DNA from: a virus
DNA: 44,101 bases
IMG/VR virus record: IMGVR_UViG_3300050821_003083
Location: 1-44,101 of that record
Reading direction: 5' to 3' (one strand)
Part shown: piece after piece, positions 1-44,101 of the stretch
How positions within the stretch are numbered: the stretch's first letter is position 1
Layout of the letters: each line of letters begins with the position of its first letter
Program-made: the position numbers and the translations under genes
Notes under the pieces: model-generated
Told to the model about the DNA's origin: nothing
What the model saw: only the letters and a program-made list of their open reading frames with translations
The model's database searches: none

Positions 1-2
1 AA

Positions 3-1892
3 TCTTCGTTCGTCTCGACCGACGTGCGCGACGCCATCCTGATGATGCTGCCGTCCCTGGTCCGCATCTTCGCCGCATCCGAAAACGTCATCAGCCTCGT
101 TCCGCGCACGCCGCAGGACGACGCCATGGCCGAGCAGGCGACCAATTACGTCAATTATGTTTTCTGGCAGGATAACCCAGGGTTTCTGACCTTGTATGGC
201 GCCTTCAAGGACGCCCTCACCGTCAAGACCGGCTACATCAAATGGTGGACCGACAACACCCGCGAGGTGAAGCGCAAGAAGTTCGTCAACATCACCATGC
301 AGCAGCTCCAGATGCTCTTGTCCGAGGACCCAAGCGCCAAGGTCCTGCCGGGCTCGCTGCAGCAGAACGACACGGGCGGCCTCGATGTCACCATCGAAGG
401 CGTGACCTCGAAGCCGATCACCCGCGTCGAGGGCGTGCCGCCGGAAGAAATGAGATTGGATCGCTATGCGCGGACGTTCGCCAAGAGCCGCATCGTCGGC
501 CATGAGCGCATCGTCTCCATCGATGAATTGACCGCGATGGGCTACCCGCGCGACCTCGCCGCGAACTACCTGCAGACGCAGGACATCCATAACTTCACCA
601 TGGAGAGCATGATCCGCAATCCAGGGCGGGGCATGTCGAGCCGCGTCGGCGACGGCGTCCTCTATGGCGAGTGGTACGTGCGCGTCGACACCGACGGCGA
701 TGGCGTCGCCGAACTGCGCTACATCTGCACCATGGGCGAGGACCACGCCCTCGTCCGCGACGAACCGGCCAACCGGATCAAGTTCGCGCTCTTTAGCTGC
801 GACCCCATCGCCCACACGCTCGTCGGCGACAGCATCGCGGACCTGACCGTCGATATTCAGAGGATCAAAACCAACATGACGCGCGGCGTGTTGGACAGCC
901 TCGCCGAGAGCATCAACCCCAAGACCGTCGTCAACGAATTGGTCACCAATTTGGATGACGCCTTGAACGACGACCTCGGCGCGGTGATCAGGACGCGCGG
1001 CGACCCAGGCAACGCGGTGCAATTCGCCACCACGCCATTCGTCGGCCAAGCGGCGCTGCCGGTGCTCGAATATCTCGACGCCGTCCAGCAACGCCGCACC
1101 GGCTTATCCGACGCGGCGCGCGGGCTCGACCCGAAGGCCCTGCAATCGTCGACCATGATCGGCGTCGAAGCGGTGATCAATGGCCAGCAGGAGCGCACCG
1201 AATTGGTGGCGCGGGTCCTGGCGGAAACCGGCTTTCGCGATTTGTTTCACGGGCTGTTCAACGAGGTCGTGGAGAACGAGAACCAGGCCCGCACGCTGAA
1301 AATCAATGGGAGCTGGCAGACCTACGACACATCGTTGTTCGACGCCGACATGTCGGTCGAGGTCAACCCGACGCTGGGCAAAGGCTCGGACACGGTGCGG
1401 ATGATGACGCTGCAGCAGATCAAGCAGGACCAGATGATGGTGTTCCAGCAGTTCGGGCCGCAGAACCCGGTCGTCGGCATCCCCGAGATGCTCAACACGA
1501 TCAGCGATATGCTGGAGATCGCCAACATAAAAAATGTGTCGAGGTACTTCAAGACGCCGCCGCCGCAGGTCATCCAGCAGATGCAGCAAGCGCCAAAGGA
1601 GCCCGACGCCATGACCATAGCGGCGATGGCCAACAACGAGCGGGTGAAGGCGCAAACCGCGAAGGACCTCGGGACCCAGCAGTTCAACGCCCAGAAGCAG
1701 GCGATGGACGAGGCCTTCCGCAGGGACAAGCTCGCCCAGCAGCAGGCTTTCGAGGCCGAGAAGATCCGCGTGCAGGAAACCCAGCTCGCCCTCGACCATG
1801 CGGTCGATATAGCCAACGTCGTCGTCGACATGGCCAAGGCCACGGCGCCGCCCGCGCCCAAGGGGCCGAGCGGCGGCTTGCCCGAAGGCTAA
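3..1892 (+). CDS. Portal protein (5' end outside window)
   Basis: This is the dodecameric head-tail connector through which DNA is packaged and ejected. The reading frame is open from the first complete codon at base 3. A GTG at 24 is internal, because the frame upstream reads SSFVSTDV and runs straight into DAILMMLPSLVRIF, the pattern found inside P22/SU10-like portals roughly 60-80 residues from their N-terminus. About 630 residues are visible. The C-terminal 120 residues are Gln/Ala/Lys-rich and helical (residues about 510-600 of the visible part), as in portal barrel regions. It is followed by a small gene, scaffold and capsid, and the large terminase lies at the other end of the window, which is normal head-module order. 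The family call is by recognition; the exact subfamily is not certain. Confidence 0.9.
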   Translation, partial: SSFVSTDVRDAILMMLPSLVRIFAASENVISLVPRTPQDDAMAEQATNYVNYVFWQDNPGFLTLYGAFKDALTVKTGYIKWWTDNTREVKRKKFVNITMQQLQMLLSEDPSAKVLPGSLQQNDTGGLDVTIEGVTSKPITRVEGVPPEEMRLDRYARTFAKSRIVGHERIVSIDELTAMGYPRDLAANYLQTQDIHNFTMESMIRNPGRGMSSRVGDGVLYGEWYVRVDTDGDGVAELRYICTMGEDHALVRDEPANRIKFALFSCDPIAHTLVGDSIADLTVDIQRIKTNMTRGVLDSLAESINPKTVVNELVTNLDDALNDDLGAVIRTRGDPGNAVQFATTPFVGQAALPVLEYLDAVQQRRTGLSDAARGLDPKALQSSTMIGVEAVINGQQERTELVARVLAETGFRDLFHGLFNEVVENENQARTLKINGSWQTYDTSLFDADMSVEVNPTLGKGSDTVRMMTLQQIKQDQMMVFQQFGPQNPVVGIPEMLNTISDMLEIANIKNVSRYFKTPPPQVIQQMQQAPKEPDAMTIAAMANNERVKAQTAKDLGTQQFNAQKQAMDEAFRRDKLAQQQAFEAEKIRVQETQLALDHAVDIANVVVDMAKATAPPAPKGPSGGLPEG

Positions 1893-1923
1893 AAGCGAAG
1901 TATTCATCTGAGCAACCAGTGAA

Positions 1924-1940
1924 GTTGTCACGGGGACAAC
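1924..1940 (+). promoter_or_regulatory. 17-nt GTT...GGG...AAC stem-loop motif
   Basis: GTTGTC and GACAAC pair perfectly around ACGGG. The motif sits directly before the possible TTG start at 1941. It matches the 17-nt consensus GTT-R-N-S-N3-GGG-M-Y-AAC found at the end of five pentamer-repeat elements in this window. It is the copy with the best stem and has no pentamer tract next to it. The function is unknown. Confidence 0.6.
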
Positions 1941-2240
1941 TTGGTTGCCGATGATGTCATGTCGGCGCTGGGCAGCAGAGAAAAGATCGAGAACCTGAGC
2001 GAGCGGCGGGAACTCTCGGCCGCCGCCAAGGCTTTGCTTGCCGACCCGGCCTTCGCTCACGTCTACCGGCAGCTCCGCAACCAGTGGTTCAACGAGCTGC
2101 TCGACACGCCGCACGCCGGCCCCAAGCAGGACGAGCTGGCGACCCGCCTGCGCACTCTCGATTTCATCCCGGTGGCGCTCGGCGCCCTCCTCGACAACTA
2201 CCGCATCGACGCCCAGCGGAGCGCCCGCAATGCCTCCTGA
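1941..2240 (+). CDS. Small head-module protein of unknown function
   Basis: About 99 residues, charged and predicted helical, with no motif I recognise. It lies between portal and scaffold, a place where podovirus-type head modules often carry one small gene. The start is uncertain. TTG at 1941 has a GGGGA stretch four bases upstream, inside the conserved stem-loop at 1924-1940; ATG at 1959 (six codons later) has no clear ribosome-binding site. The 3' end overlaps the scaffold start by 11 nt, which suggests translational coupling. It could be a small assembly or connector-associated protein, but nothing in the sequence proves that. Confidence 0.65.
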   Translation: MVADDVMSALGSREKIENLSERRELSAAAKALLADPAFAHVYRQLRNQWFNELLDTPHAGPKQDELATRLRTLDFIPVALGALLDNYRIDAQRSARNAS

Positions 2241-3387
2241 GGGCCTCGACGAGGCGCGCGAGGCGTTCGCGCAGGAGATCCCGCAGGCCACGCGCCAGCG
2301 CGACCAGGGAGGCCGCTTCGTCTCGACCTCGAAACCCGAGGCGATCTTCCAGCCCCGCGAAATCGAAGGCGACGAGCGGGGCGACACGTCCGACGGCGGG
2401 CCAGACCCGCGCCTGCTCGAACAGGAGAGGAGAATTGCTGATGGCCGGTCTGAAGAAGGGGACAATGTTCCGCAGCCCAAGAAACGCGCTCCAGCCCCCG
2501 CCAACGACAATGACGGCTCAACCCAAGACGAGCCGCCAGAGCGGATCGGCAAAGACCCCGACGATGCCGGTCCAGACGGCGAAAAACCAGACAAGGGGGC
2601 CGGTCCCGAAGGGGAGCAAGGCGAGGACACCTCCCCCCGGTACAAAATTCAGGTAGACGGCGAAGAGCGCGAGGTCAGCCTCAACGAGGCGCTCAGGGGC
2701 TACCAGCGCGAGGAGACGTTCAACACCCGCATGCGGCAGATGGTCGAGGTCGCCAAGACCATCGACGAGCGCGGCGCCCAGGCCCAGCAGGCGCGCGAGG
2801 CCTACATCCAGCTCTGCCAGAACCAAGAGCAGGAGTTCGCCGCGCTGATCCCCAAGGAGCCCGACTGGGAGCAGCTCTACAAGCAGGACCCGGCCGCCGC
2901 CCACCAGCTCGAAAACAACTACCGCGCCGTCTACGGCACGCTGAACCAGATCCGCCAGCGGCGCGAGCATGCGCAGCGCGAGGCCTACCAAGCCCACGCC
3001 CAGCAGACCGCCAGTTACGCCAGGGCCGAGTTCGATAAATTCCGCTCGAAGAACAAGCTCGCCAACCAAACCGAGATCGACCACGCCATCCAAGGCATGC
3101 GCCGCACCGCCGCCTCGCACGGCTTCTCCGAGGACGAGATCGGCACGACCTACGACGAGCGCATGCTGTCGATCCTGCTCAAGGCCGCCAAGTACGACCG
3201 CATGCAGGCCAACAAACCCTTCCCCGTGCAGCCCGAGCGCCAGGGCGCGCTGCAGCCGGGTTCCGCCCCCCGCGTCGGCAACGGCGCGCAACGTTCGATG
3301 AACGAGGCCCAGAAGAGGCTCGCATCCACCGGCCGCGTCGACGACGCGGCAGCGGTGATGGCCCAGTTCATTCGGGGCCGACAATAA
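2230..3387 (+). CDS. Head scaffolding protein
   Basis: A 385-residue, strongly acidic and Gln/Glu/Arg-rich protein with no membrane segment. Residues about 30-140 are disordered and rich in Pro, Asp and Glu. Residues about 150-300 form long helical, coiled-coil-prone stretches (many QQAREAY and RREHAQREA type heptads). The position between portal and major capsid protein is the diagnostic evidence for an internal scaffold that templates procapsid assembly and then leaves. I chose ATG 2230 rather than an upstream in-frame start because the preceding gene occupies that DNA in another frame. The role is inferred from composition and gene order. Confidence 0.75.
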   Translation: MPPEGLDEAREAFAQEIPQATRQRDQGGRFVSTSKPEAIFQPREIEGDERGDTSDGGPDPRLLEQERRIADGRSEEGDNVPQPKKRAPAPANDNDGSTQDEPPERIGKDPDDAGPDGEKPDKGAGPEGEQGEDTSPRYKIQVDGEEREVSLNEALRGYQREETFNTRMRQMVEVAKTIDERGAQAQQAREAYIQLCQNQEQEFAALIPKEPDWEQLYKQDPAAAHQLENNYRAVYGTLNQIRQRREHAQREAYQAHAQQTASYARAEFDKFRSKNKLANQTEIDHAIQGMRRTAASHGFSEDEIGTTYDERMLSILLKAAKYDRMQANKPFPVQPERQGALQPGSAPRVGNGAQRSMNEAQKRLASTGRVDDAAAVMAQFIRGRQ

Positions 3388-3481
3388 GTCCGGCTTAACC
3401 GGAGCTTATGTCCAGTCTATGGGCTGGAGCACATAGTCTAGACCTTCGGGCTAGAGCCAATTGTTCGCCGTTAATCGGCGA
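3388..3481 (+). promoter_or_regulatory. Structured leader of the capsid gene (four hairpins)
   Basis: Four consecutive hairpins fill the scaffold-capsid gap: TCCGG/CCGGA (3389-3403), TCCAG/CTGGA (3411-3428, with ATGT/ACAT flanks), TCTAG/CTAGA (3437-3455) and TCGCCG/CGGCGA (3465-3481). The first three share the frame GTCYRG-loop-CYRGAGC, and the paired positions change together (CGG/CCG, CAG/CTG, TAG/CTA). This covariation points to a conserved RNA structure upstream of the most highly expressed phage gene. Confidence 0.65.
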
Positions 3482-3511
3482 CGATCCCTCTTGCCCGAAA
3501 GGAGCTACCCC

Positions 3512-4504
3512 GTGCCCCAGGTCACGAACGCCTTTACTACCTACAATGCCCAAGCAAACCGCGAAGATCTCAGCAATGCCATCTATAACATTGACCCGTT
3601 CGATACGCCGGTCATGTCGGCTATTCGGAGGCGCAATGTAAAGAACCGGCTGTTCGATTGGCAGACTGAGTTCCTGCCGCTGGTTAACCTTGCGAATGCT
3701 CAACTGGAAGGGTTTGCGCTGGCTAACGGCCCGTCTCAGCCGACGATCCGCCGCAACAACATCACCCAGATCAGCGAGCGCGACGCGACCGTGTCTGGCT
3801 CGCAGGAGGAGAGCGACGCGGCGGGCAAGGGGAGCGAGATGGCTCACCAGATGGCCCTCGCCGCCAAGGTGTTGAAGTCGGACATGGAGAGCATCCTCTG
3901 CTCTCGTCAGGCCCGCAGCGCCGACACCTCGGCCAACTACCAGACCACGCCGCGCACGACCGAGGCGTTCTCCCACTGGCTCGGCCGCGCCACCGACAAG
4001 AACTCGAACGTCGCTGCAGCGGTGGCGCCCGGCACCGTCGTCACCGCCTTGCCGGTGGCGGCGACCGACGCCTTCCCCGCCATCGTCGCCGGGTCGCAAG
4101 TGTCGATCACCGAGGCGATGCTCGGCGATGCGATGCAGCAAGCCTATCAAAATGGTGGATCGCCCAGCATGTGGATCGTCCCGCCGGGGCCCAAGAGAAC
4201 CATCTCGACGTTCGTCGGCCGCTCGACCACGCAGGTCCTCGTCGGCAAGACGGAAGTAGTAAGCACCATCGACGTCATTGCGACTGACTTCGGCCGCATC
4301 AAGGTCGCTCCGTCGCGTTGGCTCGCGCCGGATGTCGGGCTCCTGATCGACCCCGATTACGCCGCCGTGGCCTTCTTCAGGGCCTTCAGGCAATTTCTCA
4401 TGGCTAGAGTGGGAGATGCAGAGACTAGAATGATTGTCTGCGAGTGGGGCTTGGAGATGCGCAACCCGTTGGCGCACATCCTGTTCAACGGCATCAAGAA
4501 GTGA
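3512..4504 (+). CDS. Major capsid protein, SU10/DUF5309-like
   Basis: A 330-residue protein matching the SU10-type (DUF5309) capsid family by its N-terminal pattern, ending NAIYNIDPFDTPVMSAI, then a basic RRRNVKNRLFDWQTE segment and a late core region with APSRWLAP and LLIDPDYAAVAFFRAF. It should adopt the HK97 fold and form the icosahedral shell. The start is GTG 3512, six bases after a strong GGAG; an upstream in-frame TTG at 3461 would lie within the hairpin leader and is rejected. Three covarying hairpins precede the gene. A repeat element with a perfect 9-bp hairpin follows its stop codon. Confidence 0.88.
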   Translation: MPQVTNAFTTYNAQANREDLSNAIYNIDPFDTPVMSAIRRRNVKNRLFDWQTEFLPLVNLANAQLEGFALANGPSQPTIRRNNITQISERDATVSGSQEESDAAGKGSEMAHQMALAAKVLKSDMESILCSRQARSADTSANYQTTPRTTEAFSHWLGRATDKNSNVAAAVAPGTVVTALPVAATDAFPAIVAGSQVSITEAMLGDAMQQAYQNGGSPSMWIVPPGPKRTISTFVGRSTTQVLVGKTEVVSTIDVIATDFGRIKVAPSRWLAPDVGLLIDPDYAAVAFFRAFRQFLMARVGDAETRMIVCEWGLEMRNPLAHILFNGIKK

Positions 4505-4521
4505 GCCTGAGCAAAGCAGAA

Positions 4522-4637
4522 GCGGCGGCCAACCGGCCGCCGCCCCACGCCCCGCTATGCCGGGCCATGCTCGGCCGCGCCAATCCAGGCATTGCCTTGC
4601 CACCCACCGCCTCGCCGTGCGTTGCGCGAGGGCCAAC
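4522..4637. repeat. Composite element 1: hairpin + (CCNNG)16 + stem-loop motif
   Basis: A perfect 9-bp hairpin GCGGCGGCC/GGCCGCCGC (4522-4543) follows the capsid stop. From 4545 to 4624 the sequence reads as 16 consecutive pentamers of the form CCNNG in one register. The tract then runs into the 17-nt motif GTT...GGGCCAAC (4621-4637), three bases before the next ATG. The GCC strand is the coding strand here. The hairpin may act as a terminator for capsid mRNA, although no clean T run follows it on this strand. Confidence 0.75.
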
Positions 4638-4640
4638 CTA

Positions 4641-4940
4641 ATGTCTGAGCGGCGCCGCGTCTACCGCGACAGCGATGGGGTCAGGAGAACCGCCATCTGG
4701 GACGACGAGGACCCCGAGCAGGTCACCGTCCACACCCAGCAGGACGTCGAGCCCATCCTCGACAGCATCGAGCGTGACCGCGAGACCATGGCCCACAATG
4801 GCCACAACAAACTCTTGGGCCGCTTCCCGGTCGAGGTTTTCGAGCGCAGCGTCCGCGAGACGTGGGGCGAGGACGACTGGGCGCGCTACCTCAACTCAGC
4901 CGAGGCCGCGCCGTTTCGCATCTGGCGGGGGCGCGTCTGA
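4641..4940 (+). CDS. Conserved phage protein of unknown function
   Basis: A 99-residue acidic protein with the visible segments GVRRTAIWDDEDP, TQQDVEPILDSIERDRE and a C-terminal FRIWRGRV. I have the impression that this pattern recurs in rhizobial phages just after the capsid gene, but I cannot confirm it here. ATG 4641 begins three bases after the conserved stem-loop motif, so the motif replaces a normal Shine-Dalgarno region. The stop overlaps the endolysin start (TGATG). The position suggests a head or lysis-junction protein; no catalytic motif is visible. Confidence 0.75.
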   Translation: MSERRRVYRDSDGVRRTAIWDDEDPEQVTVHTQQDVEPILDSIERDRETMAHNGHNKLLGRFPVEVFERSVRETWGEDDWARYLNSAEAAPFRIWRGRV

Positions 4941-5542
4941 TGGTCGACGAACCGCAACGGACGTTGACCGATGCGGACTTCGCCCGCGCCGCCAAGGAGC
5001 TGAACGTCGAGGAGGCGGCGATCCGCGCCGTGGCCGAGGTCGAGGCGGCCGGGGCCGGGTTCCTGCCCGACGGCAGACCAAGCATTTTGTACGAAGCCCA
5101 CATCTTCCACAAAGAGACGGGCGGCAAACACGCGGGCGCCAAGGATCGGCGCGGCGTCGCGCTCTCTTCGCCGTCGTGGAACAAGAACCTCTACGGCGCG
5201 ACCGGCGCGGCCCAACACGCCCGCTATGAGGACGCGCGTGCGCTCAACCCCGACGCGGCCAACAAGGCCTGCTCTTGGGGAACGTTCCAGATCCTCGGCC
5301 AGAACCACAAGGCCTGCGGCTTCGACAGTAGCCAAGAGTTCGTCGACGCGATGTGGACCGGCGGCGCCAGCGCGCACCTCGACGCCTTCGTCAAGTTCAT
5401 CAAGGCCAACAACCTCGACGGGAGCTTACGCAACAAGCAGTGGGCGACGTTCGCGCGCGGCTACAACGGACCCGGTTACGCGCAGAACGCCTACGACAAG
5501 AAGATGGCTGCGGCCTATGCGCGCTGGAAAGCGAAGAAGTGA
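4940..5542 (+). CDS. Endolysin, N-acetylmuramidase family
   Basis: A 200-residue protein resembling the N-acetylmuramidase (DUF3380) endolysins. Residues about 25-50 (EEAAIRAVAEVEAAGAGFLP) carry the expected glutamates near the N-terminus. RPSILYEAHIFHKETGG and SWGTFQILGQNHKACGF follow, with a C-terminal KQWATFARGYNGPGYAQNAYDKK segment typical of the fold. It cleaves the glycan backbone of peptidoglycan at the end of infection. No signal peptide is visible, so release should depend on the holin encoded immediately downstream (5542, TGATG overlap). ATG 4940 overlaps the stop of the preceding gene. Confidence 0.9.
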   Translation: MVDEPQRTLTDADFARAAKELNVEEAAIRAVAEVEAAGAGFLPDGRPSILYEAHIFHKETGGKHAGAKDRRGVALSSPSWNKNLYGATGAAQHARYEDARALNPDAANKACSWGTFQILGQNHKACGFDSSQEFVDAMWTGGASAHLDAFVKFIKANNLDGSLRNKQWATFARGYNGPGYAQNAYDKKMAAAYARWKAKK

Positions 5543-5895
5543 TGGAAAGCCTCCTCTCCGAATTGCAGACGGTTCTCACCACGCTCGCGGCGGCGGCGGT
5601 CACCGCGCTCTGCGTCTACGCGATCAACTGGCTGCGCGAGAAGCTTGGCATCGAGAAGAGCGACAGCAACGAGGAGGCGATCCGGCGCGCGGCGACGACC
5701 GAAGCTGGCAAGCTCATTCAGATCGGCGCGATTGATGACCCGCAGCGCATCCTCGAAAGCGCGACCAAGCTGATCGCCGATCTGCAGCCGCAGGTGAAAG
5801 CCGAGGGCTACACGACCGTTGACATCAAGGACATGATCATCGGCGCGGCGGGCATCGTGTTCCCGCCCGCCAATCTCCTCAAGCTCTTGAAGTGA
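5542..5895 (+). CDS. Holin, LLH-like
   Basis: A 117-residue protein with one N-terminal transmembrane helix (residues about 10-31, rich in Leu, Ala and Val), followed by WLREKLGIEK and an amphipathic, charged cytoplasmic domain. This layout fits the phage LLH-type holin family, whose members sit beside an endolysin. It would permeabilise the inner membrane and let the muramidase out. The start overlaps the endolysin stop. The assignment rests on topology and context; a regulator of lysis is the main alternative. Confidence 0.72.
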   Translation: MESLLSELQTVLTTLAAAAVTALCVYAINWLREKLGIEKSDSNEEAIRRAATTEAGKLIQIGAIDDPQRILESATKLIADLQPQVKAEGYTTVDIKDMIIGAAGIVFPPANLLKLLK

Positions 5896-5898
5896 ACC

Positions 5899-6213
5899 AT
5901 GGCCGCATCTGACGTTCCGCAATATGCGCCGATCCCCAAGCTGCTGGACTACCCGGCGTCGCTGGGGCTGGGGATCGCCGTCGTGCTTACGTCGATGTTG
6001 CTGGTTGTGGTGAGCCGGTTCGATGCGACCGGCGGCACGCTCACCATCTCGCTCTTGGTCATCATGGCGTTTCTCGGTCTGGTCACCTTCTGCGCATTCT
6101 TCACGGTTCCCACCGACGAGATCACCTCAGGCGCGATAGGCGGCCTCGTCGCCGCGTTCGGCGCGGTCGTCGCCTACTGGCTCGGCCGCAACAAGAAGGA
6201 CCGCGAACCATGA
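5899..6213 (+). CDS. Small membrane protein, possible second holin
   Basis: A 104-residue protein with three hydrophobic segments, at residues about 22-40, 48-68 and 77-95. The C-terminus is basic (WLGRNKKDREP) and presumably cytoplasmic. Three-helix topology, size and position right behind the endolysin and a holin-like gene suggest a second holin or an antiholin, but no family motif is recognised. The start ATG is three bases after the previous stop. Confidence 0.68.
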   Translation: MAASDVPQYAPIPKLLDYPASLGLGIAVVLTSMLLVVVSRFDATGGTLTISLLVIMAFLGLVTFCAFFTVPTDEITSGAIGGLVAAFGAVVAYWLGRNKKDREP

Positions 6214-6235
6214 TCGGCGCGCAAGGAGGAGAGCC

Positions 6236-6409
6236 ATGCCAATCGGCCTAATCTTCTGGGTGATCATGCTGTTCTGGCTGCTGACCCAGTTCGGCATTTG
6301 GTGGGGCGTCAGCGACAACCGTCTTGGCTACGCCAATAGCTTCCTCTTGTGGGTGCTTCTGGCCTGCCTCGGCTGGCAAGTGTTCGGCCCGATGATCCGC
6401 GCGGGATGA
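6236..6409 (+). CDS. 57-residue two-helix membrane protein
   Basis: Short but well supported. AGGAGGA lies just upstream of ATG 6236, and the product is almost wholly hydrophobic, with helices at residues about 3-23 and 34-51 separated by a polar GVSDNRLGYANS loop. It lies in the lysis gene cluster between two other membrane proteins, with short gaps. Its role is unknown; a lysis accessory function is an inference from position only. Confidence 0.65.
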   Translation: MPIGLIFWVIMLFWLLTQFGIWWGVSDNRLGYANSFLLWVLLACLGWQVFGPMIRAG

Positions 6410-6413
6410 TGCT

Positions 6414-6587
6414 ATGTCTATTGGACTGATCCTCGTCATCATCCTGATCGTCGTCCTGTTCGGCGGCCTGGGCGGCGGCTCAGTCGCGCCATGGGGCTAC
6501 GGCTACGGCTTCGGCCACTACGGCGTCGGCGGCATCGGCACGATCCTCGTCGTCATCCTCATCCTCGCACTGCTGGGCTACCTGTGA
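6414..6587 (+). CDS. DUF3309-like 57-residue membrane protein
   Basis: The product begins with a hydrophobic helix (MSIGLILVIILIVVLFGGLG), has a Gly/Tyr-rich middle (WGYGYGFGHYGVGG), and ends with a second helix. That hydrophobic, Gly/Tyr, hydrophobic plan matches the DUF3309 family of tiny proteobacterial membrane proteins, which are uncommon in phages. The ATG is five bases after the previous stop, and the TGA overlaps the GTG start of the next gene. The function is unknown. Both flanking small membrane genes lie in the lysis cluster. Confidence 0.65.
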   Translation: MSIGLILVIILIVVLFGGLGGGSVAPWGYGYGFGHYGVGGIGTILVVILILALLGYL

Positions 6588-7069
6588 CCTTCGATCATAA
6601 GACCTACAATCGCGCGTACTACCTCGCGAACAAGGGGCGCATCGCCGCAAACGTGCTTGCGTGGCAAACCGCCAATCCTGAAAAGACGCGAGCGTACAAG
6701 CGCAAGAACGAGAATGCCCGCGCCGCGCGCTATTATCGAGAAAACCGCGAGGCCGTTGTCGCGCGGGTCAAGACGTACGCTGAGAAAAACAGTGCCTCAG
6801 TTCTCATCAAGAGGCGCGTCTGGGCCGGTGAGGTGATGTCTGGCGCAATCCCGCCTTGGCTGACTGACCAACACCTTGATGCAATGCAGTGGTTCTATGA
6901 CGAGGCTCGCCGCCTAACCAAGGAAACTGGCGTCTCGCATGTCGTCGATCACATCGAGCCTCTCAACGGCGCGCATTCTTGCGGCCTTCATGTTCCGTGG
7001 AACCTCCAAGTCCTGACGGACAGCGAGAACAAGCGGAAGAGGTGGGAGGATCGGCTTGTCGGACTATAG
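6584..7069 (+). CDS. HNH endonuclease
   Basis: A 161-residue protein with an N-terminal basic helical region (repeated Tyr-Arg/Lys, residues 5-70) and a C-terminal HNH-type nuclease. Visible are VVDHIEPLNG (D122, H123), a conserved Asn in VPWNLQVL (N140) and SENKRKR (N149 onward). The spacing is that of free-standing phage HNH homing-type enzymes. It starts at GTG 6584, overlapping the previous stop, and ends inside the adaptor gene start. It is probably a selfish insertion between the lysis and tail modules; a role in packaging is possible but less likely because it is not near the terminase. Confidence 0.82.
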   Translation: MTFDHKTYNRAYYLANKGRIAANVLAWQTANPEKTRAYKRKNENARAARYYRENREAVVARVKTYAEKNSASVLIKRRVWAGEVMSGAIPPWLTDQHLDAMQWFYDEARRLTKETGVSHVVDHIEPLNGAHSCGLHVPWNLQVLTDSENKRKRWEDRLVGL

Positions 7070-7682
7070 CGACTTCAAAACGTCGGTCGCGGAATGGGCC
7101 AACCGCCAGGACTGGAGCGATGCGCTCGTCACCAGCTTCGTCCGCATGGCGGAAAGTAAGTTTAATCAAGAGCTGCGCGTGGCGCAGATGATCCAGATGG
7201 ACGACGGGATCATCACCTCGCGCTGCGCGCAATTGCCCGACGACTGGCTGGCGATGGACCTCGTCCGCGTCGCCAACGAGAACGGCGCCGACGGCTTCCT
7301 CACCGCCCGCTACAAGTCCCGCGACGAGTTCTTCAATCAGAAGGACACGCACACGTGGATGTACTACACGCTCGTCGGCTCGACGATGTACTTCGGCGGC
7401 ACGCCCGATCCGGTCGACGGCGTCGAGTACAAGCTCGCCTACTATGGCGAAGTCCCCACCTTCTCCGATACGCAGCAGAGCTGGATCTACACCAAGCATC
7501 CGCAGCTCTACCTGTTCGCCGCGTTGATGCACTCCGGTCTGCACGCCGTGGGCGAGGAACAGGGGGCGGCGAACTTTAAGCAGCTCGCCGAGGACGAGAT
7601 CCAGAAGCTCAACACCGCCCACCTGGGCGCGAAGGCGTCAGGCTCGCGCGTCACCCGGCCGCGCCATCGGACCTTCGGATGA
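7056..7682 (+). CDS. Head-tail adaptor protein, SU10-like
   Basis: A 208-residue protein. The N-terminus (about 1-45) has the adaptor pattern of a helical segment ending in VTSFVRMAESKFNQELRVAQM, followed by LPDDWLAMDLVRV and later WIYTKHPQLYLFAALMHSG. This is the arrangement in phage adaptor proteins that bind beneath the portal and connect it to the tail. I chose TTG 7056 because GGGAGGA precedes it by five bases, even though the start lies inside the HNH gene end. The stop overlaps the next ATG. Confidence 0.78.
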   Translation: MSDYSDFKTSVAEWANRQDWSDALVTSFVRMAESKFNQELRVAQMIQMDDGIITSRCAQLPDDWLAMDLVRVANENGADGFLTARYKSRDEFFNQKDTHTWMYYTLVGSTMYFGGTPDPVDGVEYKLAYYGEVPTFSDTQQSWIYTKHPQLYLFAALMHSGLHAVGEEQGAANFKQLAEDEIQKLNTAHLGAKASGSRVTRPRHRTFG

Positions 7683-7963
7683 ACGCGCCGTGGACGCCTG
7701 ACCCCTGCGGGGACGATGCGGGCTGGACCGAGCTCGTCCCGCCGCTGACGCCCTGGCCGCCGGGGCCGTGTCTGGACGACGCGGGCTGGACGGGCGTCAC
7801 CGTCTGCCGCAGGCCCTATGGCGTCGCCGCCTATGGGCCAGGGCCTTACGGGCGCTGCGCCATCGTCGGCGGCGGCGTCTGGGGATCGTCGATGGTCTGC
7901 GCGCCGTTCAGCCAGCAGGCGCCGCTTCCGCCCGTGCCATGGGGGCGCAGCGCCCGTGGGTGA
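7679..7963 (+). CDS. Pro/Gly/Trp-rich small virion protein
   Basis: 94 residues containing an internal duplication: DDAGWTELVPP near residue 12 and DDAGWTGVTV near residue 33, each preceded by PDPC or PGPC. It also contains PYGVAAYGPGPYGR. No known domain is visible. It is sandwiched between adaptor and fibre with overlaps on both sides, so it is probably translated and may be a minor tail or fibre-attachment protein. The function is unproven. Confidence 0.65.
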   Translation: MNAPWTPDPCGDDAGWTELVPPLTPWPPGPCLDDAGWTGVTVCRRPYGVAAYGPGPYGRCAIVGGGVWGSSMVCAPFSQQAPLPPVPWGRSARG

Positions 7964-10190
7964 CACGTTCACCAAAAACTACAACTGGACGAAGCCCGAT
8001 GTCGGCGCGAGCGACGACACTTGGGGCGACAAGCTCAACATCGATCTCGATCAGATCGACGCCCAGGTCAGGATCGTCGAGGACGGCGTGACAGGGCCGC
8101 CAGGGCCGCCAGGACCGCTGGGACCTCCAGGCCCTCTGGGGCCGCCTGGCCCGCAAGGGCCGCCTGGGCCGGTTCCAGAAGCGCCGCAGGATAACTACCC
8201 CTACGCGCGCTACATGGCGACGTGGGAGCGGTTGCCGCAGAGCTACATTCCCGAAGCTCCGAACACCAGCCAGCGGTTTGGCCGGTTCAACTCGACGTGG
8301 CAGCTCGACGCGATCCAGACCGACGCGCCGAATGACGCGAACGCTTATGGTCGTTCTGGCGGCGCTTGGACGACCGTCCTCCCGACTACGGGCGGCACGA
8401 TCACTGGAAGCCTGACGGTCAATCAGGTTTTGACCGTGCAGGGGTCGAACAGTTTCGTCCTAAACGCGCCTGTGACCGGCGGCAGTCAGCGGACCATCCT
8501 CGGCATGGCGGCCAACATCGCCCGCTGGGGGTTGACGCTGGGAGACGGAACCGCCGAAGGCGCGAATAACGTTGGAGCGAATTTCAGTCTCGCGGCCTAC
8601 AGCACCACTGGGGCGTTTCTCGGCAATTGGCTGACCATTGCGCGGGCGGACGGCTCGACCGCTTTCGCTGGTCCCGTCAACATGAATAACGGCGCGGCGG
8701 TCAACGGCAATTTTGCGTTGCAGGGGCCTGGAAGCTTTATTCTTCCTGGCGGCTTGGCGGGGCAATTTCTATCGACCAATGGGGCTGGTCTGCTCTCCTG
8801 GGCGACGCCTGCGGGCGGGGGCGGTGGGGGCATCTCCGACGCGCCCAACGACGGCACCGCTTACGCCCGCAAGAGCGCCGCCTGGGCGCATCTGACGCAT
8901 ACCGACATCACCGATTGGACGGCGACGCTCGCCCCTTACGCGCTGACCACGGCGATCCCGGCCGCTTCGACCACAACGCCGCTGATGGACGGCACGGCGG
9001 CGGTTGGAACCGGAACGACTTGGGCGCGTGCGGATCACGTTCATCCGACCGATACGAGCCGCGCGCCGCTGGCGTCGCCGGCGATGACTGGCGTGCCGAC
9101 GGCGCCAACCGCCAGTCCCGGTACGAATACGACGCAATTGGCGACGACCGCATTCGTCGCGGCTGCGGCTGCGAGCGGAGGGGCGATCAACCCCAACCGC
9201 GTCGACAATGGGGACATGTGGGTCGACCAGCATAATAACGGGGCGAGCGTCGCTGTCCCGGCGGCCAATGGCTTATGGACACCGGATCGCTGGTCAGTGT
9301 TCAACACGCTGGCCAAGTTCACTGTCGGCCAGAACTACAGCGTCGCGACCAAGGCTCCGAACTTCCAGTACTTCTATGGCGTGCAAGTGACAGGAACCGG
9401 GGCCGCGCCTACGGCGGCGGCGGCCAATATCATGGGCCAGAGCATCGAGTTTGACGCCTTCAATGATTTTGGTTGGGGGACAGCCAACGCCCAGCCCGCC
9501 ACTCTGTCGTTCTGGGTCAATTCCAGCCTGACCGGAAATTTCAGCCTCTACCTTCAGGGTTCGGTGACGCCCTATCGGGTGTTCATTACGACCTACAATA
9601 TCCCGACTGCCAACACTTGGACGAAGATCGTTGTCCCGATCCCCGCCGACATGACCGTCTCGTCAACGAACTGGACCGGGGCGGGCAACGCGCCGGGCCT
9701 CTTTATCGGCTTCGATCTTGGGGCAGGGGCGAACGCCCAGACATCGACCGGCTTGGGCGCATGGCAGAACAGCGCGACAGCCTACGTTGCGTCTGGCGCG
9801 GTGAAGCTGGTCGCCACCAGCAACGCCAAGTGGGCGATCACTGGCGTCAAGCTGGAAGCGGGCAATGTTGCTACGGCGTATCCGGTGGAAGATTTGGCGC
9901 GCAAGCTGGCGCGCTGCCAGCGGTATTTCTGTGCGCTAACTGTATACGGCACTTGGTTCAACGGGAGCGTAACGAATGCGGTTGCTTATCTTGCCCATGG
10001 CAAATTTCCGGTCACAATGAGGGCCGCGCCGACAGTTACTCTTGCCAATACCAACGCAAATAGTTTTCCGGCATCGGCTGGCTCGGCCGGTACTATTTCA
10101 CCCGATACTTTTCTGGAGACGAGAACCGCATCGGCAACTGGCCCTAGTGGCTTTTTTGGTTCTGCTTTTAATGCAAGCGCGGAGATTTGA
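7956..10190 (+). CDS. Tail fibre with collagen-like stretch
   Basis: A 744-residue protein. Residues 1-45 ([21 protein letters not shown]) form an attachment module that recurs in the next fibre gene at 10457. Residues about 47-72 are Gly-Pro-Pro/Leu triplets, a collagen-like trimeric stem. Three copies of a DAPNDxxxYxR-type repeat follow (near residues 128, 290 and nearby). The distal part, from [21 protein letters not shown] onward, resembles the receptor-binding heads of many phage fibres, with a beta-rich, carbohydrate-binding-like fold. The start GTG 7956 was chosen as the only in-frame start before the attachment module; it overlaps the previous gene by 8 nt. Confidence 0.85.
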
Positions 10191-10192
10191 CG

Positions 10193-10453
10193 ATGACCTA
10201 TACGCAAGTCTGGGATCACATGCAGGGCCAGCCTCACGACAGCATGATCCAGCGCGACGCGGATCAGGCGTTCATCCCCTTCGATCCCGCCAATCGCGAC
10301 TACCAGAAATATCTTGCGTGGCTCGACGACGGCAACGAACCGAAGGCCGCCACGCCGCCCGCCTCGACGCTGCCGGAAGTCGCGCCGGTCGAGGATCGCG
10401 TCGCCGATCTCGAAACGCGGGTCGACCAAATAGAAATGGACTTGGGGAGATAG
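10193..10453 (+). CDS. Small fibre-associated protein
   Basis: An 86-residue acidic protein with the segment DYQKYLAWLDDGNEP, a pattern that recurs in small proteins next to phage fibres, and a C-terminal helical VEDRVADLETRVDQIEMDLG that looks like a short coiled coil. The location between two fibre genes with 2-3 nt gaps suggests a fibre chaperone or adaptor. ATG 10193 is preferred to the TTG two codons upstream. Confidence 0.7.
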   Translation: MTYTQVWDHMQGQPHDSMIQRDADQAFIPFDPANRDYQKYLAWLDDGNEPKAATPPASTLPEVAPVEDRVADLETRVDQIEMDLGR

Positions 10454-10456
10454 AAA

Positions 10457-11614
10457 ATGGCCGACACAACCACTGCGAACTACAAGTTCGTTAAGCCGGA
10501 AGTTGGCGCAAGCGCGACGACGTGGGGGACGAAGCTCAACTCCAACCTCGACATGATCGACGCGCAACTGTTCACCAGCGCGGGCGCACTCAACGCCAAT
10601 AACCTCAATCTGAGCAACAATCCCGGCACCGGGCTTCTGGGGACGCTGACTTTTATCAACTCGACCGTTCCCACCGGCCAGCAAACGCGGTGGGTTCTGG
10701 CCGAGGACGCCAGCGCCGAGGTTGGCGGTTCTGCAGGCTCCAATTTCAGCTTGTCCGCCTACAACGACACCGGGGGCCTTCTGTCGACGCCGGTGTCGAT
10801 CAATCGCGCCAGCGGCACGATTACCTTCGGCAACGCCACCAGCTTTGTCGGTTTGGCGACCTTCAACACCCTCACCGCAACCGGCACGGCGACTTTCAAT
10901 GGCGCCGCAACCTTGACTGGCGCGGTGACCTTCAGTGGTGTTGCTAGTTTCACCAACACGGCAAATTTCGCCAATCTGAGCGCGGCCGGGACAGTGACAG
11001 CCGCCGTCACTTCGACCGGCTCATTGACCGTCTCTGGCCCAGCAACGTTCAACAGCTCGGCAAGTTTCGGCAATATCTCTGCTGCCAGCATTTCCGCTAA
11101 TGGCAATATCACCGCCACGGGCAATGTCTCCACGTCTGCCAACTTTATTGTGCCTGGTGGGGGAGGTCTTTTTAACGCGAACGGATCTCTGATCTTCGAC
11201 GGCAGCAGTTGGTTGATGTCCTGCCCCAACGGTAATTTCCTGCTGCAGAACAATAGCGCCTTTAAACCCGGCGGCGGCGCTTGGGCGGTGCTGTCGGACG
11301 AGCGCATCAAGACCGTGACGGGCGAGTACGAGACAGGCCTCGACGTGGTGCTTCGGCTTCGCCCGGTGACCTACACGTACAAGGGCAACGACGAGCTGCA
11401 CCAGCACGCCGCGCAATCGGGGCAGAAGTTCGTCGGCTTCGTCGCCCAGGAGCTGGAGCGGATTGTCCCCACTATGGTGAGCAAGCATGAGGGCGTCATC
11501 GACGGCAAGAAAGTGACCGATCTCAGGAGCATCGACACGACCGAACTGATCTACGCCCTGGTCAATAGCGTCAAGCAACTCAAGGCCGAGATCGAGGAGT
11601 TGAAGGCGCGGTAG
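10457..11614 (+). CDS. Tail fibre with S74 chaperone domain
   Basis: A 385-residue protein. The N-terminus ([22 protein letters not shown]) is paralogous to the anchor of the preceding fibre. The middle is a Thr/Ser/Ala-rich shaft with repeated TATFNG, AVTFSG and TANFAN-like beta units. The last ~105 residues begin [10 protein letters not shown] and continue [23 protein letters not shown] and end in a helical tail, which is the intramolecular chaperone (peptidase S74) domain. That domain trimerises the fibre and cleaves itself off at the conserved Ser. It probably forms a side fibre or spike with the neighbouring gene. Confidence 0.88.
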
Positions 11615-13270
11615 ATGTCTACGCAATTCAGGCCCATCGAAATTCCGCCCGGCGTCGTCGCCAAGCCGACGAAGCAGATGAACTCGACCAATTGGGCGGA
11701 AGTGAACCTGTGCCGATGGGTGGAAGGGCAGCTCTCGCCAGTCGGCGGACAGGCGCAATACACCAACGTCGTCGACGGCATCGAGACTTATCAATTCGCC
11801 TCGCGCTGCAAAAAGATCCACGGATGGTTTGGCCTGGATCAGGTCTACAGAATTGCGTATTTATGCGAAGCAAATCTATACGTTGACGAAGGCGGGACGC
11901 TGATCGACATCTCGCCCGGCTCCGCTGCGACCGATGTAAACTACGGCGACGGCGACTACAGCATCGGTCTTTATTCGGGCTCGACCACTCAGCCGATACA
12001 GCCTCCTGTCATCGGCGCGGGCGGCTACAGCGACGATCTTTATGGCGCCTCGACTTACGGCACGCCGCGCGCGGAGGGAACCGCCGTCCTCTTGGACAGG
12101 GTCCCCGACGCATTCAGCCTCGATAATTTCGGCTCCATTCTCTACGCGATGACCTCGCCCGACGGGCGGCTCTTGATGTGGGACCCGGCGGTTGGCGGCG
12201 AAGCGGTGGCGCAGCCGGGCGCTCCCATGGGCCGTTGCTTCGTCGTGACCAACGAGAGGTTCATCCAAATCTTCGGCATGACCGATGACGGCACGGTCGA
12301 CGGAGGCGGTCCGCGCCGGTTCGGCTGGTGCGATCAGGAGAACCCCGGCAGTTGGAATTTCTCCGATGTCACCTCCCAGGCGGGCTTTCTCGACATCGAG
12401 CCTGCGTCGCCGATCATCTGCGCGCTGACGACCCGCAGCGGCGTCCTGTTCTGGACCGCCAAGAAGGCCTATGTCAGCCAGTTCCTCGGCATCCCCTACG
12501 TCTACAATTACGTCGAGCTGGCGAGCAATTGCACGCCCTGGTCGCCGCAGAGCATGGCGACGACCGCGTCGCTGACCTTGTGGATGTCGCAGCAGGGGCT
12601 GTTTTCGTTCGACGGCACGTCAATCGCGCCGGTCGCCTGCTTGGTCCGCCCATGGATCGACGACGACATCGACCTCCTCAACGTGCGCGAGCAATCCTTC
12701 CTGACGCATGTCGGCAACTTCAGCGAAGTGTGGTGGTTCTTTCCGCAGAACGGCCAGCCGTACAACACCAGAGTGGCGATTTATTCCTATAAGGAGGGTT
12801 GGTTCTCGCAGGGCCAGATGAGCCGCTCGGCGGGCATCACCGCGTCCTATACCGCTCATACCATCATGGCCGACGGCCTCGTCGCTTACGAGCATGAGGC
12901 GAGCAACACCTATCCCCCGAACGTCCCGCTGCCGTGGGCCGAGACGTTCGACCTCAACCTCACGTCGGGCTCGCGGCTGATCACCGTCAAGCAGATGCTG
13001 CCCGACATTGAGGGCGATGTCGCCAACCTGCTCTATTCGCTGTTCTACAAAAACAGCCGCAGCGTCATGGCGGACCCGATGAGCGGCCAGCCCGTGCCGG
13101 TGCAGGAGAAGCAGACGACGCCGCGCCGGGTCAACACCTCGAACGGCTATGTCGATCTGCGCACGACCGGCCGCGACATTCGGCTGCGGATCGCGCTTGC
13201 TGGCCCGCTGGTGAACGCGGTCACCGTGGGGCAGCATCTGATCGACGCCGTGCCGCGAGGAGATCGCTGA
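11615..13270 (+). CDS. Large virion protein, probable tail/stabilisation protein
   Basis: A 551-residue beta-rich protein beginning STQFRPIEIPPGVVAKPTKQM. It contains regularly spaced motifs typical of a propeller-like tail or DNA-stabilisation protein of podoviruses: WVEGQLSPVGG, SPDGRLLMWDPA, RFIQIFGMTDDG, RFGWCDQENPGSWNFSD and LWMSQQGLFSFDG. It begins one base after the fibre stop and overlaps the next ATG. Its size and position after adaptor and fibre suggest a component of the tail tube or plug. I recognise the pattern from phages of this type but cannot name an experimentally studied homologue. Confidence 0.7.
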   Translation: MSTQFRPIEIPPGVVAKPTKQMNSTNWAEVNLCRWVEGQLSPVGGQAQYTNVVDGIETYQFASRCKKIHGWFGLDQVYRIAYLCEANLYVDEGGTLIDISPGSAATDVNYGDGDYSIGLYSGSTTQPIQPPVIGAGGYSDDLYGASTYGTPRAEGTAVLLDRVPDAFSLDNFGSILYAMTSPDGRLLMWDPAVGGEAVAQPGAPMGRCFVVTNERFIQIFGMTDDGTVDGGGPRRFGWCDQENPGSWNFSDVTSQAGFLDIEPASPIICALTTRSGVLFWTAKKAYVSQFLGIPYVYNYVELASNCTPWSPQSMATTASLTLWMSQQGLFSFDGTSIAPVACLVRPWIDDDIDLLNVREQSFLTHVGNFSEVWWFFPQNGQPYNTRVAIYSYKEGWFSQGQMSRSAGITASYTAHTIMADGLVAYEHEASNTYPPNVPLPWAETFDLNLTSGSRLITVKQMLPDIEGDVANLLYSLFYKNSRSVMADPMSGQPVPVQEKQTTPRRVNTSNGYVDLRTTGRDIRLRIALAGPLVNAVTVGQHLIDAVPRGDR

Positions 13271-13545
13271 TGGCGCAGCAGCTTCCCCGCACGCTCCAGC
13301 CGCCGCCCGATCTGCCCTCGATGCCGGATGTCAGCGACACGCTGTCGAACTACCTGCGCAATTTCTCGCTCTGGTGCCGCCACGGCTTCGCCGACAAGAT
13401 CAGCGCGTCGACGGCGCAGCCGGGCGTTCTGCTGCAGGCCGTCGACGCGCCCGCCGGAACAACGCCTTCGGTGTGGAAGTTGGAAGTGTTGAGCAACGGC
13501 TCGTTTCGGGTCACCCAGGTCCCGCTGGGGAGCGGCCAGCCATGA
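13270..13545 (+). CDS. Small virion-associated protein
   Basis: 91 residues, Pro-rich at the N-terminus, with an amphipathic DVSDTLSNYLRNFSLWCRHGFADKI helix and a short beta-rich C-terminal half. No named domain is evident. Translation appears coupled to both neighbours (TGATG start, 4-nt overlap at the end), which supports a structural or assembly role in the tail-internal protein cluster. Confidence 0.65.
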   Translation: MAQQLPRTLQPPPDLPSMPDVSDTLSNYLRNFSLWCRHGFADKISASTAQPGVLLQAVDAPAGTTPSVWKLEVLSNGSFRVTQVPLGSGQP

Positions 13546-13901
13546 TCGGCTACGAGCAGAAGCTCGCACGTGTTCTCGACCGCATGGGCTCGACCTATCT
13601 GGTCAGCGACATCCTGAGCGCCATCGCCGACGGCAAGATGCAGAGCCACGTCGTCAACAACTCCTGGGGCATCACCCAGGTGCAGGACTTCCCCCGCGCG
13701 CGGCAATTGCAGCTCATCGCCATGGTTGGCGACCTCGCCGATCTCGACCCCTTGCACGCGAAAATTGTAGACTACGCGGGCGCGGTCGATGCGGGCTTGC
13801 TTTCGACCTATGGGCGGCTCGGCTGGCTTCGCGAGGGCAGTTTCAAACGCCTCGGCTGGCGGCTGAAAACCAAGAGCCACCTCTACCAGAAGGAACTCTG
13901 A
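13542..13901 (+). CDS. GNAT-fold-like phage protein
   Basis: 119 residues. The pattern SDILSAIADGKMQSHVVNNSWGITQVQDFPRARQ, then LQLIAMVGDL, then IVDYAGAVDAGLLSTYGRLGWLREG, with a C-terminal basic LKTKSHLYQKEL, resembles short acetyltransferase-fold proteins found near internal virion genes in podoviruses. The acetyl-CoA loop is not obvious, so enzymatic activity is doubtful. It overlaps the previous gene by 4 nt. Confidence 0.6.
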   Translation: MIGYEQKLARVLDRMGSTYLVSDILSAIADGKMQSHVVNNSWGITQVQDFPRARQLQLIAMVGDLADLDPLHAKIVDYAGAVDAGLLSTYGRLGWLREGSFKRLGWRLKTKSHLYQKEL

Positions 13902-13902
13902 C

Positions 13903-15342
13903 ATGGGCAGTTCCGGCTCGACCGACACCTCCTCGCAGCAGCAGAACATCAGCCAGACGCAATTGCCGCCGTGGGTCAACCAAGCGGCTCAACAAAATTA
14001 TGCCTTGGCGCAGAATATCGCCAACCGTCCCTTGACCCAGTTTTCAGGACAGCAGGTCGCAGACATCGGCCCGCAAACTCAACAAGCCTGGAATTTGGCG
14101 GCGACCAGCGGCGGCGCGGGCGCGGATCAGTACAACGCTGCGCAGGCTGGCTATCTCACGGCGGCCGGGACGCCCGCGACGCAGGTCAACGCGCAGCAGC
14201 TCTCGAACACCAATCTGCAGCCCTACATGTCGCCGTTCACGCAATCGGTCATCAACTCGACCTTGCCGTTGATGCAGCAGCAGAACGCCCTGAGCCAAAA
14301 TCAGGCGGCCAATCAGGCGAACAGCGCGAACGCTTTCGGCGGCTCTCGGCAGGGTATCCAGCAGGGCGTCGCCCAGGCGCAGGGTGCGATGAACATTGGC
14401 CAGATGGCCTCGCAGCTCAATCAGGCGAACTTCACCCAGGCGCAGCAGGCGGCGACCGGCGACATCTCGCGCAACCTCGCGGCGCAGCAGGGCAACCAGC
14501 AGGCCAATCAGGCGAACATCAATTCGCTGATCGCCGCGAGCGGCGGCCTCGGAGGCCTCGGCACGCAGGCGCAGCAGAACCAAAGGCAACAATTTTTGGA
14601 GGAAAGCACGGCGGGCGCGCAGCAGCAGCAGCAGGCGCAAAACCAGATCAACGCGCAGGTGGGTCAGTTCAATCAGGCGCAGGCCTATCCCGGCCAGCAG
14701 CTCGGCGTCCTGCAGTCGGCGCTCGGCATGACGCCCTACGGCTCGACGACGATGGGCTCGTCGACCGGGCAGACGCAGACGACGACGACCCCGTCGCTCA
14801 TGGCCGATATCACGGGCGGCTTGCAGTCGCTGGGCGGGATGTTCTCCGCGCCCGTTGGCGGCACAAGCGCGGCGCAAGGTTTGATGAACATGTTCACCTC
14901 AGATCGGCATCTCAAGACCGACATCACCAAGGTTGGCGTTCACCCGGCGACGGGTTTGCCGCTCTACAGCTACCGCTACAAGGGGGACCCCAAGTCGTTC
15001 CCCAAGGTCACCGGGCCGATGGCCGAGGACGCGATGCAGGTCGCGCCGCACGCCGTCCAGACCGTCGGCGTGCATGCGCCCACCGGGCAGGCGCTGCATA
15101 CCGTGAACATGGCCGCGCTCAACATGGCCGGGCCGCCGATGGGCGCGAACGACGCCGGGCCTGCGATCCGCCCGAAGCGCATGCCGGGCGCGAACGGCGC
15201 GTTCGTCACGCGCGTGCCAGGGGCGCTCGCGCCGCCGACGCCGATGGGGCTCAACGGCGCGATGGGCGCGACCATGCGACCGGCGCGCATGCGGCCCCAG
15301 GCGGCCATGCCGCGCGTCGCGGGAGGGCTGATGAGTGTCTGA
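13903..15342 (+). CDS. Gln/Asn-rich internal virion protein with S74-like domain
   Basis: A 479-residue protein. Residues 1-320 are extremely Gln/Asn/Ala-rich (QQQNISQTQ, NQANSANAFGGSRQG, QQQQQAQNQ) and helical, as expected for an ejection protein packed in the head. At about residue 332 a chaperone-like module begins (SDRHLKTDITKVGVHP, LYSYRYKGDP, GPMAEDAMQVAPHAV), similar to the core of S74 domains. The C-terminus is Pro/Met/Ala-rich. An S74-like domain in a non-fibre protein is unusual. It overlaps the next start by 8 nt. Confidence 0.72.
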   Translation: MGSSGSTDTSSQQQNISQTQLPPWVNQAAQQNYALAQNIANRPLTQFSGQQVADIGPQTQQAWNLAATSGGAGADQYNAAQAGYLTAAGTPATQVNAQQLSNTNLQPYMSPFTQSVINSTLPLMQQQNALSQNQAANQANSANAFGGSRQGIQQGVAQAQGAMNIGQMASQLNQANFTQAQQAATGDISRNLAAQQGNQQANQANINSLIAASGGLGGLGTQAQQNQRQQFLEESTAGAQQQQQAQNQINAQVGQFNQAQAYPGQQLGVLQSALGMTPYGSTTMGSSTGQTQTTTTPSLMADITGGLQSLGGMFSAPVGGTSAAQGLMNMFTSDRHLKTDITKVGVHPATGLPLYSYRYKGDPKSFPKVTGPMAEDAMQVAPHAVQTVGVHAPTGQALHTVNMAALNMAGPPMGANDAGPAIRPKRMPGANGAFVTRVPGALAPPTPMGLNGAMGATMRPARMRPQAAMPRVAGGLMSV

Positions 15343-16057
15343 CTACTGGAACTCGCTCACTGGCGCCGCGCCAACCAACCTGTGGCTTCAACGGCCCAGC
15401 GGCGTCGGCGGCATGCCAGGACCGCAGGGAGCGCCATCGCCGCCGGGGCCAGCGCCTCCAGCCTTTGTCCCTGGCACGACTTTGAACACGCCGTCGCCGC
15501 TTCAGCAGCCTGAACCGACGCCATCAAGCGCGGGCAGCATGCCGCTGAACCCAGTCGACCGCGATAACCTGATCAAGACCGTCTACGGCGAGGCGAGCAA
15601 CCAGCCCGCGCTCGGTCAGGCTGGCGTCGCCCACGCCATTTTCAACCGGCTCGCCGCTGGCGGCTATGGCGATAGCATCACGGACATCGTCAAAGCCCCG
15701 GCGGCAGGGGTCAATCCCAAGCTCGGCTATCATGAGTTCTCGCCCTGGAACACCGGCTCGGCCAAGGAGGGCAACCCCGTCGCTCAGAACCTTTCGCCCG
15801 ACAATCCCAACCCGGTCTTGGCCAACGCCTACCGCAACATCGGCGACATCGTCGACAAGGCTTACAATGGGCTGATCCCCGATCCGACCGGCGGCGCAAC
15901 CCACTATTACGGCTATATGCCTCGCCCGCCGAAGTGGGCGGGGCCGCTCGCCGCGCAGAACAAGGTCAAGATCGGCGATCAGACCTTTGTCGGCCGTTCG
16001 ACCGGCCCCGGCCAATCGCCGCCCAGCCAATTCTCTGGAGGGGCGTACAATGGCTGA
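15335..16057 (+). CDS. Cell-wall hydrolase, SleB-type
   Basis: A 240-residue protein with a Pro-rich N-terminal 70 residues followed by a Hydrolase_2/SleB-like domain. Visible motifs are TVYGEASNQPALGQAGVAHAIFNRL with the catalytic-type Glu in YGEA, YHEFSPWN, and DPTGGATHYYGYMPRPPKW. The domain cuts peptidoglycan and, in a virion-internal gene cluster, probably opens the cell wall locally for DNA entry rather than for lysis. It starts at GTG 15335, inside the end of the previous gene. Confidence 0.84.
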   Translation: MSDYWNSLTGAAPTNLWLQRPSGVGGMPGPQGAPSPPGPAPPAFVPGTTLNTPSPLQQPEPTPSSAGSMPLNPVDRDNLIKTVYGEASNQPALGQAGVAHAIFNRLAAGGYGDSITDIVKAPAAGVNPKLGYHEFSPWNTGSAKEGNPVAQNLSPDNPNPVLANAYRNIGDIVDKAYNGLIPDPTGGATHYYGYMPRPPKWAGPLAAQNKVKIGDQTFVGRSTGPGQSPPSQFSGGAYNG

Positions 16058-17393
16058 CTTCAGCGACCTCAACCCGGTCTTTGCGACGCGGCTCAATCAG
16101 CTCCGCGACGCGCTGACCCAGGCGGGCATCGGGAACTCTCTCGTCTCTGGCTACCGCTCGCCTGAGTACCAGAACCAGATGTATCAAAATCATCAGGCGA
16201 AGGTCGCCGGGCAACCGCTGCCCTACCCGAATGTCGAAGCGCCCGGCGTCGTCGCGCCGCCGTGGCGCTCGTTCCACAACTACGGCATCGCCGCCGACTT
16301 CAATCTCACCAACGACGCCAACTATGCGCGTCTGCAGTCAATGGCGCCGCAGTTCGGCCTGAGCGGGATCGGCATGAGCGACAAGGGCCACATCCAACTG
16401 GGTGGCGACCTCGCCAGCGACATCGCTCAATACCATCTCGCCAACTGGCGGCCTCAGAGCCAGCCCGCGCCCGCGTCGGGGGCCATCGCCTACACCGGGC
16501 CGACGGCTGCTCCGACCCGCGTCGCCTCGACGGCGCCGGGGACCTCGCTCAATTCGAGCCCGCTGGACATCGTTCTCAATGCCGAGAGCGGCGACCGCAA
16601 CACCAACAACACCCACCAGACGACATCGAGCGGGCAGGCGCAGGGCAACGCCCAGATCACGACCGGCACGTGGAACGACTTCGCCGCCAAGGCGGGCGTC
16701 GACCTGAAGCAATATCCGACGCCCGACAGCGCGCCGCGCGATGTGCAGATCAAGGTGGCGAGCCAGATCCCGCTCAACCGCTGGGCGTCGTCGACCGTGC
16801 AGGCGGTCCTGGCCAAATATCCAGGCATCGACACGTCCCAAACCCTCGGCGCGATCCAGTCGGCGGCGATCAACCCCTCAGGAGCCCCTACGACGCCCGC
16901 TGGCGGCCCTCCCGCTGTTTCCGGTACTGGACAGCCCGCAGCGCCCTCAGGGGGCTTGGCGGGACAACTGGCGAGCGCATTGAAGCCGGTTTCGGACGCC
17001 AAGGGCGGCGGGGGCGGCGGCGGCGATGACCAACCGCCGCCGATGCAGCTCCAGCAGGCCCCCCAGGCGCAGGCGATGGGCGGCCCGATGATGATGCGGC
17101 CCGGCGGCCAGAACATCGAGGGCCGCATGCAGGCCGCCCAGAACCTCGCCCAGCAGGGCTACATGATGCAGCCGTCGCTGGCCGCATTCGGCGGCGGCGG
17201 CGTCCAGCCGGTCGTCCCCTCGACGATCCAGTCGACGATCCAGCCGATGGCGGCGGGCCAAGCGACCGGCATGCCCGCGATGCCGGGGACGACGCTCAAC
17301 TCGCCCAGCCAATTGCAGATGGCGCTGATGAGCGGCTCGCTTTCGCCCTATGACATGTACGCCAGACAAACTGGCGGCTTCGGGAGCACATGA
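16050..17393 (+). CDS. Virion peptidase/lysozyme-like fusion
   Basis: A 447-residue two-domain protein. Residues about 15-125 match a VanY/L-Ala-D-Glu peptidase type: SGYRSPEYQNQ, FHNYGIAADF (metal ligands H76 and D83) and DKGHIQLG (H114). Residues about 185-285 look like a lysozyme or transglycosylase-type domain (SPLDIVLNAESGDRNTNN, with the Glu in AESG, then GNAQITTGTWNDFA). The last 150 residues are Pro/Gln/Met-rich and flexible. Both activities would attack peptidoglycan during injection. GGAGGGG precedes ATG 16050; the gene overlaps its neighbour by 8 nt. Confidence 0.8.
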   Translation: MADFSDLNPVFATRLNQLRDALTQAGIGNSLVSGYRSPEYQNQMYQNHQAKVAGQPLPYPNVEAPGVVAPPWRSFHNYGIAADFNLTNDANYARLQSMAPQFGLSGIGMSDKGHIQLGGDLASDIAQYHLANWRPQSQPAPASGAIAYTGPTAAPTRVASTAPGTSLNSSPLDIVLNAESGDRNTNNTHQTTSSGQAQGNAQITTGTWNDFAAKAGVDLKQYPTPDSAPRDVQIKVASQIPLNRWASSTVQAVLAKYPGIDTSQTLGAIQSAAINPSGAPTTPAGGPPAVSGTGQPAAPSGGLAGQLASALKPVSDAKGGGGGGGDDQPPPMQLQQAPQAQAMGGPMMMRPGGQNIEGRMQAAQNLAQQGYMMQPSLAAFGGGGVQPVVPSTIQSTIQPMAAGQATGMPAMPGTTLNSPSQLQMALMSGSLSPYDMYARQTGGFGST

Positions 17394-17394
17394 C

Positions 17395-18039
17395 ATGGCT
17401 CAGGACCTCGGCCAACTCACCGACATGTGGATGGTCAACCCATGGATGTTTGACCCGTCCCAGAAGAGCAATCAATTCAGCCAGTACAACAACCAGGCCC
17501 TGCCGTGGCCGCCAACCTACAACACGGCGGCGGGAGGCCCGGTCAACGCCGCGACCGGCCAGCCGATCCAGTCGTTCCAGCAATGGCAGCAGCAGAACCC
17601 CGGCGGCATGAGCCTCAACACGACGCCCGCCGCGCCAGCCCCGGCGCCGCAGCAGCAGCAATATGGGCGGATTTGGGAAGGCACAGGCACTGGCGGGGCT
17701 GCGGGTGGGCAAAACGCCATGGGCAGCGGCGGCCCGACTGCCGGTCAGAACGTCAGCGGATATGGTCCGATTGGCCCCGCGCCGCAGCAGCAGCAGGCGC
17801 CGCAGGCCGCCGCGCCACAGGCGACTTGGCAGCAACCGAACAACTGGCAGGCCGCGATCAACGCCCTGAGCAACCCAGGCAAGGTGCAGACGATGGGCGC
17901 GAACGTGCCGCAGGTCACCGGCTATCAACCATCAGGCGGTGTAAATCAGGCGTTCTTGCAGCAGGCGGGCGCAGGGCAAGGAATGAACGCGAATTTTTTG
18001 AGCGCCTTGCGCGGCATCCAGGGGAGGCCGCAGCAGTGA
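17395..18039 (+). CDS. Gln/Pro-rich internal protein
   Basis: 214 residues of low-complexity sequence rich in Gln, Pro, Gly, Asn and Ala, with runs of QQQQ and a short Trp-rich N-terminus (MWMVNPWMF). No enzyme motif is present. It follows the peptidase/lysozyme gene by one base and is followed by composite element 2. It is probably an internal capsid or ejection protein, by position and composition only. Confidence 0.65.
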   Translation: MAQDLGQLTDMWMVNPWMFDPSQKSNQFSQYNNQALPWPPTYNTAAGGPVNAATGQPIQSFQQWQQQNPGGMSLNTTPAAPAPAPQQQQYGRIWEGTGTGGAAGGQNAMGSGGPTAGQNVSGYGPIGPAPQQQQAPQAAAPQATWQQPNNWQAAINALSNPGKVQTMGANVPQVTGYQPSGGVNQAFLQQAGAGQGMNANFLSALRGIQGRPQQ

Positions 18040-18040
18040 A

Positions 18041-18181
18041 GAGGGCCGAACCTTGCGGCTCGGCCCTCCCTTTACCAAGCCGCGCCGGGCCGGGCCGGGC
18101 CGCGCCGGGCCATGCGAAGCCCAGCAAAGCCTTGCCCTGCAAAGGAGCGCCCTGCCATTGCCGTGTTACCGGCGGGCCAAC
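18041..18181. repeat. Composite element 2: hairpin + (CCNNG)17 + stem-loop motif
   Basis: Two bases after the preceding stop codon, GAGGGCCGA (18041-18049) pairs with TCGGCCCTC (18060-18068). From 18075 to 18159 the sequence reads as 17 pentamers in register, mostly CCNNG. The 17-nt motif GTTACC...GGGCCAAC occupies 18165-18181, just upstream of TTTAGGGG and the next start. The order and polarity are the same as in element 1, with the GCC strand coding. Confidence 0.72.
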
Positions 18182-18196
18182 TTTAGGGGATGACGA

Positions 18197-19774
18197 ATGC
18201 CCGGCATAGGGGATCTTTTGTTCAGGCTCTCTGGCCAGCCCGATCCTTCTCAGCAGCTCGCGGCGATGCTCTCTGGGCAGCAGCCCCAGGGAGCGCCTCC
18301 GCAAGGCGCGGCTCCTCCAGGCGTCGTCCCCCCTCAGACGCCAGGAGCCGCTGCCGCCGATCCGAACACTCCAGCCCCGTCGCCCGGCGACCCGGCGCCG
18401 CCCAACTCGCAGCCGCAGCCGCAATCGCTCCAGTCCCCGCCGCAAATGAACGCGAGCTATCAGGCGCTCGCTAACCCGCCATCGATCATGTCGCTGTACA
18501 TGCAGATGAACGCGCGGAACCAAGCGAGCGATCAAATCAATCGCGGGCTCGCATTGATCGCCGCCAACCACAGCCCGCCCTCGATGCGACAGAGCATCAT
18601 GGAGAGCCTGACCGGCGGCGGGCAGGACGCGGGCCAGACCGTCAACAATTTGATGAGCCTCTACCAGGGGCAGCAGCAGATGGGCGCGCAGCAGGACATG
18701 CTGGCGCACGCCTCCGACTACGACACCAAGCTCGGCCTGCCGCCGGGGACCGCGCGCGACATGATCCTCGCCGGGAAAGGCCCCGATCTCGTCGCCAGGA
18801 TGGAACCGACGAACGAGATGCGCGACATCCAGTCGAAGCACGACATGTTCATCAAGGGAGCCGTCGCGCAGGGCCAGACGCCAGAGGCGGCCGAGCAGGA
18901 CTGGCAGCGCAATTACTTGCCGTTCATCGTCTCTGGCGGGGCTGGCGGCGGCGACGCCACGACCAAGAGCTGGCAGACGGATCGGCTCATGTGGGACCGT
19001 GACCATCCCGGCGAGCCGTACCCGTGGGGCGACAACAATCCCTCCTCCTACGGGCTCTGGAAAACCCAGCAGGGCGAGATGGTCAAGGACCAAGAGGACG
19101 CGCGCAACAAGCTGCACAACGGCTACGAGCAGAACATCACCGACCTGCGCAGCCACTTGGGTAGCATCGTCGGCCTCAAGCCCGGCGGCGATCCCAACAA
19201 CCCCGACGACTACGATCAGTCCAAGCAGGCGCTGCTCAAGAGCGCGTTGTCGAAACCCGGCGCGCAGGCCTACCTCTCAGCCGATCCCAAGGATTTAACC
19301 ACGCAAGCGGTGGGCGCGGCGTTGACGCCGGAAGAGAAGGCGGTCCTCGACGAGGTCAGGGAGACGACCGATAAAAACCAGTTGTTCGGCACGCTCAACG
19401 CCCGCGCGCCAAAGCGCGGCGTCAGCGATGTGACGGCAATCGGTTCTGGCCTTGAGGGCATGCAAAACGTCAGGAAGGGGTTCGACAGGTACTTGGATGG
19501 CGTCAAGACGACAATCGGCGCCGCCGATCAGGCGCTCGGCAACGGCTACGGCGCGGCGGGCGAAGCAGAGAACGCGCCCGACTACACCAAGCCGCTGATC
19601 AATGACGCCTACCTGCCGGGCGGCTCGATGTACCCCTTCGGCAAGAAAACCACGCCGATGACCGCTGACCAGATTGCTCAGGCGCAGGCCCACATCAAAG
19701 CAAATCCCGGCGACAAGGATAAAATCATCAGGATCATCCGAGCCAACAATTTCGACCCGAAGCCGCTCATGTGA
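18197..19774 (+). CDS. Large internal virion protein
   Basis: A 525-residue protein. The first ~85 residues are Pro/Gln/Ala-rich and disordered. The remainder is helical, with SKHDMFIKGAVAQGQTPEAAEQDWQ and an EEKAVLDEVRETTDKNQ segment, and ends ANNFDPKPLM. No catalytic motif is visible. Large, helical, Gln-rich proteins in this position are typical ejection proteins that form the transperiplasmic channel in podoviruses, which is the inference here. ATG 18197 was chosen over an ATG at 18190 because only the former frame is long; GGGGA lies upstream. Confidence 0.7.
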   Translation: MPGIGDLLFRLSGQPDPSQQLAAMLSGQQPQGAPPQGAAPPGVVPPQTPGAAAADPNTPAPSPGDPAPPNSQPQPQSLQSPPQMNASYQALANPPSIMSLYMQMNARNQASDQINRGLALIAANHSPPSMRQSIMESLTGGGQDAGQTVNNLMSLYQGQQQMGAQQDMLAHASDYDTKLGLPPGTARDMILAGKGPDLVARMEPTNEMRDIQSKHDMFIKGAVAQGQTPEAAEQDWQRNYLPFIVSGGAGGGDATTKSWQTDRLMWDRDHPGEPYPWGDNNPSSYGLWKTQQGEMVKDQEDARNKLHNGYEQNITDLRSHLGSIVGLKPGGDPNNPDDYDQSKQALLKSALSKPGAQAYLSADPKDLTTQAVGAALTPEEKAVLDEVRETTDKNQLFGTLNARAPKRGVSDVTAIGSGLEGMQNVRKGFDRYLDGVKTTIGAADQALGNGYGAAGEAENAPDYTKPLINDAYLPGGSMYPFGKKTTPMTADQIAQAQAHIKANPGDKDKIIRIIRANNFDPKPLM

Positions 19775-19780
19775 GGACCG

Positions 19781-20791
19781 ATGGCGAGCAATGACCCCCT
19801 TGCTGGCTACAAGAAGCCCTTGGCCCCAGCCAAGGACCCGCAGCCGCAACCGCCTGCCGCCCCGGCCGCCGGTCCGCTTACTGGCTACAATCCGCCTAAG
19901 CCGCCGCCTGCCGCGCCCGCGCCAGCCACGACAACGCCGCCCCCTGCCGCCGATCCCAACGCCCAGGCCCCCGGCGGCTTCGACGTAGGTCAGTTTCATT
20001 TCGGGCTTAACGAACAGGGGGTGCCGGGCGTGGCCTATCCGGCGCCGGGGGGCAGTTTCTTCTCGTTGACCGGGCCGGGGTGGGGGGTCGGGTCACAGAC
20101 CGCGCACGATGTGCAGGACCGGCTCACTAATAACGCCCTCTACAACGCCGCCGATCCTATCACGTCGGCGGTTGGCGGCAGCGACTTGGCGACGCTGCGC
20201 GCCCAGCGTCAGGCGATGGATGCGCGGATGCCCGTAGCGGCCAAGGCGACCGCTGACATCGGCGCGCAATTCATGCCGCAGAACATCCTGCTGAACCGCT
20301 TCGGCGGTCCAGCGGCTCAAGGCGCCGTGCAGCAAGGGGTGGGGAGCTTCAATGCGGGGAACGATCTCTCGACGGCTGGCAAGGACGCCGTCATCGGCGC
20401 CGCGACTGGAAAGGTCGCCCAGCTCGCTGGCGGGGCGCTCAATCCTCAAAACGTAGGCTGGGCGGCTGGCAAAGCGATAGAGAACGCCCCAGCGATGGTT
20501 GGCCTCAAGTTTGGCGGGTTCGGGGGCGGGTGGGCCGCCGACAAATTCAGCAAGGGGATCGTGGAGCCAGCAGCCAGACGGGCCGAGGAGTTTGTTAACA
20601 ACTACATGCCCGACTGGCCCTACGGCAGAAACTTGGTTCAGAATGCGGTCGTCGGGGGCGGGCAGACCGCGCTCGATACGGATGCAGGCACGACAGCGCG
20701 GCAGAGCCTGCGGAGCTATCTGTCGCCGGGGGGCGACTGGAGCGCCGCCGGAACAGCGCTCCAGAACTTAAGAGGAATGCTGCCGTTCTAA
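19781..20791 (+). CDS. Internal virion protein, Pro-rich then Gly/Ala-rich
   Basis: 336 residues. Residues 1-65 carry two LxGYxxP repeats (PLAGYKKPL, PLTGYNPPK) and poly-Pro/Ala runs. Residues about 105-300 are Ala/Gly-rich and amphipathic, with possible membrane-interacting stretches (for example AVIGAATGKVAQLAGGAL). This is the last gene of the structural block. Its final 24 nt overlap a leftward small membrane-protein gene. Ejection protein is the best guess. Confidence 0.65.
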   Translation: MASNDPLAGYKKPLAPAKDPQPQPPAAPAAGPLTGYNPPKPPPAAPAPATTTPPPAADPNAQAPGGFDVGQFHFGLNEQGVPGVAYPAPGGSFFSLTGPGWGVGSQTAHDVQDRLTNNALYNAADPITSAVGGSDLATLRAQRQAMDARMPVAAKATADIGAQFMPQNILLNRFGGPAAQGAVQQGVGSFNAGNDLSTAGKDAVIGAATGKVAQLAGGALNPQNVGWAAGKAIENAPAMVGLKFGGFGGGWAADKFSKGIVEPAARRAEEFVNNYMPDWPYGRNLVQNAVVGGGQTALDTDAGTTARQSLRSYLSPGGDWSAAGTALQNLRGMLPF

Positions 20792-20908
20792 GAGGCGGCC
20801 GATCAGGCTGCGACAGCGTTGGGTCACGTAGCCTAACCCAGCCAGCGCAAAGCCCCAAACAAGGACCACGACGCCGAGGACGATAAGGACAGTGAGAAGG
20901 GTTTGCAT
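20768..20908 (-). CDS. 46-residue membrane protein (cassette d)
   Basis: The product begins MQTLLTVLIVLGVVVLVWGF, a single transmembrane helix (residues about 4-27), followed by a short basic tail ending RLLERQHSS. It is read leftward from ATG at 20908, behind a leader (CAACAAGAGATCAACC) nearly identical to that of the next cassette, which also starts ATGCAAAC. The stop lies inside the end of the convergent internal-protein gene. It resembles a toxin-like or holin-like mini membrane protein; the function is unknown. Confidence 0.6.
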   Translation of the reverse strand: MQTLLTVLIVLGVVVLVWGFALAGLGYVTQRCRSLIGRLLERQHSS

Positions 20909-20920
20909 GGTTGATCTCTT

Positions 20921-21069
20921 GTTGTCACGGGGCTAACTTATCACCGCGCGGCCCGAAAGGCGGCGCATGGCACGGCAAGGCCGGGCGGGGCACGTCCCAG
21001 CGGGGCGTGGCTCGGATAGGCGCGGCAATGCATGGCGAGTGGGGGCGCTACCGTGATAGCGCCCCCACT
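20921..21069. repeat. Composite element 3: motif + (NNGGC)16 + 13-bp hairpin
   Basis: Read on the + strand, the 17-nt motif (20921-20937) is followed by 16 pentamers in register (20957-21036), then a perfect 13-bp hairpin AGTGGGGGCGCTA/TAGCGCCCCCACT (21038-21069). On the minus strand, which codes for the flanking mini-genes, the order is hairpin, GCC tract, motif, start codon. The stop codon of the upstream mini-gene lies at the inner edge of the hairpin arm (21048-21050). Confidence 0.75.
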
Positions 21070-21182
21070 TTCGCCGTCGCGCGTTGGAGCCAGTTCCTGC
21101 AGATCTGGACCGCCCAAACGATCCCGGCCAGCGCAGTGCCTAAGCAAGCGATGACGATGACGATGGTCGCGATGGTTTGCAT
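21048..21182 (-). CDS. 44-residue membrane protein (cassette c)
   Basis: The product begins MQTIATIVIVIACLGTALAG and continues IVWAV, forming one transmembrane helix (residues about 4-25), then a basic amphipathic tail RNWLQRATAKVGALSR. Its leader matches that of cassette d. Its last codons and the overlapping hairpin match the 3' end of cassette b (KVGALS). The centre differs from both, so the gene looks like a variable core between constant ends. The function is unknown. It is shorter than most automatic gene-calling limits. Confidence 0.6.
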   Translation of the reverse strand: MQTIATIVIVIACLGTALAGIVWAVQICRNWLQRATAKVGALSR

Positions 21183-21194
21183 GGTTGCTCTCTT

Positions 21195-21378
21195 GTTGGC
21201 TTGGGGCTAACTTGTTCACGCGCGGCCCGACAGGGCGGCGCAAAGGCAAGGCGCGGACTGGCACGGCGCGGCCAGGAGCGGCAAGGCGCTGCTAGGCGGC
21301 GCGCGGAGCTGCGGGGCAGCGCGAGGCTGGCTGGCTCGGCATGGCGAGTGGGGGCGCTATCACGACAACGCCCCCACT
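21195..21378. repeat. Composite element 4: motif + (CNNGG)17 + 10-bp hairpin
   Basis: The motif (21195-21211) is followed by 17 pentamers in register (21242-21326), two slipped units, and a hairpin AGTGGGGGCG/CGCCCCCACT (21347-21378). The hairpin and the following TTTCGCCG are shared with element 3, and the motif plus leader are also shared, so elements 3 and 4 are diverged duplicates. The stop codon of the upstream mini-gene (21360-21362) lies in the hairpin loop. Confidence 0.75.
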
Positions 21379-21461
21379 TTCGCCGCGATGCGCAGCAGCA
21401 GCCACAGGCCGACGACCGACATGACGAGGTGCGAGGCCGCCATCCAGATCAGCAGTTTCAT
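21360..21461 (-). CDS. 33-residue membrane protein (cassette b)
   Basis: The product begins MKLLIWMAASHLVMSVVGLW and is one hydrophobic helix (residues 2-25) followed by RIAAKVGALS. The start ATG overlaps the stop of the upstream gene (ATGA), so the pair is probably translationally coupled. The 3' end shares the KVGALS coding sequence and hairpin with cassette c. The role is unknown; tiny phage membrane proteins are often holin or antiholin-like or superinfection-exclusion factors, but nothing here decides between these. Confidence 0.58.
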   Translation of the reverse strand: MKLLIWMAASHLVMSVVGLWLLLRIAAKVGALS

Positions 21462-21655
21462 TTGATGAAGTGCGCGACGGTTAGAATGACGCCGGACATA
21501 GCCGCCACAGCGGTTAAGACGATGGCGGCGGCTTTCAGCGCCTCCCACCATGCCTGTTTTCGATAGAGATCAATTTGTACGGTCATCAGCTCGATCCTTA
21601 ATTGGCGTTCTCGGTCGTCGGTCACATTGTACCCGCGTTGTCCTTGGGCCAACAT
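21458..21655 (-). CDS. Small one-helix membrane protein (cassette a)
   Basis: About 65 residues from ATG 21655, which has a GGAG six bases upstream. Alternative starts are GTG 21706, GTG 21625 and an internal ATG 21586 preceded by AAGGA. The N-terminal half is charged (DDRERQLRIELMTVQIDLYR) and the C-terminal half is a transmembrane helix ending VAHFIK. The plan resembles small alphaproteobacterial phage membrane proteins with an N-terminal helix of the form RELxLRIELxxVQID. It is the first gene of the leftward mini-membrane-protein series. Confidence 0.6.
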   Translation of the reverse strand: MLAQGQRGYNVTDDRERQLRIELMTVQIDLYRKQAWWEALKAAAIVLTAVAAMSGVILTVAHFIK

Positions 21656-21987
21656 ATAACACTCCGCCCGCGTAGCGCCATGACAATGCGGGCCAAAGAT
21701 CTGCACCTGCGAGCCAAGTGTGCGGAGGGGTGCGGGATTTCGATGCTGGGGCCGCAGGCATTTGCTTAGGGCGATGTGCGGGAGATTTCGGCTTAAGCCC
21801 TTGTTTTCTCTCGATTGTCAGCTTTAGCGTTTAAATCCGCAGCGCAAATTGCTCCCAATGAAAACAGCCACTTAACGACACAAAATCCCGCACGTAATTT
21901 GGTGCGGGATTTTTATTTCTCGCTCCTGTCATGCCGAACAGCTACAGTCGAGCATTGTTCGAACCGCTTCGACCAGGGGTCCCCACC
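21656..21987. other. Intergenic regulatory stretch with GTGCGGGATTT repeats
   Basis: 332 nt with no convincing gene, separating a leftward mini-gene operon from the rightward PEP-CTERM gene. It holds GTGCGGGATTT at 21730, GTGCGGGAGATTT at 21776, and an inverted pair within the terminator-like hairpin at 21882-21913. The stretch from about 21790 to 21880 is visibly more AT-rich than its surroundings, so divergent promoters are likely here, but I cannot define a clean -35/-10 pair. Confidence 0.5.
21882..21913. terminator. 12-bp hairpin terminator
   Basis: AAAATCCCGCAC (21882-21893) pairs perfectly with GTGCGGGATTTT (21902-21913) around an 8-nt loop, followed by TATTT. The A run and T run flank both arms, so it could terminate in either direction. 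It stands just upstream of the PEP-CTERM gene and would insulate it from leftward and rightward read-through. Confidence 0.75.
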
Positions 21988-22560
21988 ATGAAAGCCATCC
22001 TTCTCGCGGCCGGGCTCGCGCTCGCCGCCTCGCCTGCCATCGCCGCCACCCAGATCACCGTCGAGGACATCGGCGCCGTCCTCAACCAATCGCTCGCGCT
22101 CCCGGCCGAGGACACGCCCGGCTCGGGCATCGGGTTCGAACAGTTTTTCGAGTTCACGCTGCCGGTCAAGGAAACCGTCACGCTGTCGGTGAGCGACAGT
22201 GCGACCGGCGCGCAGCGGATCGTCGGCGGCGTACTGTCGCTCAACACCTTCACCTCGACCGCGCCCGTGTCGCCGTTCCAGCCGCTCGGCGCGCTGATCG
22301 AAAGCTCGGCGCTCAACAACGTGATCGGCGGCCAGGAGGGGACTGTGACGCCCGACGCGCTCGGGGCCGGGGCGTACTTCGCGGAGGTGAGCGGCGCCAG
22401 CGGGCTCGCCCCGATCCACATCGCCATTGACGGCACGGTCACCGCGACGGCGGCGGTGCCTGAGCCGTCGACCTGGGCAATGCTGCTCGTCGGCTTTATT
22501 GGCTTGGCGTGGGGGAGCCTGACCCGTCGCCGGGTTCGCGAGCTTCATGCTGCTGCCTGA
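21988..22560 (+). CDS. PEP-CTERM cell-surface protein
   Basis: A 190-residue secreted protein. Residues 1-20 (MKAILLAAGLALAASPAIAA) are a clear Sec signal peptide. The mature part is beta-rich and begins its conserved zone with FEQFFEFTLPV, resembling the FxDxF group. The C-terminus has the complete tripartite sorting signal: VPEPSTW (PEP at 158-160), a hydrophobic helix (163-178) and RRR (180-182). Such proteins are processed by a host exosortase and placed on the surface or in the exopolysaccharide matrix; no exosortase is encoded here. It is a single rightward gene among leftward ones with a terminator upstream, which is the layout of a phage moron. ATG 21988 was chosen because the signal peptide starts there. 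Confidence 0.85.
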   Translation: MKAILLAAGLALAASPAIAATQITVEDIGAVLNQSLALPAEDTPGSGIGFEQFFEFTLPVKETVTLSVSDSATGAQRIVGGVLSLNTFTSTAPVSPFQPLGALIESSALNNVIGGQEGTVTPDALGAGAYFAEVSGASGLAPIHIAIDGTVTATAAVPEPSTWAMLLVGFIGLAWGSLTRRRVRELHAAA

Positions 22561-22843
22561 GCCTCTCCAGCATGCGCTTGTGCGCGGCCCATAGATCGGG
22601 GCCGCGCGAGACGCAGATCGCCGCCAGGGCGGCTTGATGCAGTTGGTCTGGACCGATGCGCAGCATCGCGCTGGTGATGCGCTCGATCTCGTCCATGATC
22701 CTCGCCGGATTGATGCGCGCCTGGGTGACGACCTCGTTGCAGGCGTCGCAGCAGCGCCCCTTCTGCGCGAGCGGGGCCGGGTTGTTGCCGACGCGCTCGT
22801 AGGGCAGGCCGCAGAGGCAGCAGTTATCAGGCTTCTTGGTCAT
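22496..22843 (-). CDS. Small zinc-binding phage protein
   Basis: 115 residues. The N-terminal region has CCLCGLPYE and then GRCCDACNEVV, two Cys pairs that should form a zinc knuckle. The rest is helical and charged. GGGAG lies upstream of ATG 22843. Its 3' end overlaps the convergent PEP-CTERM gene by about 65 nt. It is the last gene of the leftward integrase/recombination operon. The function is unknown. Confidence 0.7.
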   Translation of the reverse strand: MTKKPDNCCLCGLPYERVGNNPAPLAQKGRCCDACNEVVTQARINPARIMDEIERITSAMLRIGPDQLHQAALAAICVSRGPDLWAAHKRMLERLRQQHEAREPGDGSGSPTPSQ

Positions 22844-23157
22844 CACAGCTCCCTCATCAGTTGCTTGTCGCCGGTCACGATCACAATCGGGCCGACGAGA
22901 ATGTCGCGGCCGAGGAACCGAGGCTCTTGCGCGTACCACAGGGCGCTGGCGCGCGAGTTGACGCGCAGGTTGAGGTGGAGCTTGCCATGCTCGTTGCAGA
23001 AGGCCACGCACGGCTTGCCATCGTAGCGGGTGAAGTACGGCACGATCTCGATGTCGCCGCCCACGCCGCCCTGGAGGGCCTCCAAAGCAGGCGGGGCCGT
23101 CAGCTCTTGCGAACTGACGGCCCCGCCGACCTGGATGATGGTGAGGAGGCCCCTCAT
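22843..23157 (-). CDS. DUF3846-like protein
   Basis: 104 residues matching the DUF3846 pattern: an IEIVPYF strand, CVAFCNEHGKLHLNLRVNSRASALW in the middle, and DILVGPIVIVTGDKQLM near the end. Members are common in phages and plasmids and their function is unknown. The start overlaps the stop of the upstream gene (ATGA), and the stop overlaps the next start. Confidence 0.72.
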   Translation of the reverse strand: MRGLLTIIQVGGAVSSQELTAPPALEALQGGVGGDIEIVPYFTRYDGKPCVAFCNEHGKLHLNLRVNSRASALWYAQEPRFLGRDILVGPIVIVTGDKQLMREL

Positions 23158-23357
23158 CGAAGCGCGTTATTGGCGATGTTGAGCGCCGCTAGCAGCAGGC
23201 GGTCAGCGTCGTTGCCGCGCTTGTACGCTTTGTCGATGATTGACTTGTGCTTGACCGCTATGTTGGCGATGTCGATCAGAGCCTCACGCAAGTCCGTCGT
23301 CGGTGGTTGGTTGAAGATGTTGGCCATATTCGGCGGCAGGATTTGGCGTTCTCTCAC
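23154..23357 (-). CDS. 67-residue helical protein
   Basis: I chose GTG 23357 because GAGGAGG precedes it by five bases and it overlaps the integrase stop (GTGA); an internal ATG at 23327 lacks a ribosome site. The product is a short Pro/Asn-rich start followed by two helices (LREALIDIANIAVKHKSIIDKAYKRGND and ADRLLLAALNIANNAL). It is coupled to the integrase at its start and to the DUF3846-like gene at its end. It might be an excisionase-type partner by position, but no HTH is visible. Confidence 0.6.
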   Translation of the reverse strand: MRERQILPPNMANIFNQPPTTDLREALIDIANIAVKHKSIIDKAYKRGNDADRLLLAALNIANNALR

Positions 23358-24478
23358 GCGGCCCTCCTCTTCGCCAAGAGGTGGATCTCGGCCTTCGCGA
23401 TGGCGTCGTGTTCGGCGGTCTGGGTGTAGCGGATCGCCGTTTGCAGGTTCCATCCATAGATCGCCTGCAGCGTCTGGTGCTTGGCCCCGGCCGCCGCCAA
23501 GCGGGTGGCGCCCAAGTGCCTGAGGCCGTGCGGCGTGCATTTCGGCACGCCCGCCTTGTCGCAGGCGGCGCGGAACCAACGGCCGAACCGCTCGATGTTG
23601 AACGGGGCGCCCGTGTTGGGATCGAGGAGGAAGGTCAGGTCGCCCTTCTCGTTGCAGGCGTCGATGGCCTCCTGCAACACCGGCAGCATCCACACCTTGA
23701 TCGCCTTTCCGGTCTTTTGCGCGTCGATCCCCGACAGCGAGCCCGTCGTGGTGTGCTGGCGGCCTACCTTGACGACATCGACGCCGCGCTGGCCTGAGTA
23801 GAGCATGAGCGCGTAGGCGAGCCGCTCGCGCGTGCCGAGCGGGTAGGCCGCCTCGAACTGATCCACCTCCGCTTCGCTCCAGACATGGTTGGTGCCGCCC
23901 TTGTACTTCACGCCCTTGACGCCCAGGCAGGGGTTCTTGGCGAGGTGCTTCTTTTCGACGGCCCAGTCGAACACCAGCCTGAGGTGGGCGACGGCGGTGT
24001 TGGCGGCGGTGAGCTTGCCGGTGGCGGCGATGTCATCGCGCAGGTCCGAGATCGTCTCGTCGCTGATCGCGCGGAACGGGACCGAACCGTTCTTCTTGGC
24101 GATCCGCCCCAGGACGTTGCGGCGTTGCTTCTGGGTCCCCTCGGCCATCTGGCGCTGGCCCGGCGAGCGCAGGAACTGGTCAATCAGCCACGCCAGCGAG
24201 GCGGGGTTCGTGGGCGAGAGGCCGCCCGGCTTCGGGGCCTCGACGGGCGCATCGGTATGGCCATAGGTCAGCCGGGCCTTGAAGTAGGCCTCCTCGAACG
24301 CCTGCGTGCCGAACACCTCGTTGATGCGGATGCGCGGCCCATGGCCTTCGCGGTAGGTCCAGATCGGATTGCCGCGAAAGTCGATCTCGGCGTGCAGGCC
24401 CTTCGGTCTGCGGCGGCCCGGCCCGAAGGCCTGGGTGCGATGGTCGTTGTCGTCCTGCTTGCGTGAAACGGTTTGCAT
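23354..24478 (-). CDS. int: Tyrosine integrase
   Basis: A 374-residue site-specific recombinase. The N-terminal arm-binding region is followed by a SAM-like core-binding domain (about 90-185). The catalytic domain shows YSGQRGVDV (R231), QKTGK (Lys 255 or 258), PHGLRH (H317, R320), YGWN (W343 in the His/Trp position) and IRYTQTA (Y351, nucleophile). All six active-site positions appear present, so the enzyme should be functional and the phage temperate. The attachment site was not identified; no tRNA-like sequence is evident beside the gene. Confidence 0.93.
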   Translation of the reverse strand: MQTVSRKQDDNDHRTQAFGPGRRRPKGLHAEIDFRGNPIWTYREGHGPRIRINEVFGTQAFEEAYFKARLTYGHTDAPVEAPKPGGLSPTNPASLAWLIDQFLRSPGQRQMAEGTQKQRRNVLGRIAKKNGSVPFRAISDETISDLRDDIAATGKLTAANTAVAHLRLVFDWAVEKKHLAKNPCLGVKGVKYKGGTNHVWSEAEVDQFEAAYPLGTRERLAYALMLYSGQRGVDVVKVGRQHTTTGSLSGIDAQKTGKAIKVWMLPVLQEAIDACNEKGDLTFLLDPNTGAPFNIERFGRWFRAACDKAGVPKCTPHGLRHLGATRLAAAGAKHQTLQAIYGWNLQTAIRYTQTAEHDAIAKAEIHLLAKRRAA

Positions 24479-24483
24479 AGCCC

Positions 24484-24693
24484 TTACCAGTTAAGTTTTA
24501 TCTTCGGCCCCCCGTTTAATTCCGGTGCGGGAGGTTGGCCCAGTGCCAACTTCTCCAGATAAGTGTCGTCCATTATCATTACAATAGCCCCCTGGCCGAT
24601 CTCGATGCGGACCGCTTTGACGCCCGCCCACTTCGCGGCCTTCAGCGCCCGCTTGTAATCCTCCATCAGAGGCCCGTTGTGCTTAGTGGGCAT
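24484..24693 (-). CDS. Small protein of unknown function
   Basis: 69 residues starting MPTKHNGPLMEDYKRALKAA, with a helical N-terminal half and a beta segment VRIEIGQGAIVMIMDD. It shares its first bases (ATGCCCACTAAG) with the upstream gene at 24892, suggesting common origin of the start regions. It overlaps that gene's 3' end. A copy of the 17-nt GTT...GGG...AAC motif (24534-24550, minus strand) falls inside its coding sequence. No domain is recognised. Confidence 0.6.
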   Translation of the reverse strand: MPTKHNGPLMEDYKRALKAAKWAGVKAVRIEIGQGAIVMIMDDTYLEKLALGQPPAPELNGGPKIKLNW

Positions 24694-24892
24694 CTGTCGC
24701 CTTTTCGGCGAACAGGTCGCCGGTTGGATGTTCAAGTTCGAAGAACCAGTCCTCGACGGCGTTCTGGATGGCTTGAGAGAGCGACCGGATTTGCGCCTCA
24801 GTCTCACGCGGCTGGATTTCAGCTAGAAAATAGAGGGCGAGACGCTCGCAGGCTGGATCATAGCTCCATTGCCGCTTCGTCTTAGTGGGCAT
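24683..24892 (-). CDS. Small acidic protein of unknown function
   Basis: 69 residues starting MPTKTKRQWSYDPACERLAL, then a helical EAQIRSLSQAIQNAVEDWFFELEH. The pattern (DPxCERLALYFL, then AIQxAVEDWF) looks like a conserved small phage protein, but I cannot name a family. It overlaps its neighbours at both ends, which supports real translation in this leftward operon. Confidence 0.65.
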   Translation of the reverse strand: MPTKTKRQWSYDPACERLALYFLAEIQPRETEAQIRSLSQAIQNAVEDWFFELEHPTGDLFAEKATDAH

Positions 24893-25154
24893 TTGCAGCC
24901 TCCAGGGCGGCCCGTAGGAGGGCATGAGCGCGGGTGGCTTCATCAGCCTCGCCGCCGTCGAGATCGGCCCTGGCGAGGCTGGGAAGGGGAATGTCTGGCT
25001 CTTCAGTCGGTAATTGAATTGCCGCCTTTTCCCGACCGACCGGCCGCACCATTTGACGCGCCACGCCGCACCGCTGCGGCCAGGGGTAATACCAGCGGGA
25101 ATAACAATGCGCCTCGACCGGCAGCGCGATGGCGGCCGACAGAATGGCCGCCAT
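24882..25154 (-). CDS. Secreted small protein with Cys pair
   Basis: 90 residues from ATG 25154. MAAILSAAIALPVEA is a short signal peptide, followed by HCYSRWYYPWPQRCGVARQ with two cysteines that could bond in the periplasm, and a Pro/Ala-rich helical remainder. The start codon lies inside one arm of the perfect 12-bp hairpin at 25126-25157, so initiation may be structure-controlled. A longer form starting within the pentamer tract is possible but would encode repeat-derived residues. The function is unknown. Confidence 0.65.
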   Translation of the reverse strand: MAAILSAAIALPVEAHCYSRWYYPWPQRCGVARQMVRPVGREKAAIQLPTEEPDIPLPSLARADLDGGEADEATRAHALLRAALEAANAH

Positions 25155-25226
25155 CGCCGTTGCCAAGCGCCGCCTCGCCGGGCCACGCCAAGCATGGCTT
25201 CGCGATGCCTCGCCAAGCCTCGCCAT
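25126..25226. repeat. Composite element 5: 12-bp hairpin + (GCCNN)13
   Basis: GCGATGGCGGCC (25126-25137) pairs with GGCCGCCATCGC (25146-25157). Thirteen pentamers GCCNN follow in register from 25162 to 25226 and end at the stop codon of the HNH gene. The polarity is hairpin then GCC on the + strand, although the flanking genes run leftward, so here the GCC strand is antisense. No 17-nt motif is present. Confidence 0.7.
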
Positions 25227-25579
25227 CATCTCTCCGGTTCCTGCTGCTTGACACTGAACCGGCGAGCGATCTCTGTTGGTCCCTTGCCTACGACGCGGTG
25301 CTTAGCCCCCATGCGCTTCGACTTGGCGATCTCGAACACATCGCGCCTAGTCTTTTTGTCGTGACACTTCAGGCACAACAATTTTCCGTCCTCGGCGGTG
25401 AGCGGCGCGCGGTTGTCGTTGGCGGGCCGCACGCCCTCGGCGATGATGTGATCGACCTCGTAGTCGGCCCGCGACAGGCACTCGGCGCCGCACTGCTCGC
25501 ACCATATGCGCCCCTTCATGTCAGTGGCGCGGCGCTCGATGGCGCGCTTGCTGGCCGACGAGAACGAAATGCGGATCAC
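25226..25579 (-). CDS. HNH endonuclease
   Basis: 117 residues with a compact HNH/zinc fold: CEQC (C27, C30), YEVDHIIAEG (D43, H44), a conserved Asn in PANDNRAPL, and CLKCHDKKT (Cys pair plus His). The C-terminal tail is basic. It could be a homing or packaging-type nuclease; its place in the recombination operon suggests an accessory role or a selfish gene. The start overlaps the stop of the upstream gene by 4 nt. Confidence 0.83.
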   Translation of the reverse strand: MIRISFSSASKRAIERRATDMKGRIWCEQCGAECLSRADYEVDHIIAEGVRPANDNRAPLTAEDGKLLCLKCHDKKTRRDVFEIAKSKRMGAKHRVVGKGPTEIARRFSVKQQEPER

Positions 25580-26070
25580 GCCGCCCCCCTGAGCCGCTCA
25601 GGATCGACGCCGATCAATTGCGAGATCCAGCCCAGGATGTCGTCCTTGCTCCGTTGGAACTCGGCCTTGTCCATCCGGTCCTGGCCGTGCATGCGCTGGC
25701 TGCGCGCCCAGCGGACAGTGACCGTCGGGCCGCGCGTGACGACATGGCTGAACTCGTCCTTGCTGCGCGCGTAGGCGGCGACCCGCAGCGCCGCCGCCGC
25801 GTTGCCAGCCTCGACGATCATCTCGCGATACCAGCCGGTGGCGATCAGCGCCGCCTTGCGCAGGTGCTCCGCGCTGGGAAATTTCTCAACGAGGGCTTCG
25901 GGCAGATTGTCCCAGGCGTTGGCGACGAACGCGAACTCATGCCGGTGGCTGATCCAGCTCCTGTCGGACGCCTCTTCAAGCCAGTAATGGCGCCCCGGTT
26001 CGTAGGCCTTGGCTGCCGCCAGAGCCTTTGTCGGAACCATGACTTGGCCGTTCCACGTGAAACGCTGCAT
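25576..26070 (-). CDS. Conserved phage protein of unknown function
   Basis: 164 residues starting MQRFTWNGQVMVPTKA, with SHRHEFAFVANAWDNLPEALVEKFPSAEHLRKAALIATGWYREM in the middle. This pattern is familiar from phage recombination or replication clusters, where it is annotated only as hypothetical. It is helical and basic at the C-terminus. It lies directly downstream of the large pentamer array (element 6) and upstream of the HNH gene, with which it overlaps. Confidence 0.7.
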   Translation of the reverse strand: MQRFTWNGQVMVPTKALAAAKAYEPGRHYWLEEASDRSWISHRHEFAFVANAWDNLPEALVEKFPSAEHLRKAALIATGWYREMIVEAGNAAAALRVAAYARSKDEFSHVVTRGPTVTVRWARSQRMHGQDRMDKAEFQRSKDDILGWISQLIGVDPERLRGAA

Positions 26071-26075
26071 GGGCG

Positions 26076-26126
26076 CTACCTGGAGTTAACGGGTTTTGGC
26101 TGGTTGTTTTGGGTGGCGCGGCTCAT
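26076..26126 (-). CDS. Possible 16-residue leader ORF
   Basis: ATG at 26126 has GGAG at a good distance (GGAGAACCCC-ATG), and the frame encodes MSRATQNNQPKPVNSR before a stop six bases ahead of the next gene start. The ribosome site lies in the loop and the start codon in the arm of the hairpin at 26115-26153. It could be a leader peptide linking the repeat array to the downstream gene, or chance. Confidence 0.3.
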   Translation of the reverse strand: MSRATQNNQPKPVNSR

Positions 26127-26641
26127 GGGGTTCTCCGTTCCATGAGCCGCGCCCCTTGCCAGCATTGCCACGCCGGGCCTGACCTTTCCCGGCCGAGCCA
26201 CGCCAGCATTGCCCGGCCGCGCACAGCGGCGCCTCGCCAGGACAGGCTTCGCCCGTCCCGGCCTCGCCTCGCCAGCCGCGCCCCGCCGCGCCCCGCCGAG
26301 CCGTGCCCCGCCTTGCCTGGACCTGCCAGCCCAGCCGTGCCACGCCCGGCCCAGACGGGCCAAGCCAAGCCTGTGCATGGCCTAGCCTTGCCAGCCTCGA
26401 CAGGCCGCGCCGCGCTTCGCCTTGCCTCGCCTCGACAGACCAAGCCTCGCCTGTCCCGGCCTCGCCTAGCCACGCCAGCCCAGCCAAGCCATGCCAGCCG
26501 AGCCACGCCAAGCCGTGCCCGTCCCGGCCAGGCCTCGCCTGGACAAGCCGTGCCAAGCCCTTCCAGCCGCGCAGAGCCGAGCCGGGCCATGCCGGGCCTA
26601 GACAGGCCTCGCTTTGCCAAGCTCGCCTCATGGGCGAGCTT
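26115..26641. repeat. Composite element 6: giant (GCCNN)n array between two hairpins
   Basis: A 14-bp hairpin (26115-26128 with 26140-26153) opens the element. From about 26156 to 26618 the sequence reads as roughly 93 pentamers centred on GCC, with only occasional 1-nt register slips. It closes with AAGCTCGCC/GGCGAGCTT (26619-26641), whose 5-nt loop contains the stop codon of the upstream leftward gene. Open frames through it encode only Arg/Ala/Gly/Leu pentapeptide repeats, the expected by-product of a 5-nt period, and are not genes. The GCC strand is antisense to the flanking genes. Confidence 0.85.
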
Positions 26642-27128
26642 CATCCCCGCCGCGAGGCCTTGTGACCCTGCGGCGAAGCTCGCGCCGAGCTGGTTCGATC
26701 AGCTCGACGATCTCTCGCAGCTCACGATAACGCTGCGTCCAACTGTCGAGGTCGCGCTGCGCTTGCGCCAGCAGACGCTCGCGCAGATCGGCGCTCGAAA
26801 GCACGTCCCTGAATGCCCGATAGCCGACGCCGTCGTCAGCTCGAATGCTCAGGAACGCGGGGCGATAGACCTCGTCGTCGTCGATGACGCGGATGCTGCG
26901 GATCAACGCTCGCGCCTGATCCGTCCGGTGCAGCTCGGCGGCTTTCTTGTCGTCCCATTCGAAATGCGGGTGCAGCACGCTCGCCGGGTCGCGAGCGCCT
27001 GCGACGACATCCTGCGGATGGAGAGAGCCGCCGCTCTTCACTCTGATCGCGTCGAGCGCCTCGCCGATCAGTTGCGGATCGGCGCGCACGCGCTCAGTGG
27101 CCGCGCCATCGAAAGCATACCGGGTCAT
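26628..27128 (-). CDS. Conserved phage protein near recombination genes
   Basis: 166 residues with the visible core DPASVLHPHFEWDDKKAAELHRTDQARALIRSIRV, then VYRPAFLSIRADDGVGYRAF, and a C-terminal coiled coil (ERLLAQAQRDLDSWTQRYRELREIVELI). This combination occurs in phage operons with ERF/exonuclease genes, but its role is unknown. GGAGG precedes ATG 27128. The stop codon sits in the loop of the hairpin that ends element 6. Confidence 0.7.
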   Translation of the reverse strand: MTRYAFDGAATERVRADPQLIGEALDAIRVKSGGSLHPQDVVAGARDPASVLHPHFEWDDKKAAELHRTDQARALIRSIRVIDDDEVYRPAFLSIRADDGVGYRAFRDVLSSADLRERLLAQAQRDLDSWTQRYRELREIVELIEPARRELRRRVTRPRGGDEARP

Positions 27129-27129
27129 G

Positions 27130-27900
27130 TTATTCCGCTGCCTCCAGCATCAGAGTTTCGGGATGGGGCATCGGCCCCTCGCCCTTTGAGAACTTCGTCC
27201 AGGCCTCTTCTTCCTCTGCGCTGGACAGATGGAACGAGCCGAACACGCCCCTCTTCTCGTTGCGCCAGTCGCACAAGCCGCACGCGCGCCCGGCCTCGTC
27301 GAACAGAAAGGCGAGCGCCTCGGCAGGCACCTGCGTCGGATTGAACCGGCCGGTGATCCTGGCCGCCCACGGGAAGAACTGGGCGCGGTAGGCGAGCGTC
27401 GAGGTCTTGTTCAGACCAGCGCCGACGCGCACCATGTCCTCGCGCATCTCTGGCTTGGCCCCATAGATGCGGGTCAGGGGCATGTCGCACACGGCGGTCT
27501 CAAGCGCGGGCCTCACCTTGTACATCGAACAATCGAGCCAGACGTTCGACAGGATCGATGTCTTGCTGATGCCCTTGTCCTGATGCGCCGCGCTCATCAG
27601 CGCGAGCTTGACCGCCGTCGTCGGGAACGCATAGACGCCGTCGCGGATCTCGTAGAGGCTGTTCCTGTAATCCTCGTCGGGATCGCGCGCTTGGCGACCG
27701 GCGGCCTTGACCGCCTTGACCTGCTTGCGCAGCATGTCGAGCCGCGCTTTTTCAGACCAACTATGCGTGATCAGCGGCGTGTCGCCGACGATCCACACAT
27801 CGAACCTGCTGAAGGTTTGCTTGCCCTCAAGCAGCGCCCGCAGACTGATGACGTTTTCTTTCTTCTCGGCGTCCGTTAGAATGGTTTTTTGCTTAGGCAT
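27130..27900 (-). CDS. Recombination-module protein of unknown function
   Basis: A 256-residue protein with conserved-looking segments FDVWIVGDTPLITHSWSEKAR, ARDPDEDYRNSLY, a YAFPTTAVKLALMSAAH stretch, DMPLTRIYGAKPEMREDMVRVGAG, AYRAQFFPWAARITGRFNP and CDWRNEKRGVFGSF. I recognise the pattern from phage genomes where it accompanies a YqaJ-type exonuclease, as here, but no biochemical function is known to me. A DNA-binding partner of the annealing system is a guess. The hairpin of element 7 lies just upstream of its start (ATG 27900). Confidence 0.7.
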   Translation of the reverse strand: MPKQKTILTDAEKKENVISLRALLEGKQTFSRFDVWIVGDTPLITHSWSEKARLDMLRKQVKAVKAAGRQARDPDEDYRNSLYEIRDGVYAFPTTAVKLALMSAAHQDKGISKTSILSNVWLDCSMYKVRPALETAVCDMPLTRIYGAKPEMREDMVRVGAGLNKTSTLAYRAQFFPWAARITGRFNPTQVPAEALAFLFDEAGRACGLCDWRNEKRGVFGSFHLSSAEEEEAWTKFSKGEGPMPHPETLMLEAAE

Positions 27901-27922
27901 TTGTGTCGTCCTTTCGTTGTTG

Positions 27923-28009
27923 AGAACCGGGGGCCTTGCACGCCCCCGGTTCTGTTTCTGAGCCAGCCGCGCCGCGCCCAGCCGATGCCGAGCCAAGCCG
28001 GGCCATGCC
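27923..28009. repeat. Composite element 7: 12-bp hairpin + pentamer tract
   Basis: AGAACCGGGGGC (27923-27934) pairs perfectly with GCCCCCGGTTCT (27942-27953). About ten NNGCC pentamers follow (27961-28009), ending four bases before the exonuclease stop codon. On the coding (minus) strand the order is gene stop, GGC tract, hairpin, next start. Polarity relative to the hairpin is the same as in all other copies. Confidence 0.7.
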
Positions 28010-28013
28010 TCCC

Positions 28014-28637
28014 TCACGCCGCCATTGCGTAGCGGCGTGCGAGCTGTTCGACCTTCCGGTCAACCTCCTTGATGAACGTCGAGATCTCGCGCTCCAGCTC
28101 GGCGATGAGCGTTTGGTCGCGCGGCACGCGCTTGACGAAGAGCTGCATCGCGCGCGGGAAGTCGGGATTGAAGCTTACGAAGTCGCACCAATCGCGGGCG
28201 GTGCAACCAAGTTGCCACATCATTTGAACGAGGTAGTCGTTGCTGATCGTCTCGTTGATCAGCAACTCGCCATGAGCCTTCTTTTCAGGGCATTTTAGCT
28301 CTACCAAGCCCTTCGCTCCGACAAATCCGTCGGGCGAGCAATGCGCGCCCTTGATTGTGGGATGCGGTACGATGCCCACTTCCAAGACCTCGACGCCCTT
28401 GATGATCGAGTACGTCAGGCGCCCGTCTGGCTCGCGCTCGGTCCCCTGGTTCATGGCGAAGCTCTTCGGGATCTCGAACGGCACGCCGGTCACGCGCTCG
28501 ATGACCTTCTCCCACAGGAGGCTCTCGCGATCCGCCGAATAGCCGCCCGACTTGATGCGCCTCACGACGCGCGGCGCGTCGGAAGCGCCAACCGAACCGC
28601 AGCGCGCTTGGCGCCACTCGTCAGTTCCTTGGAGCAT
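28014..28637 (-). CDS. YqaJ-type viral exonuclease
   Basis: A 207-residue PD-(D/E)XK nuclease of the YqaJ/lambda-exonuclease type. GSVGASDAPRVV near the start is followed by NQGTEREPDGRLTY, SPDG (101-104, with the metal-binding Asp 103), LVELKCP (Glu 113, Lys 115) and YLVQMMWQLG. It degrades one strand from a double-strand end and feeds the ERF annealing protein encoded just upstream (16-nt overlap). Together they form a two-component recombination system that can also circularise or concatemerise phage DNA. Confidence 0.88.
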   Translation of the reverse strand: MLQGTDEWRQARCGSVGASDAPRVVRRIKSGGYSADRESLLWEKVIERVTGVPFEIPKSFAMNQGTEREPDGRLTYSIIKGVEVLEVGIVPHPTIKGAHCSPDGFVGAKGLVELKCPEKKAHGELLINETISNDYLVQMMWQLGCTARDWCDFVSFNPDFPRAMQLFVKRVPRDQTLIAELEREISTFIKEVDRKVEQLARRYAMAA

Positions 28638-29436
28638 TGTCGTTCCCTGGCTTGCGCCTCTGTTCTGCCTTGGCGAGGTCGAGGACCTCCTTCGCGCGCG
28701 TCCACTGGTCGATGTTCATGTCGTCGATGTCGTCGACGCCGACGAGCCTGAGCAGCGTCGCCTCGCTGCGGCCGGTGTCGGTGATGAGCATGCGCAGCGT
28801 GGTGGCTTGCTCAGGGGTGATCCTGGGCGAGGTCCCGCCCGCGCCGTCGTCGTCGCGACCGGCGGCGAGGCCCAGCGCCTGCTTGAGCGTGGCGCGCTGC
28901 ATGAAGGTGATGGTCGAGGTGATCGCTTGGTTCGCGCTCTTCTGGCCGCTTGTGTCCTCGACGCCGTCCTGGGGGAACTCTTCGCTGTAGCCGTCGGCGT
29001 GGCTCAAGATGCACGTGACGGTGATCTTGGCGCCGTTCTGCGTCACGCGATGGGAGTAGCTCAAGCCGTGCTTGGCGAGGATCGGATCGACGACCTGAGT
29101 GATGTCGAACAGGTCCTCGTACTTGTACTTGGTGCGCCCGCGCCCATCCTTGTGGGCGTAGTCGACGAGGTGCGTCTTGAGGATCGGCGGCAGCTCGCCC
29201 TTCGCCTTGGCCTTCGCATCGAGGTAGGCGCGCTTGGCGGCGCGGTCCTCTTCGTCGTGCCGCGCCTTGAGCAGCCGGTCGAACACGTCAAGGTTGAGGT
29301 TGGGGTTGGTGGCGAGCCGCTCGATCACCGCGAGCAGGCCGCCGCCCTCAGAAGCCAAAGGGGGCAGAGGCTCCGAGGGCGGCGCAGCGGCCAACTGGTA
29401 AGGGACCTCGGCCGCTGGCTGGGTAGTATCGCTCAT
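28621..29436 (-). CDS. ERF-family single-strand annealing protein
   Basis: A 271-residue protein. The ERF domain covers residues about 35-190, including AYLDAKAKAKGELPPILKTH, YKYEDLFDITQVVDPILAKHGLSYSH, a TVTCILSHADGYSEEF strand and the Gln/Ala-rich NQAITSTITFMQRATLKQALGLA motif. The C-terminus is acidic and Pro/Asn-rich. It pairs complementary single strands made by the neighbouring exonuclease. ATG 29436 is preferred because AGGA lies at a proper distance; ATG 29445, three codons upstream, is the alternative. It is the first gene of the leftward operon facing the operator cluster. Confidence 0.9.
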   Translation of the reverse strand: MSDTTQPAAEVPYQLAAAPPSEPLPPLASEGGGLLAVIERLATNPNLNLDVFDRLLKARHDEEDRAAKRAYLDAKAKAKGELPPILKTHLVDYAHKDGRGRTKYKYEDLFDITQVVDPILAKHGLSYSHRVTQNGAKITVTCILSHADGYSEEFPQDGVEDTSGQKSANQAITSTITFMQRATLKQALGLAAGRDDDGAGGTSPRITPEQATTLRMLITDTGRSEATLLRLVGVDDIDDMNIDQWTRAKEVLDLAKAEQRRKPGNDNAPRN

Positions 29437-29686
29437 CTGATCCATCCTGCAAAGACCATAGGTTGTCCCCGCGCCATCAAGCCGTCAACGTTTAACAGGC
29501 CCTTTCTCCACAAGTATTCGCACGATGTGTTAAACGTTTAACAGGTTGTTAGACGTTTAACATGGTTGTTAGACGTCTAACACCTTGCAGTGTGCGTATG
29601 ATGTTGGCCCAAAAGCATAACGTTACCTTGTGGACGGCGCGAATAGTGGCTTGACGAAAGAATAGGCCAGGCGCAATTCTACTCCG
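29437..29686. promoter_or_regulatory. Divergent control region
   Basis: 250 nt between the leftward recombination operon and the rightward Xre gene. It holds four TGTTARACGTYTAACA-type sites. On the minus strand TTGACG overlaps the outermost site (29482-29497), and on the + strand TTGACG at 29651-29656 with AATTCT 18 bases later could serve the Xre gene. The promoters are tentative; the operators are clear. Confidence 0.6.
29482..29582. promoter_or_regulatory. Four-site palindromic operator cluster
   Basis: TGTTAAACGTTTAACA (29528-29543), TGTTAGACGTTTAACA (29547-29562) and TGTTAGACGTCTAACA (29567-29582) are spaced 19 and 20 bp apart, centre to centre, close to two helical turns. A half-degenerate copy (CCGTCAACGTTTAACA) lies at 29482-29497. 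Two are perfect 16-bp palindromes, as expected for a dimeric repressor. The same sites recur at 38.3-38.8 kb. Confidence 0.8.
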
Positions 29687-29995
29687 ATGTCCCGACCGCA
29701 CAAACGCCCACCGTTACAGCCACCGCTCGTCGAGCTAATGCGCGTGCGTCGGGCGCTCTATCCCGGCATGATGCAGAAGGACTTCGCGGCGAAGCTCGGC
29801 ATCACCCGCTTGCACATGACCTCGGTTGAGATGGGGCGCCGCAGGCCCTCGCTCGATCTGACCTTGCGCTGGCTCGCGCTGCTCGCGCCTGACGCCCGCC
29901 TCGAAATGTTCGGCGGCCTGCCTGTGGTCGAGGAGCGGGTCCGCGCGCTGAGAAAACTTCAGGAAGTCTCACCGGAAATCTTCAAAGCAGCCTGA
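29687..29995 (+). CDS. Xre-family HTH regulator
   Basis: A 102-residue DNA-binding protein. An HTH occupies residues about 29-55 (QKDFAAKLGITRLHMTSVEMGRRRPSLDL), with the typical recognition-helix pattern and a following helix DLTLRWLALLAP. The C-terminal half is helical and may dimerise. It stands next to the palindromic operator cluster and divergent to the recombination operon, the expected place of a lysogeny repressor or Cro-like protein. No strong ribosome site is seen; translation may start near the transcript end. Confidence 0.8.
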   Translation: MSRPHKRPPLQPPLVELMRVRRALYPGMMQKDFAAKLGITRLHMTSVEMGRRRPSLDLTLRWLALLAPDARLEMFGGLPVVEERVRALRKLQEVSPEIFKAA

Positions 29996-30004
29996 GGGGT
30001 TGAG

Positions 30005-30373
30005 ATGGCGCGGCGTCGTCGAAATATTTTTGCGCCGCGCGAAGGCCTGATCCAGGCCGCCGTCATCGACCACTGGAAGGCCTTGGGCGTCCCCGGCTCC
30101 CTGGTCGCCGCCGTCCCCAACGCCAAGGCGCACGGCCAGCCTGGGCTGACGCGCGGCCTGTTCGACCTCGTCGTGATGTCGCCCAAGCTCGGCGACCTGA
30201 CCGGATGGCTCGAACTCAAGGCCGAGGACGGCGTGCTGTCGGACGCCCAGAAGCTATTCAAGCTCGTCATGATCGCGCGCGGCGTCCCCTACGCCGTCAC
30301 CTATGGCCGCGATCAGCCGATCCGCGTGCTTGAGGAATGGGGCGCCGTCAGAGCGCAAGCGAGGGCGGCATGA
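30005..30373 (+). CDS. VRR-NUC domain nuclease
   Basis: 122 residues with the compact VRR-NUC fold: an N-terminal AAVIDHWKALGVPGSLVAAVPN, then GLFDLVVMSP (the catalytic Asp), GWLELKAEDGVLSDAQKLF (the Glu-x-Lys of the PD-(D/E)XK core followed by the Gln) and a last strand YAVTYGRDQP. Stand-alone VRR-NUC proteins of phages are thought to act on recombination or replication intermediates such as Holliday junctions. Its stop overlaps the next start (ATGA). Confidence 0.87.
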   Translation: MARRRRNIFAPREGLIQAAVIDHWKALGVPGSLVAAVPNAKAHGQPGLTRGLFDLVVMSPKLGDLTGWLELKAEDGVLSDAQKLFKLVMIARGVPYAVTYGRDQPIRVLEEWGAVRAQARAA

Positions 30374-30834
30374 GCGACACGCGCGACAGCGAGCGCGTCA
30401 CCTTCAACGGCGATGGCAAGTTCGACTTCCAGCTCAACCGCGCGCTCGTCGACGAACACCAGCTCGCCCGCCTCCTGCTTGACGGCAAGTTTGAACACAA
30501 GTGCGAGCGCCACCAACCGTGGGATTACGGCAACATCTGCATCGAGACAGCCTGGAATGGCCGCCCATCAGGCGTCATGGCCACCGAAGCGGACGTCTGG
30601 GCGCAGGAGCTGAAGCATCGCGACCAAACCATCATGACCATGCTCTTTCCAGTCCCCGTGTTGCGCAGGCTCGCGCGCTATTTCGAGAACGATCCGGTCG
30701 CCCACAACCGCTTTCGAGGCGGCGATGGCGGCCTCTCCGAGGGCGTCCTATTGCCCATTGGCCCGCTGCGCCACTGGGGCAAGATCGCCCAGGAGATGGA
30801 GATGACGGACTTCGCGCGGGAAACGCTGAGATGA
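30370..30834 (+). CDS. Putative PD-(D/E)XK-like phage protein
   Basis: 154 residues. The segment FDFQLNRALVDEHQLARLLL, then FEHKCERHQ, GNICIETAWNGRPSGVMATEADVWA and MTMLFPVPVLRRLARYF suggests a restriction-endonuclease-like core, with a Glu-His-Lys and a later Glu in ICIE. I recognise it as a conserved hypothetical of rhizobial phages and mobile elements; nuclease function is an inference. It is coupled to the VRR-NUC gene. It is followed by composite element 8. Confidence 0.68.
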   Translation: MSDTRDSERVTFNGDGKFDFQLNRALVDEHQLARLLLDGKFEHKCERHQPWDYGNICIETAWNGRPSGVMATEADVWAQELKHRDQTIMTMLFPVPVLRRLARYFENDPVAHNRFRGGDGGLSEGVLLPIGPLRHWGKIAQEMEMTDFARETLR

Positions 30835-30854
30835 CCAGCGCAGCTCTGCTCGGA

Positions 30855-30980
30855 GAGGCATGGCTGTGCCCGGCACAGCGCAGCGCGGCCACGCGCGTCC
30901 ATGCGTGGCGAGGCTGGCAAAAAGGGAGGGTCTGAAGTAGCCCGAAACTAGGCGAGGCGTTTGGACGATCCTCGCCTAGT
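30855..30980. repeat. Composite element 8: (NNGGC)12 + 11-bp hairpin
   Basis: Twelve pentamers in register (30855-30914) are followed by a spacer and the perfect hairpin ACTAGGCGAGG/CCTCGCCTAGT (30947-30980). On the minus strand this is hairpin then GCC tract, the standard polarity, although flanking genes run rightward. A short frame from 30831 to 30935 overlaps the tract and encodes repeat-derived residues; I do not treat it as a gene. Confidence 0.65.
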
Positions 30981-31284
30981 CCCAGGTTGATGAGGATTTT
31001 GATCAGCTCCTCAGCCAGCCTTTAGCAGAAAATCATCACAACCCCAAGACGCAAGTTCTGGGGCGACGGGAAGCCGTGCGCGATGCTGCCGTGGTCGCGC
31101 ACGGAGATGAAGTAGTTCCTAACTTACAACCAGTGTTCCTTCAGTAAAGGGGAACGTTTAGGAGGTCTTTCCTTCTCGAATGCCCTAATCTTCTACTGAT
31201 GATCGTAGAGAGCCATCCCTAATGATTAGCCTTATAGTGCACTATACCGTTGCAAATTTGGGTGTGAAACGCGGAGGTTGTGGG
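30981..31284. other. Gene-free stretch with palindrome
   Basis: About 300 nt without a convincing gene. The last part is AT-richer than the surroundings and holds the perfect 14-bp palindrome TATAGTGCACTATA at 31233-31246, followed by a GGAGG and the next start. The palindrome is probably an operator or overlaps a -10 element. A minus-strand frame of about 26 codons near 31020-31100 is too short to judge. Confidence 0.5.
31233..31246. promoter_or_regulatory. Perfect 14-bp palindrome
   Basis: TATAGTGCACTATA lies 38 bp before the start at 31285. Its context GCCTTATAG...ACTATACCGTTGC resembles that of the palindrome at 37953-37970 (GCCTTATAG...ACCTATTGCG), which also precedes a small-gene start. 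It is a likely operator for a dimeric regulator. Confidence 0.55.
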
Positions 31285-31470
31285 ATGAATGAACAAGCAA
31301 GCTTCGACCTTCCGCTCCCGAAACATCGACGTAAGGGCGGTCCAGTGGCGACCGCGAAGAACGCTGCCTTAGAGGTCATGCGCGACGCTGCGGACATTCG
31401 CCAATGGACGGACGGACCTAGACCGGCGCCGTGGCGCATCTACCGGCTAGCTCAGGCTCTGTCGTCGTGA
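31285..31470 (+). CDS. 61-residue protein of unknown function
   Basis: Starts at ATG 31285 with GGAGG eight bases upstream. The product is polar and basic (FDLPLPKHRRKGGPVATAKNAALEVMRDAADIRQW) with no recognised domain. The stop overlaps the next start (TGATG). It may be an early accessory protein controlled by the palindrome at 31233. Confidence 0.6.
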   Translation: MNEQASFDLPLPKHRRKGGPVATAKNAALEVMRDAADIRQWTDGPRPAPWRIYRLAQALSS

Positions 31471-31766
31471 TGCAGCGCATCGACAAGGTCTTGCGGCGGA
31501 TGATCTTGGACGACATCGAGGCCGTCGCCTGCGTGGCCGAGGATTGCGGGCGGCTGGTTGGCGACGCGGCGTGCAAGCTGGATCTGGCGACGCTCGCGGT
31601 GCGGCTTATCCAACTCAGGCTCTGCTGCGTCGCGATGCTCAAAAACTACAACGACGTGGTGAAGCTGATGGAGGCGCGCGATGGTCAAGGAGTGGCCGCA
31701 GAAGCAGGACCATCGCACGGCGGTCGTGAGCATCAGCAGCTCACAGATGGAGACGCGCGAGGTTGA
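31470..31766 (+). CDS. Helical protein of unknown function
   Basis: 98 residues. Residues 1-70 are helical (RIDKVLRRMILDDIEAVACVAEDCGRLVGDAACKL, then LAVRLIQLRLCCVAMLKNYNDVVKLM) and look like a real domain. The last 28 residues are low-complexity and overlap the next gene, so the functional part is probably the first 70 residues. Translation is coupled to the previous gene. Confidence 0.6.
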   Translation: MQRIDKVLRRMILDDIEAVACVAEDCGRLVGDAACKLDLATLAVRLIQLRLCCVAMLKNYNDVVKLMEARDGQGVAAEAGPSHGGREHQQLTDGDARG

Positions 31767-31950
31767 CTTGAACCAGTTGCTCGCCTGCTGTCGGCGCGAG
31801 CTGGCGTTCCGGCAGCGTTGCTATCCGAAGTGGGTGGCTAAAGGCGCGTTATCGGAGAAGAAGGCCGAGAAGGAGCTGGAGCTGATGCGGGAGGTGGTCG
31901 AATTTTTGATCCACTGCACTTTTAAGGCGGTTGTTCGCCGTCCCGGTTAG
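31681..31950 (+). CDS. Small phage protein (LLACCRREL family)
   Basis: 89 residues from ATG 31681; an internal ATG at 31747 would reduce the overlap with the previous gene from 86 to 20 nt. The core DLNQLLACCRRELAFRQRCYPKWVAKGALSEKKAEKELELMREVV matches a small protein common in phages (CCRREL followed by YPxWVA and a helical KxxAxxEI-like segment), of unknown function. It is the last rightward gene before a convergent hairpin. Confidence 0.65.
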   Translation: MVKEWPQKQDHRTAVVSISSSQMETREVDLNQLLACCRRELAFRQRCYPKWVAKGALSEKKAEKELELMREVVEFLIHCTFKAVVRRPG

Positions 31951-31964
31951 CGTCTTGCTCCCTT

Positions 31965-32127
31965 GTTGGCTGGGGGCTAACCTTCTGACTGTCCGCGCCA
32001 AGGCGCGGACAAGGCAGGGCAAGGCTCGGCTTGGCATGGCTTGTTAACGGCTCGGCTGGTCCAGGCTCGGCATGGCGCAGCGGCGCTGGCCAGGAGGCGG
32101 CCGAGCCATAAATGGCTCGGCCGCCTC
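31965..32127. repeat. Composite element 9: motif + pentamer tract + 16-bp hairpin
   Basis: The 17-nt motif (31965-31981) and preceding bases match the leader of the mini-membrane genes in elements 3 and 4 with only a few differences. A 9-bp hairpin GTCCGCGCC/GGCGCGGAC (31991-32010) follows, then 16 NNGGC-like pentamers (32011-32090), then a perfect 16-bp hairpin (32094-32127) with a 2-nt loop between convergent genes. No membrane-protein gene follows the leader here, so this copy looks like an orphan. Confidence 0.75.
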
Positions 32128-32134
32128 TACGGGC

Positions 32135-33049
32135 CTAAAGGTTCTGCCACCAGTTGGGATCTTTGATCGCGTTGGCGACGCGCTTGTTGCGGATGTCGGG
32201 CGGCATGACCGGCGGCGTTGGCGCGTTGGCGAGCGGCCCAGGAACGGGGCGCTGCGCCGACACCGGCTGCGCGGCGGCTGCAGGCGCGTTGGGATTGACC
32301 GCTGGCGCTCCCTGGCCGCCGCCGAACAGGCCAGCGAGGTTGAGCGCAGTCGCCTGTGGCCCGCCGCGCATGCTGTTCTGCGGGTTGAAGTTGGGCGCGT
32401 CGATGCCGACGAAGCGCGGGTTGGAGGTCGCGGCGGTCCCGGCCGCGCCGCCGCCAGCCAGTGGCCCAGGCACGCGGGCCGCAGGCGCGGCGACGGGAGG
32501 CGCGGGACCTGTGCCAGTTGGAGCGGCGCTGCCGACGGCTGCTGAACCGGCGACGGCGGGCATGTGAGAGTACAGGCCGCCCGTCGTGCGCCCGGCGGCG
32601 TCGGCCGCCGCCATTGGGCCGCCGTAGGGCTGGGGCGCGGGTTGAGGCTGTCCCACGCTCGACGCGATGATCGGCCTTGGCGGCGGGGCAGGCGGATTGC
32701 CAACGACCGGCGGCGGCGGTGGGGCAGGACCATCGCCATGACCCGGCGGCGGGTTGAACCCGGCCGGGCCGTTCGCCGCGCTGGTCAGGTCGACCATGTT
32801 GACGTTCTGGGCGTTGGGCGACGCCATGTTGGCTGGGTTCGGAGCGCCGTTCTGCATCATCATGGCGGCCTGCTCGGGCGAGATACCGTACATCTGCGAG
32901 AGGTACTGCAGCCATGCTTGGCCGTCAGGGCCCCCAGGTTGCCCGCCAGCGCCCATCGGAGCGGCTCCAGGGCCTCCGGTGGCTCCTGGCGCTGCTGTGG
33001 ACCCACGCGCCCACCAGGGCATGCTGTCGGTCAGATCGGTCACCGCCAT
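32135..33049 (-). CDS. Pro/Ala/Gly-rich protein of unknown function
   Basis: 304 residues, low complexity, with runs of Pro (PAPPPPPVVG, NPPAPPPRPI) and Ala/Gly. Short ordered parts are WLQYLSQMYGISPEQAAMMMQNG near residue 47 and a C-terminal MPPDIRNKRVANAIKDPNWWQNL. It is likely to be a flexible virion or surface-interaction protein, but it is encoded away from and opposite to the tail genes. The upstream gene ends two bases before its start. Confidence 0.6.
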   Translation of the reverse strand: MAVTDLTDSMPWWARGSTAAPGATGGPGAAPMGAGGQPGGPDGQAWLQYLSQMYGISPEQAAMMMQNGAPNPANMASPNAQNVNMVDLTSAANGPAGFNPPPGHGDGPAPPPPPVVGNPPAPPPRPIIASSVGQPQPAPQPYGGPMAAADAAGRTTGGLYSHMPAVAGSAAVGSAAPTGTGPAPPVAAPAARVPGPLAGGGAAGTAATSNPRFVGIDAPNFNPQNSMRGGPQATALNLAGLFGGGQGAPAVNPNAPAAAAQPVSAQRPVPGPLANAPTPPVMPPDIRNKRVANAIKDPNWWQNL

Positions 33050-33050
33050 G

Positions 33051-33602
33051 TCAAGCCACCGCTATAGCGTTAGAGGTCGCCGAGGCCGAGCCAGCCGGAT
33101 TGCTCGCCGTCACCTGACAGCTCACGTTCGTGCCGCTGTCGGCGCCCACCAGGGCATAGGTCGCGTTGGTCGCGCCGAAGATGTTCGTCCCGTTGCGCAG
33201 CCACTGGTAGGCGTAGGTCTGCCCGTAGGTCCACGTCCCCTGCGTGCAGCTCAGGTTCGAGCCCACCGTGCCCGTGCCGCTGGCGACCGGCGCGACGGTG
33301 TTGGTGGGCGGGATCTCGTTGGCCAGCCCGGCGGTGATCGCCGCCGCCATCGCCGCAGGCGCGAGGTTGCCGCCCTTGCCCGCATTGACGACCAGAAGCA
33401 CGTCGTTGGTGAAGTGCGAGTGAGCCGGATTGCCGGGCATGAGGGCCGACGGCGCGGTCGTGATGGTCGTGTCGTGGGTGGCGGTGTCGCTGCCCAACGC
33501 GGTGGCGATGGCGGTGAGTTCCGCCGCCCGGTTGGGGTACCATTTGTGGATCATCGCGTTGAGCGCGACTTGGCCCGAGAAGTCGGCGATCTGGTAGGAC
33601 AT
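33051..33602 (-). CDS. Protein with C-terminal Ig-like domain
   Basis: 183 residues. Residues 1-98 form an unrecognised Ala/Thr-rich domain with IHKWYPNRAAELTAIATALG and AHSHFTNDVLLVVNAG. Residues about 100-183 look like a bacterial/phage Ig-like domain: VGSNLSCTQGTW, YAYQWLRNGTNI, ATYALVGADSGTNVSCQVTASNPAG and a final strand. Ig-like domains on phage decorations and fibres help weak carbohydrate binding. It is probably an exposed virion protein, although encoded in the leftward accessory block. Confidence 0.72.
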   Translation of the reverse strand: MSYQIADFSGQVALNAMIHKWYPNRAAELTAIATALGSDTATHDTTITTAPSALMPGNPAHSHFTNDVLLVVNAGKGGNLAPAAMAAAITAGLANEIPPTNTVAPVASGTGTVGSNLSCTQGTWTYGQTYAYQWLRNGTNIFGATNATYALVGADSGTNVSCQVTASNPAGSASATSNAIAVA

Positions 33603-33604
33603 CG

Positions 33605-34078
33605 TCAGCTCCGTTTGGCGGGAGGCGCGACGCCTGGGATTTGGGTTTGCTTGCCCGCCCTCACGAACGCGCCGCCGCCTGCCAGGGCATGCGGGTCGAA
33701 GGTGGGCTTCTCGTCGTCGGGGCGCTGATCGGTCACCCCTGAGCCGCCATGCGCCTCGACCTCGGCGGCGCGCTGGCGCTGCTCGTCGGCCGAGGTCATG
33801 CCGTCTGGTGGCGGCGCGACCTTGGCCTTTTGCGCCTTGCCCGGCTGCTCCCAGTGCGGCGGGCCTGCCTGCGCCTCGAACTTGGCCGCTTGCGGATCGT
33901 GGGCGTCGGCGGGCTTGGCGCCGAGAGCCAGGCCTTCGGTTGGCTGCGTCGCAGCCTTGGGTTTGTCCGCTTCGGGCTTGGGCTGCTGCTGCGGTGCAGG
34001 TGGAGGCGGCGCTTGCGGCCTCGGTTGTGCGGGGGGAGGCGTGGGCGGCCTCGGTGGCTGCGTCGGCTGGGTTGGCAT
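33605..34078 (-). CDS. Proline-rich protein
   Basis: 157 residues with an N-terminal stretch of some 40 residues dominated by Pro and Gln (PTQPTQPPRPPTPPPAQ) and a charged Lys/Ala/Asp-rich remainder ending FVRAGKQTQIPGVAPPAKRS. It appears disordered and no domain is visible. It precedes the Ig-domain and second Pro-rich genes in one leftward group, suggesting that the three act together. A terminator-like hairpin lies upstream. Confidence 0.6.
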   Translation of the reverse strand: MPTQPTQPPRPPTPPPAQPRPQAPPPPAPQQQPKPEADKPKAATQPTEGLALGAKPADAHDPQAAKFEAQAGPPHWEQPGKAQKAKVAPPPDGMTSADEQRQRAAEVEAHGGSGVTDQRPDDEKPTFDPHALAGGGAFVRAGKQTQIPGVAPPAKRS

Positions 34079-34092
34079 GGGGTCAGCTCCTT

Positions 34093-34118
34093 AAAAAGGC
34101 CGGGGACTTACCCGGCCC
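34093..34118 (-). terminator. Intrinsic terminator (leftward)
   Basis: On the minus strand GGGCCGGG-TAAGT-CCCCGGCC is followed by TTTTT, with a stem of 7 to 8 GC pairs. It separates the small-gene operon (34142-35900) from the Pro-rich/Ig-domain genes and may allow partial read-through into them. Confidence 0.75.
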
Positions 34119-34141
34119 AAGGTCTGCGGAGGCTGACGATA

Positions 34142-34384
34142 TTACGCCGATTTGGCCTCCTCGTCAGTGTTAACAGGCTCAGGCTTGGGCTGCGTGAAGT
34201 CAGGCCCGGCGGGCTTGGCGTTGAGGATGAGATCGAGCTGCACCTCGGCATCGCCGAGAACCTTGGCAAGCGCCTGCCATCCCGGCCCGCTCTTGCGCTC
34301 GGCTTCGCGCCTGATCAATCTGAGCAGCGCCTCCGGTTCGTCCATGTCGAGCAGCGTCTCGACCGTCCTTTGTTTAAGCTCCAT
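34142..34384 (-). CDS. Small protein of unknown function
   Basis: 80 residues from ATG 34384 with AGGAGA upstream. The N-terminal two thirds are helical (VETLLDMDEPEALLRLIRREAERKSG, then WQALAKVLGDAEVQLDLIL), and the C-terminus is Pro/Glu-rich. It overlaps the upstream gene slightly and is the last gene before the terminator at 34093-34118. Confidence 0.62.
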   Translation of the reverse strand: MELKQRTVETLLDMDEPEALLRLIRREAERKSGPGWQALAKVLGDAEVQLDLILNAKPAGPDFTQPKPEPVNTDEEAKSA

Positions 34385-34709
34385 CTGCGTCTCCTGATGT
34401 TGGCATGGCCAATATAGGCGTCGCCTTGAACACCTGCGCCACCCAACGCGCATGGCCCTCTTCGGCCTCGTCCCAGGTCGCATAACGCTCGCAGTCGACG
34501 GATGATCCGTTGACGAACACCATCGTCTCGAACAGCTCCCGCCGCCCATCCCAACCATGATCGATGCCGAGGAACACCGTCGAGACGCGCACATCGTCGC
34601 GCGCCGTGTCGCGCACGTGCCGGTCAGCCGTCTCGAACCACCACGCCCACCACATCAGGTCGTCGCATTTGACCGGCTTGTGGCCCTTGAGGATGTACGT
34701 GTCGCTCAT
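34374..34709 (-). CDS. Conserved small phage protein (MSDTYILKGHKPV type)
   Basis: 111 residues: MSDTYILKGHKPVKCDDLMWWAWWFETADRHV, VRVSTVFLGIDHGWDG, LFETMVFVNGSSVD and RYATWDEAEEGHARWVAQV. This is a pattern I recognise from many phage genomes, where it carries no function. It is beta-rich with a final helix. It overlaps its upstream neighbour by 4 nt. Confidence 0.72.
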   Translation of the reverse strand: MSDTYILKGHKPVKCDDLMWWAWWFETADRHVRDTARDDVRVSTVFLGIDHGWDGRRELFETMVFVNGSSVDCERYATWDEAEEGHARWVAQVFKATPILAMPTSGDADGA

Positions 34710-34948
34710 TCGCGACCCTCGTCGAAGAACGGAACGGCGTCTGACGCACTGCGCAGGCGGGTCAGCAGTTCGACGAACAGCGTTTGATATTTGTGCGCCC
34801 GCATGATCTCGTCGTGATGGACGCGCAAATGGAGTTGGACGGCTGCGTCGTATCGTTGCGCAGGCGGCAGGCGCATGACGGCCTCGACGCCCTTGTCCCA
34901 CGCGCGCTCCTTGCGCATGTACTCCTTCATGTAGGGCGTTCTGCTCAT
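34706..34948 (-). CDS. Small basic helical protein
   Basis: 80 residues starting MSRTPYMKEYMRKERAWDKG. The YMKEYMRK motif recurs in the gene at 38813 (YMREYMRKK) and is common in small phage proteins, possibly a nucleic-acid-binding helix. The rest is helical. Start and stop both overlap the neighbouring genes. Confidence 0.65.
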   Translation of the reverse strand: MSRTPYMKEYMRKERAWDKGVEAVMRLPPAQRYDAAVQLHLRVHHDEIMRAHKYQTLFVELLTRLRSASDAVPFFDEGRE

Positions 34949-35142
34949 CGCCTGTGCTCCCGCTCCGCTTCGAGAACGTTGAGCCGCGCCTGCATGGCGT
35001 CCTGCGCCTTGACGATGGCGTGCAACGCGGCGACCGCGCCGCCCAGCTCAAGCTTGAGCAGATAGACGAGGTAGCACAGCACGGCCATCACGCCGAGGAG
35101 CGCGAGTGTCTGGATCGTGTCGACGATGAAGTCGAAGCCCAT
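34945..35142 (-). CDS. Membrane-anchored coiled-coil protein
   Basis: 65 residues with an N-terminal transmembrane helix (VDTIQTLALLGVMAVLCYLVYLL) followed by a predicted coiled coil ending LNVLEAEREHRR. Similar small anchored proteins in phages include Rz-like or antiholin-type proteins, but no lysis gene adjoins it, so the role is unknown. Confidence 0.65.
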   Translation of the reverse strand: MGFDFIVDTIQTLALLGVMAVLCYLVYLLKLELGGAVAALHAIVKAQDAMQARLNVLEAEREHRR

Positions 35143-35145
35143 AGC

Positions 35146-35373
35146 TCACGCCTCGCCGATGCTTTGGCTCGCCTCAAGCAAATGCCTGATCGTCGTTTCA
35201 AATTCAGCCAGCTCGCGGATCGCCTCGTCCTCGCTGCAACCTCTGTCCTCCATCAGGCCTTCGATCATGGCCTCTAGAAGCCACGGCTGCGTGCGCCGAA
35301 ACTCGCGCAGGAGATCGCTTAATGCTTTTTCGAAATCGCGCTTGGTGAGCTTCTTTTTAGTCGCCTGGGTCAT
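35146..35373 (-). CDS. Small helical protein
   Basis: 75 residues, basic at the start (MTQATKKKLTKRDFEKAL) and acidic later (MEDRGCSEDEAIRELAEFE). It has three predicted helices and no recognised motif. Its start overlaps the end of the upstream gene by 17 nt, which supports operon translation. Confidence 0.62.
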   Translation of the reverse strand: MTQATKKKLTKRDFEKALSDLLREFRRTQPWLLEAMIEGLMEDRGCSEDEAIRELAEFETTIRHLLEASQSIGEA

Positions 35374-35557
35374 CCTTGAACGCCTCTTGCGCCGCGATCC
35401 GGTTCAGTTCATCCGCCTCGCGCATCAGCTCAAGGGCCTTGTCGCCCGCATTGGCGGCAAGGGACTGGATCACGCTGAGATTGAGCCGCTCGACCGCCTC
35501 GTCGATCTGGCGCGCGTAGGCCAGCAGCTCCTGCGACAAGAGTTTAAGCTTTTGCAC
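35357..35557 (-). CDS. Small helical protein
   Basis: 66 residues from GTG 35557, chosen because AAGGA precedes it and because it reduces the overlap with the upstream gene to 14 nt; a longer frame reaches 35635. The product is wholly helical (LLSQELLAYARQIDEAVERLNLSVIQSLAANAGDKALEL). The function is unknown. Confidence 0.58.
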   Translation of the reverse strand: MQKLKLLSQELLAYARQIDEAVERLNLSVIQSLAANAGDKALELMREADELNRIAAQEAFKDDPGD

Positions 35558-35855
35558 TGCGCGGCTTCCTTGCTGGCGACAGAACCGACAAGAGCAACGG
35601 AAATTCCTTCGTCCGAAAATTGTAGAGGCTGTCAATCAGGCGGCTCAACTCGTCCAGTCTCTGCGCAGCCAGCTTGGCTTCCGTTGTCGTCTGGTAGTTC
35701 ATTGCGGCGACACGCATGAACATAGCGACCAAGTGGGGATTGCCTTTAGCGTGGCCTGCCCCAAACACGGCGTCGATTTCATCGCGCGCTTGGCTCATCC
35801 ATTGCGCGGCGTCATCGCTGGCTTTGTTGAACAGTGCGTCGGGCTTCGCCTTCAT
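35544..35855 (-). CDS. Small helical protein, first of leftward operon
   Basis: 103 residues from ATG 35855 (GTG 35900 is an alternative adding 15 residues). The product contains FNKASDDAAQWMSQARDEIDAVFGAGHAKGNPHLVAMFMRVAAMNY and is otherwise helical, without a known domain. The 19-bp sequence immediately before ATG 35855 is one arm of a long-distance inverted repeat (see 35856-35874), so the preferred start places that repeat in the leader. Confidence 0.6.
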   Translation of the reverse strand: MKAKPDALFNKASDDAAQWMSQARDEIDAVFGAGHAKGNPHLVAMFMRVAAMNYQTTTEAKLAAQRLDELSRLIDSLYNFRTKEFPLLLSVLSPARKPRSAKA

Positions 35856-35874
35856 TCGGACACGCTTAAATAAA
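35856..35874. repeat. Left arm of 19-bp inverted repeat
   Basis: The minus strand reads TTTATTTAAGCGTGTCCGA, identical over 19 bases to the + strand at 36905-36923. The two arms enclose 1,068 bp holding the zinc-ribbon gene. No target-site duplication is evident outside them. Confidence 0.7.
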
Positions 35875-35932
35875 GGATGGCCCCGGCGCAACGGCTTCAC
35901 CTCGATGCACGTTTTTGCTATTGTGCAAAACT

Positions 35933-36706
35933 ATGCCGAAGCGCAGATCAGATGCAGACAATCGCCGTTTTTTCGACGAGTTCGAGTTCGTCAAGGTCAG
36001 CCGCTTTCGCGCCATGGGCGTGATCGACCCAGCCAAGCACGAAGCCCTGATCCCGTTCCCCAACGGCAGGGTGAAGCTGATCGGCACTGGTCACGTGCGC
36101 TTCCCAAATGGCGGCGGCTGGTCGTTCTTCGTCTGCCCGAAATGCGCCAAGCTCGCAGGCGTGCTCTACCTGATCGACGATGCGCCACTGTGCATTCGCT
36201 GCTGCGCCAAGCTCAACATCAAACACGCAAGCCAATACGGCTTCGGCAGGGATGAACGTAGGCGAACCAGCGACAAACACCTCGATCAGCTCATCGCCAA
36301 GCTCGAAACCAAGGAACCGCTCAGGCTCAAAGGCCCGTTCAGCTCATGGCAGGGTAAGGCGAAGCTCGTCTACAATAGCCGCAAGCTCACAGAACGCATG
36401 CGACGCCGCATGATCACGCTCAGGCTCAATCAGCTCGCCAACCAGCAAACTAAGGACAACGATGTCCACCTCAAGCTGACCAGGGCCTACAAGCCCCGTA
36501 GTGACGCACTGGCGGCTATCCCTGAGCTGCAGCAGGTCTGGCGCGCTCGAACCCACGAAACCCTCCAGCAAGCCCTCGACAAAGCCCAAGTCGCCATATT
36601 CAAGGCATTAGAGAGCGAACAGCCGAATATCCGCCTCGCCGCAGCTCGCCTCATGCTCCAAACAAAACAGGCCAGAGAGCGCGGCTTAACAGGTGTATGC
36701 ACATAG
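35933..36706 (+). CDS. Zinc-ribbon protein between inverted repeats
   Basis: 257 residues from ATG 35933. A GWSFFVCPKCAKLAGVLYLIDDAPLCIRCC segment forms a four-Cys zinc ribbon. The following region is basic and helical (GRDERRRTSDKHLDQLIAKLE, LTERMRRRMITLRLNQLANQQ), suggesting nucleic-acid binding. The C-terminal 60 residues repeat an alpha-helical pattern (LQQALDKAQVAIFKALES). Similar proteins occur in rhizobial mobile DNA, to my recollection, with no known function. The divergent upstream gap holds TTTTGC...GCAAAA, an imperfect palindrome. The 19-bp inverted repeat around the gene suggests a mobile or invertible cassette. Confidence 0.7.
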   Translation: MPKRRSDADNRRFFDEFEFVKVSRFRAMGVIDPAKHEALIPFPNGRVKLIGTGHVRFPNGGGWSFFVCPKCAKLAGVLYLIDDAPLCIRCCAKLNIKHASQYGFGRDERRRTSDKHLDQLIAKLETKEPLRLKGPFSSWQGKAKLVYNSRKLTERMRRRMITLRLNQLANQQTKDNDVHLKLTRAYKPRSDALAAIPELQQVWRARTHETLQQALDKAQVAIFKALESEQPNIRLAAARLMLQTKQARERGLTGVCT

Positions 36707-36881
36707 CAGCGACCCGCACCAGCTCAAGGCGCCCGAGCGTCTAGAGCCGTAACCTATTGAAATCGTTGAGGTTTTAGAGATACGAATACTTGTTGTGGTA
36801 CAGTATAGCTGCCAACAATACTTCAACGTACTTTAGTTCGAGCCATTCTTCGGATATTCACTTCGAGATCGGCAATCCGGC

Positions 36882-36910
36882 TTGACGCAGCTAGATCGGG
36901 CTGGTTTATT
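36882..36910 (+). promoter_or_regulatory. Sigma70-like promoter
   Basis: TTGACG (36882-36887), a 17-nt spacer and TTTATT (36905-36910) match a vegetative promoter. The -10 element is the first six bases of the right arm of the 19-bp inverted repeat. It points rightward toward the GTTACG repeats and the gene at 37355, about 440 bp away. Confidence 0.55.
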
Positions 36911-36923
36911 TAAGCGTGTCCGA
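36905..36923. repeat. Right arm of 19-bp inverted repeat
   Basis: TTTATTTAAGCGTGTCCGA on the + strand is the exact inverted match of 35856-35874. Outside this core the two flanks do not align. Confidence 0.7.
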
Positions 36924-37005
36924 GATCTGGCTTACAACCGATTGCAACCGCGCCACAACCGCGCTATCCACGTGAGCCATGCGCCCATCGCATCACACGG
37001 ACAAA

Positions 37006-37022
37006 TCCCGCACCGTGCGGGA
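37006..37022. promoter_or_regulatory. 17-bp palindrome TCCCGCAC-C-GTGCGGGA
   Basis: A perfect inverted repeat with a single central base. Its arms repeat the CCCGCAC/GTGCGGG core seen at 21730, 21776 and in the hairpin at 21882-21913, so a common DNA-binding protein is possible. Confidence 0.5.
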
Positions 37023-37117
37023 CTACAACCTAACGATATCAATGGCTTACACATCGTGTCGGATTTCAAAACTAAATCTTTCGCACATTCAATAGGTTAC
37101 GAGCGTCGATCATAGAT

Positions 37118-37134
37118 CGTTGATGTGATCAACG
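37118..37134. promoter_or_regulatory. 17-bp palindrome CGTTGAT-GTG-ATCAACG
   Basis: A perfect 7-bp inverted repeat around GTG in the gene-free region, upstream of the GTTACG repeats. It is a candidate operator; no other copy was seen. Confidence 0.45.
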
Positions 37135-37293
37135 TTAGCACAACTGGGTGCGGGGACCCTACCTCACCTTTCTGTAGAACCGAAATTGCCCCCCTATGGT
37201 ACCCGTGTTGGGGGAGGCCCCCGAAGGGGGGGACCCACCACCCCACTCCCCCCGTTTCCAGACTACATTGCCTAACTGTGAGTAAAATCTAGC

Positions 37294-37340
37294 GTTACGC
37301 CGTTACGCTGTTACGTTGTGTTACGCGGGGGTTTCGTAAC
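37294..37340. repeat. GTTACG direct repeats (iteron-like)
   Basis: GTTACG occurs at 37294, 37302, 37310 and 37320 (intervals 8, 8 and 10 bp) and in inverse form CGTAAC at 37335. It lies 15-60 bp before the gene at 37355. Short tandem binding sites of this kind are typical of replication origins or cooperative regulators. Confidence 0.55.
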
Positions 37341-37354
37341 GGGGAGTTTTTGGG

Positions 37355-37711
37355 ATGGTTGCTTATGCCAAGGTAAGGCTGTGGGCGGATCGAGTTCGGC
37401 TGGTGAAGCGGTATTTAGCGTCGCCGTCGGCGTGGCCCGACGGGATTGATACGAAGTCCGAGCGTTGGCATCAGGATCGGAAGGAATATTGGGCTGGGTT
37501 GGTGAGTAATTTGGATGATGGTGGGCAGTGGGTTGGCGGGCTTGAGGATGCGGCGGCGTACAAGCGGTTTGGGAGTGTGGCTCCGGTTCGATTGAGGGCG
37601 GTTGCGTTGGCTGATGGTCCTGTGAGTGCGGCGGATCGGATGCGGCGGTATCGTGAGCGGCTGGCGGCGGCTCGGAAGGCTGGTGAGGAGGCGAGCGCCA
37701 AGCCTACTTAG
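37355..37711 (+). CDS. Protein of unknown function downstream of iteron-like repeats
   Basis: 118 residues from ATG 37355, with GGGGAG nine bases upstream. It contains VRLWADRVRLVKRYLASPSAWPDG, WHQDRKEYWAGLVSNLDDGGQWVGG and a basic Ala-rich C-terminus (RMRRYRERLAAARKAG). No named domain is present. It converges with, and slightly overlaps, the ribbon-helix-helix gene on the other strand. Codon use looks more T- and G-rich than in the neighbouring genes. Confidence 0.6.
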   Translation: MVAYAKVRLWADRVRLVKRYLASPSAWPDGIDTKSERWHQDRKEYWAGLVSNLDDGGQWVGGLEDAAAYKRFGSVAPVRLRAVALADGPVSAADRMRRYRERLAAARKAGEEASAKPT

Positions 37712-37865
37712 GTTTGTTGGCTTCCAGGGCTTCCCTGACGAGCTGGCGGATGGCTTCGGCGCGGGATGGGAGGCGGTTGGCCCATCGGTAGTCGTCGATT
37801 TGGGCGATGAGTTCGGCGGGCATAGGGATAGCAACCCGTTCCGGTTCCTGACGTTTTTTGACCAT
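37704..37865 (-). CDS. Ribbon-helix-helix regulator
   Basis: 53 residues: MVKKRQEPERVAIPMPAELI, then AQIDDYRWANRLPSRAEAIRQLVREALEAN. The N-terminal beta strand (RVAIPMP) followed by two helices with the RAEAIRQLV signature is the Arc/CopG ribbon-helix-helix fold. It should bind DNA as a dimer of dimers, perhaps one of the nearby palindromes. It is read opposite to its neighbours, and its stop lies within the end of the gene at 37355. Confidence 0.78.
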   Translation of the reverse strand: MVKKRQEPERVAIPMPAELIAQIDDYRWANRLPSRAEAIRQLVREALEANKPK

Positions 37866-37952
37866 GATCAATTATGCGTGATGCCCCGGCGCGGGTAAAT
37901 GTTCCGCGTGCGCCGGATGCACCGCTTGCGCCGTTGTGATGTTAACGGCCTT

Positions 37953-37970
37953 ATAGGTAGAACTACCTAT
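37953..37970. promoter_or_regulatory. 18-bp palindrome
   Basis: ATAGGTAGAACTACCTAT, symmetric except for the central AA/TT, lies between the divergent ribbon-helix-helix gene and the HTH gene at 38037. It is the probable operator of one of them. The context (GCCTTATAG before, TTGCG after) resembles that of the palindrome at 31233. Confidence 0.6.
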
Positions 37971-38036
37971 TGCGATGGCTGGGGTTGGGGCGCGTGGGTG
38001 TTAACAGGGGGTCAACCCTGGCGGGAGTTTTTCCCG

Positions 38037-38273
38037 ATGACCCATGATCGTCTCAACAAATTGATTGAAGAGTGTTTTCGGCGGCGGCGGATGGAGGGCT
38101 TGCCGTGCAGCTACGCCAGCGTGGCGGGTTTTTTGGGCGTGACGCCGATGACTTTGCGGCGTTGGCGGGAGGGGCAGGCGCCGATCCCGCGCTCGGTCGA
38201 GATTGTGATGGAGGTTTTCCACGACTTTCCCGAGGTTCGCGCCGCCTGGGGTGATGAAAAATCAGAGGCTTAG
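38037..38273 (+). CDS. Small HTH regulator, paralogue 1
   Basis: 78 residues from ATG 38037 (upstream in-frame starts lack a ribosome site; GGGAG is nine bases before this one). SYASVAGFLGVTPMTLRRWREGQAPIPRSVEIVMEV is a helix-turn-helix of the Xre/transposon-regulator type. It is about half identical to the next gene (RLNxxIEECF/QCL, then FLGVxPxTLRRW). It lies beside the TGTTARACGTYTAACA operators and is a probable regulator of the late small genes. Confidence 0.75.
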   Translation: MTHDRLNKLIEECFRRRRMEGLPCSYASVAGFLGVTPMTLRRWREGQAPIPRSVEIVMEVFHDFPEVRAAWGDEKSEA

Positions 38274-38336
38274 ATCGCTCAAAGCAACGTTATGTTGCTC
38301 TAATCTGACGAATACTTGCGCCGCTGAAACGGGTTC

Positions 38337-38352
38337 TGTTAGACGTTTAACC
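38337..38352. promoter_or_regulatory. Operator TGTTAGACGTTTAACC
   Basis: One mismatch from the 16-bp palindrome family at 29.5 kb. A half-site GGTTAGACG (38364-38372) runs up to the start codon of the HTH gene at 38373, so binding could block its translation start region or promoter. Confidence 0.7.
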
Positions 38353-38372
38353 CTTTCGTGGAGGGTTAGACG

Positions 38373-38642
38373 ATGGATGCGGCGCGGCTGAATTTTGTGA
38401 TCGAGCAATGTTTACGCGGGCGGCGGCGCGAGGATCGCGCCCTCTTTCACGCCGAGATTGCGCGGTTTTTAGGGGTTCAGCCGATCACGCTGCGACGGTG
38501 GCTGCGCGGTGAGCGGCCCGTGCCGCGCCCGGTCGAGATCGTGTTCGAGATCCTCCATAACTGGCCCGAAGTTAGAGCGGAAGCTGTGGATAACGCGATT
38601 GAGCGGGCGAACAAGGGCTTAGTCGGCGAAAAGCAACATTGA
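38373..38642 (+). CDS. Small HTH regulator, paralogue 2
   Basis: 89 residues with HAEIARFLGVQPITLRRWLRGERPVPRPVEIVFEI as the DNA-binding region, followed by HNWPEVRAEAVDN. It is a duplicate of the gene at 38037. GGAGGG precedes ATG 38373. Operators lie on both sides (38337 and 38726-38786), so autoregulation is likely. It could be the protein that recognises the 16-bp palindrome family, but the Xre protein at 29687 is an equal candidate. Confidence 0.75.
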   Translation: MDAARLNFVIEQCLRGRRREDRALFHAEIARFLGVQPITLRRWLRGERPVPRPVEIVFEILHNWPEVRAEAVDNAIERANKGLVGEKQH

Positions 38643-38725
38643 GGTAATCGCGTAGGTGGTTTTGCCCAGGCCGTAGAACGGTTCAAGTTGGCCCCTCCAC
38701 ATATTTGTGGGTTTACCCGCCCGGT

Positions 38726-38786
38726 TGTTAGACCTTTTACTGTAAGACGTTTAACAACGGACAGTATTCCTGTTAAACGTCTAACA
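38726..38786. promoter_or_regulatory. Three-site operator cluster
   Basis: TGTAAGACGTTTAACA (38741-38756) and TGTTAAACGTCTAACA (38771-38786) are 30 bp apart, centre to centre. A more degenerate site (TGTTAGACCTTTTACT) is at 38726-38741. They precede the long rightward series that begins at 38813. Confidence 0.75.
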
Positions 38787-38812
38787 ACTATACCAACCGG
38801 GAGGCGAACGCC

Positions 38813-39040
38813 ATGACCGGACACGCTGCCCCGGTTGTGACGGGAAAACGACAGGGAGATGACGGTGGAAAGAGAGACGCCGACTTTTCGGCCGGTATGA
38901 GCGAAGCCAAGCCCCAGGAGCCCGGCAACGACAATCAGCCCTTCGACGAGAAGAAATGGCGAAAGGACTACATGCGCGAGTACATGCGCAAGAAGCGCGA
39001 GCGGCTGCGCGCGGCCAAGGCCAAGCCCACCGCAGACTGA
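38813..39040 (+). CDS. Small basic protein (YMREYMRKK motif)
   Basis: 75 residues. The first 40 are polar and disordered and the C-terminal 35 are highly basic (KWRKDYMREYMRKKRERLRAAKAK), which suggests nucleic-acid binding. ATG 38813 follows GGGAGG at a good distance; an internal ATG at 38897 is a weaker alternative. It is the first gene of the rightward run ending with the terminase and is directly under the operator cluster. Confidence 0.62.
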   Translation: MTGHAAPVVTGKRQGDDGGKRDADFSAGMSEAKPQEPGNDNQPFDEKKWRKDYMREYMRKKRERLRAAKAKPTAD

Positions 39041-39067
39041 GCTTCACCGGCTTGTAGGGGAGCCAAG

Positions 39068-39289
39068 ATGATCGCCAACGACAACCACGCCCTTAAGGGT
39101 TACGACGCCTGGAAAACCCGCAGCGACCTCGATGACGAGTTGCGCTACGCCTTAGCCGGGGAACGCTGCTTTATGTGCGACGCGCCCTTCCCCGAAGGCT
39201 ATGTCCCCTGGTCGTTCTGGTCGAGCGCAGGCGTCACCGCCAGCCTCTGCGACGCTTGCGCCCCAGCCCACCTGGACAAGACCCGATGA
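39068..39289 (+). CDS. Small four-Cys protein
   Basis: 73 residues with CFMCDAPFPEG and ASLCDACAPAHL, two CxxC pairs that would form a zinc ribbon. GGGGAG precedes ATG 39068. The stop overlaps the next start (ATGA). Such small zinc proteins are frequent in phage early and late operons; the function is unknown. Confidence 0.65.
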   Translation: MIANDNHALKGYDAWKTRSDLDDELRYALAGERCFMCDAPFPEGYVPWSFWSSAGVTASLCDACAPAHLDKTR

Positions 39290-39522
39290 CCCCCTCGGGA
39301 TGGGTCCTGCTCACCGAGGAGCAGCAGTCGGCGGCCCGCGCGGCGGCGAACCTGATCACCGACGTCGAGCTGCAGTTCGTCATGCTGCTGTTCGGCGAGG
39401 GCAAGCAGGGCGCGGTGATCTCCAACATCCATCCCAACAACGCCATCGAGCTGATCGAGGCCGCGCTGAAGGCGGCCAAGAGCAAAATGGTCCTCGACGA
39501 AGTGCCGGGGACGCTGCAATGA
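39286..39522 (+). CDS. 78-residue protein of unknown function
   Basis: The product has a helical start (LTEEQQSAARAAANLITDVELQFVMLLFG) and a second helix (NNAIELIEAALKAAKSKM). It is coupled to the previous gene by a 4-nt overlap. No motif is recognised. Confidence 0.6.
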   Translation: MTPSGWVLLTEEQQSAARAAANLITDVELQFVMLLFGEGKQGAVISNIHPNNAIELIEAALKAAKSKMVLDEVPGTLQ

Positions 39523-39536
39523 ACAGGAGGTAAGCC

Positions 39537-39995
39537 ATGACACTGACCGCACTCGTCGGCGCCCTGGTGGCGCTGGTCGCCCGGCCGCCAGAGCCGCAGC
39601 GGACGAAAGATCAAGAGGAGATCGCGCGCCTCAAACGCCGCGTCGAGACGCTCGAAGTCGAGGTCGAGAGCCTGGAGCGCGAACTCGCCGCCGAACGCAA
39701 CCTCTTGACCCACTGGATCGGCGAGGCCTCGCGCTTCGCCCGCGAGGCGCGCGAGCAGCGCGAGCGGCTCATCCGCCAAAACTATCAGCCGCAGCAGCAG
39801 CTCCTCGCCCAAGACCCGCAGGTGGCGCTCAATCAGGCGCTGCAGGCGCGGGCGGCGCAGCAGCACGCCTACGCGCAGTGCAACAACGCGCGGAACCAGC
39901 AGCAGCAGGCCTTCGCAGGCTTCTGCAATTGCGTCCCGTCGCGCGGCCAGATGTTCGACGCCATGGTCGAGCGGCTCAACCAGTTGGGGAGGTAA
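39537..39995 (+). CDS. Coiled-coil protein with short N-terminal hydrophobic segment
   Basis: 152 residues. Residues 2-15 (TLTALVGALVALVA) are hydrophobic and could anchor or export the protein. Residues about 25-90 form a strong coiled coil (EIARLKRRVETLEVEVESLEREL). The rest is Gln/Ala-rich with a few Cys (AQCNNARNQQQQ, FCNCVPS). AGGAGG precedes the start. A structural or membrane-linked role is possible but unproven. Confidence 0.65.
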   Translation: MTLTALVGALVALVARPPEPQRTKDQEEIARLKRRVETLEVEVESLERELAAERNLLTHWIGEASRFAREAREQRERLIRQNYQPQQQLLAQDPQVALNQALQARAAQQHAYAQCNNARNQQQQAFAGFCNCVPSRGQMFDAMVERLNQLGR

Positions 39996-39998
39996 CCC

Positions 39999-40190
39999 AT
40001 GGCCAAGTACAAGCGCGGCTTCACCGCCAAGGAGCTGCATCCGTCCGACGAGCGCCCGCCCAACCTCAAGGGCCGGGTCTACAACGAGTTCCGCCCCGAG
40101 GTGGCGCGCGGCTCGACCATGCCGCCGCCAACCGGCGACACCCAAGAGCCCCGCATGAGCAAGCGGTTGAACAAGGGCCGCAAGCGATGA
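39999..40190 (+). CDS. Small basic protein
   Basis: 63 residues, Lys/Arg/Pro-rich (MAKYKRGFTAKELHPSDERPPNLKGR, then SKRLNKGRKR), probably unstructured and nucleic-acid-interacting. It begins three bases after the previous stop and overlaps the next gene by 4 nt. Confidence 0.6.
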   Translation: MAKYKRGFTAKELHPSDERPPNLKGRVYNEFRPEVARGSTMPPPTGDTQEPRMSKRLNKGRKR

Positions 40191-40414
40191 AGGAGACGCG
40201 CGTCTTAAGGAACGTCATCGTCTGGGACAGCAAGACCGGGCAAGCGGTCGAGATCGACCTCGATGTCGAGATCGACATCTATTGGATCGCTCATCAACTG
40301 GCCCCCAAGGCCTACAACAACAAATCGCGCAAGGCCCGCGCCCTGCACGGCCTCGTCGAGGTCCGCAGGCGCGGCACCAAGGCCACGCCGGTCAGGGAGA
40401 GGGAAACGGCGTGA
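40187..40414 (+). CDS. 75-residue protein of unknown function
   Basis: A beta-rich N-terminus (VLRNVIVWDSKTGQAVEIDLDVEIDI) leads to a helical, basic C-terminus (NNKSRKARALHGLVEVRRRG). No named domain. Overlapping start and stop codons place it in one translational unit with its neighbours. Confidence 0.6.
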   Translation: MKETRVLRNVIVWDSKTGQAVEIDLDVEIDIYWIAHQLAPKAYNNKSRKARALHGLVEVRRRGTKATPVRERETA

Positions 40415-40653
40415 GCAAGAAGAAGGACTACCCCACGATGGGCGACCTGTGGGTGATGGCGGCGACCGTTCTGGCCTTCCAGAAAGCGCACAAGCTCTCC
40501 ACGCGCGTCTACCTTCGTCAGTTTGACAAGGACCGGCGCAAGTTGTTTCGCAAGATCGAGGCGTTCCGGCGCGATCCGGCGAACCGGGATGCGATCATCG
40601 CCGAGCATCGTGCGGCGGCCGAGCAGATTGGCCTCAGGGCGACGAAGCAATGA
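40411..40653 (+). CDS. 80-residue basic protein
   Basis: Starts at GTG 40411 in the GTGA overlap. It is helical and basic (MAATVLAFQKAHKL, FDKDRRKLFRKIEAFRRDP). The stop overlaps the start of the probable small terminase. It might be part of the packaging complex, but only its position suggests this. Confidence 0.6.
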   Translation: MSKKKDYPTMGDLWVMAATVLAFQKAHKLSTRVYLRQFDKDRRKLFRKIEAFRRDPANRDAIIAEHRAAAEQIGLRATKQ

Positions 40654-41057
40654 GCGACTTCGACCCAGACCGCTTGCGGCCGATGATCATCGCCAAGAAC
40701 GGCGACATTCGCGCCATCGCCGACGACCTCGCCGCCGACAGCGAGGACCTGCGCGCCTTCATCATGAACACGCCCCTCCTTCGACGCGCCCTCGACGAGG
40801 TGATCGCGCGCGGCGTCGACAAGACGCTCGGCGTCATGTTCAAGCTCCTCGACGACGACGACCATCCGATGAACCAGCTCGCGGCGGGCAAGGAGTTCCT
40901 CAAATCGCGCGCAGGCCAGCGGCGCGGCTTCCACCACGCCAACGACATCGAGCTGAAGATGCCCGCCAAGGGCGGCGCGCTCACGCTCACGTGGCTCCCG
41001 CCCGAGGACAACCGGCAACTGCCGCCGATGATCGAAGGCACGGTCGAGGATGAGTGA
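40650..41057 (+). CDS. Probable small terminase subunit
   Basis: 135 residues. An N-terminal HTH-like region (KNGDIRAIADDLAADSEDLRAFIMN) is followed by helices LLRRALDEVIARGVDKTLGVMFKLLDDDDHPMNQLAAGKEFLKS and a basic GQRRGF patch, then an extended C-terminus. This plan, and the location 0.9 kb before the large terminase in the same operon, fit a small terminase that recognises phage DNA and feeds it to the motor. No sequence hallmark is unique, so confidence is moderate. Confidence 0.6.
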   Translation: MSDFDPDRLRPMIIAKNGDIRAIADDLAADSEDLRAFIMNTPLLRRALDEVIARGVDKTLGVMFKLLDDDDHPMNQLAAGKEFLKSRAGQRRGFHHANDIELKMPAKGGALTLTWLPPEDNRQLPPMIEGTVEDE

Positions 41058-41262
41058 GCAACACGACGATCACATCTGGCTGACCGTTGATGGCGAGGCG
41101 TGGGCGATCAAGCGGGTTAGCTGGCCGCTGATCCAACTCTGGCGCGGTTATGAGCCGGAACTCGAATACGCCGTTGTCAATATGAGCGGGTTCAAGGCCG
41201 ACGCCTATGTCGCCGAGGCCGACGCGGCTTCTGCTGATCGAAGGCACGGCGGTGGAGGATGA
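41050..41262 (+). CDS. Small acidic protein
   Basis: 70 residues, including HIWLTVDGEAWAIKRVSWPLIQLWRGYEPELEYAVV. No motif is recognised. Its 3' end repeats, with small changes, the DNA at the end of the previous gene (GATCGAAGGCACGG, then GAGGATGAGTGAG), so it looks inserted or duplicated at that junction. Confidence 0.6.
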   Translation: MSEQHDDHIWLTVDGEAWAIKRVSWPLIQLWRGYEPELEYAVVNMSGFKADAYVAEADAASADRRHGGGG

Positions 41263-41471
41263 GTGAGGAGCCCACCTTCGTCTGCAAGGATTGCGGAGCG
41301 AACGTCTATGACGCGTTCGGCGACGTGCGCGAGCGTTGCTATCCATGCCAGTGGGTCGCCGACATTCCCGACGACGCCGAACGCGCGAAGGTCCGCGCAT
41401 GGCTGATCGAGGTAGGAGCAATCGATGATGTTGGCCCCACGCCATGCGTATCGGTTGTCACAACCGCGTGA
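41259..41471 (+). CDS. Small zinc-ribbon protein
   Basis: 70 residues with CKDCGANVYD and RCYPCQWVADIPDD, two CxxC pairs, and a helical RAKVRAWLIEVGAIDDV C-terminal part. It resembles small zinc proteins found beside phage packaging genes. The function is unknown. It is coupled to its neighbour by a 4-nt overlap. Confidence 0.65.
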   Translation: MSEEPTFVCKDCGANVYDAFGDVRERCYPCQWVADIPDDAERAKVRAWLIEVGAIDDVGPTPCVSVVTTA

Positions 41472-41505
41472 TAAGCCCGCAGGCCTCCACCGGAGGACCC
41501 CCCAA

Positions 41506-42000
41506 ATGGCACGCGCTCAAATTGCTTTGATCATCCCGCTCGGCGATGCGCCGGGCCATATCCCCGGCCTGCACCCAGACCAAGGCCTGCCCGGCGGCGG
41601 CTATTACCCTGACCAGGGCCTGCCCGGCGGCGGCGAATATCCCGATCAGGGCCTGCCCGGCTCGCCCGCCTACCCCGATCAAGGGCTGCCAGGACGCCCA
41701 CCGTACGTCAGCAATCGGCCCCCAGGCTCTTGGGGCCGCCCCGAGTACCCAAGCCACGGCCCGGTGCGCCCAGGCCGCCCCGTCGATCCGAGCTGGGGCA
41801 TCGAGGAAGGCGGCCCCGCCCGCCCCGATCAGGGCCTGCCCCCAGGCCCGGCGCACCCGTGGGTGCCGCCCGCAGGCGAGGAGCTGCCGCCGCCGCCCGC
41901 CGACATCGCCGATCAGGTCGTGTTGCAGATCTGGAACCCCAACACGCAGACCTGGACGGTCAAGACCGCGCCCCCGGTCCACCCGGCCCCGCACGGCTGA
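41506..42000 (+). CDS. Repeat protein with PDQGLPG units
   Basis: 164 residues. Five or more PDQGLPG/PDQGLPP units separated by Gly/Tyr or Ser/Pro spacers fill residues 24-120, followed by Pro-rich linkers and a C-terminal VVLQIWNPNTQTWTVKT strand pair. The repeats look elastomeric and extended. GGAGG precedes ATG 41506. It stands immediately before the large terminase; the position may hint at a virion role, but the function is unknown. Confidence 0.65.
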   Translation: MARAQIALIIPLGDAPGHIPGLHPDQGLPGGGYYPDQGLPGGGEYPDQGLPGSPAYPDQGLPGRPPYVSNRPPGSWGRPEYPSHGPVRPGRPVDPSWGIEEGGPARPDQGLPPGPAHPWVPPAGEELPPPPADIADQVVLQIWNPNTQTWTVKTAPPVHPAPHG

Positions 42001-42001
42001 T

Positions 42002-43345
42002 TTGTCCTTCGCCGACACTGCAACCCTGACCAGCGACGCCGACGCGCCGCTGGTCATCCCCTACCGGCCGCGCCGCCACTTCCTCAAGCTGCACGCCTCC
42101 GAGAAGCGGTGGATCTTCGCCTGCTGCCACCGACGCGCAGGCAAGACCGTCGCCATCGCCAACCATCTCATCCGCGCCGCTTACCTCAACGGGAGGCAGT
42201 GGCCGCCGCCGCGCTACGGCTACGTCGGCCCCTCGTTCGAGCAGGCCAAGGATCTGGTCTGGAGCTACCTCAAGCAATACACCTCGACCATCGACGGCGT
42301 GCGCTTCTTGGAGGGGGAGCTGGCAATCGTCTTGCCCCACAACGGCGCGATCATCAAGCTCTACGGCGGCATGTCAGCCTACGAGAGAATGCGAGGCATG
42401 TACTTCGACGGCATCGCCCTCGACGAATATCCGTTGTTGCAAAAGACGGTGTTCTCCACCGTGGTCAGGCCGTGCCTGGCCGACTATCGCGGCTGGGCGA
42501 TTGTGAGCGGAACCTCCAACGGAGACGATCACTTCAACACGCTCAGGCTCAAGGCGCTGGCCGACGAGGAGCGGTGGGACGTGTTCCTGATCCCGCTCTC
42601 CGAAACCGGCGAGGAGGCGCTCTCCTACGCCGAAGCCAAAGAACTCACCCAGGACATGAGCGCCGACGAATATGCGCGCGAGATGGAATGCTCGTTCGAT
42701 GCGCCCGTCGAAGGCGCGTACTTCGCCGAAAGCCTCAACGCGCTCGCCGTCCAGGGCCGCGTTTGCAACGTCCCGGTCGATCTTGCCGCGCCGGTCATCA
42801 CCTCATGGGACCTCGGCGTGCACGACTATTGCTCGATCTGGCTGTGGCAGAACGTCGGCCGCGAGATCCACTTCGTCGACTACGTCATGGCGCAGGGCAA
42901 AGGCCTCGACCACTGGGCCGACGTTCTGCGCAAGAAGGCGACGGTGGGCGGCTTCCAATATCAGTGCCACCTCCTGCCGCACGACATCGAAGCGCGCGAG
43001 ATCTCCACCGCCAAGTCGAGGCGCGCGACGCTCGGCGAGCTGATCCCGAAGGACGAGCCGATCATCACCGTGCCGCGCATCCGCTCGAAAGAGGATGGCA
43101 TCCACGCCAGCCGCGCCATGCTCGGCTCGGCCTACTTCGACGCCGAGAAATGCAAGGTGGGCCTCGCCATGCTGCGCGGCTACCACAAGTCAGCGATGGG
43201 TCTGCCGGTGCACGGCCCCGGCCCGCACAGCCACGGGGCCGACGCCTTCCAGACCGCCGCCGTCGGCTTCCACCTCGTCACCGGCCTCTCCGCCTCGATG
43301 CTCAGGCGCGGCGCGATGCGGCGCAAGATCAGGGGCATCGTGTGA
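42002..43345 (+). CDS. terL: Terminase large subunit
   Basis: A 447-residue packaging motor. The ATPase domain shows Walker A HRRAGKT (about 43-49), Walker B GIALDEYP (Asp-Glu about 141-142) and a coupling motif SGTSNG (about 169-174). The nuclease domain shows SWDLGVHDYCS (catalytic Asp about 270), and a late HSHGADAF with the last acidic residue. Length is normal for the family. The start TTG 42002, two bases after the previous stop, is the only one that keeps the usual short N-terminus; longer in-frame extension enters another gene. Confidence 0.93.
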   Translation: MSFADTATLTSDADAPLVIPYRPRRHFLKLHASEKRWIFACCHRRAGKTVAIANHLIRAAYLNGRQWPPPRYGYVGPSFEQAKDLVWSYLKQYTSTIDGVRFLEGELAIVLPHNGAIIKLYGGMSAYERMRGMYFDGIALDEYPLLQKTVFSTVVRPCLADYRGWAIVSGTSNGDDHFNTLRLKALADEERWDVFLIPLSETGEEALSYAEAKELTQDMSADEYAREMECSFDAPVEGAYFAESLNALAVQGRVCNVPVDLAAPVITSWDLGVHDYCSIWLWQNVGREIHFVDYVMAQGKGLDHWADVLRKKATVGGFQYQCHLLPHDIEAREISTAKSRRATLGELIPKDEPIITVPRIRSKEDGIHASRAMLGSAYFDAEKCKVGLAMLRGYHKSAMGLPVHGPGPHSHGADAFQTAAVGFHLVTGLSASMLRRGAMRRKIRGIV

Positions 43346-43566
43346 TGCCGACTAAAGCCCACGTCCTAGCTGAGTTTCGGCGGTTTATCCGCGCAATCGG
43401 GTTCAAGGAAACGACTTGCGAGGACCGCGAAAAAGTGGTGGCGCTCATCCTGGAAATGCAAGAAACCGCGCGTAAACGCGGCATGTCGGAATACGAGATG
43501 GCCACGACATATGACACCGACGCGCTCCTGGACATCTATCGCGAAACTCTTGACAGGCGCCACTGA
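43345..43566 (+). CDS. 73-residue protein of unknown function
   Basis: Starts at ATG 43345, overlapping the terminase stop. It is helical: AHVLAEFRRFIRAIGF, then CEDREKVVALILEMQETARKRGMSEYEMATTY. No domain is recognised. It is probably cotranscribed with the terminase. Confidence 0.62.
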   Translation: MPTKAHVLAEFRRFIRAIGFKETTCEDREKVVALILEMQETARKRGMSEYEMATTYDTDALLDIYRETLDRRH

Positions 43567-43592
43567 GGCGCCGCCATCGGGGGCATCGTTTG

Positions 43593-43898
43593 ATGAGCAA
43601 CCTGCCGGATGTCGACTACCTTCACGCCAGACTGATGCTGACCGAGAGCGGGCGCGGGGAAACGACAGAATTGCTCGTCGAGCCGTGCTTCGATGAGCCG
43701 CGAGTGGAGCTTTCCATACTCGATAAGGGCGATGAAGAGACGTGCGTCGTTTTCAACCGGAGCCAAATCGAGTGTTTGGTTGACTTCCTCACCGCGTGGC
43801 TCGTCAGGGATCACGCTCGACGAGCCACCACTGCGGCCGAAGCCAGTACGCCCCCTTCGACCGCTCGCTCCGAAGCCACGCGATCATCGGCGGCATGA
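43593..43898 (+). CDS. Small protein of unknown function
   Basis: 101 residues from ATG 43593. The first 75 residues look like a real beta-rich domain (RVELSILDKGDEETCVVFNRSQIECLVDFLTAWL). The last 25 are Ala/Thr/Ser-rich and may be an extension over non-conserved sequence. It lies between terminase and the last gene of the window. Confidence 0.6.
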   Translation: MSNLPDVDYLHARLMLTESGRGETTELLVEPCFDEPRVELSILDKGDEETCVVFNRSQIECLVDFLTAWLVRDHARRATTAAEASTPPSTARSEATRSSAA

Positions 43899-43999
43899 CA
43901 GGGCCTATGAAATCAGGATAAGGTCGCCCCGGTTCGGTCAGCTCCAAGGGACCAGCTTTCCGCTGGTTTGTCCTCCTCGGATTAAGTTGGCCCGCAGCC

Positions 44000-44101
44000 A
44001 TGCCCATCGAGCGGCTCTTCACCTTCAAAGACGACAGTACGCCGAACTCGTACGACCCCGGCGATCCCGCAACCTACCAGCAATTCGTCCACGCGCTGAT
44101 C
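44000..44101 (+). CDS. Start of a gene running off the window
   Basis: ATG 44000 opens a frame that continues to the last base (34 codons), with the product ERLFTFKDDSTPNSYDPGDPATYQQF. It is either a small gene between terminase and portal or the N-terminus of a larger protein. It does not continue into the portal frame at the left end if the two window ends are simply joined. AAGTTGGCCC, a half of the 17-nt motif, lies just before the start. Confidence 0.5.
   Translation, partial: MPIERLFTFKDDSTPNSYDPGDPATYQQFVHALI

Follow-up and report, generated by a model that had tools for sequence, protein, structure and literature searches.

A phage-encoded PEP-CTERM gene whose mature domain appears to be exchanged between phages

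We propose that the gene at positions 21988 to 22560 of the window (the whole stretch of DNA analysed here, which is an entire IMG/VR record of 44.1 kb) is one copy of a phage-borne cassette that displays a changeable payload, its mature domain, on the host surface by means of the host's exosortase. Taken as a whole, this reading is, on balance, probable. Sequence comparison gives good support to display and to payload exchange, and the architecture of the gene, its spread among phages, the pattern of exchange and the purifying selection are read from it directly; exosortase processing of the window protein is an inference, and likely. Superinfection exclusion, that is, action against competing phages, is put forward tentatively as the likeliest role. 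The first-pass annotation had described a PEP-CTERM surface protein encoded by a phage, and it missed that the mature domain appears to be swapped as a unit between the signal peptide and the PEP motif.

The gene and its surroundings

The following features are referred to in the text:
21882..21913, no strand: hairpin TCCCGCAC/GTGCGGGA, terminator-like, upstream of the PEP-CTERM gene; kept in related phages with other payloads
21914..21987, +: upstream region; a conserved GGG is the putative ribosome-binding site, and a promoter is presumed
21988..22560, +: gene for a PEP-CTERM surface-display protein of 190 aa, payload family F1 (ORF, codon periodicity, Pfam and NCBIfam PEP-CTERM matches, 26-row alignment)
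21988..22047, +: signal peptide, residues 1-20, with hydrophobic core and AxA site; cleavage after AIAA predicted by eye; tracks the phage backbone, not the payload
22048..22455, +: mature payload domain F1, a predicted PPC-like beta-sandwich (A2 alignment, AlphaFold model, payload dN/dS)
22456..22482, +: VPEPSTWAM sorting motif, the putative right-hand breakpoint of payload exchange, where the homology of swapped alleles restarts
22483..22557, +: transmembrane helix and basic cytoplasmic tail (hydropathy, charge, PEP-CTERM profiles)
22496..22843, −: small gene that runs convergently and shares 65 nt with the 3' end of the PEP-CTERM gene; one open frame, GC3 0.84, homologue in contig L002
23354..24478, −: tyrosine integrase (PF00589 E=1e-11, phrog_1 E=1e-34)
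28014..29445, −: RecE-like exonuclease and Erf-like annealing protein (profile matches), candidate drivers of homologous payload exchange

The reading frame is intact, with an ATG at 21988, 190 codons and a TGA, and its codon-position GC (0.66/0.54/0.88) is coding-like. An alternative, longer reading begins at 21931, but the start at 21988 is favoured because it yields the signal peptide and because of the GGG conserved upstream in relatives. The signal peptide, MKAILLAAGLALAASPAIAA, has a lysine at residue 2, a core hydropathy of 2.15 and, by inspection, an AIA cleavage-like site, while the C-terminus runs from VPEPSTWAM through LLVGFIGLAWGSL to TRRR (charge +3) and is modelled by AlphaFold as a helix from residue 160 onward. 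The protein scores 24.1 bits against Pfam PEP-CTERM PF07589 (gathering score 20.7), 23.0 bits against TIGR02595 (cutoff 16) and 31.8 bits (E=9e-8) against NF035944, the PEPxxWA-CTERM family, slightly below the cutoff of 35; PHROGs holds no family for it. The frame, the PF07589 and TIGR02595 matches and the inspected tail thus bear out the first-pass annotation on the signal peptide and the sorting signal, and its placing of the gene inside a phage genome near an integrase also holds, as the window carries an SU10 portal (E=2e-145) and an SU10 major capsid protein (E=3e-77), both profile matches, together with a terminase, an N-acetylmuramidase, an ERF annealing protein and the tyrosine integrase.

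As had also been described, in the window backbone the gene is solitary on its strand, between the hairpin at 21882-21913 and a convergent integrase block. Relatives have kept this hairpin, in contig L063 by way of a compensatory change, while the scan for terminator-like sites was no better than chance (2 found vs. 2.1 in shuffles). No sigma-70 consensus was found upstream of the gene. Four GTGCGGGA half-sites lie at 21730-21909, within 180 nt upstream of it, and another pair lies at 37006-37022; the window holds 7 copies of GTGCGGGA vs. 2.7 expected, a number reached by 3 of 100 shuffles. Elsewhere in the window there are a repetitive PDQGLPG-rich frame (41425-42000) and imperfect GC-rich repeats (26200-26600; an 87-nt unit present six times, at 61-71%), the latter in a region with no convincing gene.

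Relatives in viruses and bacteria

The first-pass annotation had suggested a search for homologues in phages and bacteria, and both contain them. A tblastn scan of viral contigs, all of metagenomic origin, detected clear F1 relatives in at least 35 of them, at 54-92% identity, and in an alignment of 26 sequences, which are 52-93% identical to the window protein, 47 columns are invariant, including most of the sorting motif. The concern that the gene might be decayed in related phages is contradicted by these relatives, which are open, undecayed frames except for L034, with a run-on tail, and L220, with a replaced one. In L034 (7944-8648), the tail of this F1 gene of a type-D phage extends about 50 residues beyond the basic cluster, probably because of a lost stop or a frameshift. 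No relatives were found by DNA or protein among 50,697 phage records, or by protein among 72,556 plasmid records, and, as isolated phages include none, isolates yield no host.

A profile search with the mature domain in 385 alphaproteobacterial genomes, which are a sample, gave one match. This bacterial relative (41% identity), located in a Rhizobiales bin, directly adjoins the exosortase gene of that genome, and its further neighbours were recognised by eye as sugar transferase and EpsI-like genes. A PEPSTWAM-pattern scan of genome contigs gave at least one bacterial homologue among the matches listed. A search by portal for a close prophage covered 397 genomes from the order to which Bradyrhizobium belongs and reached only 26-32% identity. 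No exosortase (PF09721) was found in 30 phage records, so processing would have to rely on the host enzyme, in agreement with the dependence claimed earlier. The gene is a member of a phage family and not a lone captured host gene; in the openly accessible literature, we found no description of phage-encoded PEP-CTERM proteins.

Exchange of the payload between fixed ends

As judged from sequence comparison, the mature domain appears to be exchangeable: at least three mature domains without detectable similarity occupy one locus in phages with closely related flanks. The weaker matches of the viral scan are other phage PEP-CTERM proteins, mainly of families F2 (52-98% identity within the family) and F3 (43-86%). 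The mature domains of F1, F2 and F3 have no profile relation to one another; F1 and F2 both align weakly to NF038126 along their length. Further mature domains were seen on viral contigs, namely F4 (L039/L040), F6 (L050) and F5 (L062), the last of them at a type-D locus.

Several substitutions can be followed in related genomes. For instance, L038 carries F3 where the window carries F1, while its integrase is 86% identical and many other genes are about 70-90% identical to those of the window or its closest relatives. In the same way, L041, L043 and L046 carry F2 where the record G028 carries F1, with flanking proteins that are mostly about 90-99% identical, and L066 and L072 (F2) and L073 (F3) differ from G027 or G029 (F1). 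Backbone A even occurs within one sample (3300050821) both with F1 (L008) and with F3 (L038, L063).

The remaining parts of the cassette, that is, the promoter region, the signal peptide and the PEP tail, seem from the same comparisons to stay with the backbone. In pairs with different payloads, similarity was 0.47 with a shared backbone vs. 0.41 without for tails and 0.55 vs. 0.40 for signal peptides (p=2e-4 in both cases; 51 genes, permutation within families), although the composition bias of signal peptides and membrane helices inflates such values and is offset only partly by the permutation test and the upstream DNA. Payloads of the same family had an identity of 0.76 with a shared backbone and 0.72 without. 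At the DNA level, the window and L038 agree at 0.85 over the 150 nt upstream, 0.70 in the signal peptide, 0.65 in the payload (0.64 when shuffled) and 0.77 in the tail; for the window and L012, which has the same payload in another backbone, the values are 0.54 (vs. 0.50) upstream and 0.77 in the payload.

The edges of the homology were located by BLASTN in 65 pairs with different payloads and a shared backbone. The left edge falls inside the signal peptide or just ahead of it, at a median of 18 nt before the start of the mature domain and never more than 11 nt past that start, while the right edge lies at a median of 2 nt after the start of the PEP motif (IQR 0-3). An internal payload match was observed in 0 of the 65 pairs. 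As the constraint on the motif helps to fix the right-hand edge, the exact point of recombination could lie in the helix that follows.

Distribution among backbones

The backbones that carry the gene are unrelated, with terminases of the phrog_2, phrog_9 and phrog_38 types and a GC content from 0.43 to 0.67, and the locus of the gene differs among backbones and is constant within each:
Backbone A: window-like podoviruses; gene beside the integrase
Backbone B: other SU10-like phages; gene near portal and terminase
Backbone C: gene between a muramidase or endolysin and a phrog_38-type terminase
Backbone D: gene in the head operon, between the portal and major capsid genes
Backbone E: gene upstream of a phrog_9-type terminase
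Backbone F: phages of 75-77 kb, 43-49% GC
Backbone G: a 43-kb phage, with a polymerase-like gene recognised by eye

Several type-B phages have low-complexity frames (cluster c4) arrayed in tandem with the PEP-CTERM gene. An integrase of the tyrosine or serine type could be recognised among the records of backbones A, B, C and E; none was seen in the 40-77 kb records G019, G023, G027, G028 and G029, a comparison to which the incompleteness of records sets a limit. Given these records and the loci in the head operon and between lysis and terminase genes, the product is probably also made in lytic infection, and restricting its role to lysogeny seems too narrow a view.

The gene is also missing from some relatives at the same locus, and is thus not essential. 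In a census of 14 type-D contigs, which includes some near duplicates and contigs already seen, the motif revealed a PEP-CTERM gene in 10 (five F1, four F2 and one F5). At the same locus, the motif pattern missed an F1 gene with PEISTWAM in L221, L220 carries an F2 payload with a non-PEP tail, and in L218 and L222 no PEP-CTERM gene was found. At the type-A locus, the gene was present in 4 of 9 informative contigs (L230, L231, L234 and L237) and absent from L232, L235 and L238, where the interval was read, and from L233 and L236 by motif and candidate scan. The PEP-CTERM gene is accessory, as expected of a competition factor. Presence and absence among close relatives at one locus is what a moron would show, and the gene is solitary in the window backbone, so that this part of the earlier description stands; its picture of a gene acting only in lysogens was too narrow, given the late-operon loci and the integrase-less records of other backbones.

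The tail of L220 (about 1340-1998) deserves a separate mention. In this type-D relative, the PEP-CTERM tail behind the F2 payload is replaced by VPGPVVGAGLPGVIVGCGFLVLLAMTRRK, and, as the payload is kept with a VPGPVVGAGLPG tail instead of the PEP motif, the tail is not always of the PEP type. This tail may be another sorting signal attached to an unchanged payload; it had no NCBIfam match, and a search for the VPGPVVGAGLPG tail in 13 Bradyrhizobium genomes gave nothing significant. In another record, G006 (L161-L163; 52,042 bases), two copies of the gene were considered as a duplication, which was rejected: the ends repeat at 82-91% and there is an exact 127-nt join, so this record joins two related phage genomes.

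Alternative explanations

After superinfection exclusion, the next choice is a rather unlikely one, in which the displayed domain would alter, in infected cells or lysogens, aggregation or exopolysaccharide attachment, with no action on other phages. Host PEP-CTERM proteins have been linked to floc formation and exopolysaccharide (PMC9850573, PMC1569441), and the model of F1 resembles PPC domains, among them collagen-binding domains. This AlphaFold model (mean pLDDT 66) contains a beta-sandwich that is most similar to collagenase collagen-binding and PPC domains, with Z 10.2-10.4 (rmsd 2.2-2.7, 96-105 residues aligned), where the Z of 10.2 spans a full 96-residue target and Z 7-8 is typical of models without a clear match. 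Foldseek gave nothing below E 0.001 for it against the PDB, Pfam up to E 0.1 returned PEP-CTERM alone, with no PPC sequence match for the window protein, and the F2 model reaches background-level Z values (best 8.2) to various beta-sandwiches. From the modelled likeness of F1, no function follows, as similarity of fold alone demonstrates none, and an adhesive role offers no obvious reason why unrelated domains should replace one another repeatedly at a single locus.

It has to be considered as well whether the protein is a decoy, that is, a competing substrate that floods the host exosortase and stops the display of host PEP-CTERM proteins or exopolysaccharide, with a mature domain that is only filler. 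The strong conservation of the sorting motif, the lack of an exosortase in the phages and the location of the nearest bacterial homologue in an exosortase locus would all be expected of such a substrate. Nevertheless, the payload is under purifying selection, with a dN/dS of 0.20-0.31 in the three closest F1 pairs, and it is swapped as an intact domain and not degraded. Were it filler, the mature domain should have drifted more than the membrane helix; the opposite is observed, as the signal peptide and the helix are loose (0.57-0.76). The PEP motif of F1 is constrained as well (pN/pS 0.10), and these values together point to the payload as the functional part and to the motif as required, which counts against a decoy and makes it improbable. 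The selection value of the F2 and F3 motifs is biased, and their conservation is partly a matter of ascertainment, because many members of both families were retrieved through the PEPSTWAM pattern.

A host gene carried as a passenger, with no function for the phage, would account for the accessory presence and absence and for the one bacterial homologue among the matches listed. This is decidedly improbable, as intact relatives are numerous in unrelated phages and a single bacterial genome of the sample has one, as the payload is under purifying selection and as the locus is fixed in each backbone. An accessory lysis function, such as that of an outer-membrane disrupting protein acting with the endolysin, is very improbable: in backbone C the gene does come after the muramidase (in G013 also after a small putative membrane protein) and before the terminase, but it is far from lysis genes in the window and several other backbones, and unrelated payloads substitute for one another. 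A spanin in particular was rejected, as the window protein has a cysteine count of 0, and hence no spanin lipobox, and the position is also against it. Finally, an assembly chimera or misfiled host DNA is scarcely credible, because, in spite of the two genomes joined in G006 through an exact 127-nt overlap, in many independent contigs the gene has collinear flanks made up of portal, capsid, terminase or integrase genes, and the chimera at 21.9-22.6 kb raised in the first-pass annotation is contradicted by L002, where the gene recurs and the sequence is collinear to its left and its right.

Proposed mechanism and significance

Under the preferred reading, a cassette for the display of a changeable payload, the signal peptide would direct export through Sec, and the PEP motif, membrane helix and basic tail would hand the protein to the host exosortase, which would process it towards the outer surface, where the folded mature domain would be the working part. 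These three steps, Sec export, exosortase processing and surface display, are those of the accepted model of PEP-CTERM sorting (PMC1569441). The conserved stretches of DNA on either side of the payload are probably a recombination handle, and homologous recombination at these ends may swap the payload, perhaps aided by the RecE/Erf-type proteins of the phages. As the payload is changeable, the gene occurs in competing phages of the same soil communities and the carriers are both temperate and apparently lytic, superinfection exclusion fits best, with the displayed protein as a surface factor that would block other phages or redirect them.

More broadly, phages of exosortase-bearing soil bacteria might share a common pool of payloads, which would move between unrelated backbones at the DNA of the signal peptide and the PEP motif. 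The sorting signal of the host would then double as address label and recombination handle, and the resulting surface types of infected cells or lysogens could decide which other phages enter; we offer this as a conjecture. The data suggest a previously unrecognised route by which phages alter the surface of infected cells, having adopted the exosortase display route under selection and without carrying the enzyme, and the exact exchange of the mature domain marks the part that is under diversifying exchange. Many substrates of exosortases exist, few of them with an assigned function. Should exclusion prove true, an exosortase-dependent class would be added to phage-phage competition, and a handle on the function of PEP-CTERM proteins would be gained.

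Comparison with known systems

Among the closest known systems are the PEP-CTERM/exosortase (EpsH) proteins of the PEPxxWA-CTERM type (TIGR02595, PF07589, NF035944), which have the same signal peptide, C-terminal PEP motif, helix and basic tail; unlike them, the proteins described here are encoded by phages without an exosortase, and their mature domain is swapped at a fixed phage locus. The window protein also aligns to the FxDxF family of PEP-CTERM proteins (NF038126) over 5-182 with 48.0 bits, narrowly missing the cutoff of 50, while L221 reaches 52.2 bits and the bacterial relative (L080) 58.9 bits, but the bacterial protein is far more distant from the phage members than these are from one another. 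With PPC and collagenase collagen-binding domains, the phage protein may share a predicted beta-sandwich fold; it differs in having no sequence match and in being a single beta-sandwich fused to a membrane tail.

Two surface proteins outside the exosortase system are also comparable. SasX of staphylococci, a surface protein of the LPXTG kind, is encoded by a prophage and relies on a host transpeptidase for its anchoring; it uses sortase and LPXTG where the phage cassette would use exosortase, and we know of no payload exchange in it. CwpV of Clostridioides difficile is exposed on the cell surface, has domains of five interchangeable types and blocks phages after adsorption (PMC4737114), which makes it a precedent for the proposed exclusion role. 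Although CwpV is encoded by the host, is anchored to a Gram-positive wall and contains tandem repeats, and no sequence relation is claimed, it resembles the phage cassette in combining fixed parts for export and anchoring with interchangeable C-terminal domains.
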